Shown here one piece after another: positions 1 through 39,197 of a stretch of 39,197 nt of DNA. Numbering within the stretch: the stretch's first letter is position 1; every line of letters starts with the position of its first letter. The stretch comes from a virus. Made by a program: the position numbers and the translations under genes. The notes beneath the pieces are model-generated. The model was given only the letters and a program-made list of their open reading frames with translations, was not told where the DNA came from and did not search any database. The stretch lies in the IMG/VR virus record IMGVR_UViG_3300031669_000098, positions 1 to 39,197 of that record; one strand, written 5' to 3'.

Positions 1-66
1 GATGGCGAGGCCGAAGCCCTGCTGATGGCGGAATACGGGAGAAGGTTGCAGGGGGTAGCGGAATGA
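1..66 (+). CDS. RuvC-like resolvase, C-terminal 21 codons (partial, rest at 38657-39136)
   Basis: This is the 3' end of the resolvase gene that is complete at 38657-39136. It appears here only because the circular genome is cut inside the gene. It encodes the end of the active-site helix, with the acidic cluster beginning DGEAE. The stop codon overlaps the next start (ATGA). Confidence 0.9.
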   Translation, partial: DGEAEALLMAEYGRRLQGVAE

Positions 67-127
67 ACAAGAGGCAGACCATCAAGATAGCAACGCTTTA
101 CGGCATGACGAGCGTTCGTGCTCGCAT
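1..127. repeat. Terminal redundancy, left copy (identical to 39071-39197)
   Basis: The first 127 bases equal the last 127 base for base, and both copies carry the same gene junction (end of the RuvC-like gene and start of the next gene). This is the usual signature of a circular assembly cut at an arbitrary point with a k-mer-length overlap. It is therefore read as an artefact of circularity, giving a 39,070-bp genome, rather than as a biological terminal repeat. Confidence 0.93.
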
Positions 128-368
128 CATCGCTCCGGGGCTGGCTGTTCACGAAACCAATTTAGGTGATGCGATTTTCCCAAACTATGTCTGGGGCATC
201 ACCCATATTCCGTCTGGAACGCACATAACCCACGCCTCGACGCAGCCGAGGGCCGTGAAGATAGCCCGCGCCCTCGCAGCTCTAACCGACTGGTCAAAGA
301 TTGAGAAGGACAAGGTGCCAAATAAGCTGAAGAGGAAGGTTCTGGAGACCATTGCGAGTCTGGTCTAA
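63..368 (+). CDS. Hypothetical protein, 101 aa
   Basis: A small basic protein of no family I recognise. Its ATG overlaps the resolvase stop (ATGA), so it is probably translated by coupling with that gene. No membrane segment, signal peptide or cysteine motif is visible. The centre looks like beta structure and the C-terminal half is Lys-rich and helical. Its place after a recombination nuclease suggests a DNA-related accessory role, but this is context only. Confidence 0.75.
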   Translation: MNKRQTIKIATLYGMTSVRARIIAPGLAVHETNLGDAIFPNYVWGITHIPSGTHITHASTQPRAVKIARALAALTDWSKIEKDKVPNKLKRKVLETIASLV

Positions 369-384
369 CCCGTCGCCAGGGGTG
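369..384 (+). repeat. 16-bp direct repeat, copy A
   Basis: CCCGTCGCCAGGGGTG lies immediately after a stop codon, between the genes ending at 368 and starting at 431. An exact second copy is at 1352-1367, also just after a gene end. The rest of the gap 369-430 holds only the Shine-Dalgarno of the next gene. Confidence 0.8.
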
Positions 385-430
385 GGATGTGCGGTGGATC
401 AACAGGGTAGGTAGTCAAAGGAGGAAGAGC

Positions 431-1021
431 ATGAAGCGTACGATTCTAGGCACGTTCATCCTGGCCGTCATCGTGGCGGCGGGAACACTGGGGGCGGTGG
501 CGGCGACAGACGAGGAAGAGGGCGGGGTGCCCAACCTATGCCTGGAGGCAGTTAACAGCGCCTCGATGAGGGTGGTGAGCACCGGCCAGACATTAAAGGG
601 CCATCAAGAGCCGACGGAGGTTGTCGCCAACGAAGCGGGAACTTGTGACGTGCAGTTCACCCGCCGGATGCACAGCCCCATACAGGAAGCTAGGTTCTAC
701 TGGAATGGGGAAGAGGTCATAACGGTTCCTGGTCCGCACGTCATCGGCATCGGGCACATCTACACGTTCACTCTGGTCGTCGGGGCGGACGGCTCGGTGA
801 TGGTGAACGTGGGCGAGCCCGAGCGTCAGCTTTGGTGGTACGGCAGCAAGATCGGGTATCACACCCTCAGTACGGGTGACGCCTACTTCAGCCCTGAGTG
901 CATCGCGGCCAGTCAAGATCCTGCGTACTTGGAAAACTACAAGCCAGGGACGGGGCCGGCCTGCGTCGCTCGGACGTACCTCAAGCCCTGTAGCAACTGT
1001 CCAGTCGAGGTTATTGAGTAA
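431..1021 (+). CDS. Exported cysteine-containing protein, 196 aa
   Basis: The ATG at 431 is chosen over an in-frame ATG at 389 because AAAGGAGGAAGAGC sits directly in front of it and because a signal peptide then begins at residue 1: two basic residues, a hydrophobic stretch to about residue 24 and an Ala-Val-Ala-Ala cleavage region. The mature part has six cysteines, two of them in a C-terminal CSNC, which suits disulphides outside the cell. The fold looks beta-rich with many aromatic residues near the middle. No family is recognised. With the CAP protein (33577) and the lipoprotein (31195) it makes three exported non-virion products, so lysogenic conversion or modification of the host surface is a reasonable guess. 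Confidence 0.8.
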   Translation: MKRTILGTFILAVIVAAGTLGAVAATDEEEGGVPNLCLEAVNSASMRVVSTGQTLKGHQEPTEVVANEAGTCDVQFTRRMHSPIQEARFYWNGEEVITVPGPHVIGIGHIYTFTLVVGADGSVMVNVGEPERQLWWYGSKIGYHTLSTGDAYFSPECIAASQDPAYLENYKPGTGPACVARTYLKPCSNCPVEVIE

Positions 1022-1026
1022 GGATC

Positions 1027-1182
1027 ATGGCGCAACGGGGGCTGGTGAGGGATATGGGTTGGGCTGGTCTCGTGGCCAGTGGGGATCGTCCCTGTCTGGT
1101 CGGCGGACGCCCTTCCAGCCCCCGGCGCCTCCAGGGAGAGAGATGCCAAAGAAAACCTGCCATAACTGCGGCACCTGGCTGA
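1027..1182 (+). CDS. Possible small ORF, 51 aa
   Basis: An ATG six bases after the previous stop, with TAAGGATC in front, opens 51 codons that run into the following zinc-ribbon gene in another frame. The product is Gly/Arg/Pro-rich with no motif. It may be a remnant or a non-coding spacer. It is listed because it is the only thing filling 1022-1142. Confidence 0.25.
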   Translation: MAQRGLVRDMGWAGLVASGDRPCLVGGRPSSPRRLQGERCQRKPAITAAPG

Positions 1183-1343
1183 CCATGAAGGAGGAACTTG
1201 ACACCGACAAAACTAATCCTCGTGGATTCTGTTTGGGGTGCCAGGGCAGGCTCACTAGGGCTCGTCACGCCGATCCTACCAACGCAGGTCTCATGCTGTG
1301 GAAACTGTGGCAGCTAAGGATGATTACGATAGCGCATGGATAG
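1143..1343 (+). CDS. Small zinc-ribbon protein, 66 aa
   Basis: The start is the ATG at 1143 with AGGGAGAGAG as ribosome site. A longer in-frame opening exists upstream but overlaps the previous gene. Two CxxC pairs (CHNC near residues 6-9 and CLGC near 31-34) form a treble-clef or zinc-ribbon-like site. The rest is basic. It is one of more than a dozen short Cys-pair proteins in the early region, which typically act as DNA- or protein-binding accessory factors. The specific role is unknown. Confidence 0.65.
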   Translation: MPKKTCHNCGTWLTMKEELDTDKTNPRGFCLGCQGRLTRARHADPTNAGLMLWKLWQLRMITIAHG

Positions 1344-1525
1344 AGTGTTGGCCCGTCGCCAGGGGTGCGTCAGGGAAGGCAGAAACGGCACAGGGGCGCT
1401 TAAGGTTGGCCGTGTTCCCATGCGCCCATCTTGGCGCATCCCTGAGGGCGGGTAAGCGGAATCTAAACGAAAGGGGAAGCGGCGCGGGTAAACAGCCCGT
1501 TGGCCCGCCAGGAAGGAGTGGAAGG
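1344..1525. other. Non-coding spacer with inverted repeat
   Basis: I see no convincing gene in these 182 bases. They contain copy B of the 16-bp repeat (1352-1367) and a perfect inverted repeat, ATGCGCC at 1420-1426 and GGCGCAT at 1433-1439, with a six-base loop. There is no T tract after it, so it is not a standard terminator. It could be an operator or an mRNA hairpin. Confidence 0.5.
1352..1367 (+). repeat. 16-bp direct repeat, copy B
   Basis: Exact second copy of the sequence at 369-384, eight bases after the stop of the zinc-ribbon gene. Confidence 0.8.
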
Positions 1526-1738
1526 ATGACTGAACTGATTTGGGAAGTCACCATTGAACTCAATGAGGAGAAACCTGCCACGATTCTCTATGGCCAAGGT
1601 GAGGCTGAAGCTTTGCTTTGCTATGAGGATGACTGGCCAGTAATTAGGACAAAGGTAGATGCCGCGCTAGCCATACTAAGGCGCTCCCGTGAGGATGCTG
1701 AAGTAGGTCTCGCAATCAACAACGGAGGTACTAGCTGA
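1526..1738 (+). CDS. Hypothetical acidic protein, 70 aa
   Basis: The ATG at 1526 follows GGAAGGAGTGGAAGG. In-frame sequence extends to 1298 without a stop but reads as low-complexity spacer, so the later start is preferred. The product begins with two short beta strands and ends in a helix rich in Ala, Arg and Glu. There are no cysteine pairs or membrane segment. Not recognised. Confidence 0.65.
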   Translation: MTELIWEVTIELNEEKPATILYGQGEAEALLCYEDDWPVIRTKVDAALAILRRSREDAEVGLAINNGGTS

Positions 1739-1825
1739 AGTGGCTAGGCTGGCCTGCTGCGATGGTGGTGGTTGCGGGGTTGTTGTGGGCCGGCCTGAGC
1801 GGTTGGAATAGCGATGGAGGGAATG

Positions 1826-1930
1826 ATGAAGAGACTGTTTCTTCGTTGGCTTCGGCGGCGTTGGCACCTTCGCTTCTGCAAGGGCTGCAAGGTACTGGAA
1901 ACCCGTTGTCGGGACGTATGGTGGCCCTAG
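1826..1930 (+). CDS. Possible 34-aa basic peptide with CxxC
   Basis: Two adjacent ATGs (1823 and 1826) follow GGAGGG. The product is short, very basic (many Arg) and carries CKGC plus a further Cys. Its TAG stop is directly followed by the ATG of the membrane protein at 1931, which suits translational re-initiation. It is too short to judge by composition alone. Confidence 0.35.
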   Translation: MKRLFLRWLRRRWHLRFCKGCKVLETRCRDVWWP

Positions 1931-2107
1931 ATGGAGACGTGGTTCGCCTTATTGCTTATGGCGCTGACTGGCGCGATAGCCTTCGGTTTAGGGCTGCTGG
2001 CGGGATTCTACCTGGGAATCAGGCTGCTGCTCTTGCCAGAGGATCAGAGGTGGTTCTGGGAGGTGTTTCGGGTGTCCTTCCGTCGGGAATTCCAGAGGAA
2101 GTCCTAG
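1931..2107 (+). CDS. Small membrane protein, 58 aa
   Basis: The ATG abuts the preceding TAG (TAGATG). Residues 5-36 form a long hydrophobic stretch (one long or two short membrane helices) rich in Leu, Gly and Ala. An aromatic and very basic tail (RREFQRKS) follows, so the C-terminus is expected in the cytoplasm. The size is consistent with a host-membrane effector or a small holin-like protein, but it is far from the endolysin. It overlaps the reading frame that carries the 3D domain downstream. Composition favours this frame in 1931-2107. Confidence 0.6.
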   Translation: METWFALLLMALTGAIAFGLGLLAGFYLGIRLLLLPEDQRWFWEVFRVSFRREFQRKS

Positions 2108-2466
2108 ATGCCAACCCCTACCTTGAACCAGCCACCTGGCTCATCACCATCTACTGCTGCGAGGGTGATCCAGGTGGAGCGTACTGTGGTGCCACAGCTT
2201 CGGGTGTTCAGGTTGCCGAAGGGATGGCGGCTTGTTCTACGCACTGGCCCTTTGGAACACGGTTCCAGATATGTGGTGGCTCTATACAGGACTGGCGGGT
2301 CGTCACTTGTCAGGATCGCGGTTCAGCGGTGGTTTCGAGAAAACACCTTGACGTTCACTTTGCAGACTGCGGCGACCAACAAGACCCCGCGCCAGGGACG
2401 GGCTGGGCCTGGCTCGCGGAAGTCGGGACGCAGGCTGTAGTGGAGGTAGTGAGATGCCAGGACTGA
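2050..2466 (+). CDS. 3D-domain (double-psi beta barrel, MltA/RlpA-like) protein; start uncertain
   Basis: This frame encodes the signature of the 3D fold. TASG lies near residue 49 counted from a GTG at 2050, then comes WPFGTRF, then DRGSAV near residue 89, then HLDVHF and a C-terminal GWAW...GTQAVVEVV strand. The family is found in lytic transglycosylases and secreted wall-associated proteins. Three aspartates give it its name, and the DRG and LDV aspartates are present. The start is a problem: no ATG lies in this frame near the domain. Options are GTG 2050, ATG 1918 or ATG 1762, all overlapping the membrane gene. A fourth option is ATG 2108 in the neighbouring frame (MPTPTLNQP) joined by a -1 shift near 2130, either a real frameshift or a missing base. 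Coordinates here are a compromise. Confidence 0.65.
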   Translation: MVLGGVSGVLPSGIPEEVLDANPYLEPATWLITIYCCEGDPGGAYCGATASGVQVAEGMAACSTHWPFGTRFQICGGSIQDWRVVTCQDRGSAVVSRKHLDVHFADCGDQQDPAPGTGWAWLAEVGTQAVVEVVRCQD

Positions 2467-2654
2467 CACATGTCGTAACCCACAAGCGAAGCGGAATCAT
2501 CCATCGCTGCGTTGATGCCTACTGCTGGCATCCTAGGTGCAGACCAGTGGGCTTCTACTTAACAGACGTGGCCCACTGGAAGACAGATTATGTGGAGAGC
2601 TTAGAGGGGCTGCGGCTATGCAAGGTGTGCTGGCCGAGAGGAGGAACGCCATGA
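2454..2654 (+). CDS. Small Cys/His protein, 66 aa
   Basis: The ATG at 2454 overlaps the end of the 3D gene and follows GGAGGTAGTGAG, a strong ribosome site. His and Cys residues are clustered (CVDAYCWHPRC near residues 19-29, CKVC near 56-59), so a zinc site is likely. The C-terminus overlaps the next start (ATGA). No family is recognised. Confidence 0.65.
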   Translation: MPGLTHVVTHKRSGIIHRCVDAYCWHPRCRPVGFYLTDVAHWKTDYVESLEGLRLCKVCWPRGGTP

Positions 2655-2980
2655 GAGAGCCGATGACACGCGAGAGAATGATTGAAATTTTGCAGGTCAC
2701 AGCGGAAGACCTTGGGCATAGAGGCAGAAATACTCTTCTTGAATGGTCTATCCGTAATATCGAGGCCGTTCGCGCTGCCCTCGAAGCCGAGTCCCCCTGT
2801 GCCTATGCAGAACCAATACGCATTGTGAGGCTGGACTTTGATAGGCACATCGAGGGCCACTTCTTCTTCAACGACTACATTTGCTTGCCCAAGGACGCTG
2901 CCCCTGACGGAGTGAATAGCCTTACTACCCTAGCCTACATCGTAGAGGAGGGACCCCATGAGCCTACAAATCTGTCCTAA
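2651..2980 (+). CDS. Hypothetical protein, 109 aa
   Basis: The start at 2651 has GAGAGGAGGAACGCC in front and overlaps the previous stop. The first 45 residues are predicted helical (ERMIEILQVTAEDL and an Ala/Glu helix). The rest is mixed beta with aromatic residues. There are no catalytic motifs. It lies in a run of four small genes (2454-3423) whose leaders share the same GAGGAGGRACSCCATGAG sequence, so they are co-translated and perhaps arose by exchange at gene boundaries. Confidence 0.65.
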   Translation: MREPMTRERMIEILQVTAEDLGHRGRNTLLEWSIRNIEAVRAALEAESPCAYAEPIRIVRLDFDRHIEGHFFFNDYICLPKDAAPDGVNSLTTLAYIVEEGPHEPTNLS

Positions 2981-3164
2981 GTGTGACCACCTGACCATCG
3001 AGTTCGACATCCACCAGCGCGTTCATCGTTGCCTCAGAATGAGATGTGGCTGGGTGAATCGCACTGGGCGCCCCTTCGTAGAGGGAGAACCAAAGAGGAC
3101 GTTTGCCTTCAGTCGTGTCATGGAGGCACGAGTCCGAGAGGAGGGACGCCATGAGTCTGACTAG
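2958..3164 (+). CDS. Zinc-ribbon protein, 68 aa
   Basis: The ATG at 2958 follows GAGGAGGGACCCC. The protein begins MSLQICPKC and has a second Cys pair (CLRMRC near residues 25-30), a classic short zinc ribbon with a basic tail. It overlaps both neighbours by a few codons. Role unknown; nucleic-acid binding is likely from the fold. Confidence 0.65.
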   Translation: MSLQICPKCDHLTIEFDIHQRVHRCLRMRCGWVNRTGRPFVEGEPKRTFAFSRVMEARVREEGRHESD

Positions 3165-3423
3165 GGCGAAGGCGCTAGAGGTTCTTGAGGCGGTGAAGGG
3201 ATGGGTGCCGGCAGGAGTTCTCTCTTTAGAGTTCGACGCGGCTGTCAGCGTTCTCTCTTCCTGTGCCTGTGGGAAGCCGCTATACCAAGCTATTTGCCCC
3301 CTTGCGATCTCCTATGCTAACGGAACATTTAACGGGCTACTCCGTATAGAACTCTCAGGGGAGATATTGCAAGGGCGGAAGCAGGTTCGCGTCTTCGTCC
3401 TGCCCGCAGGGGAGCCGGCATAG
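3151..3423 (+). CDS. Hypothetical protein, 90 aa
   Basis: The start at 3151 (MSLTRAK) has GAGAGGAGGGACGCC in front. An in-frame start at 3103 is rejected because it lies deep inside the previous gene and lacks a ribosome site. The N-terminal 30 residues are helical, then comes a CACGKPL turn and a beta-rich C-terminus. It sits immediately before the replisome-organiser-like gene. Confidence 0.65.
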   Translation: MSLTRAKALEVLEAVKGWVPAGVLSLEFDAAVSVLSSCACGKPLYQAICPLAISYANGTFNGLLRIELSGEILQGRKQVRVFVLPAGEPA

Positions 3424-3425
3424 CC

Positions 3426-3995
3426 GTGGCCTGGATCCCGGTTGACCAGTCCCTGGGGAATCACCGCAAGACCCGCCAACTTGCGAGGGAATTAGGGGTT
3501 GATATCCCAACCGCCATCGGGTATCTCATTCTATTCTGGACGTGGGCTCTGGACAATGCCCCAAGTGGGATTTTGACCGGCATTGCAGTCGAAGACCTGT
3601 GTCCCACCTTTGCCCCCAACCTTGATCCACAAACCAAAGAATGGATTCCCACTTTCGGCCCGCACCCCGACCCACAAACCTTCTTAAAAAGCCTCATTGC
3701 TGCCCGCTTTGTAGATAAAAAGGAGCGTGGCAGGGGCAGACAGGCAACGCTCCGTATCCATGATTGGGAACAATATGGGGGGAGATTGTGCGATGCACGT
3801 GCGGCGCACAGAGACCGCATGAGACAGTCACGTGCGCTAATAAGAGTAGAGGAGAGTAGATCAGATCAGAGTAGAGGAGAGAAGAGTAGAAGTACCCCCC
3901 TTAAGCCCCCCCAGGGGGGGGCAGGGAGAAGAAGACGAAACCAAGATGATGGCAGCCCTCTATCGGGGAAGCACAGGGCTAAGGTGACGCACTGA
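3426..3995 (+). CDS. Replisome-organiser-like protein (winged-helix replication initiator), 189 aa
   Basis: The GTG at 3426 starts a protein opening with AWIPVDQSLGNHRKTRQLAR. An N-terminal winged-helix domain of this kind is shared by phage replication organisers and DnaD/O-like initiators. Residues 1-125 form the domain. After about residue 130 the protein becomes an Arg/Ser/Glu-rich linker encoded by purine-rich repeats, then a tail following a C6/C7/G8 tract. The usual C-terminal helicase-loader part is missing. The tail after the G run looks non-native (GRRRRNQDDG), while the next frame reads EEDETKMMAALYRG, so a homopolymer slip may have truncated the protein. No helicase, primase or polymerase gene is visible, so host machinery is presumably recruited. 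Confidence 0.65.
   Translation: MAWIPVDQSLGNHRKTRQLARELGVDIPTAIGYLILFWTWALDNAPSGILTGIAVEDLCPTFAPNLDPQTKEWIPTFGPHPDPQTFLKSLIAARFVDKKERGRGRQATLRIHDWEQYGGRLCDARAAHRDRMRQSRALIRVEESRSDQSRGEKSRSTPLKPPQGGAGRRRRNQDDGSPLSGKHRAKVTH
3843..3921. other. Candidate replication origin: GAGTAGA iterons and C/G palindrome
   Basis: Inside the replisome-organiser gene, four copies of GAGTAGA lie at 3844, 3854, 3869 and 3884. Two of them sit in a 14-bp direct repeat (AGAGTAGAGGAGAG at 3843 and 3868). The + strand is almost pure purine here. Directly after comes CCCCCC TTAAG CCCCCCC A GGGGGGGG (3895-3921), which can fold back on itself. Iterons inside an initiator gene are the known arrangement in lambda O and many siphovirus initiators. 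The role here is inferred. Confidence 0.45.
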
Positions 3996-4071
3996 TGATA
4001 GCCAGCGTCGATGGCCGAGCCGGAGGAGATGACGATCACCCGGCGGCGAGACTGACGAAGGAGGAAGGGGA

Positions 4072-4275
4072 ATGAAGATAAAGAGTAAAAGCTATCATGT
4101 CAACCTGGAGGGATGCCTTGACCACCCTGAAGGCTGCTACCTGCGCGTTTCGGAGAAAGGCTCCCTGATCGTAGCCGATTTCAATAGTGAGGGAACGCTG
4201 GTGGGGTTCGAAGTTGTGGGAGGGCTCAAATCGCTCATTGCCTCACGGGTTGTTTGTGATAAGGGGGAAGGGTGA
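4072..4275 (+). CDS. DUF2283-like small protein, 67 aa
   Basis: Strong ribosome site AAGGAGGAAGGGG before the ATG. The order of strands, ending in YLRVSEKG...IVADFNSEGTLVGFEVVG, resembles DUF2283 proteins (a four-stranded sheet with a D-x-x-G-x-x-x-G-x-E pattern), whose function is unknown. A 26-codon ORF starting at 3995 fills the gap after the replication gene and ends in the ATGA overlap. It is probably not functional. Confidence 0.6.
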   Translation: MKIKSKSYHVNLEGCLDHPEGCYLRVSEKGSLIVADFNSEGTLVGFEVVGGLKSLIASRVVCDKGEG

Positions 4276-4309
4276 AGTTCCGTGACGGCCAGGCCGAGCT
4301 GGAGGCGGT

Positions 4310-5719
4310 GTGACCTACTACGAGGACTCGGACGTGGTGCTGCATCTTGGCGACTGCGTTGACGTGATGAAGACGCTCGAGCCGGTGGACGCCATCGTGA
4401 CCGACCCGCCCTACGGCCTTGAATTTATGGGCAAGGAGTGGGATCGGTTGTGGGATGCTCGTGCCAATACTGAATATCGCCGTAAGGGATTTGGGCCTGG
4501 GGTTCTAGCGGCACCTGTCTACAAGGCTGGCCTAGCAGCCCAAGAATGGCACTACACTTGGGCCGTCGAAGCCCTGCGCGTACTGAAGCCTGGGGGTCAC
4601 ATGGTCGTATTCGGCGGCACAAGGACGTTCCATCGGCTCTGGTGCGCGGTGGAGGATGCGGGGTTTGAGATACGGGACAGCGTGGGCTTCCTGGGAATGC
4701 TAGGCTGGATTTACGGCCAGGGCTTTCCGAAATCGCTGGATGTGTCTAAGGCCATAGATATGGATGCTTGCCGAAAGGACTTGACAGAACGATTAGGCAG
4801 AGCGCCAACAAAGGCAGAGTTTAAGGCGGCATGGAAGGGATGGAGGGAAGTGGTGGGACAGGCATGTGATTTTGCCCATGATGGATGTGATAGGAGCGGA
4901 GAGCACGCATCACGGCCAACCCAGCAAGTGCCAAGCGGAGATCGTTGGCATCTGTCTATCACCGCCCCCGCGACCGACGCTGCCCGCCAGTGGCAGGGAT
5001 TCGGGACAGCTCTCAAACCATCCTGGGAGCCAATCCTGCTCTGTAGGAAGCCCATCGAGGGCACAGTGGCCCACAACGTCCTCAAGCACGGCACGGGGGC
5101 GCTGAATGTGGATGCAACACGAATCCAGACGGATGACAACCTAGATGGCGGCGCATATTCAGCAGAAGGCAACCGCAATCCATCATCCTACTTGCTGGGC
5201 GGCGATGCTGGCGAATACAAGCATCCCTCTGGCCGCTGGCCGGCGAATTTGTGCTTGGACGAAGAAAGCGCCAAGATGCTGGACGCGCAGAGCGGGGAGA
5301 GCCGGAGCAGCGACAATCCACGACACAACGCTGACTTTAAGAGCGTTGCCAAAGGATACGAATATGCCCACGTCACGCATGGGCACAATGATACCGGCGG
5401 CGCATCCCGCTTCTTCTACACCTCGAAGGCTGGCCCATCCGAACGCGGCGGCTCCAAGCACCCGACGGTCAAACCCCGCGACTTGATGCTTTGGCTGTGC
5501 AAGCTCATAACCCCACCAGGCGGACTTATCCTTGATCCATTTATAGGAAGCGGCACGACGGCCGTAGCAGCCAGGATGGGCGGGTTTCGGTGCATTGGGA
5601 TAGACAACAACGAAGAGTACCTGTCACACGCCGCTGAGCGGCTGAGGCTGGGAGACGAGGGGCTGTGCCAGGTCAACGAGGCCCGCAAGCATGGGGCCGA
5701 GCAGAGAAGGTTATGGTAG
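4310..5719 (+). CDS. DNA methyltransferase, beta class (N6-adenine or N4-cytosine), 469 aa
   Basis: The GTG at 4310 has GGAGG four bases upstream and overlaps the stop of a 13-codon ORF (4272-4313). Catalytic motif IV is TDPPYGL at residues 31-37. The AdoMet-binding motif I, DPFIGSGTT at 409-417, comes last, preceded by the KHPTVKP motif. This order defines the beta group (CcrM-like, PF01555). DPPY proteins methylate the exocyclic amine of A or C. The long middle (about 120-370) carries the target-recognition part. No restriction endonuclease lies beside it, so it is an orphan phage enzyme, plausibly protecting phage DNA from host restriction or marking it. Confidence 0.92.
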   Translation: MTYYEDSDVVLHLGDCVDVMKTLEPVDAIVTDPPYGLEFMGKEWDRLWDARANTEYRRKGFGPGVLAAPVYKAGLAAQEWHYTWAVEALRVLKPGGHMVVFGGTRTFHRLWCAVEDAGFEIRDSVGFLGMLGWIYGQGFPKSLDVSKAIDMDACRKDLTERLGRAPTKAEFKAAWKGWREVVGQACDFAHDGCDRSGEHASRPTQQVPSGDRWHLSITAPATDAARQWQGFGTALKPSWEPILLCRKPIEGTVAHNVLKHGTGALNVDATRIQTDDNLDGGAYSAEGNRNPSSYLLGGDAGEYKHPSGRWPANLCLDEESAKMLDAQSGESRSSDNPRHNADFKSVAKGYEYAHVTHGHNDTGGASRFFYTSKAGPSERGGSKHPTVKPRDLMLWLCKLITPPGGLILDPFIGSGTTAVAARMGGFRCIGIDNNEEYLSHAAERLRLGDEGLCQVNEARKHGAEQRRLW

Positions 5720-5749
5720 GGCAAGGTTCAGGAAAGGAGATAGGAAGAA

Positions 5750-6247
5750 ATGGTAATCGAACTAGCAATTGACCTAAAGGATGACATATTGAAAAGGCTA
5801 GAAGGCAGACTAGCCGCCGGCGAATCCCTTGATGAAGCTGTCCTCGTCGTGCATGGGGCGATCACCAGCGAGGGGCTAAGTGAGCGCTTTGTTAAGGAGT
5901 TCGGTGCCCAGGCAATCCGCGATCTCTGGCGGTACAGCAACCGTCAGGCCCGCTCACAGGCATTCTCCATTGGTGACCGCCGTCACGATCCGGCCATTAT
6001 GGCTGAGGGGGAATCGCTATTCGACGCCATCTACAAGATCGGCGATGACTGGATTCGGCTTGGGGAATGCACCAAGGGCATGTGCAAGGAAGCGGCGAGC
6101 TTCTTCAGGGGCCAAGCCTACGGCAACATGAGGGAGGCTTACATGATGACGCAACTGGCGGCCAAACTCAGGGGAGAGCAGACCGTGCGTTCTCATTTCA
6201 CTGAGGATGATGTGAGGACAATTCTGGAAGGGTTCAAGCTGGAATAG
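5750..6247 (+). CDS. Hypothetical helical protein, 165 aa
   Basis: AAGGAGATAGG lies in front of the ATG. The protein appears mostly alpha-helical, with many Arg, Glu and aromatic residues, and has two cysteines (LGECTKGMCKEA) near the middle. I do not recognise the family. Its stop codon lies within the left stem of the first hairpin element of the array that begins at 6241, so its 3' end is part of that structure. Confidence 0.7.
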   Translation: MVIELAIDLKDDILKRLEGRLAAGESLDEAVLVVHGAITSEGLSERFVKEFGAQAIRDLWRYSNRQARSQAFSIGDRRHDPAIMAEGESLFDAIYKIGDDWIRLGECTKGMCKEAASFFRGQAYGNMREAYMMTQLAAKLRGEQTVRSHFTEDDVRTILEGFKLE

Positions 6248-6609
6248 CGGCCAATCCCACGTTGAGACCCATTTCAGGGATGCTGCTATTCCAAGTAGAG
6301 GACGCGGCCACATCTCGCATGAAACCCATCTGGCCCTTGCTGCGTCCTAAGAGAGCCGGGTGCGGCCAGCCGTGGTATGAAGCCCAAGGGCGGCCTGCTG
6401 CACCCGGCGAAAGGAAAGGACAATGAGAGAGACCATCGACCAAGCCCGATCTGAAGCCCAATGCACCATTGTCGATGGTGAGCCCATCGGCCAAACCAGA
6501 GGTGAAGCCCAGACCGCTTCTGTCGATGGTGAGCCAATAGGGAGTGGAGGCGGAAACGGCCATTGGGCGTCTGAAATCCAGAAGCTATGTGCTGATCCTC
6601 TCCACTCCC
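6241..6609 (+). repeat. Tandem array of six structured elements with covarying stems (candidate RNA)
   Basis: Six elements: E1 6241-6292, E2 6299-6348, E3 6355-6408, E4 6432-6479, E5 6484-6529, E6 6540-6609. Each reads stem, GGCC (GACC in E4), exactly 10 nt, TGARRYCCAN, exactly 8 nt, TGCT (TGTC in E4 and E5), matching stem. Cores start at 6263, 6320, 6378, 6452, 6503 and 6572. Stems all differ yet pair: GGAATAGC/GCTATTCC, AGGACGC/GCGTCCT, GCCGGGTGC/GCACCCGGC, ACCATC/GATGGT, CCATC/GATGG, GGGAGTGGA/TCCACTCCC. E6 has unpaired bases between its stem and core. Several elements also have a possible inner stem. E1 overlaps the upstream stop, E2 and E3 are intergenic, and E4 to E6 lie in the first codons of the IS110-like gene. 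No known family is recognised. The orientation (RNA on the + or - strand, or folded DNA) is not decided by the sequence. Confidence 0.85.
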
Positions 6610-7283
6610 TACTCGGCCACTATGCCCGTTTGTTGTGGGACATCCAGAAGCTCCGCATCCAGGTTGGCAACCGTATCAGCGCAATGGAGCGCGACGGCCT
6701 GCTGCCTGAATGGATGGTGCCCCATAATGAGACTTTAAAAGGGCTGGAATCGCAAGAACGCGCTGTCGACCGTCAACTCGTGCGTCTGGCAAAGAAGCAC
6801 ATCATGGCGGATTGGATCGCCGAGTGCCCGGGCATGGCCTATGGCGGCTTCGCCCGTATCGTGGGCGTGACCGGTTCCTTTGAACGCTTCCCTACGGTGT
6901 CTAAGGTCTGGCGTTACATGGGGTTGGACGTTATCAACGGTCACAGCCGCAAGCGTGAGAGGGGCGTGAAGCTGGGATATGCTCCACAAGGGCGCGTTGT
7001 TGCTCACCAGATCGGCGACTCGATAGTGAAACTGGGGCATGGCCGCTACAGGGAGATGTATGACAGAAAGAGGGCGGAATACCTTGCCCGTCCACGCATG
7101 GGGGACTCCAACTGTCCAATGGGGCAGGTTCATAAGGACAAGAATGGCAAGGTGCTTGCATGTGTGAAAGAGGACGGTGAAGGGGAAACGTCGGGCCACC
7201 TTCATAATGCGGCGATGCGCTATGCCGTGAAGATGCTGATCAAGGATATGTGGGTTGAATGGCAAAAACGAGCAAAGCAATGA
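6423..7283 (+). CDS. IS110-like transposase C-terminal domain protein, 286 aa
   Basis: GAAAGGAAAGGAC precedes the ATG. Residues about 55-130 are helical. From about residue 138 the protein matches the C-terminal Tnp domain of IS110/IS116/IS902 transposases (PF02371): CPGMAYGGFARIVGVTG is the helix-hairpin-helix, followed by FPTVSKVWRYMGLD and a C-terminal LHNAAMRYAVKMLI helix. The N-terminal RuvC-like DEDD domain is absent, and I cannot find a serine where the Tnp nucleophile is expected, so transposition by this protein alone is unlikely. Solitary domains like this occur in other phages and mobile elements. Residues 11-43 are a 17-aa tandem repeat (VDGEPIG twice) encoded by array elements E4 and E5. 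Confidence 0.75.
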   Translation: MRETIDQARSEAQCTIVDGEPIGQTRGEAQTASVDGEPIGSGGGNGHWASEIQKLCADPLHSLLGHYARLLWDIQKLRIQVGNRISAMERDGLLPEWMVPHNETLKGLESQERAVDRQLVRLAKKHIMADWIAECPGMAYGGFARIVGVTGSFERFPTVSKVWRYMGLDVINGHSRKRERGVKLGYAPQGRVVAHQIGDSIVKLGHGRYREMYDRKRAEYLARPRMGDSNCPMGQVHKDKNGKVLACVKEDGEGETSGHLHNAAMRYAVKMLIKDMWVEWQKRAKQ

Positions 7284-7494
7284 GCGTGGCGAGTTCGGAG
7301 ACTCAGCCTGGCGGTATAACTGCGGCAACTGCAAGGAGTCGAGGAACCGATTAGGTGGCCGAGGCTGTGAGATGCTGCGCTGCTCGGTGTTCGCCCTCGA
7401 TGTGCTGAGCTACGACAAGGCATGTCCATCTTGGGAGCCGAGGAAGATGGCCGAGGCCCGACGTGCGGGGGCCGAGCAGGGGACGCTACTGTGA
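7255..7494 (+). CDS. Cysteine-rich (zinc) protein, 79 aa
   Basis: Starts at TTG 7255 inside the previous gene. No ATG or GTG is available before the conserved part. CGNC, then RGCEML, then DVLSYDKACPSWEPR gives a four-Cys zinc-binding pattern that I have seen in other short phage proteins. The stop overlaps the next start (GTGA). Function unknown. Confidence 0.6.
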   Translation: MNGKNEQSNERGEFGDSAWRYNCGNCKESRNRLGGRGCEMLRCSVFALDVLSYDKACPSWEPRKMAEARRAGAEQGTLL

Positions 7495-7919
7495 AGCCCC
7501 AGCCGACGATGACGCCCAAAGAGGAGGCCGAGTGGCTCAAGTGCATGAGCCGCGGTGAGCTCCCGCCGGGGCCGTTCTGGCCTCCATACCGGACAGCGAA
7601 GAAGCGGCTCTGGGAGGAGGCCCGCCGCCGCAGGGAGTTGGACGCATCGCACCAGGGCAAGAGGGAGCAGGGCAGGTTCAAGGTGACATCCGCGCCGCCC
7701 TGCCCCCCCCACCACTGGAAGATCCCTGAGGCCAACGGGCCGACGAGCGTGGGCGTCTGCCTGAAGTGCGGCGACCAGCGCGAATTTCGCAACTCGGTGC
7801 CGGACGCCCGCGACCGCGCCATCCTGCGACTGCATGGCGTGAAGGGCGTGGGGAGGCTGCGCCAGGGAGGGGCCGCCCGAATCTCCGAGCGGCCGCCAGG
7901 GTGGACTCAGGGTGACTAG
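7491..7919 (+). CDS. Zinc-ribbon protein, 142 aa
   Basis: The GTG at 7491 overlaps the previous stop. The N-terminal half is a basic helical segment. Residues about 70-105 hold HHWKIPEANGPTSVGVC and CGDQREFRNS, the C/H-H-W ... GPTSxGVCxxCG ... REFxN pattern that I associate with zinc ribbons frequent in Chloroflexota and their mobile DNA. That host hint is from memory and is weak. The C-terminal tail is basic. Confidence 0.65.
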   Translation: MKPQPTMTPKEEAEWLKCMSRGELPPGPFWPPYRTAKKRLWEEARRRRELDASHQGKREQGRFKVTSAPPCPPHHWKIPEANGPTSVGVCLKCGDQREFRNSVPDARDRAILRLHGVKGVGRLRQGGAARISERPPGWTQGD

Positions 7920-7961
7920 CGCTTCGGCAGCGAGTCCTGTCCCAAGGAGGGGCATGGTAGA

Positions 7962-8150
7962 ATGGACGAGAAGCCCGAGCGCCTGACTGACCACGAGGCC
8001 CCGGTGCTGGCCTACATCAGCCCGGCGCAGCGGGACTTGCTGGCCTTCCTCCGTAAGCAGATGTCCTTTGGCGAGACAATCGTTTTGACGCAGGATGGGG
8101 AGCCGACGATAATCAAGAAGGCTCTAGCGACGGTGAAGCTTGGAGGGTAG
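7962..8150 (+). CDS. Hypothetical protein, 62 aa
   Basis: AAGGAGGGGC lies about ten bases upstream of the ATG. The product has an acidic N-terminus, a helix (AQRDLLAFLRKQM) and two predicted strands ending in TVKLGG. The strand-helix layout is like small antitoxin or MazE/AbrB-size domains, but no motif supports this. Its stop precedes the next start by four bases. Confidence 0.6.
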   Translation: MDEKPERLTDHEAPVLAYISPAQRDLLAFLRKQMSFGETIVLTQDGEPTIIKKALATVKLGG

Positions 8151-8154
8151 GGGT

Positions 8155-8397
8155 ATGCACAAGCCGCTTATTCTGTTCTCTTGCCCAAGCTGCCATGAAG
8201 AACTAGGCAGCGAAACCACATATAGCTATGACCACCATAGAATTCGGGTTGATGATAGGGAAACACTTTCCTTCCATCTCGGTACGCATGTCCAGCAATT
8301 TCTACTTTGCACTTGCGGTTTCCGCAACAAAGTAGGCGAAGAATACATTGCCGCGAAAGAGGACGCGGAAGCCATCAGGGATGAACTCCCCACTTGA
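8155..8397 (+). CDS. Zinc-ribbon protein, 80 aa
   Basis: The ATG at 8155 follows GGAGGGTAGGGGT, so an in-frame TTG at 8140 is not needed. CPSC near residues 10-13 and CTCG near 52-55 form a zinc ribbon with aromatic residues between. It is the last gene of the early cluster. The late promoter overlaps its final codons. Confidence 0.65.
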   Translation: MHKPLILFSCPSCHEELGSETTYSYDHHRIRVDDRETLSFHLGTHVQQFLLCTCGFRNKVGEEYIAAKEDAEAIRDELPT

Positions 8398-8421
8398 CAT
8401 CCTCGCAAAACCTGTTACACT
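8394..8421 (+). promoter_or_regulatory. Sigma70-type promoter before the late genes
   Basis: TTGACA at 8394-8399, 16 bases, then TACACT at 8416-8421. The -35 is perfect and the -10 matches at four positions. Transcription would begin near 8428. It is the only good promoter ahead of the terminase and structural cluster. A small dyad (TACAC/GTGTA at 8416-8431) overlaps the -10 and could be an operator. Confidence 0.65.
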
Positions 8422-8427
8422 TTACCG

Positions 8428-8505
8428 TGTAGACAACTAAATAAGTCCGATCCGAACGGAACAACCGAAGGGTCGCTAGCCTGAGAAGGCGGCGGCCCTT
8501 TTTGT
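8428..8505 (+). ncRNA. Candidate short leader RNA between late promoter and terminator
   Basis: The interval from the predicted start point to the T tract would yield a transcript of about 75 nt with a small hairpin (TCCG/CGGA, near 8448-8461) and the terminator hairpin. No ORF of useful size lies in it. It resembles the lambda pR'-tR' 6S leader in layout only. It may be an antitermination site, an attenuator or a free small RNA. Confidence 0.4.
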
Positions 8506-8507
8506 TT
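8468..8507 (+). terminator. Intrinsic terminator upstream of the late operon
   Basis: AAGGGTCGC (8468-8476) pairs with GCGGCCCTT (8492-8500), with one G-T pair. An inner GCC/GGC closes a TGAGAA loop, and TTTTTGTTT follows at 8499-8507. It is a textbook rho-independent terminator only about 50 bp after the promoter and immediately before the first late gene. Confidence 0.85.
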
Positions 8508-8508
8508 G

Positions 8509-8709
8509 ATGATTTGCTTCGATGACACGGGGCTCAAGATTCTGCTGGCTGCTGTCATCCACAACGCAGCCAAGTACGGGGACCAGGATTTCTTTCATAG
8601 CAAGTGGTTCGGGCTCATCTGCGGCTTCATGGGCTGGGAGCCCGAGCAGATACGCGAGCTGGCGAGGTCGGGCGTAAGGTCGCACTTCTCCATTCCTCAG
8701 GCGCTTTGA
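8509..8709 (+). CDS. Hypothetical protein, 66 aa
   Basis: The ATG at 8509 lies right after the terminator T tract with no visible ribosome site, so translation may depend on read-through transcripts or be leaderless-like. The product has helical segments with several aromatic residues (DFFHSKWFGLICGFMGW) and no membrane helix long enough to be sure of. First gene of the late cluster; function unknown. Confidence 0.6.
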   Translation: MICFDDTGLKILLAAVIHNAAKYGDQDFFHSKWFGLICGFMGWEPEQIRELARSGVRSHFSIPQAL

Positions 8710-8714
8710 ACGTA

Positions 8715-8894
8715 ATGGACATCATTCTTCCCTGTGCCTACTGCCCCGAGCCACTACGGGTAATGTCGGCGCATCTAGGGCCTAAGAAGGTCCGCTGCTC
8801 GGCATGTGGCAACAGCAACAGGGTCGTCCAACGCAAGGGTGCCTGGGTGACGGAGAGGCCGCTTACCTGCCACCAGGACGGAAGGAAGGCGTGA
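8715..8894 (+). CDS. Zinc-ribbon protein, 59 aa
   Basis: The ATG at 8715 is used because the longer reading frame overlaps the previous gene. CAYC (residues 8-11) and CSAC (29-32) make a short zinc ribbon, and a further Cys and His lie at the end. Its stop overlaps the following GTG (GTGA). Function unknown. Confidence 0.6.
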   Translation: MDIILPCAYCPEPLRVMSAHLGPKKVRCSACGNSNRVVQRKGAWVTERPLTCHQDGRKA

Positions 8895-9109
8895 CTAGGC
8901 GCAAGGTCTACGGCATCGCATCCGGCATCGCCGCTATATCACTGAGCATCATCTGTGGGGAGTTGGCGGAAGATCTACTGGAGGGCAAGCAGCACTTCCC
9001 GCTACCGGAGCCGATGAAGGTGCTGTGCCTCTTCTACTGCGGGTTGATGGCAATCATGGAATGGAGCAAGGCGCGGAGGGCGCTGACGGAGAGGGTGAAG
9101 AGGGCATGA
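8891..9109 (+). CDS. Small membrane protein with two helices, 72 aa
   Basis: The GTG at 8891 overlaps the previous stop and has GGAAGGAAGGC in front. Two hydrophobic segments (about residues 7-24 and 44-60) are joined by an acidic loop. The N-terminus and C-terminus are strongly basic, so both ends would sit in the cytoplasm. Size and topology fit a class II holin, but the endolysin is 22 kb away, so this is only one of several holin candidates (see 11656 and 16486). Confidence 0.65.
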   Translation: MTRRKVYGIASGIAAISLSIICGELAEDLLEGKQHFPLPEPMKVLCLFYCGLMAIMEWSKARRALTERVKRA

Positions 9110-9318
9110 TGGAGAAGAAGCTCCCGCCCCTTATTGAGGCTGTGCTCATCAGATACACGGGCCTCTGTCCTCAATGTAAGCGCTATCTGGACGATCATGA
9201 CCTCCTCAAGGGGAAGCCTGTATGCCCGGAAGTAGCGGCAACTTGGGCGGCAATTGCTAAGGCAAGTGATTCAAAAAACACGGGGTTTAGGGCCTCCAAG
9301 CGGCAAGGTGGGCGGTAA
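9106..9318 (+). CDS. Cys-pair protein, 70 aa
   Basis: The ATG at 9106 overlaps the previous stop (ATGA). CPQC near residues 21-25 and a single later Cys (VCPEV) suggest a partial zinc site. The C-terminus is basic. It precedes the small terminase, where many phages keep a small HNH or zinc protein, but no HNH residues are visible here. Confidence 0.6.
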   Translation: MMEKKLPPLIEAVLIRYTGLCPQCKRYLDDHDLLKGKPVCPEVAATWAAIAKASDSKNTGFRASKRQGGR

Positions 9319-9321
9319 AAG

Positions 9322-9693
9322 ATGCCTGAGAATTCCACACCTAACGCGAACGGGTGGCGTCCAGTGTTCCTCGCTGCGCTGCGTAATAGCGCGAACGTGC
9401 GGGCGGCAACGCAGGCGGCGGGGATAGACCGAACTACAGCCTACAAAGCCAGGAATCGTTCTCAGGAGTTCCGCCGGCAATGGGAAGAGGCGATGGAAGA
9501 TGCCTGCGACCTCTTGGAGGCAGAAGCCTTTCGTCGGGCAATGGCGTCCTCTGACTGGCTGCTGCGTATGCTCCTTTCGGCGCATCGGCCCGAACGATTC
9601 CGTGATACCACCCGCCATGAACTGACCGGGAAGGACGGTGACCGCTTGGCTTTCACCCTGAAGCTTGGGGAGCTGAATGACAACGGCAATTAA
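9322..9693 (+). CDS. terS: Terminase small subunit, 123 aa
   Basis: Residues 15-48 form a helix-turn-helix typical of small terminases (VRAATQAAGIDRTTAYKAR). A helical oligomerisation region rich in Glu and Ala follows, then a short tail. It recognises the packaging site and feeds DNA to the large subunit. It overlaps the large-subunit gene by 17 bases, as is usual. The length is short but within the family range. Confidence 0.85.
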   Translation: MPENSTPNANGWRPVFLAALRNSANVRAATQAAGIDRTTAYKARNRSQEFRRQWEEAMEDACDLLEAEAFRRAMASSDWLLRMLLSAHRPERFRDTTRHELTGKDGDRLAFTLKLGELNDNGN

Positions 9694-10891
9694 GGAAGCG
9701 GTCTACACCCGCCCCTGGCTCTACCCCAAGCAGCACGACGCCATTTTCGACCCTGCTCGTTACTCCGTGATTGAGGCATCCACAAAGTCGGGCAAGACCG
9801 TAGGCTGCATTGTCTGGATCACCGAACAGGCGATGCAGGGGAAGGCCGGCTGGAACTACTGGTGGGTGGCACCTATCTACCCTCAGGCCAAAATCGCCTT
9901 CCGTCGCCTCAAGCGCGCCCTACCCCAAGAACTCTACGAGGCAAATGAGACCGAACTGACCATCACCCTTGCCAACGGCACGATTATCTGGTTCAAGGGC
10001 GCTGACAACCCTGACTCCCTCTACGGCGAGGACGTATATGCCGCCGTTCTGGACGAGGCGACACGCATGAAGGAGGAAGCTTGGTTCGCTGTGCGCACGA
10101 CACTCACAGCGACCCGTGGCCCCGTCCGCATCATAAGCAACGTCAAGGGCCGCAGGAACTGGGCCTATCGCATGGCCCGGCGCGCTGAGGCAAAGGACCC
10201 GAACATGGCCTATCACAAGCTCATCTGCCATGACGCTGTCGAGGCTGGGGTCCTCAGCGAGGAGGAGGTTCTCGATGCCCAGCGCCAACTACCGAAGGAC
10301 GTATTCGAAGAACTCTACTTGGCCAAAGCCACTGAGGATGGCTCGAACCCCTTTGGCCTACACGCCATCGCTGAGTGCGTTGCGCCCTTGGGAGAAGGCC
10401 CTGCCGTTGCCTGGGGCTGGGACCTGGCCCGCGGAAAGAAGGCAGGGAGCGACTGGACGGTCGGCATCGGGCTGAACAAGGACAGGGCCGTTTGTGGATT
10501 CGACCGCTTCCAGGCCCCGTGGAACCAGCAGATAGAACGCATCCGCTGGCTGACCGGCATCGTGCCTGCCCTGGTGGACGCAACCGGTGTGGGCGACCCC
10601 ATCGTCGAGGAGCTTCAGCGCGGCCCAGGCAACTATGAGGGCTTCAACTTCACGTCCCAGAGCAAGCAGCAGATCATGGAAGGTCTGGCCCTGGTAATCC
10701 AGCGCTCCGACATTCGGTTCCCAGACGGTGTGATTGTGGTCGAGCTGGAGACGTTTGAATACGAGTACACCAGGACGGGCGTCAGGTACAGCGCGCCGGA
10801 GGGCCTCAACGACGACTGCGTGTGCGGCCTCGCCCTGGGGAATCACCATTTCAGGGACAGCGGCCCCCCCAGGTTGAGGTACGTCGGATGA
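9677..10891 (+). CDS. terL: Terminase large subunit, 404 aa
   Basis: The packaging ATPase-nuclease. The Walker A-like motif ASTKSGKT is at residues 34-41, Walker B VLDEA at 124-128 and the coupling motif ISN at 153-155. The RNase H-like nuclease domain has D249 (WGWDLARG), D301 (LVDATGVGD) and D379/D380 (NDDCVCG). Length and layout are normal for compact siphovirus terminases. It cuts concatemers and drives DNA through the portal encoded at 11820. The presence of all motifs suggests a working enzyme. Confidence 0.96.
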   Translation: MTTAIKEAVYTRPWLYPKQHDAIFDPARYSVIEASTKSGKTVGCIVWITEQAMQGKAGWNYWWVAPIYPQAKIAFRRLKRALPQELYEANETELTITLANGTIIWFKGADNPDSLYGEDVYAAVLDEATRMKEEAWFAVRTTLTATRGPVRIISNVKGRRNWAYRMARRAEAKDPNMAYHKLICHDAVEAGVLSEEEVLDAQRQLPKDVFEELYLAKATEDGSNPFGLHAIAECVAPLGEGPAVAWGWDLARGKKAGSDWTVGIGLNKDRAVCGFDRFQAPWNQQIERIRWLTGIVPALVDATGVGDPIVEELQRGPGNYEGFNFTSQSKQQIMEGLALVIQRSDIRFPDGVIVVELETFEYEYTRTGVRYSAPEGLNDDCVCGLALGNHHFRDSGPPRLRYVG

Positions 10892-11139
10892 GCAATGAAA
10901 TCGAGGCCCTAGTGCTACAAGTAGAGGCCCTGCGTCTGGAAATCCGGTGCGCGTTTTCCTGCCTCATAGCAGCAATAGGAGCGGCACAGGGTGGGGGCGC
11001 CATCGATCCTGACCAATTTGAGGTAGTAGAAGCCCTCCATCGAGAAGCCGATCTGCTATCTGAGAAAGCACAACGCATCAGTCGTGGTGAATGGTCTTTG
11101 GGGGGAAAGGATGAGAAGGCAACCATACCGGCCGCCTAA
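10888..11139 (+). CDS. Hypothetical protein with coiled coil, 83 aa
   Basis: The ATG overlaps the terminase stop. The first 25 residues carry a heptad pattern (IEALVLQVEALRLEI), and a second helical acidic region runs about 45-70. There are no cysteine pairs. It lies between terminase and portal, where small accessory virion or packaging proteins are common, but none is recognised. Confidence 0.65.
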   Translation: MSNEIEALVLQVEALRLEIRCAFSCLIAAIGAAQGGGAIDPDQFEVVEALHREADLLSEKAQRISRGEWSLGGKDEKATIPAA

Positions 11140-11239
11140 GCCCGTAGTGTGCCCGAACTCGAGGAGTGGCCAGCATCGGTTCGCAGGGTTCCCTCATGCC
11201 ACGGCTAAATGCATTTTCTGCGGGGAGGGCAAGAAGTGA
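11111..11239 (+). CDS. Small zinc-ribbon protein, 42 aa
   Basis: GGGGGAAAGG precedes the ATG at 11111. The stop overlaps the next start (GTGA). The product is basic and carries CPNS ... H ... CIFCGEG, a C-x(n)-H-x(n)-CxxC zinc pattern similar to other short phage ribbons. It overlaps the end of the upstream gene by 29 bases in another frame. Confidence 0.6.
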   Translation: MRRQPYRPPKPVVCPNSRSGQHRFAGFPHATAKCIFCGEGKK

Positions 11240-11466
11240 TTATTGTCAACTCAAAGACAGGCACCTACCACGACAAGGAACACCTTGACGAGCGCTGCAA
11301 CACCGACGACATCTTGGCCGGCGACAGGCTCGAGTACGCGAAGGAACAGCTTGACCTGGACGGGAACCTTCAGCTCACCACAGAGAAGAAGTGCGGCGCC
11401 CTGGCGTTGAAGCCCTGCCAGTGGTGCATCGGGAGGCAAGGCGAGAAGAAGGAGGGAGACAAGTGA
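11236..11466 (+). CDS. Hypothetical protein with C-terminal Cys motif, 76 aa
   Basis: The GTG at 11236 with GGGGAGGG upstream is preferred to the ATG at 11209, which lies inside the preceding small gene. The start reads VIIVNSKTGTYHDKEHLDERC. Together with a C-terminal LKPCQWCIG it looks like a small Cys/His metal-binding domain, of the kind where a residue is predicted to sit in a KTGxxYHxxxC pattern as in nuclease-associated zinc folds. Not assigned. Confidence 0.6.
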   Translation: MIIVNSKTGTYHDKEHLDERCNTDDILAGDRLEYAKEQLDLDGNLQLTTEKKCGALALKPCQWCIGRQGEKKEGDK

Positions 11467-11675
11467 ACAAGAAGGAACTCGAGGAACGACTGGCCCGACT
11501 AGGGCCGGGACCTGTCAGCCCCGAACTGGCCCCCCAGGTGCTTTATCTGAGGAAGAAGGTCACCATCCTCACGAACTACCTTCTGTCCCAGAAATCCCCC
11601 AGCCTTCTGCCTCAGACAAGGCAATCCTCTGGCAGGTTTGCGCCCCGACAGAACGATGCTGAAGAAGCTTCTTAG
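11463..11675 (+). CDS. Hypothetical protein, 70 aa
   Basis: The GTG overlaps the previous stop, with AGGGAGACAA as ribosome site. An N-terminal helix (KKELEERLARLG) and a second one (LYLRKKVTILTNYLL) are followed by a Ser/Arg/Gln-rich tail. It could be a small coiled-coil accessory protein. Nothing more can be said. Confidence 0.6.
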   Translation: MNKKELEERLARLGPGPVSPELAPQVLYLRKKVTILTNYLLSQKSPSLLPQTRQSSGRFAPRQNDAEEAS

Positions 11676-11823
11676 CAAGTTCCAGCCTGAGTGGACGCCC
11701 AGGCTGCTCGATGTTTGCGGCTTCGGCTGCATCATCGTTGCTGTGGGCATAGCCTTCGGGCCTGCGCCAGGGCTGGCCGCCACAGGGGTGGCGCTGCTGC
11801 TGATCGGCTGGGCGGTGGCATGA
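11656..11823 (+). CDS. Small two-helix membrane protein, 55 aa
   Basis: The ATG at 11656 overlaps the previous gene, and its stop overlaps the portal start. Residues 18-35 and 38-54 are hydrophobic with a Gly/Pro turn (FGPAPG) between. The N-terminus is basic. Such hairpin membrane proteins directly upstream of portal genes recur in siphoviruses of GC-rich hosts, and their role is unknown. Holin activity cannot be excluded. Confidence 0.6.
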   Translation: MLKKLLSKFQPEWTPRLLDVCGFGCIIVAVGIAFGPAPGLAATGVALLLIGWAVA

Positions 11824-13157
11824 TGCAGTCATTCCTAAAGGCCGTGTTTCAGAACCGGGCTCCGCTCTACGTTTCCAGAGGCGTACGCGCCATAGGGGGA
11901 TATCTTGGTAGCGGATCCGAGGTGCTTCTCAAGACCTATGGCAGCGTCGGCACCGTCTTTGCGATTGTAGACCGCATCATAACCGCCACTGCTGGTGCGC
12001 ACTGGCACCTCTACCAAAAGGCCAAGCCAGGGCAGGAGCTAAAGGAGGTGTTCAGTCACCCCGCTCTCGACCTGTGGGAGCACCCCAATCCCTTCTACGA
12101 CCAGCAGGAGTTTGTCGAGACCATACAGCAGCACCTCGATCTGGTAGGGGAGACCATCTGGTATGTAGGGCGCTCTAACGCCAACCTTGGCCCTCCCCTG
12201 GAACTGTGGCCCATCCGCCCTGACCGCGTGCAGCCCGTACCCGATCCCGTCGAGTTCATCAAGGGTTGGGTCTACACCTGTCCAGGGGAACCACCGATGC
12301 CTTGGAAAACAAACGAGGTCATCCAGTTGAAGCGCCCCAATCCCCTCGACCCTTACCGCGGTCTGGGGCCGGTGCAGTCCATCCTGGTCGATATCGACTC
12401 CGAGCGTTACTCGGCTACCTGGAATCGTAACTTCTTCCTCAACAGCGCCGAGCCCGGTGGCATCATCCAGTTCGATCAGCACTTGAGCGATGAGGAGTTC
12501 GACGAGTTTCGGGAGCGCTGGCAGGAACAGCACAAGGGTGTTGCCAATGCTCACCGTGTCGCCCTACTCGAAAAGGGCACCTGGGTTGACCGCAAGTACA
12601 CCCAGCGAGACATGCAGTTTGAGCAGATGCGGCACCTCAACCGCGAGATCATCCGGGAAGCGTTCGGCTTTCCCAAGCCCATGCTCGGCGCCGTGGACGA
12701 CGTCAACCGTGCCAACGCAGAGGCGGCCGAGGTGGTGTTCGCCCGCTGGCTAATCACCCCCCGCCTGGAGCGCATCAAGAGGGCGCTTAACACGAAGCTC
12801 CTGCCCATGTACGGCACCAGTGGCGCCGGCCTGGAATTCGGGTATGACTCGCCTGTCCCAGAGGACGTGGCCGCTGCAGGCACGTTGCTGGTGCAGACGG
12901 TCACGGCGGCGAAGATGCTGATAGACTCCGGCTTCGACCAGGCCGATGTGTTGGTTCAGCTGGACCTGCCTGAAATAAAGGTGTCGGCCTCCCCCAAGCC
13001 CGAGCCTGAACCCAACCCCGTCGCCTCTCCCAACCCCTTCGCCAAGGCCGGTCCGCGCAAGGCCAACGAGAAGAGGATGCAAAGCCTCTTCTCGGGCATC
13101 CTAAACACCGAACTTCGCAAGACCCTGGAAGAGTTGGATGAGGACGACCTGAAATGA
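11820..13157 (+). CDS. Portal protein, HK97 family, 445 aa
   Basis: Dodecameric ring at the capsid vertex through which DNA enters and leaves, and the docking site for terminase. Family features of PF04860 are visible: an N-terminal segment with VFAIVDRIITATA, the conserved LWEHPNP and WPIRPDRV strands, VIQLKRPNPLDPYRG, and the long helical stem region ending in AFGFPKPMLGAVDDVNRANAEAA. The C-terminal 45 residues are Pro/Lys-rich. The start overlaps the preceding stop (ATGA), and the in-frame extension to 11691 is a shadow of the membrane gene. Confidence 0.95.
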   Translation: MMQSFLKAVFQNRAPLYVSRGVRAIGGYLGSGSEVLLKTYGSVGTVFAIVDRIITATAGAHWHLYQKAKPGQELKEVFSHPALDLWEHPNPFYDQQEFVETIQQHLDLVGETIWYVGRSNANLGPPLELWPIRPDRVQPVPDPVEFIKGWVYTCPGEPPMPWKTNEVIQLKRPNPLDPYRGLGPVQSILVDIDSERYSATWNRNFFLNSAEPGGIIQFDQHLSDEEFDEFRERWQEQHKGVANAHRVALLEKGTWVDRKYTQRDMQFEQMRHLNREIIREAFGFPKPMLGAVDDVNRANAEAAEVVFARWLITPRLERIKRALNTKLLPMYGTSGAGLEFGYDSPVPEDVAAAGTLLVQTVTAAKMLIDSGFDQADVLVQLDLPEIKVSASPKPEPEPNPVASPNPFAKAGPRKANEKRMQSLFSGILNTELRKTLEELDEDDLK

Positions 13158-13705
13158 CCGTCCCCACATACACCGACTGGTATACAGATTATCACGAGGA
13201 CGTAGAGGCCGCTCTTGTGGATGCCTTCGAGGCCGCGGCTGTTGTCGTTGATCCCTATATGCCACAAGTGGAGGCACATCGGTTGGCCGTCAAGTTCGCC
13301 GAGGAGCGCGCTGGCGAGCTGCTCACGGTGGGCGGACGACACAGCCTGTCGGAGTATACCCTCGAGCGGGTCAGGAGCCTGGTGGCGACGGCTATTGCCA
13401 ATGGTGACAGCCTGAAGGCCCTCCAGAAGAGCCTGAGGGACGACATCGTTTTCAGCAAGGATCGCGCTGCGCTGACCGCTCGGACCGAGACGGCCATCGC
13501 CCACGGCCAGGGCAGCAAGCAGGCGGCGCAGCTCTCGGGGCGCGACGGGAAGCGATGGGAGACTCAGGGCGTAGCTTGTAGTCTTTGCCTTGGCAACGAG
13601 GGCGATGGCGACATTGGCATCGACGAAGTGTTTTCCAGTGGGCATGACACCATTCCTGCCCACCCCAAGTGCGAGTGTAATGTGAGGCATTTTCATAGGA
13701 GGTAG
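13154..13705 (+). CDS. MuF-like head morphogenesis protein, 183 aa
   Basis: Overlaps the portal end (ATGA). The C-terminal region has the MuF signature (PF04233): RTETAIAHGQG near 110-120, RWETQG near 134-139, C142 and C145, then HPKC at 170-173 and C175. MuF-type proteins bind the portal and are packaged into the head in small numbers, and in some phages they carry effector domains. This one ends right after the core, so no extra toxin domain is present. Confidence 0.88.
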   Translation: MTVPTYTDWYTDYHEDVEAALVDAFEAAAVVVDPYMPQVEAHRLAVKFAEERAGELLTVGGRHSLSEYTLERVRSLVATAIANGDSLKALQKSLRDDIVFSKDRAALTARTETAIAHGQGSKQAAQLSGRDGKRWETQGVACSLCLGNEGDGDIGIDEVFSSGHDTIPAHPKCECNVRHFHRR

Positions 13706-13707
13706 CC

Positions 13708-14463
13708 ATGGATAGACCTTCTTGGTACGAGATCAAAAACCTAGGCGGTGAAGAGGCTGATCTCTTCATCTTCAACGAGATCGGTTATGGCGGCGTTTCT
13801 GCCGAAGCGTTTATGGCCGATCTCCGCACTGTCTTGGCCGGCAAGATCAACCTCCACCTGAATTCGCCCGGCGGGGATGTCTATCAGGGCATCGGTATCT
13901 ACACCGCTCTCAAGGGGCACCCTGCCTACGTGACCACCTACGTCGACGCTCTGGCTGCCAGCATCGCCAGCGTGATTGCCATGGCCGGCGACAAGATAAT
14001 CATGGCCCGCCACTCCTCGATGATGATCCACGAGGCACAACACATTGTTATAGGTGACGCGGATGACATGAGGGTAATGGCTGTGCGCCTGGACACCACA
14101 AGTGACCAGATCGCCAGCATCTACCAGGAGCGCGTCCCCGGTAGCAAGGCCCTCACCTGGCGCAACCGCATGAAGGCGGAGACCTGGTACACCGAGAAGC
14201 AGGCAGTGGCCGCGGGCCTGGCCGATGAGGTCGGGGGAAAGGCCACAGCCCAGAACTCCTTCGACCTGAGTAAGTACCACAACGTGCCGGAGGCCATCTC
14301 GAGCGAATCGGAGGCACGAAAGCACTGCCCCGATAGTGAAGATGCGCTCTCCGAGCCCCCTGCCATTCTCGAACCGGATCCACCGGCTCCCGCCGAAGAG
14401 CCGTTTGACCAAGCCGCGGCACTTCGGCAAGCCGCTAGTCTGAAGATTACGGAGGTAATCTAG
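13708..14463 (+). CDS. ClpP-like prohead protease (S14), 251 aa
   Basis: AGGAGGTAGCC precedes the ATG. The ClpP fold is recognised from LNSPGGDVYQG (52-61), the nucleophile Ser85 in ALAAS and His108 in MMIHEAQ, followed by the family pattern ETWYTEKQAVAAGLADEV. It would cleave the scaffold or delta domain of the capsid protein that follows. Residues after about 190 form a disordered, acidic, Pro-rich tail that may itself act as an in-cis scaffold. The gene order portal, MuF, protease, capsid is canonical. Confidence 0.92.
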   Translation: MDRPSWYEIKNLGGEEADLFIFNEIGYGGVSAEAFMADLRTVLAGKINLHLNSPGGDVYQGIGIYTALKGHPAYVTTYVDALAASIASVIAMAGDKIIMARHSSMMIHEAQHIVIGDADDMRVMAVRLDTTSDQIASIYQERVPGSKALTWRNRMKAETWYTEKQAVAAGLADEVGGKATAQNSFDLSKYHNVPEAISSESEARKHCPDSEDALSEPPAILEPDPPAPAEEPFDQAAALRQAASLKITEVI

Positions 14464-14464
14464 C

Positions 14465-15808
14465 ATGTGTGCTGCAAGGACAGACATTAAGCCCCAGTTT
14501 GTACCCCCCACCACCCCTGAGGAACTAGAGGAACTCCTCAATGACGAGGTGAAGATGAAGGTGGCTATGGCTGACCCCGCCATCTTCAAGGCCATCGTCC
14601 ACGCCTACGCTAAGGCCACTCTGAAGACCAGCGACATCTCGGCGCAGGTCGCTGCGGAGACGCAGAAGACACTGCAGGAGTGGCTCAAGGAGCAGGGCGT
14701 GCAGCGCCCCAACCTGACGGTGCAAATGACGCCGGACACCCCCGTTCACGGCCCCCTTTACAACCCCAAGGCCGCCGGCGCCAAGATTGACGGTGTCTTC
14801 GAAGGCACCGCCGATTACCTGAATGCCATCTGGCACCGCCATCTACAGACCAGGCCTGACCCCCGCGTCATCGAACTTCAGGCGTACAGCGAGACCATCC
14901 CCGACGCTGGTGGTTTCCTGGTCCCGGAGACCCTGCGCTCGGAGATCCTGCGCGTGAGCCTGGAGACTGCCATCGTGCGCCCACGTGCTCGCGTTATCCC
15001 GATGGACTCCCTGCGTGTCCCGCTTCCCTCCATTGACAGCACCACAAACGTGGGCTCCGTCTACGGCGGGATCATTGTCTACTGGACGCCGGAGTCGGGC
15101 AACATCGCCCTCAATGACGCCAAGTTCGGCCGGGTAGTCCTTGAGGCCAAGAAGCTGACAGCTGGCTTCGTAGTCCCGAATGAGCTACTCCAGGACAGCA
15201 TCGTGAGCTTCGCATCCTTCGTCAATGGCCTGCTTCCGGAAGCCATGTCCTTTGCTGAGGACATTGGGTTCTTGACGGGCAGTGGCGTAGGTGAGCCCCA
15301 GGGCGTCCTAAACAGCCCTGCCGTTGTGGTCGTGGCTAAGGAAGCCGCCCAGGTTGCAAGCACCATCGTCTGGCAGAACCTAGTCCACATGTACGCCCGT
15401 ATGCTTCCTGGCTCTCTCGGCCGGGCAGTCTGGGTTGCCAGCATCGACACATTCCCACAGCTTGCACAGATGGCTCTGGCCATCGGTGCAGGTGGAAGCG
15501 CTATCTGGCTCAACAACGGCCAAGTCGGTCCCCCCGTGACCATCCTGGGCCGCCCGGTGATCTTCACGGAGAAGGTTGCAAAGCTCGGTTACCAGGGCCA
15601 GATAAGCTTCTTGGACCTCGGCTACTACCTAGTCGGCGACCGCCAGACCATGACCGCCAGTTCCAGCGAGCACATCCGCTTCCAGCAAGATGAGACCATG
15701 TACCGCATCATCGAGCGCGTAGATGGTCGTGGCTGGATTCAGAGCGCCATCACCCCGGCAAATGCCAGCCTTGACACTCTCAGCCCGTTCGTCACCCTGG
15801 CTGCCTAG
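14465..15808 (+). CDS. Major capsid protein, HK97 fold, 447 aa
   Basis: The ATG at 14465 follows ACGGAGGTAATC. Residues 1-105 are helical and charged, as in the delta/scaffold domain removed by the protease. From about residue 140 the protein matches the HK97 family (PF05065): GGFLVPETLRSEI, the E-loop and spine region with LTAGFVVPNELLQDS, the A-domain pattern GSGVGEPQGVLNSP, and a C-terminal VDGRGWIQSAITPAN. It forms the icosahedral shell. There is no Lys/Asn pair that I can assign as a crosslink site. Confidence 0.95.
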   Translation: MCAARTDIKPQFVPPTTPEELEELLNDEVKMKVAMADPAIFKAIVHAYAKATLKTSDISAQVAAETQKTLQEWLKEQGVQRPNLTVQMTPDTPVHGPLYNPKAAGAKIDGVFEGTADYLNAIWHRHLQTRPDPRVIELQAYSETIPDAGGFLVPETLRSEILRVSLETAIVRPRARVIPMDSLRVPLPSIDSTTNVGSVYGGIIVYWTPESGNIALNDAKFGRVVLEAKKLTAGFVVPNELLQDSIVSFASFVNGLLPEAMSFAEDIGFLTGSGVGEPQGVLNSPAVVVVAKEAAQVASTIVWQNLVHMYARMLPGSLGRAVWVASIDTFPQLAQMALAIGAGGSAIWLNNGQVGPPVTILGRPVIFTEKVAKLGYQGQISFLDLGYYLVGDRQTMTASSSEHIRFQQDETMYRIIERVDGRGWIQSAITPANASLDTLSPFVTLAA

Positions 15809-15818
15809 AACTGAATCC

Positions 15819-15887
15819 GCTGGTGGGGAGCATTAAAACCCTTCCCACCAGCTAGGCCCACAGGGGCATTGAAACCCCTCGGTGGGC
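15819..15887 (+). promoter_or_regulatory. Two tandem hairpins with a shared loop after the capsid gene
   Basis: Hairpin 1 (15819-15852): GCTGGTGGGGA pairs with TTCCCACCAGC around the loop GCATTAAAACCC. Hairpin 2 (15856-15887): GCCCAC-A-GGGG pairs with CCCC-T-CG-GTGGGC around CATTGAAA. Both hold GCATTRAAACCC at the same place while their stems differ. Neither is followed by a T tract, so they are unlikely to be plain terminators. They may stabilise the capsid mRNA 3' end or bind a protein. Confidence 0.65.
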
Positions 15888-15905
15888 AGGAAGGAAGGGA
15901 AAGAA

Positions 15906-16421
15906 ATGGAACGACTAGGACTCGACTACGACATCAGCGCATGTGTCGTGCCGGTTGACTTCACCACGGCCATCAACACCGGCCTGCGCGTGTGCCTCAG
16001 GGACTGCGAGGGCGTCGACTTCGTGGTCATGTCGGCTGTAGGCACGGCCGGAGATGACATGGTCATCGACGTTCAGCAGTGCAACGTCGCAACCGGCGGC
16101 GTGCCCAAGGACTTGGACGTCATCACCCACATGTTCTACAAGTCGGCGGCGACGCTTGCCGGTTCCGAATTGTGGGTGGAGCAGACGCAGGTCATTGCGT
16201 CCGAGATCGCGGTCACCGCGCTCTACCCTATCGCCGAGGAGCAGGACATCCTCGTGCTCCACGTCGAGGCCGCGGACATGGACTTCGCCGGTGGCTACTA
16301 CTGGGCCTTCCTGACCATCGCTGACACTGGTACTAACCCACAGCTCGGCTGTGTCATCGCCATCCGCACGGGTCTACTCGTCCAGCGTAAGCCCAGCAAC
16401 CTCCGCAACCCGCAGGCGTAG
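15906..16421 (+). CDS. Probable capsid decoration or head protein, 171 aa
   Basis: GGAAGGAAGGGAAAGAA precedes the ATG at 15906, so the in-frame GTG at 15882 (inside a hairpin) is rejected. The product is beta-rich and acidic with four to five cysteines (VCLRDCEG), ending in a short basic tail. It has the size and position of capsid cement/decoration proteins. No specific family is recognised. Confidence 0.65.
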   Translation: MERLGLDYDISACVVPVDFTTAINTGLRVCLRDCEGVDFVVMSAVGTAGDDMVIDVQQCNVATGGVPKDLDVITHMFYKSAATLAGSELWVEQTQVIASEIAVTALYPIAEEQDILVLHVEAADMDFAGGYYWAFLTIADTGTNPQLGCVIAIRTGLLVQRKPSNLRNPQA

Positions 16422-16427
16422 CTAACA

Positions 16428-16466
16428 GCGGGTGGGGGTAGGGAGATATTCCTGCCCCCAGCCCGC
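16428..16466 (+). promoter_or_regulatory. GC-rich hairpin between head genes
   Basis: GCGGGTGGGGG pairs with CCCCCAGCCCGC (one bulged G). The loop can pair further (AGGGA with TTCCT) around GATA. No T run follows (CCAGAAGTGAGG). It probably modulates or punctuates the capsid-region transcript. Confidence 0.55.
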
Positions 16467-16485
16467 CCAGAAGTGAGGTGAACAA

Positions 16486-16668
16486 GTGCCTAAGCTATCG
16501 GGAATGCAGTTTGCGGGGGTGGCGATTGTAGGCATCCTCTGCCTGACGATCATCTGCGTTACGGGGCTTCTCACTGACCACAACGGAACCCTGCAGATGG
16601 GCGTCATTGGGGGGATTGCCGCCGCCATCGGCCTGGCCGCTGGCATAGTAGTACCAGGAAGTAGGTAA
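16486..16668 (+). CDS. Small membrane protein with two helices, 60 aa
   Basis: The GTG at 16486 has GAGGTGAACAA in front. Hydrophobic segments at about residues 8-28 and 37-56 are separated by a polar turn (LTDHNGTLQ). Lys near the N-terminus and Arg at the C-terminus suggest both ends face the cytoplasm. It is a holin candidate on size and topology, but it lies among head genes. Confidence 0.65.
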   Translation: MPKLSGMQFAGVAIVGILCLTIICVTGLLTDHNGTLQMGVIGGIAAAIGLAAGIVVPGSR

Positions 16669-16673
16669 CAGAT

Positions 16674-16946
16674 ATGAGTTACGTTACACTCAACAACCCC
16701 CCGCACCTCACGATTCAGCAGGTTGCGGGCGCAGACGAGGCAGGCGCGGGCGTTGACATCACTGTGGCAGGCATGTTGGCTACTGACGGACTCTACGGAG
16801 TCCTCATGTGCAGTGCAGCCTATGTCGCGGAGCAGTGGCGTCCCATCACCGACTTCGAGACCGGAGCGGGCGTCCTGACTGTCGTGGCCCATCCAGTTGA
16901 CACCACGGGACACTTCTACCTCATCTTCTGGAAAGACGTGACGTAG
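16674..16946 (+). CDS. Hypothetical virion-region protein, 90 aa
   Basis: A beta-rich, acidic small protein with the ATG five bases after the previous stop. There is no signal peptide and there are no cysteine pairs. Ending in HFYLIFWKDVT with alternating hydrophobics, it resembles small head or fibre accessory domains. Its tight spacing to the LamG protein at 16948 suggests a shared role. Confidence 0.6.
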   Translation: MSYVTLNNPPHLTIQQVAGADEAGAGVDITVAGMLATDGLYGVLMCSAAYVAEQWRPITDFETGAGVLTVVAHPVDTTGHFYLIFWKDVT

Positions 16947-16947
16947 G

Positions 16948-17727
16948 ATGACCGTCTACAACCGCAGGCTAGAGGGCCAGCTAAACGACATCCTGGACAT
17001 CCTGGGGACCACGAAGACCCTTCTTGTTCCGGGCTGGGAGAAAGAGGGGAGCATCATCTCCGCCATAGGTGCCGCTGGCTTCGTGCCCAGTGACGAGGCC
17101 GGGGCCAACGCCCTCCAGACCTACTTCAGCCCCATCGAGCTTCCCTGCGGCCTCCATCACTACGGCTTCGTGAAGACCGAGAACCACCACTTCTCGGGTG
17201 CTGACAACGCGGCCTTTACCTTCGATGGTGGGGCAGATGCCCCGTTCAGCGGCGGTATGTGGTATCGCCCAAACGTGGCAGTCCTGGCCCAAGACCTCTG
17301 GGCCAAGTACGAGGCCTTGGCAGAGGAGTTCCGCTTCGGCATCAGTGCGGCGGGCAAGCTCATCCTGGAGCTGCACGACGCCACCGACAGCACGTCGGAA
17401 CTCGCCACAGCCGACACCGTCCTGACATCAGGCAAGTTCGTCTTCGTGGTGTTCACCTATGATGGTACTGCGGCTACTCCAGATATCCACCTCTACATCG
17501 ACGGCGTGGACGACAACCCAACGGGCCTGAGCGTGCCTACAGGCGCCTACCTGCACATGGACGACACCCTTACCCCGCTGACAATCGGGTGCAGCAGCCT
17601 GACGGCCACACCCGCTAATGAGGCCGATGGACGGCTGGCGATCCCCTTCCTCTGTGGGAAGGAGCTGACGGGAGTCAACGTCAAAGACCTCTACGCCATC
17701 ATGAACCCGATGGTGGGACTGAGCTAA
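16948..17727 (+). CDS. LamG/concanavalin-A-like virion protein, 259 aa
   Basis: Residues about 85-240 form a lectin-like jelly-roll: AFTFDGGADAPFSGGMWYRP, then FRFGISAAGKLILELHD, then KFVFVVFTYDGTA...IHLYIDGV, the standard LamG succession. The first 25 residues are helical (RRLEGQLNDILDIL) and probably anchor the domain to another virion protein. LamG domains on phage particles usually bind polysaccharide, so this may be a head-associated or tail-associated adhesin. A second LamG-like insertion occurs in the distal tail protein (28165). Confidence 0.75.
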   Translation: MTVYNRRLEGQLNDILDILGTTKTLLVPGWEKEGSIISAIGAAGFVPSDEAGANALQTYFSPIELPCGLHHYGFVKTENHHFSGADNAAFTFDGGADAPFSGGMWYRPNVAVLAQDLWAKYEALAEEFRFGISAAGKLILELHDATDSTSELATADTVLTSGKFVFVVFTYDGTAATPDIHLYIDGVDDNPTGLSVPTGAYLHMDDTLTPLTIGCSSLTATPANEADGRLAIPFLCGKELTGVNVKDLYAIMNPMVGLS

Positions 17728-17757
17728 ACGCAAGCAGCGATAGAAGGAGAGTGAGAA

Positions 17758-18222
17758 ATGGCGAACTTCCAGTACACCTACGCTAAGGCCAAGATGCTGT
17801 CTGGCGACATCGACATGGACGTCGATGACATCCGCATGTTCATGGTCATGAGCAACACCACATGTGATACCGAGAAGGACATGCAGATCATATCCGACGG
17901 TGGCACTGGCTTCACCACCCTGGACGAGTGTGATGGCGTTGGCTACGCTCGTGTGCCGCTAACTGGCGAGGCAGTGGCCGCGGACGAGGCCAATGACCGT
18001 GGCGAGTTCACAGCCGATAACCTGGCTCCGGCCTGGGCAGCGCTCGCAGTGGGCACTCGCCAGAACGTAGGCATCGTCATCTACAAGCACGTCACCAACG
18101 ACACCGACAGCATCCCCATCTACTGGATAGACACCTGCACCGGCGTGGGCTTCCCCTTCGACGGCAACGGCGGCGTGGTGAACATCACCTGGAACGCGGA
18201 GGGAATTGGTCAGATAACGTAG
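17758..18222 (+). CDS. Phage structural protein, 154 aa
   Basis: GAAGGAGAGTGAGAA precedes the ATG. The pattern MANFQYTYAKAKMLSG...DIRMFMVMSNTTCDTEKD, then YARVPLTGEAV, then IYKHVTNDTDSIPI and FPFDGNGG is one I know from uncharacterised virion proteins near phage capsid genes. The fold is beta-rich. A role as capsid fibre base or decoration is inferred from position. Confidence 0.7.
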   Translation: MANFQYTYAKAKMLSGDIDMDVDDIRMFMVMSNTTCDTEKDMQIISDGGTGFTTLDECDGVGYARVPLTGEAVAADEANDRGEFTADNLAPAWAALAVGTRQNVGIVIYKHVTNDTDSIPIYWIDTCTGVGFPFDGNGGVVNITWNAEGIGQIT

Positions 18223-18232
18223 GAGGCTCTGA

Positions 18233-20788
18233 GTGGCTAATCCTGCTGCTGAGGTCCGTGCTCGCGTCCTGGCGGCACACCCTGAAGCCGTCGTAGTCGA
18301 GCGCGGGCGGAACAGCCTGAAGCACCGTCTAGCCGATGCACCCAACGGTAGGCAGCGCTTTGCCCTCGATTCTGCCGTTGGGCCGTTGCATTATCAGGAC
18401 GGCGAGTGGCAGGAGATAGACACCGCCTTCCTTCCCTCCGTCGCGCCCTGGAACTGGGAGATGGTCCATGCGGGCTTCCAGGTGCGGGCGCTGTCCCGCC
18501 TCGACGCTGGCCAGGTCATCGAGTACCGCAACGGCTCGGAGTGGGTGCGCTTCCAGCCGATGGCGCTGCAATACTCCAATGCCCTCGACCAGATACAGCC
18601 CATCTCCATGCCTGCGAACTTGGATGCAGCGGTTGATGACGATACGCTGACCTGGCCGAATGGCTACGGCTCAGGTGTCTCTATATCCTGGCAGGCACAG
18701 ACGGCGCGGCTGGCCAAGCGGCTCACGATTGACAATTCCGCCACCTTGCCGCCTGTGGAGCAGTTCATCCTCGACGGCGGCGAACCTGTCCTCGAGCTCA
18801 ACTTCATCTTCGCCTACAGCAAGGGCGTCACGCCCTGGATCAACGGAGAGCCCTGGGACCAGAAGCAATGCGCCACCCAGGGCCTCGTGGAGTTCAGGGA
18901 TGGCGACGGGAATATCCTCTGGTGGTTCAACCTGCCCCGCTCGTGGGATGCGGAAGGCAACCAGCAGCTAGGGACGTTCCGCTTCAAGCGCGTCGGTAAC
19001 GCCCTCTACGTCTCACACCGCGTCCCGTTGGGCTTCGTGCAAACGGCGACCTACCCGCTCGTGGTGGATGTAGACGTAGACGAGCAGGTGGGGGCGGGCG
19101 CGGATGATGCCAACGAGCAGGACGACGATTCGGGCTTCTCTAGCACAGAACCCTACATCACAATCTCCCCATCACCCGTTCCTAGTCTAAGGAAAAATGC
19201 AGGGTTCCGATTCACTACAGTCGGCGTCCCCGCGGACGCAACGGTAGGTGTGGCGTATCTCAGTGTATGGGTTGTTTCCACCACCTTCGACGACCCCTGC
19301 GTGGACATTCTTGGCAACGACGTTGATGACGCCAACAACTTTAGTGTGGAGGCCGATGTAACGAGCCGCGCCCGCACAAGTGAAAGTGTACCCTGGATAG
19401 ATACTGGTATTGGTGCTGAGTTCCAGCCTAGCCCTAGCATTGTTGATGTGGTGCAGGAGATTGTTGACCGAGATGGCTGGGCCAATAATCAGGCAATGGT
19501 CATTTTCCTTGACCCCAGGTCATCTGGTTCTGGCAACCTTCGTTTCCGGATGTATGAAACGGCTAGTGCCAATGCCGCCAAGCTTCACATCGAATACACG
19601 GCGGGTGGCGCTCCTCAGACCCTCACGCCCGACCCTGTCGTAGCCGTCGCCGCTGTCCCCAGCCCCGTGCTGGGCCTAGTCTTAACTCTGGCGCTTGCTA
19701 CCGCAGTAGCTACTGCCGCAGTGCCATCCCCGGCCCTATCATTGGCACTGACGCTCACGCCGACGCCAGTGGCAGCATCGGCGGCTGTACCGTCCCCTGT
19801 CATTACCCAGGGGAATACGCTCACACCCAACCCTGTCGTCGCCCAGGCTGCCGTCCCCGGTCCTCTGTTGGGCTCGGAATATGCCCTGGCTCCCACTCCT
19901 GCGGTAGCGTCGGCTGCAGTGCCTTCGCCTGCGCTATCGCTTGTGAGGACGCTGACACCAGACCCAGTGGTTGCTACTGCCAGCGTACCGTCGCCGGCCA
20001 CATCTCTGGCCTTGACACTCACCCCCACTCCTGCGATAGCTCAAGCAGTAGTGCCTTCTCCATCTATCGGGGCAATTACCCTTGAGCCCACGTCGGTCGT
20101 CGCAATTGCCGTTGTCCCTTCTCCTGTCATTACCCAAGGGAACACCCTTACACCTACGCCCGCTGTAGCACAAGCAGCAGTGCCTTCCCCCGTTCTTGGG
20201 CTCACAAGAACACTGACACCAGATCCTGCGATAGCCATAGCCGCTGCGCCTTCGCCCGCACTCACTAGCCTTGTAGCTCTAACCCCATCTCCTGCCACGG
20301 CGACGGCAGCGGTTCCTCAGCCCGCGCTGGCGCTTGTGAGGACACTGACTCCTGATCCCGCGGCAGCCATAGCTATCGTGCCTTCCCCGGCCATGTCCCT
20401 GATCCTGGCGCTAGTGCCTAACCCAGCGATTGCCACTGCTGCTCTGCCGTCCCCTGCCCTGTCCTTAGCCTTGGCACTTGCTCCTACTTCTGTCGTCGCT
20501 ACAGCGGTGGTGCCTGAGCCAGGCATAGACATTCTCCTTCTGATTCTACAACTAACGCCTGCAATAGCTGTGGCGATAGTGCCTACACCATTTCTCGATG
20601 TTGTTGAGATCGCTGCCCCACCCATCGGCCCTTTCACTCTGCTGCAAATTCTCAAGGAAGCCAGGCAAATGGCGGAGGAGGACAGGCGGCGTTCGCCGGT
20701 TGCCTGTCCGAAGTGTGGGGAACCTTTAGACGAGAACAAGCAAGGTACTCTCAATTGCCCTATGGGGCACTGGCAGAGTTTCCGCTAG
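18233..20788 (+). CDS. Large repeat-containing virion protein, 851 aa
   Basis: GTG start with AGGAGGCTCTGA. Residues 1-290 form an enzyme-like or beta-rich head domain found at the start of large secreted and virion proteins. Residues 310-460 look like a DNRLRE/CBM-type beta sandwich (ending NLRFRMYETASANAAKLHIEYTAG). Residues about 463-790 are 15 tandem repeats of 21-23 aa on the theme TLTPDPAVATAAVPSPALSL. The last 30 residues carry a zinc ribbon (C825, C828, C842, H846). It probably forms a long flexible appendage on the head or neck. The zinc ribbon on a fibre is odd and looks like a fused small gene. Confidence 0.75.
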   Translation: MANPAAEVRARVLAAHPEAVVVERGRNSLKHRLADAPNGRQRFALDSAVGPLHYQDGEWQEIDTAFLPSVAPWNWEMVHAGFQVRALSRLDAGQVIEYRNGSEWVRFQPMALQYSNALDQIQPISMPANLDAAVDDDTLTWPNGYGSGVSISWQAQTARLAKRLTIDNSATLPPVEQFILDGGEPVLELNFIFAYSKGVTPWINGEPWDQKQCATQGLVEFRDGDGNILWWFNLPRSWDAEGNQQLGTFRFKRVGNALYVSHRVPLGFVQTATYPLVVDVDVDEQVGAGADDANEQDDDSGFSSTEPYITISPSPVPSLRKNAGFRFTTVGVPADATVGVAYLSVWVVSTTFDDPCVDILGNDVDDANNFSVEADVTSRARTSESVPWIDTGIGAEFQPSPSIVDVVQEIVDRDGWANNQAMVIFLDPRSSGSGNLRFRMYETASANAAKLHIEYTAGGAPQTLTPDPVVAVAAVPSPVLGLVLTLALATAVATAAVPSPALSLALTLTPTPVAASAAVPSPVITQGNTLTPNPVVAQAAVPGPLLGSEYALAPTPAVASAAVPSPALSLVRTLTPDPVVATASVPSPATSLALTLTPTPAIAQAVVPSPSIGAITLEPTSVVAIAVVPSPVITQGNTLTPTPAVAQAAVPSPVLGLTRTLTPDPAIAIAAAPSPALTSLVALTPSPATATAAVPQPALALVRTLTPDPAAAIAIVPSPAMSLILALVPNPAIATAALPSPALSLALALAPTSVVATAVVPEPGIDILLLILQLTPAIAVAIVPTPFLDVVEIAAPPIGPFTLLQILKEARQMAEEDRRRSPVACPKCGEPLDENKQGTLNCPMGHWQSFR
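19619..20601 (+). repeat. Fifteen-fold coding repeat (21-23 aa units)
   Basis: In-frame repeats encoding T-P-x-P-A/V-V-A-x-A-A-V-P-S-P-x-x-S-L. Units differ at the DNA level, so they are old or selected at protein level rather than recently amplified. Two units (near 19800 and 20130) share the variant VITQGNTLTP, suggesting a duplication of a multi-unit block. Confidence 0.85.
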
Positions 20789-20798
20789 GGAGGACAAA

Positions 20799-21854
20799 AT
20801 GGGACTCTGGTATTGCACTCGCGAGGCTGTCAAGGCAGCGGCTGGTCTGAACGGCTCCGATGAACACGCCTCTATCGACCGTCTCCTGGAGTCCGCTTCC
20901 CGCGAAATCGAGCGCGTCCTCAATCGCTGGTTCTACCCTCTCACGGCAATCAGGTATTATCCCTACCCAAACACCCAGTCCCCTACCATCTACCGCTACT
21001 GGTTAGATGCTGACCTGTTGGCATCGACTTTGGTGGTCTCCGGCGGCGTCACCATCGTGGCGGCTGACTACTTCGAGGAGCCCGCCAACTACGGACCGCC
21101 CTACAACCGCATCGAGATTGACCTCTCGGCCGCCGCCGCCTTCCGGCCCGGCGACACCTGGCAGAGAGCCATCGAGGTCACTGGTCGCTGGGGCTTCTGT
21201 GAGACCTCTGCCGCTGCCGGCGCCCTGGCCGTTGCTGATGAGTACCTTCCGGCAGCACCTAACACGACGATCGCTGTCACGGACTCATCCCTCATAGGTG
21301 TTGGAGACCTGATCCTGATCGGCACCGAGCGCATGATTGTGACAGCGAAGGCCCTGCTGGACACCACAACCGACGTGGACATGGTGGGCGACATCACTGC
21401 TGACGAGGCAGTCGTGGCTATCACAGTTGATCTTGGCACGAAGGTCAAGGTGAACGAGGTCATCACCATTGACGCCGAGCGGATGCTGGTGGAAGGCATT
21501 GCCGGCAACATCCTGACCGTCAGGCGGGCCTACGATGGCTCTGTGCTCGCTTCCCACCTGGACAATGCATCGGTCTACGTCCCGAGAACACTGACCGTCG
21601 AGCGTGCGGCAGTAGGTACTACAGCGGCGGAACACCTCATCGCGGCGCTCATCTCGAAGAACGTCCCGCCTGGACTTATCTCTGAGCTCGCCCTAGCCGA
21701 GACCATCTACGCGATGGCGCAGGAGAAGGGCCACATGACGCTTGCCGTGGGCCAGGGCGAGGCCGTCCGTGAGGTCAGTGGCAAGGGCATCGCTGACGTG
21801 CGCAAGCGGGCCGAGGATGCCTACAAACGCAATCGGGCATCGAGGGCGGTTTGA
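20799..21854 (+). CDS. Head-tail adaptor (gp6-like connector), 351 aa
   Basis: AGGGAGGACAAA precedes the ATG. The N-terminal 45 residues (REAVKAAAGLNGSDEHASIDRL and a following helix) and a C-terminal helical part match HK97 gp6-like connectors that dock under the portal. Residues about 150-260 are an inserted beta domain with two similar halves (VGDLILIGTERMIV and VNEVITIDAERMLV), longer than the usual 100-150 aa family members. Confidence 0.8.
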   Translation: MGLWYCTREAVKAAAGLNGSDEHASIDRLLESASREIERVLNRWFYPLTAIRYYPYPNTQSPTIYRYWLDADLLASTLVVSGGVTIVAADYFEEPANYGPPYNRIEIDLSAAAAFRPGDTWQRAIEVTGRWGFCETSAAAGALAVADEYLPAAPNTTIAVTDSSLIGVGDLILIGTERMIVTAKALLDTTTDVDMVGDITADEAVVAITVDLGTKVKVNEVITIDAERMLVEGIAGNILTVRRAYDGSVLASHLDNASVYVPRTLTVERAAVGTTAAEHLIAALISKNVPPGLISELALAETIYAMAQEKGHMTLAVGQGEAVREVSGKGIADVRKRAEDAYKRNRASRAV

Positions 21855-22273
21855 TGGCAGTAGCGCTTACTGTGACACTCAAGGGACCAGTCTTTGACAA
21901 CGCCCCCCGCAAGGTGCAGGGGGCCGTCACAGAAATCCTGGAGGATGGGGTTGAGGCTGGTGAGAAGCATCTGGATGAGGAGATGCTGCGCAAGCGTCCG
22001 GCGGGCGTCTTCCTGGCCATTAGCACAGCAGAAGGCGGCTCGGTAGGCAACTACCGGCGCTTAGTACAGGACAAGATGGTGGGCCACCTACATGCGCTCA
22101 TCACCGATGGTGGAAGCCTCTATGGGCCGTGGCTGGAGGGCGTGGGCAGCCGCAACGCCACCACACGCTTCAAGGGCTATTCCTCCTTCCGCAAGACCGG
22201 CCAGTGGTTGCAGAAGGAGATCAAGGGCATTGCCAACAAGGCCCTCAAGCGGCTGATGGGGAGGCTGAACTGA
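21854..22273 (+). CDS. HK97 gp10-like neck/tail completion protein, 139 aa
   Basis: The ATG at 21854 overlaps the previous stop (TGATG). The helical N-terminus is followed by a conserved region near the C-terminus (YGPWLEGVGSRNATTRFKGY and FRKTGQWLQ), typical of the HK97 gp10/minor capsid family at the head-tail joint. Its position between adaptor and tail terminator fits. Confidence 0.78.
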   Translation: MAVALTVTLKGPVFDNAPRKVQGAVTEILEDGVEAGEKHLDEEMLRKRPAGVFLAISTAEGGSVGNYRRLVQDKMVGHLHALITDGGSLYGPWLEGVGSRNATTRFKGYSSFRKTGQWLQKEIKGIANKALKRLMGRLN

Positions 22274-22719
22274 TGGGCATCGAAGCGACTCTGGTGCAAG
22301 TGCGCAACGTCCTGAAGAAGATGGCCATCCGTACCGTCCAGATGGTTGAGCCTAAGGCCGCGCCCGGCAGTGGGCTCACGGTCGCTGTGTACATGAACAA
22401 CATCACGCCTGCAGCAGCAGCCAGCGGCCTGAACGCGGCGTCTGGGCTGTATGTCTACACCATCCGCATCTACACCAACATGCTCCAGGAGCCAGCCGAG
22501 AAGATCGACACGATCCTGGCCAACGCCATAGACAAGGTGTTTACAGCCCTGGCCGGGGATGTCGATCTAGGTTCCAACGTGAGGAACATAGACATTTTCG
22601 GGGAACTCGGCACACCCCTAAAAGCGCAAGCAGGCTACGTCGAGGTTAACCACCTGATGTACCGCTCGGTGGACATCACATTGCCGCTGATCATCAACGA
22701 CAGTTGGAGCTTTGGTTAG
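22273..22719 (+). CDS. Probable tail terminator protein, 148 aa
   Basis: The ATG overlaps the upstream stop (TGATG). An alpha/beta protein of the size of lambda gpU/HK97 tail terminators, with helix IEATLVQVRNVLKKM, strands VYTIRIYTNM, a second helix and a final strand pair. Identification is mainly from position, directly before the tail tube genes. Confidence 0.65.
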   Translation: MGIEATLVQVRNVLKKMAIRTVQMVEPKAAPGSGLTVAVYMNNITPAAAASGLNAASGLYVYTIRIYTNMLQEPAEKIDTILANAIDKVFTALAGDVDLGSNVRNIDIFGELGTPLKAQAGYVEVNHLMYRSVDITLPLIINDSWSFG

Positions 22720-22729
22720 GAGGGCAGAC

Positions 22730-22948
22730 ATGGATAAGAGGAAGAAGTACCGCGCTCCTGCAGAGAGACGCAGCCATGAAAAGAGGTATCGCGCTCTGGT
22801 GGACTTCTCGATCAGGGACGACAAGGGTGGCTGGCTGAACGTCAAGGCTGGTGAGGAGTTCACCCCGCCGGCCAGGATGAACGTCCGCCAGCACGTGGAA
22901 CTCAGCGAGGTCGAGGAGGCGAAAAGCGAGGTGATAGACAATGGCTAA
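22730..22948 (+). CDS. Small basic protein, 72 aa
   Basis: The ATG at 22730 follows AGGAGGGCAGAC. The first 25 residues are strongly basic (KRKKYRAPAERRSHEKRY), the middle holds beta strands including WLNVKAGEEF, and the end is acidic. The end overlaps the tail protein start. A head-tail or tail accessory is likely; the family is unknown. Confidence 0.65.
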   Translation: MDKRKKYRAPAERRSHEKRYRALVDFSIRDDKGGWLNVKAGEEFTPPARMNVRQHVELSEVEEAKSEVIDNG

Positions 22949-24131
22949 GGAAGCAGGGTTGGGTGATCGGCTCTTCATTCACACGTACAACCTGTCAGGT
23001 GACGTGGGCTCCGTCCAGACCTTGGGTTTGAACTACGCCGAGCAGGTCGTGACGGGCATCGATAAGTCGAGCACAGAGCGTTTGCTCTTGCTGGGCGATG
23101 GTGAGATCGGCTTCAACAACTACTTTAACCCAGAGGACGGCGCGGGCGTCGAGGGGCTGCACGAGGTGCTGAACACGCTCCCAGCTACTGACCGTATCGC
23201 GAGCTACTTCAGGGGAATCGTGCTGGGAACAATGACGGCATCTCTGGTGGGCAAGCAGGTCAACTACGGTCTGGCTAGAGGTGCAGACGGAGCCCTAATC
23301 GGCGCCGCCATCAGCGTCAAGGCGAACGGCACCGAATTGGAATATGGCGAGGCAGGCACCCCTGGTCCCCGAACTGACGTAGCGGCGACAGATGGCACTG
23401 GCTTCGATGGCGGACTGCGGAGGCGAGGTGCTAGTAACATCGTGTCCTCCAGCATAGCCAACCCTACTAACATCCTCACTGCGGGGCCACATGGCTTGGC
23501 GACAGGCGATTGGGTGACCATCGCTGGGCATGTGGGGATGATTCCCGAAGTCAATGGCGACCATGAGGTCACAAGGGTAGATGACTACAACTTCACGGTT
23601 GCTGTCAACGTCACCACAGCGGGCACAGGGGGCACGGCGCAGCCTATCGTGGCGATCGTGTCATCGAGCGTGGCTGACCCTTCGGTCATCACGACTGAGA
23701 CCGCGCATGGCTTCGTGACAGGTGACTGGGTAGTCATCGCGGGTCACGTCGGCTCCACGCCGGACATCAACAAGGCGTACATAGTTACCTATGTCGGCCC
23801 TACCAGCTTCACTATCCCAGAGGACGTGACGGTAGGTGGCACAGGCGGAACGGTAACCCGCACCAGCACGGTGCTGGGCCTGTCAGCTTACCTGCACCTG
23901 CTCGCCTTCGCGGGCACCGACGTGACGGTGAAGCTCCAACACTCCGCTGACAACGCGGACACCGACGCCTATGTGGACATCACCGATGGGGATTTCGCAG
24001 AGGCAGCAGCCGTCACCTCAGAGCGCATTGACACGGGGCCACGTCTCATCAGGCGCTGGATACGAGTGGTAACAACGACAGTAGCTGGATTCAACCCGGC
24101 GACCTTCGCAGTCGCAGTATGCAGGAAGTAG
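22941..24131 (+). CDS. Tail tube-like protein with two inserted repeats, 396 aa
   Basis: The N-terminal part (QVVTGIDKSSTERLLLLGDGEI) is clearly paralogous to the next gene (QDVTGIDKSAMERLLLLGDAEI). From about residue 165 two copies of a 65-70 aa beta module appear, each with HGLATGDWVTIAGHVG or HGFVTGDWVVIAGHVG and a TGGT end, like the FCCH-type repeats common in phage tail proteins. The C-terminal 100 residues are another beta domain. It probably forms the tube or a decorated tail ring. Confidence 0.8.
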   Translation: MAKEAGLGDRLFIHTYNLSGDVGSVQTLGLNYAEQVVTGIDKSSTERLLLLGDGEIGFNNYFNPEDGAGVEGLHEVLNTLPATDRIASYFRGIVLGTMTASLVGKQVNYGLARGADGALIGAAISVKANGTELEYGEAGTPGPRTDVAATDGTGFDGGLRRRGASNIVSSSIANPTNILTAGPHGLATGDWVTIAGHVGMIPEVNGDHEVTRVDDYNFTVAVNVTTAGTGGTAQPIVAIVSSSVADPSVITTETAHGFVTGDWVVIAGHVGSTPDINKAYIVTYVGPTSFTIPEDVTVGGTGGTVTRTSTVLGLSAYLHLLAFAGTDVTVKLQHSADNADTDAYVDITDGDFAEAAAVTSERIDTGPRLIRRWIRVVTTTVAGFNPATFAVAVCRK

Positions 24132-24158
24132 CCCCAAGGAAGGAACAGGAGGTAAATC

Positions 24159-24569
24159 ATGGGTAAGGTTACAGGACTGGGGATGACCCTTAGTGTCGAC
24201 GACGACGCGGGCAACCTCCAGGACATCTCCGGTGACGCCCCCAGCTTCACGGTGAACACGAGCCGTGGCGAGCAGGATGTCACTGGTATCGACAAGTCGG
24301 CGATGGAACGTCTCCTCTTGCTTGGCGACGCCGAGATCAGCATCAGCGGTGTGTTCAACGCTGCCCTATCGCACCTGGTGTTCAGGAAGATCGGGACGAT
24401 CCTCGCTGGCCAGGTCGGGCGCACAGTGACGATTGCCTACCCTGACGCCGTGACTTTGTCAATGGAGATGGTGTTCTCCAGTTACAACATCAACAGAGGC
24501 GCAGACGGGTCACTGACCTGGACGGCCACTGGCAAGCTCGCAGACGGTACTGTCCCGACGTTCGGCTAG
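24159..24569 (+). CDS. Major tail tube protein, 136 aa
   Basis: GGAAGGAACAGGAGGTAAATC precedes the ATG, the strongest ribosome site of the cluster, as expected for an abundant protein. A small beta-barrel protein that shares its core with the larger upstream paralogue but lacks the inserted repeats. It is followed directly by the tail assembly chaperones, the canonical place for the tube protein. Confidence 0.8.
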   Translation: MGKVTGLGMTLSVDDDAGNLQDISGDAPSFTVNTSRGEQDVTGIDKSAMERLLLLGDAEISISGVFNAALSHLVFRKIGTILAGQVGRTVTIAYPDAVTLSMEMVFSSYNINRGADGSLTWTATGKLADGTVPTFG

Positions 24570-24612
24570 GCGTAGGATGACAAGTCCGAACAGAAAACAA
24601 AGGAGAAAGCTC

Positions 24613-24930
24613 ATGGGGTACAAGCTGGCGCCGAGAACGGCGTTGCTCGTCTTCGAGGACGAATACAAAGGGGCAGAGGTTAGGGCCATGTTGGATCATC
24701 CCCTGGGAATGTTCATCGAGGCCCAGAAGCTCCAGGAATCGCAGGACATCGAGGGCTTGTGCCGCTTTGTGGCGGGCATCCTCGTCGACTGGAACATCGA
24801 GGACGAGCAGGGGCCACTTCCGGCCACCTATGAGGGCATCTTGCGTGCATATCCTGCGCTCATCAATACGCTGATCACGGAATGGATGAAGGCGCAGGTG
24901 ACCCCGACTGCCCCTTTACCCGAAGAATAG
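24613..24930 (+). CDS. Tail assembly chaperone (gpG-like), 105 aa
   Basis: The ATG at 24613 has AAGGAGAAAGCTC in front; ATG 24577 in the same frame would add 12 residues. The protein is mostly alpha-helical after an N-terminal strand (TALLVFED). It lies between tail tube and tape measure like lambda G. The final codons contain the slippery site CCCTTTA, after which a -1 shift gives the longer product ending at 25100. Confidence 0.82.
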   Translation: MGYKLAPRTALLVFEDEYKGAEVRAMLDHPLGMFIEAQKLQESQDIEGLCRFVAGILVDWNIEDEQGPLPATYEGILRAYPALINTLITEWMKAQVTPTAPLPEE

Positions 24931-25100
24931 AGCGCTGGCGGCAGTTGAATCTGCCGGGGCTTATGCCGGTTGAGGTCGTGGAGGCGCGGCTAGTGTTGGG
25001 ATTGTGCGATAGATTTGGACAATTGCCATCGGCGGTATTGGCAGAGAGCGCTTACCTCCTGTCGCTGCTGGCAATCGAGAGGATGTCTGAGCGGGAATAG
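24613..25100 (+). CDS. Tail assembly chaperone fusion (gpGT-like) by -1 frameshift
   Basis: If ribosomes slip back one base on CCCTTTA, the G-like protein is extended by about 60 residues (starting TRRIERWRQLNLPGL) to the stop at 25098-25100. The extension frame is open from 24882. G and GT chaperones bind the tape measure during tail assembly. The arrangement is known across siphoviruses and is fully preserved here. Confidence 0.82.
24912..24918 (+). other. Slippery heptamer for -1 frameshifting
   Basis: C CCT TTA in the zero frame, a perfect X XXY YYZ signal, located 12 bases before the zero-frame stop (TAG 24928-24930). Both frames are open around it, and the -1 frame carries the T-like domain. 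Confidence 0.88.
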
Positions 25101-25102
25101 CT

Positions 25103-28100
25103 ATGGCGAACGAGGTAACTATACATATAAAGGGCAAGGATGACGCGTCCAAGGTCATCGGCGGCGTCGAGAAGAAAGCTGGCGGCCTGGGCGCAGCGCT
25201 TAAGAACGTCACCCAGATCGCCGGTGGTTTCCTCGCGGCCCAAATGATGACTAGCGGCGTCCAAAAGCTCACGGGCTTCCTCAGCGACTGCACTGCCAAA
25301 GCCAAGGAGCAGGCTGCCGTCGAAGCCCAGTTGGATGCCGTCCTCAAGTCCACCGGCGGTGCGGCAGGAGTGACTGCCGATGAGATCAAGGACCTTGCAT
25401 CCGAACTCCAGAAGACTACCAACTATGGCGACGAGGCGACCATCTCCGCCGCGAACATGCTCATGACCTTCACCGCCATCGGCAAGGAAGTCCTTCCAGA
25501 CACCATCAAAGCCGTGCAGGATATGGCCACCGCAATGGGCACCGACCTGAAGCAGCAGTCCATCATGGTTGGTAAGGCCCTGCAAGACCCGGTCCTTGGA
25601 TGTACGGCTCTTCAGAAGGTCGGCGTCAGGCTCACCGAGAGCCAGAAGGCCTTGGTCAAGTCATTGGTGGATGTCGGTGATGTGGCCGGCGCTCAGAAGG
25701 TAATCCTCGCCGAACTGACAAAGGAGTACGGGGGCAGCGCTGAGGCTGCTGTGGCCGCCGACGGCGGGATGACGCAGATGTCGAACAAGATGGGCGATAT
25801 GCAGGAGCAGATCGGCACGGCCCTCCTGCCCGCCATGGTCAAGTGGAAGGAAGCCCAACTATTCGTCCTTTCGAGCGCCATGAAGCTCGGCCCAGTATTG
25901 AAGTCATTTGCAGATGAGTGGCTCCCAAGGTTGCAAGTTGGAATAGACCTAGTCAAGGAAGCGCTGAGCAAGGTCGGGGAGGCGGTCAGCCCGATCATCG
26001 ACAAGCTGAAACTCCTCGGCGATGAGCTTACGGAGTCCGGGGCCATAAGCGCGGCCGCGGCTGCTATCATCGGCACCGCTCTTGTGGCCGCATTCATAGC
26101 ATTGACTGTCGCTGCTGGAACGGCTGCTGTGGCTGTCATCGCTGCCACCTGGCCCTTCATTGCTGTTGGGGCCGCCATCGCTGGGGTGACTGCCGCCATC
26201 GTCCTGGCTGTCAAGCATTGGGACGACATCACAGCCGCCATAGGGCGGGCGAGGGACTGGTTCCTGAGCCTCCCCGCACCGATCAAGGTTGTGGCGGTTG
26301 TGCTTGGCGCGCCGCTCATCCCGATCATCGCCCTGGGCGTGGGCATCCACAGGCTGGCTACCAACTGGGGTTCTGCCTGGCAGATTATTCGGAGCGCCAC
26401 TGAGACAGTGGTCAACTTTATCATCGGTATGATCGCCACCCTAATGGGTGCAATCGCGGCAGTTTTGAGTGGCCTTGCATCTGTGGCTGAGGCAATCCCG
26501 GGCTGGATACCTGGCGCTGAGAAGGTGGCAGGAGCTCTTCGAGGCATAGCGGACGAGGCCGCAAATGCCGCCGCAATGCTCAACGAGTTCAACTTTAACC
26601 TTACCGGTGCCGCAAACGCAGCTAACGCATTTCAGGCTGTGAGTTCGGTTGCGAGTGGCGTAGCAACTGGCTTACGGGGCGCGATACAGGCCGTCGCTGG
26701 CGCGGCTGGAAAGCTATACACAGAGGCAAAGGCTCTAGTCCCCGTCCTGGGTCCTGGCCCCGGCGGAGTCGGTGGTGCTGCCGATGGAGCTGCCGGTGGG
26801 CTAGGTGGCGCGGCTAGCGCCGCCGACGATGCCCGTGGTTCTTTCGTTGCGCTTCTCGGCGCTACCAATCTCCTCAACGTCATGAACTACCAGGCGACGA
26901 TCACCGAACTCAAGCTCAGCGATGCCATGCAGCAGGTGTTTGGTATCGGCGCCGATCTCGTGCCGCTTTGGGAAACACAGATCGGCCTCCTTGAGGAGCA
27001 GCGTGATGCCCTCCGGGGAACGGGCGAGGCCAACGACATTCTTGCTGAGGCCATCGACGGAACAATCCAGGGACTCAGGGACCAGATCGAGGCCGCCGGC
27101 GATGCCCAGGATGCACTTGTCCTCATGGGCACGGACGCAGTCGGCCCCGTTGCCCAGATGTTCCAGGACATGGTGGAGAACATCGACAAGGCCACCGACT
27201 CCATCAAGGGGCTGCTCGGCATCACGACAGAGGAAGAGGCCCAACGGAACCTAGGCATCGCTACCCTTGACCTTGAGATCGCGAAGATAGACCAACTGGC
27301 AGGAGTGAAGCGTGGCCTCACTGACCTGGATGAGATGGCCATCAAGCACTGGGAGAAGCTCATTCTGATTAGGAAGGAAGAGCTTGACAGCATTGAGGAG
27401 GGGCAAGAAGGGGAGCGTGAGGCAATCGAGGCCAGTATAGAGGAGTTGGAAGGTAAGATAGAAAGCCTCAAAGCCCTTGGCGACACAGAGACAGCCGCGG
27501 GCAAGGCCGCCCGCGAGCACATGGAAGACCTCCTGGCACAGAAGGACGTCTTGGTGGATCAAGGCGAGGAGTGGGATGCTACCACGAAGTACCTCGGGGC
27601 CTTCATGGACGCCCAGGTCGAGGGCCGCCCCACGATGGACACGCTCACGGGGATGGTCTTCGCACAGGGCAAGCAGCTCGGGCTATGGCAGGGGGATGTA
27701 GAAGAGCTGTCGCCCGCTCTGCGCGAGTGGTATCGGACGCACTCCCAGACGGTGTTCGACATCATGCTGAACTTCAACCACCTCCTGCTGAACCAGCAGG
27801 GGTTCGTCACCGGATCGGGGACCCTGGCCGACCAGTGGGCACAGTTGTGGATCGACGCTGCGGCTGCTGTCGCCACCGCGCTGGCGGGCGTGGGAGGCGG
27901 CGACGTGGACACTGGCGAGGTGGCCGTGGGTGCGGTGCCCATGCAGCACGGAGGCATCGTCACGCGGCCCACGCTGGCTCTCCTGGGTGAGCGTGGCCCT
28001 GAGGCCGTCATCCCACTGGGGCATGGCATTACGCCGGGCGGTGACACCTACATCAACGAGATCCACATGCACGTTCAAGGCTCGATCCTCAGCGAGCGCG

Positions 28101-28168
28101 ATGTCGAGAAGGTCATGGGGGACGCCCTGCGGCACGGCAAGTTCAGGGGCACTGGGGGGCTCGCATGA
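25103..28168 (+). CDS. Tape measure protein, 1021 aa
   Basis: The longest gene; it sets tail length (about 1,000 residues suggests a tail near 150 nm by the usual 1.5 angstrom per residue). The N-terminal 300 residues are helical. A membrane-type region at about 317-371 is rich in Ala, Ile and Val, and coiled-coil segments lie around 700-830. The C-terminus has the tape-measure signature GGIVTRPTLALLGERGPEAVIPLG starting near residue 950, quoted in part here: GPEAVIPLG. No lytic domain is obvious. Confidence 0.93.
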   Translation: MANEVTIHIKGKDDASKVIGGVEKKAGGLGAALKNVTQIAGGFLAAQMMTSGVQKLTGFLSDCTAKAKEQAAVEAQLDAVLKSTGGAAGVTADEIKDLASELQKTTNYGDEATISAANMLMTFTAIGKEVLPDTIKAVQDMATAMGTDLKQQSIMVGKALQDPVLGCTALQKVGVRLTESQKALVKSLVDVGDVAGAQKVILAELTKEYGGSAEAAVAADGGMTQMSNKMGDMQEQIGTALLPAMVKWKEAQLFVLSSAMKLGPVLKSFADEWLPRLQVGIDLVKEALSKVGEAVSPIIDKLKLLGDELTESGAISAAAAAIIGTALVAAFIALTVAAGTAAVAVIAATWPFIAVGAAIAGVTAAIVLAVKHWDDITAAIGRARDWFLSLPAPIKVVAVVLGAPLIPIIALGVGIHRLATNWGSAWQIIRSATETVVNFIIGMIATLMGAIAAVLSGLASVAEAIPGWIPGAEKVAGALRGIADEAANAAAMLNEFNFNLTGAANAANAFQAVSSVASGVATGLRGAIQAVAGAAGKLYTEAKALVPVLGPGPGGVGGAADGAAGGLGGAASAADDARGSFVALLGATNLLNVMNYQATITELKLSDAMQQVFGIGADLVPLWETQIGLLEEQRDALRGTGEANDILAEAIDGTIQGLRDQIEAAGDAQDALVLMGTDAVGPVAQMFQDMVENIDKATDSIKGLLGITTEEEAQRNLGIATLDLEIAKIDQLAGVKRGLTDLDEMAIKHWEKLILIRKEELDSIEEGQEGEREAIEASIEELEGKIESLKALGDTETAAGKAAREHMEDLLAQKDVLVDQGEEWDATTKYLGAFMDAQVEGRPTMDTLTGMVFAQGKQLGLWQGDVEELSPALREWYRTHSQTVFDIMLNFNHLLLNQQGFVTGSGTLADQWAQLWIDAAAAVATALAGVGGGDVDTGEVAVGAVPMQHGGIVTRPTLALLGERGPEAVIPLGHGITPGGDTYINEIHMHVQGSILSERDVEKVMGDALRHGKFRGTGGLA

Positions 28169-30519
28169 CCCTAGACATCGACTACCTGCTAGAAGTGGCC
28201 TGGCGTGACACGGGGGCATATAAGTATCTATTCGATCCGGATGACAACTTGACCGGCGATGTTATGTCGGTTGAGGCCATGCGCGGCCGTGACTTCGACT
28301 CTGCGGTCGGGCGGTGGACGCCGGGGCAGCTCAGCGCCCTCCTGCGGAACGATGACGGGAAGTACAGCCCCAACAACGCGGGGTCGCCGCTCTCCGGCTA
28401 CCTGAAGACCAACCGCCCCATCGCTCTCTCGGCAGGGCTGCGGGAGTCGAGCCTGGCCGCCAAGTTCGTGGCCGCCAACACGCGCTATCTGACGCACGTA
28501 GACCACGCTGCCTTGTCCGTGGGCGACATCTACTGGGACATGGTGGTGTGGGTCAAGGTCGTAACGCCTGGCAATACGCAGGGAATCGTGTTTAAGGGGG
28601 TAGACCTTGTCGCAGGAAGCGATTACGAGTATGCGCTATACACAAATGGCAGCAAGTTCACTTTCATAGTTCGAGACGTTGCGCATACGGCGAACGCCGA
28701 GGTTGTTGCCACTACCTTTGGGAATATCCCCGCAAATACGCTGTGCATGGTGCATATGTATCACGACCCCACGGCCAACGAGATAGGCATCTCGGTCAAC
28801 GTGGGGGCGCACGATACGCAGGCAACAGCAGGCGGCATACGCGACAGCACGGCAGCCTTCCAGGTCGGGCGTATGGTTCTCAACACTGTATCCTATTGGC
28901 ATGATGGTGCCACAGGGCCAATCGCCATCTGGAAGCCCACAGGCACCAACCTAACGGCAGACCAACTGACCTGGCTCTACAACGGAGGCTACGGGCGCGA
29001 CAGAAGCGAGCTTGGTGTGAGCGAGACCGATGGGCAATACCTCGCCTACGATGTTGCGGGCAACTTTATCCTCTATCCATGGTGGCAGCTAGATGAGGTG
29101 TCGGGTACGCGGGCTGATTCTTGGCTTCTCCACTTATCCCTTACCGAATCTGGCGGGGCGATTTCCTCTGAGGCAGGCTTGGATACGAAGGTCTACCGGG
29201 GGCTTTGGGCGGGGACCATCGACGCGATTACCCCATCCGTCTCCACTGTAGGGGCGCTTCATGTCTCCACCCTCAAATGCCAAGGGCCACTTTCCGCCCT
29301 TGCAGCGGCCAAGAAGCTCGACCTTCCTGTGGACGTCGCCTGGGTAGGGCTTTGGATTCGGGCCATTCTATATGCATATTGGGATGCATTTTATACCGTA
29401 TACGACTGGGACACGGGAAAGACGAAAACGGGGATATTCTATCCAGCGAATGATGCGACTGGCCTGGAGTTGTGCCGCCAGATGGAAGATACCGAACCTG
29501 GATTGCTCTATGAGTTCCTTTCCACCCGCACAAATTCATCCCGCCATTTCATTGCAGAGGGATTTCTGTATGGTTTCACCGACCGCTGGCACCGATTAAC
29601 GGCCACTCGTTCGCTGACATCCCAGGCAACCTTCTCGGACAGTGGTGCCGATCTGCCTATCACGGGAGTTGAACAGCTCGACCCGCTAGGCGGCATCTAC
29701 AACAGCGTGCAGGTCTTTATCCAAGGCCCAGATATTGAAACCTCAGCCGTTCCAGGGGTGCCAGACGTGCTGTGGACAGACACGAGCTTGTGCGTCGGCA
29801 CACATGGGCGAGCTGTTTTGTGCGGCGAGTCGATACAGGTCATCGCCAAATACCCAACCGAATCGCAGGGCAGTCTCGCCGCTGCTTACGTCAACCCCTG
29901 GACGACGCCCGTGGTCGGCACCGACATCATCTCTAGTATTCCCGCCCAGAACGCCTGGCTGACGGTTACGGATGTCGTAAAGAGCGCCACTGAGATGACA
30001 TTCACGGTGAATTGTTCGGCACCCCATCCCCCATCTTATGTGCGCTTGACGACTTTGCGGGCACGAGGGATTCCTTACGGAAAGGGGCCTGCGATGCCCG
30101 TCGCCAGAGAGGATGCGGCCTCAATTGTGTCCTACGGGTTGCGGGTCTATCCCCTGCCGCCGAAGTGGCTAGGCGAGGATGCCGAAGACGCAGAGAACTT
30201 CTGTGACTACATCATCAGTAGGTACAAAGACCCTCACGATCGCCTGCGCCTGACCTTCGTAGCAAGCAAGTCGGATGCTGCGATGTGCCAGGCTTTGGCT
30301 GGGCAGGTCGGCGACCGCATCACGATCGACGCGGACGACTTCTCCGGCCTGGGCATCGCCGATGACTTCTACATCGAGAACATCCACCACGCCATCGACA
30401 TGGGCAAGACCCGCCACATCGTGACCTACGAGCTGGTCTCGTGCTCGGGCGAAGGCGCTTATTGGATAGTGGAGCACAGCGCCAGCGCGCTGGGAACGAC
30501 CACGCGGTTGGAGTATTAG
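28165..30519 (+). CDS. Distal tail/baseplate protein with LamG insertion, 784 aa
   Basis: Overlaps the tape measure stop (ATGA). The N-terminus shows the minor-tail pattern RGRDFDSAVGRWTPGQL...LRNDDGKYSPNN..SPL. Residues about 95-270 are a LamG-like insertion (IYWDMVVWVKV, IGISVNVGAHDT, GPIAIW). The C-terminal part contains long beta segments and ends in a region like phage tail proteins with ITIDADDFSGLGIADDFYIENI. It would cap the tube and may bind the host polysaccharide. Confidence 0.78.
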   Translation: MTLDIDYLLEVAWRDTGAYKYLFDPDDNLTGDVMSVEAMRGRDFDSAVGRWTPGQLSALLRNDDGKYSPNNAGSPLSGYLKTNRPIALSAGLRESSLAAKFVAANTRYLTHVDHAALSVGDIYWDMVVWVKVVTPGNTQGIVFKGVDLVAGSDYEYALYTNGSKFTFIVRDVAHTANAEVVATTFGNIPANTLCMVHMYHDPTANEIGISVNVGAHDTQATAGGIRDSTAAFQVGRMVLNTVSYWHDGATGPIAIWKPTGTNLTADQLTWLYNGGYGRDRSELGVSETDGQYLAYDVAGNFILYPWWQLDEVSGTRADSWLLHLSLTESGGAISSEAGLDTKVYRGLWAGTIDAITPSVSTVGALHVSTLKCQGPLSALAAAKKLDLPVDVAWVGLWIRAILYAYWDAFYTVYDWDTGKTKTGIFYPANDATGLELCRQMEDTEPGLLYEFLSTRTNSSRHFIAEGFLYGFTDRWHRLTATRSLTSQATFSDSGADLPITGVEQLDPLGGIYNSVQVFIQGPDIETSAVPGVPDVLWTDTSLCVGTHGRAVLCGESIQVIAKYPTESQGSLAAAYVNPWTTPVVGTDIISSIPAQNAWLTVTDVVKSATEMTFTVNCSAPHPPSYVRLTTLRARGIPYGKGPAMPVAREDAASIVSYGLRVYPLPPKWLGEDAEDAENFCDYIISRYKDPHDRLRLTFVASKSDAAMCQALAGQVGDRITIDADDFSGLGIADDFYIENIHHAIDMGKTRHIVTYELVSCSGEGAYWIVEHSASALGTTTRLEY

Positions 30520-30531
30520 GGGGAAACGGCT

Positions 30532-31149
30532 ATGTGGACCGCACCGAGAACGTGGGTGGCGGGCGAGCTGGTCACGAAGGCGATACTCGACGAGCAGATT
30601 CGCGACAATATGCTGGTCCTGCATGCTGCGGCGCGCTCGTCGCTTCCACAGCCGGTGGAGGCGGTAGTGGGCGCGTCTGCTGCGATCGCCCTGGCCGCGA
30701 ACAACACCACCGCTCACCTGGGCGTAATCTACGTACCACGACCGATCACTGTCGCCTCGATCCTCTACAACATCGGCGCGGGAGGCGGCGCGACTAGCGC
30801 CGTGCGCATCGCCCTCTACACCGAGGATGGCCAAACGAGGCTCATCAACGTGACGGATGTATGTGGTGCTGGTACGGGCGTCAGGACGGTGGATGTGGAT
30901 CCCGATCTTGACGTGGAGGTGGGCAACTACATCATCCTCATCTGCCACTCCGTCTACGCCACGAGCGCCAAGACGATCACCCGCTACACCTACGACATCA
31001 CGCTGCAGGCGCACATAGCGACCGAGCCAGACCTGTCTGGTACGTTGACCATTGTGGGCGGTGCGGCCCCTGCTACGGTAGACCCTGAAGCCTTCACCAC
31101 TGTGGCCGGCGCGCTGATTCCGGTACTGCGATTTCTGGGGGTGGCATAA
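30532..31149 (+). CDS. Tail fibre-like protein, 205 aa
   Basis: Opens with WTAPRTWVAGELVTKAILDE and IRDNMLVL, an N-terminal motif (W-x-x-P-R-T-W ... IRDN) that recurs at the start of many siphovirus fibre and minor tail proteins. The rest is beta-rich, resembling a receptor-binding or trimerisation domain. It is the last gene of the late + strand cluster. Confidence 0.72.
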   Translation: MWTAPRTWVAGELVTKAILDEQIRDNMLVLHAAARSSLPQPVEAVVGASAAIALAANNTTAHLGVIYVPRPITVASILYNIGAGGGATSAVRIALYTEDGQTRLINVTDVCGAGTGVRTVDVDPDLDVEVGNYIILICHSVYATSAKTITRYTYDITLQAHIATEPDLSGTLTIVGGAAPATVDPEAFTTVAGALIPVLRFLGVA

Positions 31150-31194
31150 TTAAGCCCCGGAGAGGGTTAGGGCAAGATGCTGGCACATTCTTCC

Positions 31195-31503
31195 TTATTC
31201 GGAGAGACACTCTATCCCAATGTTGAGCACTTCAAGGTCAGGCATTTCAGCCCCGTTGATGATTGTATCGGCATATTCCACCGTGTAGTGCGCCTCCATC
31301 CCGCGCACCCAACATCTGCAATATCGCGAGGCATGAGAATCGCTGAGGTCACCCTCAGCGATCACATATTCAATACAATCTTGGGTAAGAGCCTCGCGAT
31401 CAGCCTTGGCCCAACCATTGGGATCCGACCCGCCCCCGCCTCCGCACGAAACCATCACCAAAAGGAGAATCGTACCAACCGTGACAACAGACACTATCTT
31501 CAT
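31195..31503 (-). CDS. Lipoprotein, 102 aa (opposite strand; moron)
   Basis: On the - strand AGGAGGTAGGATT precedes the ATG. Residues 1-20 are a lipoprotein signal with lipobox MVSC (C20) and a Gly linker. The mature part has C43 and the pair C62, C64 (RYCRC), acidic and helical. It is transcribed alone, against the late genes, with its own putative promoter. Single opposite-strand lipoproteins in temperate phages are often superinfection-exclusion or host-fitness genes, which is inference here. A + strand ORF over the same DNA (31177-31563) is a shadow. Confidence 0.75.
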   Translation of the reverse strand: MKIVSVVTVGTILLLVMVSCGGGGGSDPNGWAKADREALTQDCIEYVIAEGDLSDSHASRYCRCWVRGMEAHYTVEYADTIINGAEMPDLEVLNIGIECLSE

Positions 31504-31524
31504 AATCCTACCTCCTGGCCTAGA

Positions 31525-31553
31525 AGCATAACACGTTCCTGCATCCTTGTGGA
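31525..31553 (-). promoter_or_regulatory. Possible promoter of the lipoprotein gene
   Basis: On the - strand TCCACA (31553-31548), 17 bases, TATGCT (31530-31525). Each box matches consensus at four of six positions. The start point would fall just before the ribosome site at about 31508-31517. Confidence 0.35.
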
Positions 31554-31593
31554 GAATTCCTGATGGCGATGAAAGGCAAGAAGGAGGAGTGCG

Positions 31594-32448
31594 ATGCGCG
31601 GGATCGACGTATCCGTTTACTCTGGCGAGATCACCATAGACCAGTGGCGGAAGGTTAAAGCAGACGGCTATGGCCTAGCGGTAGTGGGCCTGTTTCATGG
31701 CCGGACCGTGAACCGCTACGCTGGGCAGCAGTTGGGGGCGGCTATCCAGGCTGGCCTGAACGTGGCTGCCTACGTCCTGATCGCCCCCTGGACTGGATGG
31801 AACGCTGCCCAGCAGGTAGCAGCAGGACTCGCTGAAGCCCAAGTCTATCGTAGCAGCCTGTGGTTCGTGGCCGTGGACGTAGAGATCGACGGCGTGACGG
31901 GGAAGATGGTAAGAGAAGCCCTGGACGCTGTGAAGGAAATGGGGCATCGGCCTATCATCTACACAGGGGGTTGGTGGTGGCAGAACCGCTTTAACTTCAG
32001 CGATTACCCCCTGTGGGCGGCTCAATATCCCGCCTTCCTGACCGACGAGCCTGAGAACCTACTGCATACGGTGAAACTCTTTGGTGGCTGGACTCGGGAG
32101 AAGCTAGTCGGCTGGCAGTATAAGGGAACAACCGATCTCCACGGGGTCAACTGTGACCTCAATTGGTTTGATGAGACGTTCGTGAAGAGTCAGGAGAAAG
32201 AAGTGATCGAGGATCAGTTCGCGCAATTGCGGGCAACCGAGATGCACCTGATGAACCTGGCCGACGTCGCCCACGGGGTAACGCTGGCAACCCAAATGAG
32301 GATGATCAGCGCCATCCGTCACAACGAGGGCGAGTCCCCAGGGGAAGAGGAGGGCCAATGGGGATGCCTGGCAAGGGCTTACTGCGCCGAGATCAAGGCC
32401 ATCGAAGAGGCGCGGAAACGATGCACATGGATGGGAAGACCAGGCTAG
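31594..32448 (+). CDS. GH25-like lysozyme (endolysin), 284 aa
   Basis: AAGGAGGAGTGCG precedes the ATG. Muramidase fold: GIDVS with D5 at the N-terminus, the catalytic pair D95/E97 in AVDVEID, YTGGWWW (123-129), VGWQY (172-176) and D188 in NCDLN. Residues about 200-284 form a helical C-terminal region with two cysteines and probably bind the wall or aid secretion. It would cut the N-acetylmuramic acid linkage to release phage. There is no signal peptide, so a holin is needed. Its neighbour downstream is the convergent integrase. Confidence 0.88.
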   Translation: MRGIDVSVYSGEITIDQWRKVKADGYGLAVVGLFHGRTVNRYAGQQLGAAIQAGLNVAAYVLIAPWTGWNAAQQVAAGLAEAQVYRSSLWFVAVDVEIDGVTGKMVREALDAVKEMGHRPIIYTGGWWWQNRFNFSDYPLWAAQYPAFLTDEPENLLHTVKLFGGWTREKLVGWQYKGTTDLHGVNCDLNWFDETFVKSQEKEVIEDQFAQLRATEMHLMNLADVAHGVTLATQMRMISAIRHNEGESPGEEEGQWGCLARAYCAEIKAIEEARKRCTWMGRPG

Positions 32449-32461
32449 TGGTATAATCATC

Positions 32462-33301
32462 TTATGAAGCGATGGGCAGGTTGTCGACCGGGGAGTACCT
32501 CGCAAGGCTCCTGAGAGCACGGGCTTCCTGGCCCATCTGTGTGTAGATCATCGTCGTGCCGATGTCAGAGTGCCCTAGGAGAACCTGCAACGAATCGAGA
32601 CCCCCGCCAGCATCCAAGAACCGGACGCTGAAGCTATGTCGGAACTTGTGAGGATTCGCGTGGACACCCGCCTTCTCCCCCACCTGGCGGATCATGTCCC
32701 TGAAACCTCCCCCTGTGATGTCCCAGAGATGGCCGTCTACTCCCCGTAGGTGCGCCTCAAACGCCTCCCGGCAACGTGCGCCCATCCTGACAACGCGCAC
32801 CTTCTGGCCCTTGCCCTGGATGGTGAGCGTCGAGCTAGCGGGGTTGTAGGATTCCAGTTTCAAGGAGAGCAATTCCGCCGCCCTCAATCCACAATCCAGC
32901 AGAAGGCAGAGCATGGCCTTGTTCCGAGTCGGGTTGCGGGTGCGTTCGCTGGCCTCGAAGAGAGAGAGGAGTTCCCCCGTGCTGAAGACTTCTCGGCGTT
33001 GACAAGGCTTCTTTGGCTGACGAACATGAGTCATCGGGCTCTCGTGAATGACGCCCTCCTCGACACACCACCTGAAGAAGCAGGAGATGATGGTGAAGCG
33101 GGCCCGGATCGTGCTGGGCTTGAGGTTCGACAGGCTCACCAGATATGCGCGGAGGTCTTCGGTGGAGACCCGCCGGATACGCCGGCCTCCGAGGAATTGG
33201 GCCAGGTGCGTAAGGTGCTGTCGATAACTCATTATCGTCAGGGGCGACCGCCCTGCGGCCTCTAAGTCGAAGAGGTAAGCCGTGATTATGTCTAACACCA
33301 C
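32462..33301 (-). CDS. int: Tyrosine site-specific integrase, 279 aa
   Basis: GTG start on the - strand at 33301. The N-terminal SAM-like/core-binding domain (about 1-95) contains TIMSYRQHL. The catalytic domain has R140 (CGLRAAELL), K164 region (GKGQKVR), H218xxR221 (HKFRHSF), H244 (LLGHSDI) and nucleophile Y253 (YTQM), the complete R-K-H-R-H-Y set of XerD-like recombinases. It inserts the phage genome at a host attB site. I could not see an attP core. It ends 13 bases from the convergent endolysin. A perfect - strand TATAAT at 33397-33392 lies about 90 bases upstream. Confidence 0.93.
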   Translation of the reverse strand: MVLDIITAYLFDLEAAGRSPLTIMSYRQHLTHLAQFLGGRRIRRVSTEDLRAYLVSLSNLKPSTIRARFTIISCFFRWCVEEGVIHESPMTHVRQPKKPCQRREVFSTGELLSLFEASERTRNPTRNKAMLCLLLDCGLRAAELLSLKLESYNPASSTLTIQGKGQKVRVVRMGARCREAFEAHLRGVDGHLWDITGGGFRDMIRQVGEKAGVHANPHKFRHSFSVRFLDAGGGLDSLQVLLGHSDIGTTMIYTQMGQEARALRSLARYSPVDNLPIAS

Positions 33302-33377
33302 CCGCCCATTCTATCAACGAGCAGCGCCGTTGGGGAAAATCCCGCGAAAAAAGTCCCAAGATTCTGCCCAGGGGGGC

Positions 33378-33406
33378 TTGACAGTCCATCAATTATACCG
33401 CATTAT
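33378..33406 (+). promoter_or_regulatory. Early rightward promoter
   Basis: TTGACA at 33378-33383, 17 bases, CATTAT at 33401-33406. A perfect -35 and a 4/6 -10. It would drive the accessory genes from 33413 onward. The dyad ATACC (33395-33399)/GGTAT (33410-33414) overlaps the -10 and the first codon and could be an operator. The start point would fall near 33413, at or beside the ATG, so a leaderless transcript is possible. Confidence 0.5.
33392..33397 (-). promoter_or_regulatory. Divergent -10 box for the integrase
   Basis: The - strand reads TATAAT here, a perfect -10. The expected -35 position holds only a weak match (GTCACC). It sits inside the spacer of the rightward promoter, so the two promoters would compete. 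The rest of 33302-33412 shows no gene and no terminator. Confidence 0.45.
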
Positions 33407-33412
33407 TGGGGT

Positions 33413-33577
33413 ATGGTGACATATCGCCAAGCCATCGAACTAGGGCTCCCAACCTTCTGCTGTCAGAAGTGCGGCCATCATTGGCATCCCCGCAAGCCCA
33501 AGGCACCTGACCGCTGTCCTGGCTGTGATAGGCGTCGCTGGTGGGAGTCAGATCGCCGGGATGGAGGGAAGGCATAA
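33413..33577 (+). CDS. Small zinc-ribbon protein, 54 aa
   Basis: The ATG at 33413 begins the rightward cluster. C16/C17 and C20 with GHHWHPR, then C35 and C38 (CPGC), gives a zinc ribbon of the CxxCGxxWxPR...PxxCPxC type, common in small phage and archaeal-like DNA-binding or regulatory proteins. The stop overlaps the start of the CAP gene (TAATG). Its position next to integrase and overlapping promoters makes it a candidate for an early regulator, by inference. Confidence 0.7.
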   Translation: MVTYRQAIELGLPTFCCQKCGHHWHPRKPKAPDRCPGCDRRRWWESDRRDGGKA

Positions 33578-34092
33578 TGTGCCGGCTACTGGTTCTCCTG
33601 CCCCTGCTAGCCTTCTTCTTCTTGCCTTCGGTTGCTGCCGCACCTGAGCAGACCTTGCTTGGTCTCATCAATGACTACCGTATCGAGTATGGCCTGCGGC
33701 CGCTCCATCCGTCGCCCGGACTTACGGAGGCAGCGCGCTGGATGGTGCGAGACATGGCCGAAAAGGACTACTTCAGCCACACCGACTCGCTAGGGCGAAA
33801 CCCCTTCGACCGCATGACAGACCTCGGCTACGACTGCAGCAACTGGAGGAGTGAGAACCTAGCCGCAGGCAGCGATGATCCCCAGGTGATCTTTCAACTC
33901 TGGCGCGATTCGCCTGGCCACAACGCTAACATGCTCAATGCTCATCTCAAGGTGGTTGGCTTGGCTAAGGCGTATGACCCTGATTCCTTCTTTGGCTGGT
34001 ATTGGGCCGCAGACTTCGGAGGCTGCTATGACAAATTCTGGTACTTGGCTGAATGGTTTCCCCCCGGGTATCCCTTCAATCTTAGTTGGTGA
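33577..34092 (+). CDS. Secreted CAP/SCP-domain protein, 171 aa
   Basis: The start at 33577 has GGAGGGAAGGC and gives a clear signal peptide (residues 1-22, ending VAAA). The mature protein is a CAP superfamily domain (PF00188): LGLINDYRIEYGLRPL, H68 in YFSHTDS, E93 in SENLAAG and H115 in DSPGHNANML. Bacterial CAP proteins are secreted and often calcium- or lipid-binding, with unclear roles. In a phage early region it is unusual. As it leads the early cluster it may be made soon after infection or from the prophage, pointing to lysogenic conversion. Confidence 0.88.
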   Translation: MCRLLVLLPLLAFFFLPSVAAAPEQTLLGLINDYRIEYGLRPLHPSPGLTEAARWMVRDMAEKDYFSHTDSLGRNPFDRMTDLGYDCSNWRSENLAAGSDDPQVIFQLWRDSPGHNANMLNAHLKVVGLAKAYDPDSFFGWYWAADFGGCYDKFWYLAEWFPPGYPFNLSW

Positions 34093-34104
34093 GGAGGAGA
34101 AGGC

Positions 34105-34428
34105 ATGAACAGGGATGCTGATCTGGCTGCTGATTGCCGACGGTTAGAGCGCAAACTCAAACAAGTCACAGAGGAACGCAATAGCTGGAAGCGTTGGTGC
34201 GAGGAAGCCGAGGCCAAGCTCGCCGCCCTCGAGCCCGAGCCGCTGGAAGCGCCTACGGTGCTGGCGGAAGGGTGGGCCATGCCCCGGCACTCCTATTATA
34301 TGGGCTATCACATGGAGGAGGGTGAGGATACGGTGTGGTTCGATAGCCAGATACGTGTCTACCTAGACCGCGCACCGAAAGGCTCGCGGCCCGTCACCAT
34401 CACGGCTGGAGGGAAGCATGACGCCTGA
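34105..34428 (+). CDS. Coiled-coil hypothetical protein, 107 aa
   Basis: GAGGAGGAGAAGGC precedes the ATG. Residues 5-45 form a strong coiled coil (Leu/Ala heptads with Arg/Glu). The C-terminal half is beta-like with aromatic residues. It overlaps the next gene by 11 bases. Function unknown. Confidence 0.65.
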   Translation: MNRDADLAADCRRLERKLKQVTEERNSWKRWCEEAEAKLAALEPEPLEAPTVLAEGWAMPRHSYYMGYHMEEGEDTVWFDSQIRVYLDRAPKGSRPVTITAGGKHDA

Positions 34429-34621
34429 AGCCTATCGCCGGATACGCCGCGCCGTACAGCGCAAGATCATAGAGCGGGAACACTACATCCACTGGGCATT
34501 GGAGCGCGACATCATGTTCCTCTTGGCTCAGGGCGATGATTACGGCTTCACGGTTGGCTGGCCGCATCACGGTATGGTACTCGACCCTGGCTGGCCCGAA
34601 CAGATGCAGTGGCAGAACTGA
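34418..34621 (+). CDS. Hypothetical protein, 67 aa
   Basis: Starts inside the previous gene with GGAGGGAAGC in front. The first 40 residues are helical and basic (RRIRRAVQRKIIERE) and the rest is aromatic and Gly/Pro-rich with HH. No metal motif is complete. Function unknown. Confidence 0.6.
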   Translation: MTPEAYRRIRRAVQRKIIEREHYIHWALERDIMFLLAQGDDYGFTVGWPHHGMVLDPGWPEQMQWQN

Positions 34622-34633
34622 GGGGGAAACATC

Positions 34634-34813
34634 ATGCACAAGCCATATCCCGTAACCTTTGACCTCCATATGCAGGAGGCCCGAACGAAGGAGGTCACGG
34701 TAAAGAGGTTCACCGTCTTCGTCTCGGCCAGGAATGTGTCTAACGCATTAAGGCGCACCTTCAAGCGGTTCCCGGGTTGTAGGCTGGTGCCCGACTCGGA
34801 ACTGAGGGAGTGA
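34634..34813 (+). CDS. Small basic protein, 59 aa
   Basis: AGGGGGAAACATC precedes the ATG at 34634. The product is a beta-hairpin-like basic polypeptide with a helix (SNALRRTFKRF) and one Cys. Size and charge would suit a small nucleic-acid-binding or excisionase-like protein, but no signature supports that. Confidence 0.55.
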   Translation: MHKPYPVTFDLHMQEARTKEVTVKRFTVFVSARNVSNALRRTFKRFPGCRLVPDSELRE

Positions 34814-34816
34814 ACC

Positions 34817-35062
34817 ATGACACGACGCCCACGAGTAATGCCCGACCTTGAAGAGATAGCTGCGAAACATGGGCTGACCCTTGCCGACCTTAAAGGGCCT
34901 CGCAGGGTTGCTGAAACCGTAGAGGCACGGAGGGAGGCGATGTGGGCCTTGTGGCGTGGGGGGTTCGATTTGGTGGAGATCGGCAAGATTATGAATAGAC
35001 ATGCAAGCACGGCAGGACAGTATCTGAGGACAAATGCCGGCCAGCAGGAAGTGAGGGTGTGA
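34817..35062 (+). CDS. DnaA domain IV-like helix-turn-helix protein, 81 aa
   Basis: The N-terminal segment PRVMPDLEEIAAKHGLTLADLKG is followed by VEARREAMWALWRGG and DLVEIGKIMNRHASTAGQYL, quoted in parts. The latter matches the DnaA C-terminal DNA-binding signature (EIG-x-x-x-x-R-x-x-S-T). Only this domain is present, with no ATPase. It may bind DnaA boxes or phage sites to steer replication or repress host initiation. Confidence 0.7.
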   Translation: MTRRPRVMPDLEEIAAKHGLTLADLKGPRRVAETVEARREAMWALWRGGFDLVEIGKIMNRHASTAGQYLRTNAGQQEVRV

Positions 35063-35065
35063 ACT

Positions 35066-35170
35066 ATGCCTGACATCTTGTGGGCATACGTGATCTGCGC
35101 CGGCGTCCTGGCCGCGCTGGTGGGCTTGGATGTGTTGTGGGGCTACGCCGAGCGATGGAGGAACCGATGA
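35066..35170 (+). CDS. Single-helix membrane peptide, 34 aa
   Basis: Three bases after the previous stop. One hydrophobic helix (about residues 4-25) ends in Trp and a basic tail (ERWRNR). The stop overlaps the next ATG (ATGA), which supports real translation. Function unknown. Confidence 0.5.
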   Translation: MPDILWAYVICAGVLAALVGLDVLWGYAERWRNR

Positions 35171-35511
35171 CGACAGCAATCCTCTACCGCTGCCCTTATT
35201 GCGCTGAGGAATGGACGAGCGAGCTAGATACGCCTGTCTGTCCTGCCTGCCACAAGTGGGAAGACAGACCAGGGATTGTAGCCCTGCTATGGATAAAGAA
35301 GGAACCAACAGTAGCCGGCCTGGGAAGGAAGGGAGGCGGACGATGTGGCGAGGCCAGTATCGGCCAGGAGCGTAGCGGTTCTGTGGTGCCTGGATGCCCA
35401 GGTGTTCACCGAGTTAGCGATTCGCGCACTACAGGAAAGGAGAAGGGGGGAGGCTATTCGAGCGATGCGGTGTGCCGGGGCCTGTTCAGGGCTGGCGGCA
35501 GAGAGAGTTGA
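35167..35511 (+). CDS. Zinc-ribbon protein, 114 aa, 3' half doubtful
   Basis: ATGA overlap with the previous gene. Residues 1-55 form a good zinc ribbon (CPYC near 9-12, CPAC near 28-31) followed by VALLWIKKEP. After about residue 60 the frame turns into Gly/Ser/Arg-rich sequence overlapping the next gene (35345-35551) for 167 bases. The true product may end earlier, with the tail a relic or the result of an indel near 35310-35340. Confidence 0.6.
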   Translation: MTTAILYRCPYCAEEWTSELDTPVCPACHKWEDRPGIVALLWIKKEPTVAGLGRKGGGRCGEASIGQERSGSVVPGCPGVHRVSDSRTTGKEKGGGYSSDAVCRGLFRAGGRES

Positions 35512-35551
35512 GGGCCTAGACATGAAGCGCCCAAGCCCTCAGGGGAGATAG
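35345..35551 (+). CDS. Hypothetical helical protein, 68 aa
   Basis: GTG 35345 with GGGAGGCGGAC upstream. Ala- and Arg-rich helices (FTELAIRALQERRRGEAI), one CAGAC and a basic tail. It overlaps the tail of the previous frame. This frame looks more protein-like in the overlap. Confidence 0.5.
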   Translation: MARPVSARSVAVLWCLDAQVFTELAIRALQERRRGEAIRAMRCAGACSGLAAERVEGLDMKRPSPQGR

Positions 35552-35556
35552 ATTCC

Positions 35557-35739
35557 ATGACAAGTGAACCACAAGGGAAGAAGGATGTCAAGCAGGTGCA
35601 TCAGGTTATCTGGCCGCAGAGGAAGCCTGCCCCTATGAACTGTCCTAAGTGCAACCACAGCGTAACACCGCGCTCGACAGGCAATGGGCGGGAAGTCGAG
35701 TGCCCCGGCTGTGGGCATCGCTGGACAGAGGAGGAGTGA
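35557..35739 (+). CDS. Zinc-ribbon protein, 60 aa
   Basis: AGGGGAGATAGATTCC precedes the ATG. The last 33 residues are a zinc ribbon (CPKC near 29-32, CPGCGHRW near 49-56) and the N-terminus is basic. Typical of TFIIS-like or transposase-like ribbons used to bind nucleic acids. It ends at the repeated junction GGAGGAGTGAGTGATGG. Confidence 0.65.
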   Translation: MTSEPQGKKDVKQVHQVIWPQRKPAPMNCPKCNHSVTPRSTGNGREVECPGCGHRWTEEE

Positions 35740-35742
35740 GTG

Positions 35743-35973
35743 ATGGGTAGCAAGCGCTGCCCTAAGTGCCAGGAGCCGATGCGCGTCTATCGTGAAGAGT
35801 GCGAAGCGTTCTGCGACGATTGCATGATTGTGGTTTTTATGCGACGCGCTGCCTTCAATGACCTCAAAGCCGAGGCGGCAACCTTTGAAGGCACCGAGGA
35901 TGAATTCGCTACATCTTGCATCGTCCCCAATATGGCAAGGCGGGCTTACCGCGCAGCAAGGAGGAGTGAGTGA
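35743..35973 (+). CDS. Cys-pair protein, 76 aa
   Basis: The ATG at 35743 is preferred over the overlapping GTG 35740. CPKC near residues 6-9 and CDDC near 24-27 in the first 30 residues form a zinc site. The remainder is an Ala/Glu/Arg-rich helical tail. Its 3' end carries the same 17-base junction as its 5' end, so the gene sits between two copies of a start cassette. Confidence 0.6.
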   Translation: MGSKRCPKCQEPMRVYREECEAFCDDCMIVVFMRRAAFNDLKAEAATFEGTEDEFATSCIVPNMARRAYRAARRSE

Positions 35974-36464
35974 TGGCTGAACCGAAGGACGAAGAACGCA
36001 AGCCCTTCATAACGTTCTCGTTCACCGAGGAGGGCGCGTTCGACAGGTATGCGGGCATCTACCTACACCTCCCGCTAGAGAAGCCGCCGACTGGTGAGGA
36101 GATCGCCATCATGGTCGGCACCATCAAGACCTACGCAAAGTGCTTTGCGGAACTCCAAGGCAAGGGAGTCGTAGCGAGGTTGCAGGAATCCGAGGAGCCG
36201 CCCCAGGATGAGCCTTTAGGGGTACAAACCGTAGAAGGCAACCGACCACTAGGCGGGGCGAGCGAACCCCAGTGCAAGAAGATTCTCGCTATCTGCCACA
36301 AGGCGGACGGAAAGATGGTGGAGGAGCTACTGGCTAACTACGCCGGTGCTGAGTGGCGGTCTGACAAGAACGGTCATTGTCTACCCGAATGGGACTTCCT
36401 GCGAAGCCTCACGCTGCGCCAAGCATCGACCATCATTGAGAGGTTGGAACGTGCTGAAAGTTGA
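35973..36464 (+). CDS. Hypothetical protein with SSB/Erf-type C-terminal helix motif, 163 aa
   Basis: The ATG overlaps the previous stop (TGATG). The first 65 residues are beta-rich with aromatic residues and a helix. The C-terminal region (ASEPQCKKILAI ... LRSLTLRQASTIIERLE) matches the short helical domain that ends many phage recombination and ssDNA-binding proteins. Without a recognisable OB fold or Erf core, a role in DNA metabolism is only suggested. Confidence 0.65.
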   Translation: MAEPKDEERKPFITFSFTEEGAFDRYAGIYLHLPLEKPPTGEEIAIMVGTIKTYAKCFAELQGKGVVARLQESEEPPQDEPLGVQTVEGNRPLGGASEPQCKKILAICHKADGKMVEELLANYAGAEWRSDKNGHCLPEWDFLRSLTLRQASTIIERLERAES

Positions 36465-36485
36465 CTAAGGGCCGCACCCCCTTAC

Positions 36486-36507
36486 GGTGAGGATTTCGCT
36501 CCTCGCC
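36486..36507 (+). promoter_or_regulatory. Hairpin in the spacer before 36587
   Basis: GGTGAGGA pairs with TCCTCGCC (one G-T pair) around TTTCGC. No T tract follows, so it is an mRNA structure rather than an intrinsic terminator. The spacer 36465-36586 otherwise contains no gene beyond a six-codon ORF. Confidence 0.45.
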
Positions 36508-36586
36508 GTCGCTGCCCCAGCCAGGTTGAAGCGAACAAGCAATATCTGGAGGCCGGCCCTGGGGCGGCGATGAGGAGGAACGAGCG

Positions 36587-36907
36587 ATGAAGAAGGACGA
36601 CAAATATTACCTCGACATGATCTGTACGAACTGCGGCCATCGGGGGATGAGGGCCATAGACAAGGGCGTTACCGACAAGGATGAGCCACTGGCCTGCCCG
36701 AATTGCGAGTGCTGGACTTATGTGCCTGAGTGGTCGCACCCCAAGCCCGCACCCCCCCTACAGCCCATCATGCCCGCACCGTGGAATCCAAATCCCCCGT
36801 GGGAACCGATACCTTATAACCCCTGGTTCCCACATCCCCGTTGGGGCCGGCCACCTGAGCCTTATTGCGCCTGGTTCCGTGAGGCACGGTGCGGAGGGTC
36901 CGAGTGA
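36587..36907 (+). CDS. Zinc-ribbon protein with Pro/Trp-rich tail, 106 aa
   Basis: GAGGAGGAACGAGCG precedes the ATG. C13/C16 and C37/C40 give a zinc ribbon in the first half. Residues 48-100 are low-complexity Pro, Trp and Asn with periodic W-P/N-P units. Such tails are often binding or spacer segments. The composition changes abruptly at about residue 48, as if two pieces were joined. Confidence 0.65.
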   Translation: MKKDDKYYLDMICTNCGHRGMRAIDKGVTDKDEPLACPNCECWTYVPEWSHPKPAPPLQPIMPAPWNPNPPWEPIPYNPWFPHPRWGRPPEPYCAWFREARCGGSE

Positions 36908-36936
36908 CCCACATCCCCCTGTGTAAGGAGTGAGAT

Positions 36937-37134
36937 ATGAAGGAGAACATCGTCGTGTGCTGCGAAGATATGTTTAGGGCTTTTGGCCGCGGGCTTCGCT
37001 ATCAAGATCATGTGGATAGCTTCGGGGAGGTTCACCGAGGCGTCTCCTTGGAAGCATCACCACCAGGGCCGCAGTTTGAGTACTGCCCCTTCTGCGGCAA
37101 GGAACTCCCGTTCCCGTATGAGGAAGCCAAGTGA
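36937..37134 (+). CDS. Zinc-site protein, 65 aa
   Basis: TAAGGAGTGAGAT precedes the ATG. VVCCED near the N-terminus and CPFCGKELPF near the C-terminus give two Cys pairs, a knuckle of the CxxCG-x-x-L type seen in phage Lar-like and Com-like small proteins. The upstream spacer contains a copy of the next gene's start motif (CACATCCCCCTGTGTA at 36911). The stop overlaps the following GTG. Confidence 0.62.
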   Translation: MKENIVVCCEDMFRAFGRGLRYQDHVDSFGEVHRGVSLEASPPGPQFEYCPFCGKELPFPYEEAK

Positions 37135-38234
37135 GCGAGCGTCACATCCCCCTGTGTAGCACAAAGGGTTGCCCGCATCCTAGCGATCCTGACTGGCACC
37201 GCTGCTTCATTGACGGCTGCAACAAGCAAGAGGGCGACCACCAACACTTCCCGAAGAAGTCCCTCGCCGGTAAGGGGGCCAAGATTGTCGCCTTCCTGTG
37301 CCGGAACCATCACGAGAAGATCACCCTCCACCAATGGCGGGAGGGCGTCTACACGCATCCTGACGGCTCTAAGCGCTACTACGTCCAGAACCAGAAGGGC
37401 GAGGAACAGTGCGAGCGGGTGATAGAGGCGGCTCCAGAGCAAGCATCGTCGCCTCAGGAGCAGGTCGGGGACTCGTCCCGACTAAAGCACATGCTGGCTC
37501 AGCCCCTTGGCGCTCCGATAGAGCTCACGGACGAGGAGGCGGAAGAAATCGTGCGTCTCGCGGCAGGGAGTAGACCAGATCTCACGCCAGGAAAAGAGTA
37601 CGTCGAGGACGTCCGCAGCGATGAACCTCGCGAGGGCCTACCCGCCGTCACCGCCGTCACAGATTCAGCCAAGGCCAGCATCAAAGGCCGACAAGCCCTA
37701 GAGCCCTCACGAACATCTCTCCCCGCCGTCAAGGAAGAGGCCCTACCCGTTGCCTGGGAAGCCCTCTCAGACGAAGAACTAGCAGCCATCTACGCCGACG
37801 CCGACAAGAATCAAAAGGACGCCTTCCTTACCAAATGCCACGCCATCCATACCTACCGCGAACGCCACGTCCAGCAATGGGGCGAGTCTTGGACCGACCA
37901 GGCGTATGAGCTCTTTGATGGTGCCCCGTCGCGCCGGACGCTAGGGGCTTACGCAAACATCTGGGGAATATGCGACACGTCTGGCCCAAATCTGGAACAC
38001 ATAGGGCCACTCACCGACTCACGAGCCTTGATGCAGAACATAGGGCGCAGGAAGCCAGAGGACGGGAAGGTGGCTTTGGAGGCGGCGGTGGCGCACCTGG
38101 CCGAGTTCGGGGAACCCCCTACCGTAGCAGCCCTACAGCACCGGCTAGGCGAGGAGAGAGAGAAGCCTGTTGACGTGTGCCCTAAGTATGGCGACAAGCA
38201 CCGTTTCTTCTGTGCTTGCGGGAAGGAGCGATGA
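37131..38234 (+). CDS. HNH-like zinc protein with helical C-terminus, 367 aa
   Basis: GTG overlapping the previous stop. Residues 9-65 are Cys/His-rich (C9, C14, C25, C30, H37, H39, C57, H60, H61): DHQHFPKKSLAGKG and FLCRNHHEKIT look like the beta-beta-alpha metal site of HNH endonucleases, with H60/H61 as the metal ligands. The middle (100-215) is a charged linker. Residues 216-330 are helical, with a block (WGESWTDQAYELFDG) like other phage DNA-binding helical domains, and the end has CPKYGDKHRFFCACG. It may nick DNA for recombination or packaging, but residues for catalysis are not certain. Confidence 0.6.
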   Translation: MSERHIPLCSTKGCPHPSDPDWHRCFIDGCNKQEGDHQHFPKKSLAGKGAKIVAFLCRNHHEKITLHQWREGVYTHPDGSKRYYVQNQKGEEQCERVIEAAPEQASSPQEQVGDSSRLKHMLAQPLGAPIELTDEEAEEIVRLAAGSRPDLTPGKEYVEDVRSDEPREGLPAVTAVTDSAKASIKGRQALEPSRTSLPAVKEEALPVAWEALSDEELAAIYADADKNQKDAFLTKCHAIHTYRERHVQQWGESWTDQAYELFDGAPSRRTLGAYANIWGICDTSGPNLEHIGPLTDSRALMQNIGRRKPEDGKVALEAAVAHLAEFGEPPTVAALQHRLGEEREKPVDVCPKYGDKHRFFCACGKER

Positions 38235-38656
38235 GCAAAACTGGAGCCTACACCTTGCGGCGGCTCTGCCACGAACCCTGGCCCATCACCAGCTTGACGG
38301 AGACGGGTCAGAGGATAGGCGTCACGAGGGAGCGGGTGCGGCAGCTTGTAAGGAAGCACCGCATCCCAACCTATTTAAGAGGCGAACGTGGCCGGGGATT
38401 CTGCTCTTGGTGCAAACGGCCAGGTATCTACTCACTATCTGGTTTCTGCGCCCGCTGCTTGGCTTGGTCATACAGGGTTATTTTAACCTGCGATGACTGT
38501 GGAGCCTATTTCACTCGGTGTAGGGGGCTCATTGCTGGAAGACAACGGCAAAGCCGCTACAAAGGCCACAACTACTGTTCACCTTTCTGTGCCCACAAGC
38601 ACGGCTTCGATACAAGCCCTAATCACCAAAAAGCCTCTTGTCCTGAGAGCGGGTAA
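38231..38656 (+). CDS. HTH protein (sigma region 4-like) with zinc knuckles, 141 aa
   Basis: The ATG at 38231 overlaps the previous stop and has GGAAGGAGCG in front. Residues 20-42 form a sigma-70 region 4-type helix-turn-helix (GQRIGVTRERVRQLVRK). Four Cys pairs follow: C58/C61, C73/C76, C87/C90 and C116/C120. DNA binding with a zinc scaffold suggests a transcription regulator or promoter-recognition factor, possibly the late-gene activator acting at 8394. Confidence 0.7.
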   Translation: MSKTGAYTLRRLCHEPWPITSLTETGQRIGVTRERVRQLVRKHRIPTYLRGERGRGFCSWCKRPGIYSLSGFCARCLAWSYRVILTCDDCGAYFTRCRGLIAGRQRQSRYKGHNYCSPFCAHKHGFDTSPNHQKASCPESG

Positions 38657-39136
38657 ATGATGACTGACCTCTACATAGGAATCGACCCGGGGCTTGATGG
38701 TGCTGTGGGCTTTATCGGCAGGGACGTTGTGGTTTTCCGCACTCCGACGATCAAGGTGGGGAAGCGAAGGCAATACAGGGCGCAGGAGATGGCTCAGATT
38801 CTTCAGTATCGCCTCCCTGTCGACAGGCCGGAGGATAGGTTCGCCATCCTTGAATCTGTCCATTCCATGCCCGGGCAAGGCGTGGCGAGCTCCTTCTCCT
38901 TTGGCCGGGGCTTCGGGCTATGGGAGGGCATCCTGGTAGCTCTCGGCATTCCCTACCTTCTTGTAGCACCGCAGACCTGGAAGGCCGCCATGCTCCGAGA
39001 TATGCCGCACGACAAGAACGCAGCCAAGCTCCAGGCTTCCCGCCTGTGGCCCGAGCTAGGTCACCTGTCGGATGGCGAGGCCGAAGCCCTGCTGATGGCG
39101 GAATACGGGAGAAGGTTGCAGGGGGTAGCGGAATGA
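38657..39136 (+). CDS. RuvC-like Holliday junction resolvase, 159 aa
   Basis: IGIDPGLDG with D10 at the N-terminus, E66 in AILESV, VAPQTWK (103-109) and an acidic C-terminal helix with D139 and E143 fit the RNase H-fold RuvC family, whose four acidic residues bind metal and cut Holliday junctions. Phage members resolve recombination intermediates before packaging. The length is normal. ATGA overlaps the next gene (63 in the left copy). Confidence 0.9.
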   Translation: MMTDLYIGIDPGLDGAVGFIGRDVVVFRTPTIKVGKRRQYRAQEMAQILQYRLPVDRPEDRFAILESVHSMPGQGVASSFSFGRGFGLWEGILVALGIPYLLVAPQTWKAAMLRDMPHDKNAAKLQASRLWPELGHLSDGEAEALLMAEYGRRLQGVAE

Positions 39137-39197
39137 ACAAGAGGCAGACCATCAAGATAGCAACGCTTTACGGCATGACGAGCGTTCGTGCTCGCAT
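39071..39197. repeat. Terminal redundancy, right copy
   Basis: Exact duplicate of 1-127. Joining the ends gives a circle of 39,070 bp. Confidence 0.93.
39133..39197 (+). CDS. Start of the 101-aa hypothetical gene (partial, complete at 63-368)
   Basis: The first 21 complete codons of the gene found whole at 63-368, repeated because of the circular overlap. Confidence 0.9.
   Translation, partial: MNKRQTIKIATLYGMTSVRAR

What the first reader, a model, noticed from the sequence alone, without database searches (positions are those of the whole stretch)
6241..6609. Array of six tandem structured elements with self-consistent covariation
Six consecutive elements share exact internal spacing (GGCC, 10 nt, TGARRYCCAN, 8 nt, TGCT/TGTC), while their flanking stems differ completely in sequence and yet each pairs with itself. 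Unrelated stems around one core are what a conserved RNA (or folded ssDNA) motif produces. It spans a stop codon, an intergenic gap and the first 60 codons of an IS110-like gene. I know of no RNA family, BIME, attC or iteron with this layout. IS110 elements carry a guide (bridge) RNA in the 5' non-coding region, so an array at the same place next to a stripped IS110 domain is suggestive.
Basis: partly seen in the sequence, partly recalled or inferred. Interest (0 to 1): 0.88.

Follow-up and report, generated by a model that had tools for sequence, protein, structure and literature searches.

The report
TIGR guide-RNA array beside phage TasA
The six look-alike hairpins are a small array of paired RNA guides (a TIGR stem-loop array) next to, and half inside, the gene of the phage protein TasA that should carry them to matching DNA; this kind of system was described in 2025, but guides lying inside the coding sequence of their own effector were not, in the text I could read.

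Summary
A stem-blind pattern, CCA-N9-TG-N4-CCA-N9-TG, occurs exactly six times in the 39-kb window. All six are in this array and all are flanked by complementary arms (0.155 expected per shuffled window). The neighbouring gene (6423-7283) is not a transposase. It passes NCBIfam's TIGR-Tas model (165.8 bits, cut-off 100), its closest fold is TasR 9mty, and it has no nuclease domain, so it is a TasA. Each element is stem / box C (CCA) / 9-nt spacer A / TGARRYCCA / 9-nt spacer B / box D (TG) / stem, the "stem-loop array" type of Faure et al. 2025 (PMC12045711). In 74 Tas loci such box sets occur 379 times on the Tas strand and 25 on the other; their flanks pair at 87%, against at most 57% when arms are re-paired.

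New, as far as I could check: units 4-6 lie inside the tasA reading frame, and in 14 other loci units lie in frame inside the conserved domain. In closely related mycobacteriophages the spacers differ by 52-65% while stems and flanks barely change.

No natural target was found; DNA binding is inferred from characterised relatives.

The parts
6240..6293 (+). Unit 1: 12-bp stem; spacer A 6254-6262 ATCCCACGT; loop repeat 6263-6271 TGAGACCCA; spacer B 6272-6280 TTTCAGGGA
   Evidence: folding z -5.7
6299..6348 (+). Unit 2: 10-bp stem; spacer A 6311-6319 CATCTCGCA; loop repeat TGAAACCCA; spacer B 6329-6337 TCTGGCCCT
   Evidence: z -2.9
6355..6408 (+). Unit 3: 12-bp stem; spacer A 6369-6377 GCCGTGGTA; loop repeat TGAAGCCCA; spacer B 6387-6395 AGGGCGGCC; ends 2 nt before the tasA ribosome-binding site
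   Evidence: z -4.0
6411..6415 (+). AAGGA Shine-Dalgarno-like sequence, 7 nt before the tasA start codon at 6423
   Evidence: direct reading of sequence
6432..6479 (+). Unit 4, inside the tasA frame: 9-bp stem; spacer A 6443-6451 AGCCCGATC; loop repeat TGAAGCCCA; spacer B 6461-6469 ATGCACCAT
   Evidence: z -1.8
6484..6529 (+). Unit 5, inside the tasA frame, diverged copy of unit 4: 8-bp stem with one G-U; spacer A 6494-6502 AACCAGAGG; loop repeat TGAAGCCCA; spacer B 6512-6520 GACCGCTTC
   Evidence: z -2.1
6538..6611 (+). Unit 6, inside the tasA frame: 13-bp outer stem, internal loop, 4-bp inner stem; spacer A 6563-6571 TTGGGCGTC; loop repeat TGAAATCCA; spacer B 6581-6589 GAAGCTATG
   Evidence: z -6.3
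6423..7283 (+). tasA, 286 aa: residues 1-56 are array-encoded and predicted disordered; about 57-286 are the Nop-type domain; no nuclease domain
   Evidence: NF052498 E=1.3e-48; PDB 9mty by sequence E=1.1e-18 and by fold E=5e-8; pLDDT <50 for 1-56; no ATG, GTG or TTG in frame between 6423 and 6630

Best explanation
The six elements are units of a TIGR stem-loop array, and the adjacent gene is its nuclease-less effector, TasA. The transcript should be cut between the hairpins into about six guide RNAs. Each is closed by its own palindromic stem and presents two 9-nt spacers between box C (CCA) and box D (TG). One TasA dimer would bind the two box C/D sets of one guide, and the two spacers would pair with opposite strands of a DNA site reading 5'-A-(0-2 nt)-reverse complement of B-3'. 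Having no nuclease, TasA would bind, and probably bend, that DNA and so block or redirect its expression or replication, most plausibly on a rival mobile element. Shown here: the anatomy, its significance, the protein family, co-occurrence of array and protein, stem covariation, and absence of self-targets. Inferred from characterised relatives: processing, binding, targeting and biological role.
For: Protein: NF052498 TIGR_Tas 165.8 bits against a cut-off of 100; best PDB sequence hit 9mty, which the fold search names as TIGR-TasR; fold hits are TasR, then TasH, and only then the IS110-family recombinases ISCro4 and IS621. RNA: exactly six box sets in the window, all in the array, 0.155 expected by chance. 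Family: 289 units on the Tas strand against 3 on the other in 75 loci. Without any stem condition, in 74 of those loci: 379 against 25 box sets, arms paired 87% against 55.6% (maximum 57.4%) when re-paired and 25-33% when slid, with all Watson-Crick pair types represented at the stem positions outside the closing box pair. 26 Tas-less relative loci give 37 box hits in 576 kb of both strands, one with a stem. The five nearest Tas relatives (39-47% identity) have hairpins with the same 30-nt loop. Guide role: in nine cluster A mycobacteriophages spacers differ by 0.52-0.65 while stems differ by 0-0.07 and flanks by less than 0.01. Published geometry and stem-loop array description: PMC12045711.
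Against: No transcript, processing or binding data exist for this phage. No natural target was found. The structure model is of moderate quality (mean pLDDT 68, 8-sequence alignment). NCBIfam names the family an endonuclease, but this member has no nuclease domain. No terminator or sigma-70 promoter was recognised next to the array.
Confidence: 0.9

Rival explanations
1. A decayed IS110 element whose bridge RNA has been duplicated; the units guide, or once guided, recombination.
For: Weak Pfam Transposase_20 match, below the cut-off; shared Nop-type fold with IS621; the array sits where IS110 elements carry their non-coding RNA.
Against: No DEDD domain in the 286-aa protein; TasR and TasH are much closer folds than IS621 (E 5e-8 to 6e-5 against 1.5e-2); units are single hairpins with one spacer pair, in arrays of up to about ten, and are conserved across dozens of intact phage loci.
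Confidence: 0.03
2. The hairpins are cis-regulatory elements only (autoregulation of tasA by TasA binding its own leader), not guides.
For: Units 3 and 4 flank the ribosome-binding site and units 4-6 lie in the 5' coding region; units sit in or next to the tas gene in many phages.
Against: Spacers are fixed in length but hypervariable between near-identical phages while the scaffold is fixed, which pure autoregulation does not explain; stem-loop arrays are processed into Tas-bound RNAs in the published case. Autoregulation may coexist with guiding.
Confidence: 0.05
3. Protein-level repeats: units 4-5 are tandem 17-codon repeats selected for the amino-acid sequence.
For: 51-nt in-frame periodicity and 75% identity of units 4 and 5.
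Against: Units 1-3 are outside the frame yet have the same geometry; the encoded segment is predicted disordered; stems covary at the RNA level.
Confidence: 0.02

Closest known systems
TIGR-TasA with stem-loop array (Faure et al. 2025, PMC12045711; Peromyscus gut contig with 13 hairpins)
   Same: Nuclease-less Nop protein; tandem hairpins with variable palindromic stems; [quoted passage not shown]
   Different: Here loop repeat and both spacers are constant at 9 nt (a near-dual-repeat type); only six units; three lie inside the tasA reading frame, which the published main text does not mention (arrays there are upstream and/or downstream)
Dual-repeat TIGR arrays with TasR or TasH (PDB 9mty, 9w04)
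   Same: 9-nt spacers, UG (box D) and CCA (box C) anchors, loop repeat beginning UG and ending CCA, Nop-domain fold
   Different: No conserved edge repeat; hairpin stems instead; no RuvC or HNH domain
IS110/IS621 recombinase and bridge RNA
   Same: Homologous RNA-binding domain; split guide between box-like motifs
   Different: No DEDD domain, no element ends, no paired two-loop RNA
TasA loci of actinobacteriophages (cluster A mycobacteriophages, Gordonia phages Spooky, BENtherdunthat and Morrissey, Rhodococcus phage Peregrin), annotated 'transposase' or 'hypothetical'
   Same: Same 30-nt hairpin loop (30-33 nt in some units) with 2+9+9+9+1 architecture; units in or beside the tas frame
   Different: Box D usually CG instead of TG; protein roughly 25-32% identical

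Membership tests
TIGR-Tas | Tas protein with Nop-type domain of the TIGR clade | tested here: met
   NF052498 165.8 bits, cut-off 100; 9mty by sequence and by fold
TIGR-Tas | Tandem array of units next to the tas gene | tested here: met
   Six units within 372 nt, none elsewhere
TIGR-Tas | Two short spacers (8-12 nt) per unit, each between box C and box D | tested here: met
   9/9 nt in all six with CCA and TG anchors
TIGR-Tas, stem-loop type | Variable palindromic stems in place of edge repeats | tested here: met
   family-wide covariation
TIGR-Tas, dual-repeat type | Conserved edge repeat giving 36-nt tigRNAs | tested here: not met
   Sequence between loop repeats differs between units except at the boxes and in the related pair 4/5
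TasA subtype | No RuvC or HNH nuclease fused to the Nop domain | tested here: met
   Pfam finds only Transposase_20 weakly; residues 1-56 predicted disordered
TIGR-Tas | Array transcript processed into Tas-bound guide RNAs | not testable with these tools
   Needs RNA sequencing
TIGR-Tas | Tandem-spacer targeting of both DNA strands | not testable with these tools
   Rule taken from PMC12045711; target searches were negative
IS110 transposase | N-terminal DEDD catalytic domain | tested here: not met
   286-aa protein, Nop-type domain only
IS110 transposase | Single bridge RNA with target and donor loops | tested here: not met
   Six independent single-hairpin units
Any Rfam family | Match at gathering score | tested here: not met
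   No match in the whole window

The most novel reading that the evidence does not exclude
The guides are functionally nested in the coding sequence of their own effector: excising a tigRNA destroys a tasA message, and TasA bound to unexcised units blocks its translation, so effector level and guide output regulate each other. In sister phages a constant scaffold carries interchangeable 9+9-nt guides that change far faster than the surrounding genome, an arms-race cassette without a dedicated acquisition machine.
Probability: 0.3. Interest if true: 0.8.

Novelty: new variant of a known kind. Interest (0 to 1): 0.6.

Why it matters
The biological role and natural targets of TIGR-Tas systems, and above all of nuclease-less TasA, are open questions stated in the discovery paper. 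This locus and its relatives show two things not described in the text I could read: guide units inside the effector's own coding sequence, and, in cultured mycobacteriophages that grow on a standard laboratory host, spacer pairs that turn over while scaffold and flanks stay nearly constant. The second makes the target question directly testable in laboratory phages instead of metagenomic contigs.

Tried and rejected
Rfam: nothing at gathering score. PADLOC: no match to the Tas protein. Self-targeting: the best A plus reverse-complement-B matches in the window have 4 mismatches, as random 18-mers do. Inter-phage targeting: 348 guides against 4.5 Mb (both strands together) of fetched phage DNA give 6 hits with one mismatch or fewer, against 6 in the wrong order and 5-7 with re-paired spacers, so noise. 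IMG/VR exact target scans for units 4, 5 and 1 gave 3, 1 and 5 contigs; none shares a recognisable protein with the window phage (blank tblastn), so I treat them as chance. BLAST of gap-free targets of units 1, 2, 5 and 6 against 50,697 phage records: no match. Cluster A guides: only weak hits; the one recurrent hit (cluster L scaffolding gene) matches the predicted target at 15 of 18 and arises partly across the junction of two joined queries, so I do not claim it. An early idea that two spacer alleles differ only at synonymous sites of one target gene was not borne out by other alleles. Trinucleotide content of 348 guides shows fewer TAA, TAG, TTA and CTA than shuffles, consistent with an origin in natural coding DNA but not specific. 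Window phage relatives by terminase (26 loci) lack Tas in the 24 records tested and lack the array, so the locus looks like cargo. A narrow unit pattern in IMG/VR found one further phage fragment (L117) with two TG-type units and no Tas match in the held 8.8 kb.

Full report
What is in the sequence. A search that ignores stems, for CCA-N9-TG-N4-CCA-N9-TG, returns six places on both strands of the 39,197-bp window: 6251, 6308, 6366, 6440, 6491 and 6560, all on the + strand. All six have complementary flanks. Shuffled windows give 0.155 such places on average and none with a stem of 8 bp or more in 200 shuffles. The anatomy is stem, box C (CCA), 9-nt spacer A, loop repeat TGARRYCCA (box D plus box C), 9-nt spacer B, box D (TG), stem. 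Stems next to the boxes are 12, 10, 12, 9 and 8 bp in units 1-5. Unit 6 has a 13-bp outer stem, an internal loop and a 4-bp inner stem. Units 4 and 5 are 75% identical copies 51 nt apart.

What the gene is. The ORF 6423-7283 (286 aa) scores 165.8 bits with NCBIfam NF052498 (TIGR-Tas, cut-off 100), 70.7 bits with PDB chain 9mty, and only weakly with Pfam Transposase_20 (17.5 bits, cut-off 21.3). A model built from window and IMG/VR relatives (mean pLDDT 68) has 9mty (TIGR-TasR) as nearest solved fold, then TasH, and only much further down the IS110-family recombinases ISCro4 and IS621. No nuclease domain is present, so it is a TasA. Residues 1-56, the part encoded by units 4-6, have pLDDT below 50.

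What the array is. Faure et al. 2025 (PMC12045711) describe TIGR arrays whose tigRNAs carry two short spacers, each between box C and box D, that pair with opposite strands of one DNA site; 1-2-bp gaps are tolerated. They also describe, in two clades, stem-loop arrays in which variable palindromes replace the edge repeats, shown by RNA sequencing to be processed into single hairpin units in one TasA system. Every sequence-level feature is met here. The order of the target (A followed by reverse complement of B) is my derivation from their statement of 8-nt 3' overhangs and of cleavage 5' to the nucleotide paired with the fifth spacer base.

Family-wide tests. Tas homologues were collected from named phages, IMG/VR and bacterial genomes. 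In 75 Tas loci a unit finder gives 289 units on the Tas strand and 3 on the other; 54 loci have two or more on the Tas strand, none on the other. That finder requires stems, so I repeated it with boxes only on 74 loci: 379 against 25 hits; arms paired 87.1% on the Tas strand and 45.5% on the other; 376 distinct units pair at 87.0% against 55.6% (maximum 57.4% in 500 trials) when 3' arms are re-dealt, and 25-33% when slid; all Watson-Crick pair types occur at every stem position outside the closing box pair. Terminase relatives of the window phage were searched for Tas in 24 records, none found; 26 such loci gave 37 box hits in 576 kb of both strands, one with a stem. The nearest Tas relatives (L126-L130, 39-47% identity) have hairpins with the same 30-nt loop, with box C as CCR. 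Box D is TG in the window and mostly CG in mycobacterial and Gordonia phages.

Guides inside the effector gene. Units 4-6 lie in the open frame of tasA. The start at 6423 has AAGGA seven bases upstream, and no ATG, GTG or TTG occurs in frame between it and 6630, where the domain has already begun. This is not peculiar to the window. After removing two units that fall in N-terminal extensions, 22 units in 14 loci lie inside the conserved domain region, in frame and without stops (a few of these loci may be near-duplicates of one another). In several of these, pairs of units sit at one site, between the motif G(Y/F/L)HVL and the motif KR.KG (examples L167, L122, L195, L192, Gordonia phage Spooky). 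Other units overlap the C-terminal end of the gene in 15 loci. In the window model the corresponding loop (171-184) is one of the low-confidence, probably flexible segments. The main text of the discovery paper places arrays upstream and/or downstream of tas; I could not read its supplement.

Behaviour of the spacers. In nine cluster A mycobacteriophages, homologous units keep stems and flanks but not spacers: mean pairwise divergence is 0.65/0.60 (unit U1, A/B) and 0.52/0.52 (U4), against 0-0.07 for stems and 0.004-0.009 for flanks. The same spacer allele recurs with different alleles at the other units, which looks like exchange of whole units between phages. This is the signature expected of guides, and it argues against a purely structural or regulatory role.

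Targets. None was found: not in the window, not in 4.5 Mb (both strands) of fetched phage DNA, not convincingly in IMG/VR and not in the phage record collection. Absence of self-targets fits foreign targets but does not prove it.

How it most likely works (inference beyond the anatomy). The transcript is cut between hairpins, TasA dimers bind individual units through the box C/D sets, and the two 9-nt spacers open and hold a matching 18-bp DNA site without cutting it, interfering with a rival element's expression or replication, or acting as a guided DNA bender. Because half of this array lies in the tasA message around and after its ribosome-binding site, unit excision or TasA binding should also dampen tasA expression; that step is untested.

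Verdict. What appears new is its nesting in the effector's own coding sequence, shared with many actinobacteriophages, and the rapid turnover of spacers in a fixed scaffold among laboratory mycobacteriophages.

Noticed in passing
L003, L037-L055 (cluster A mycobacteriophages): TasA genes annotated 'transposase', 'DNA binding' or 'hypothetical' in 74 phage records carry arrays; in the nine aligned, spacers diverge 52-65% while scaffold and flanks are nearly identical.
   Followed up: partly
L167 5450-5562, L122 5357-5475, L195 5422-5534, L192 4080-4200, L004 3460-3571: Pairs of guide units inserted in frame into the Tas domain at one site, after G(Y/F/L)HVL and before KR.KG.
   Followed up: partly
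L003 2863-2927 and equivalents: One cluster A unit replaces the loop repeat by a small hairpin (CGGC-AACTC-GCCG), a further loop type.
   Followed up: no
L117 2917-3020, minus strand: Phage fragment with two TG-type units but no Tas match in the held 8.8 kb.
   Followed up: partly
4310-5719: N6/N4 DNA methyltransferase gene upstream of the array, likely an orphan phage methylase.
   Followed up: no
32462-33301 (minus strand): Tyrosine integrase, so the window phage is probably temperate; GH25 lysin at 31594-32448.
   Followed up: no
L184 (IMG/VR locus): Large array with units about 42 nt apart, shorter spacing than elsewhere.
   Followed up: no
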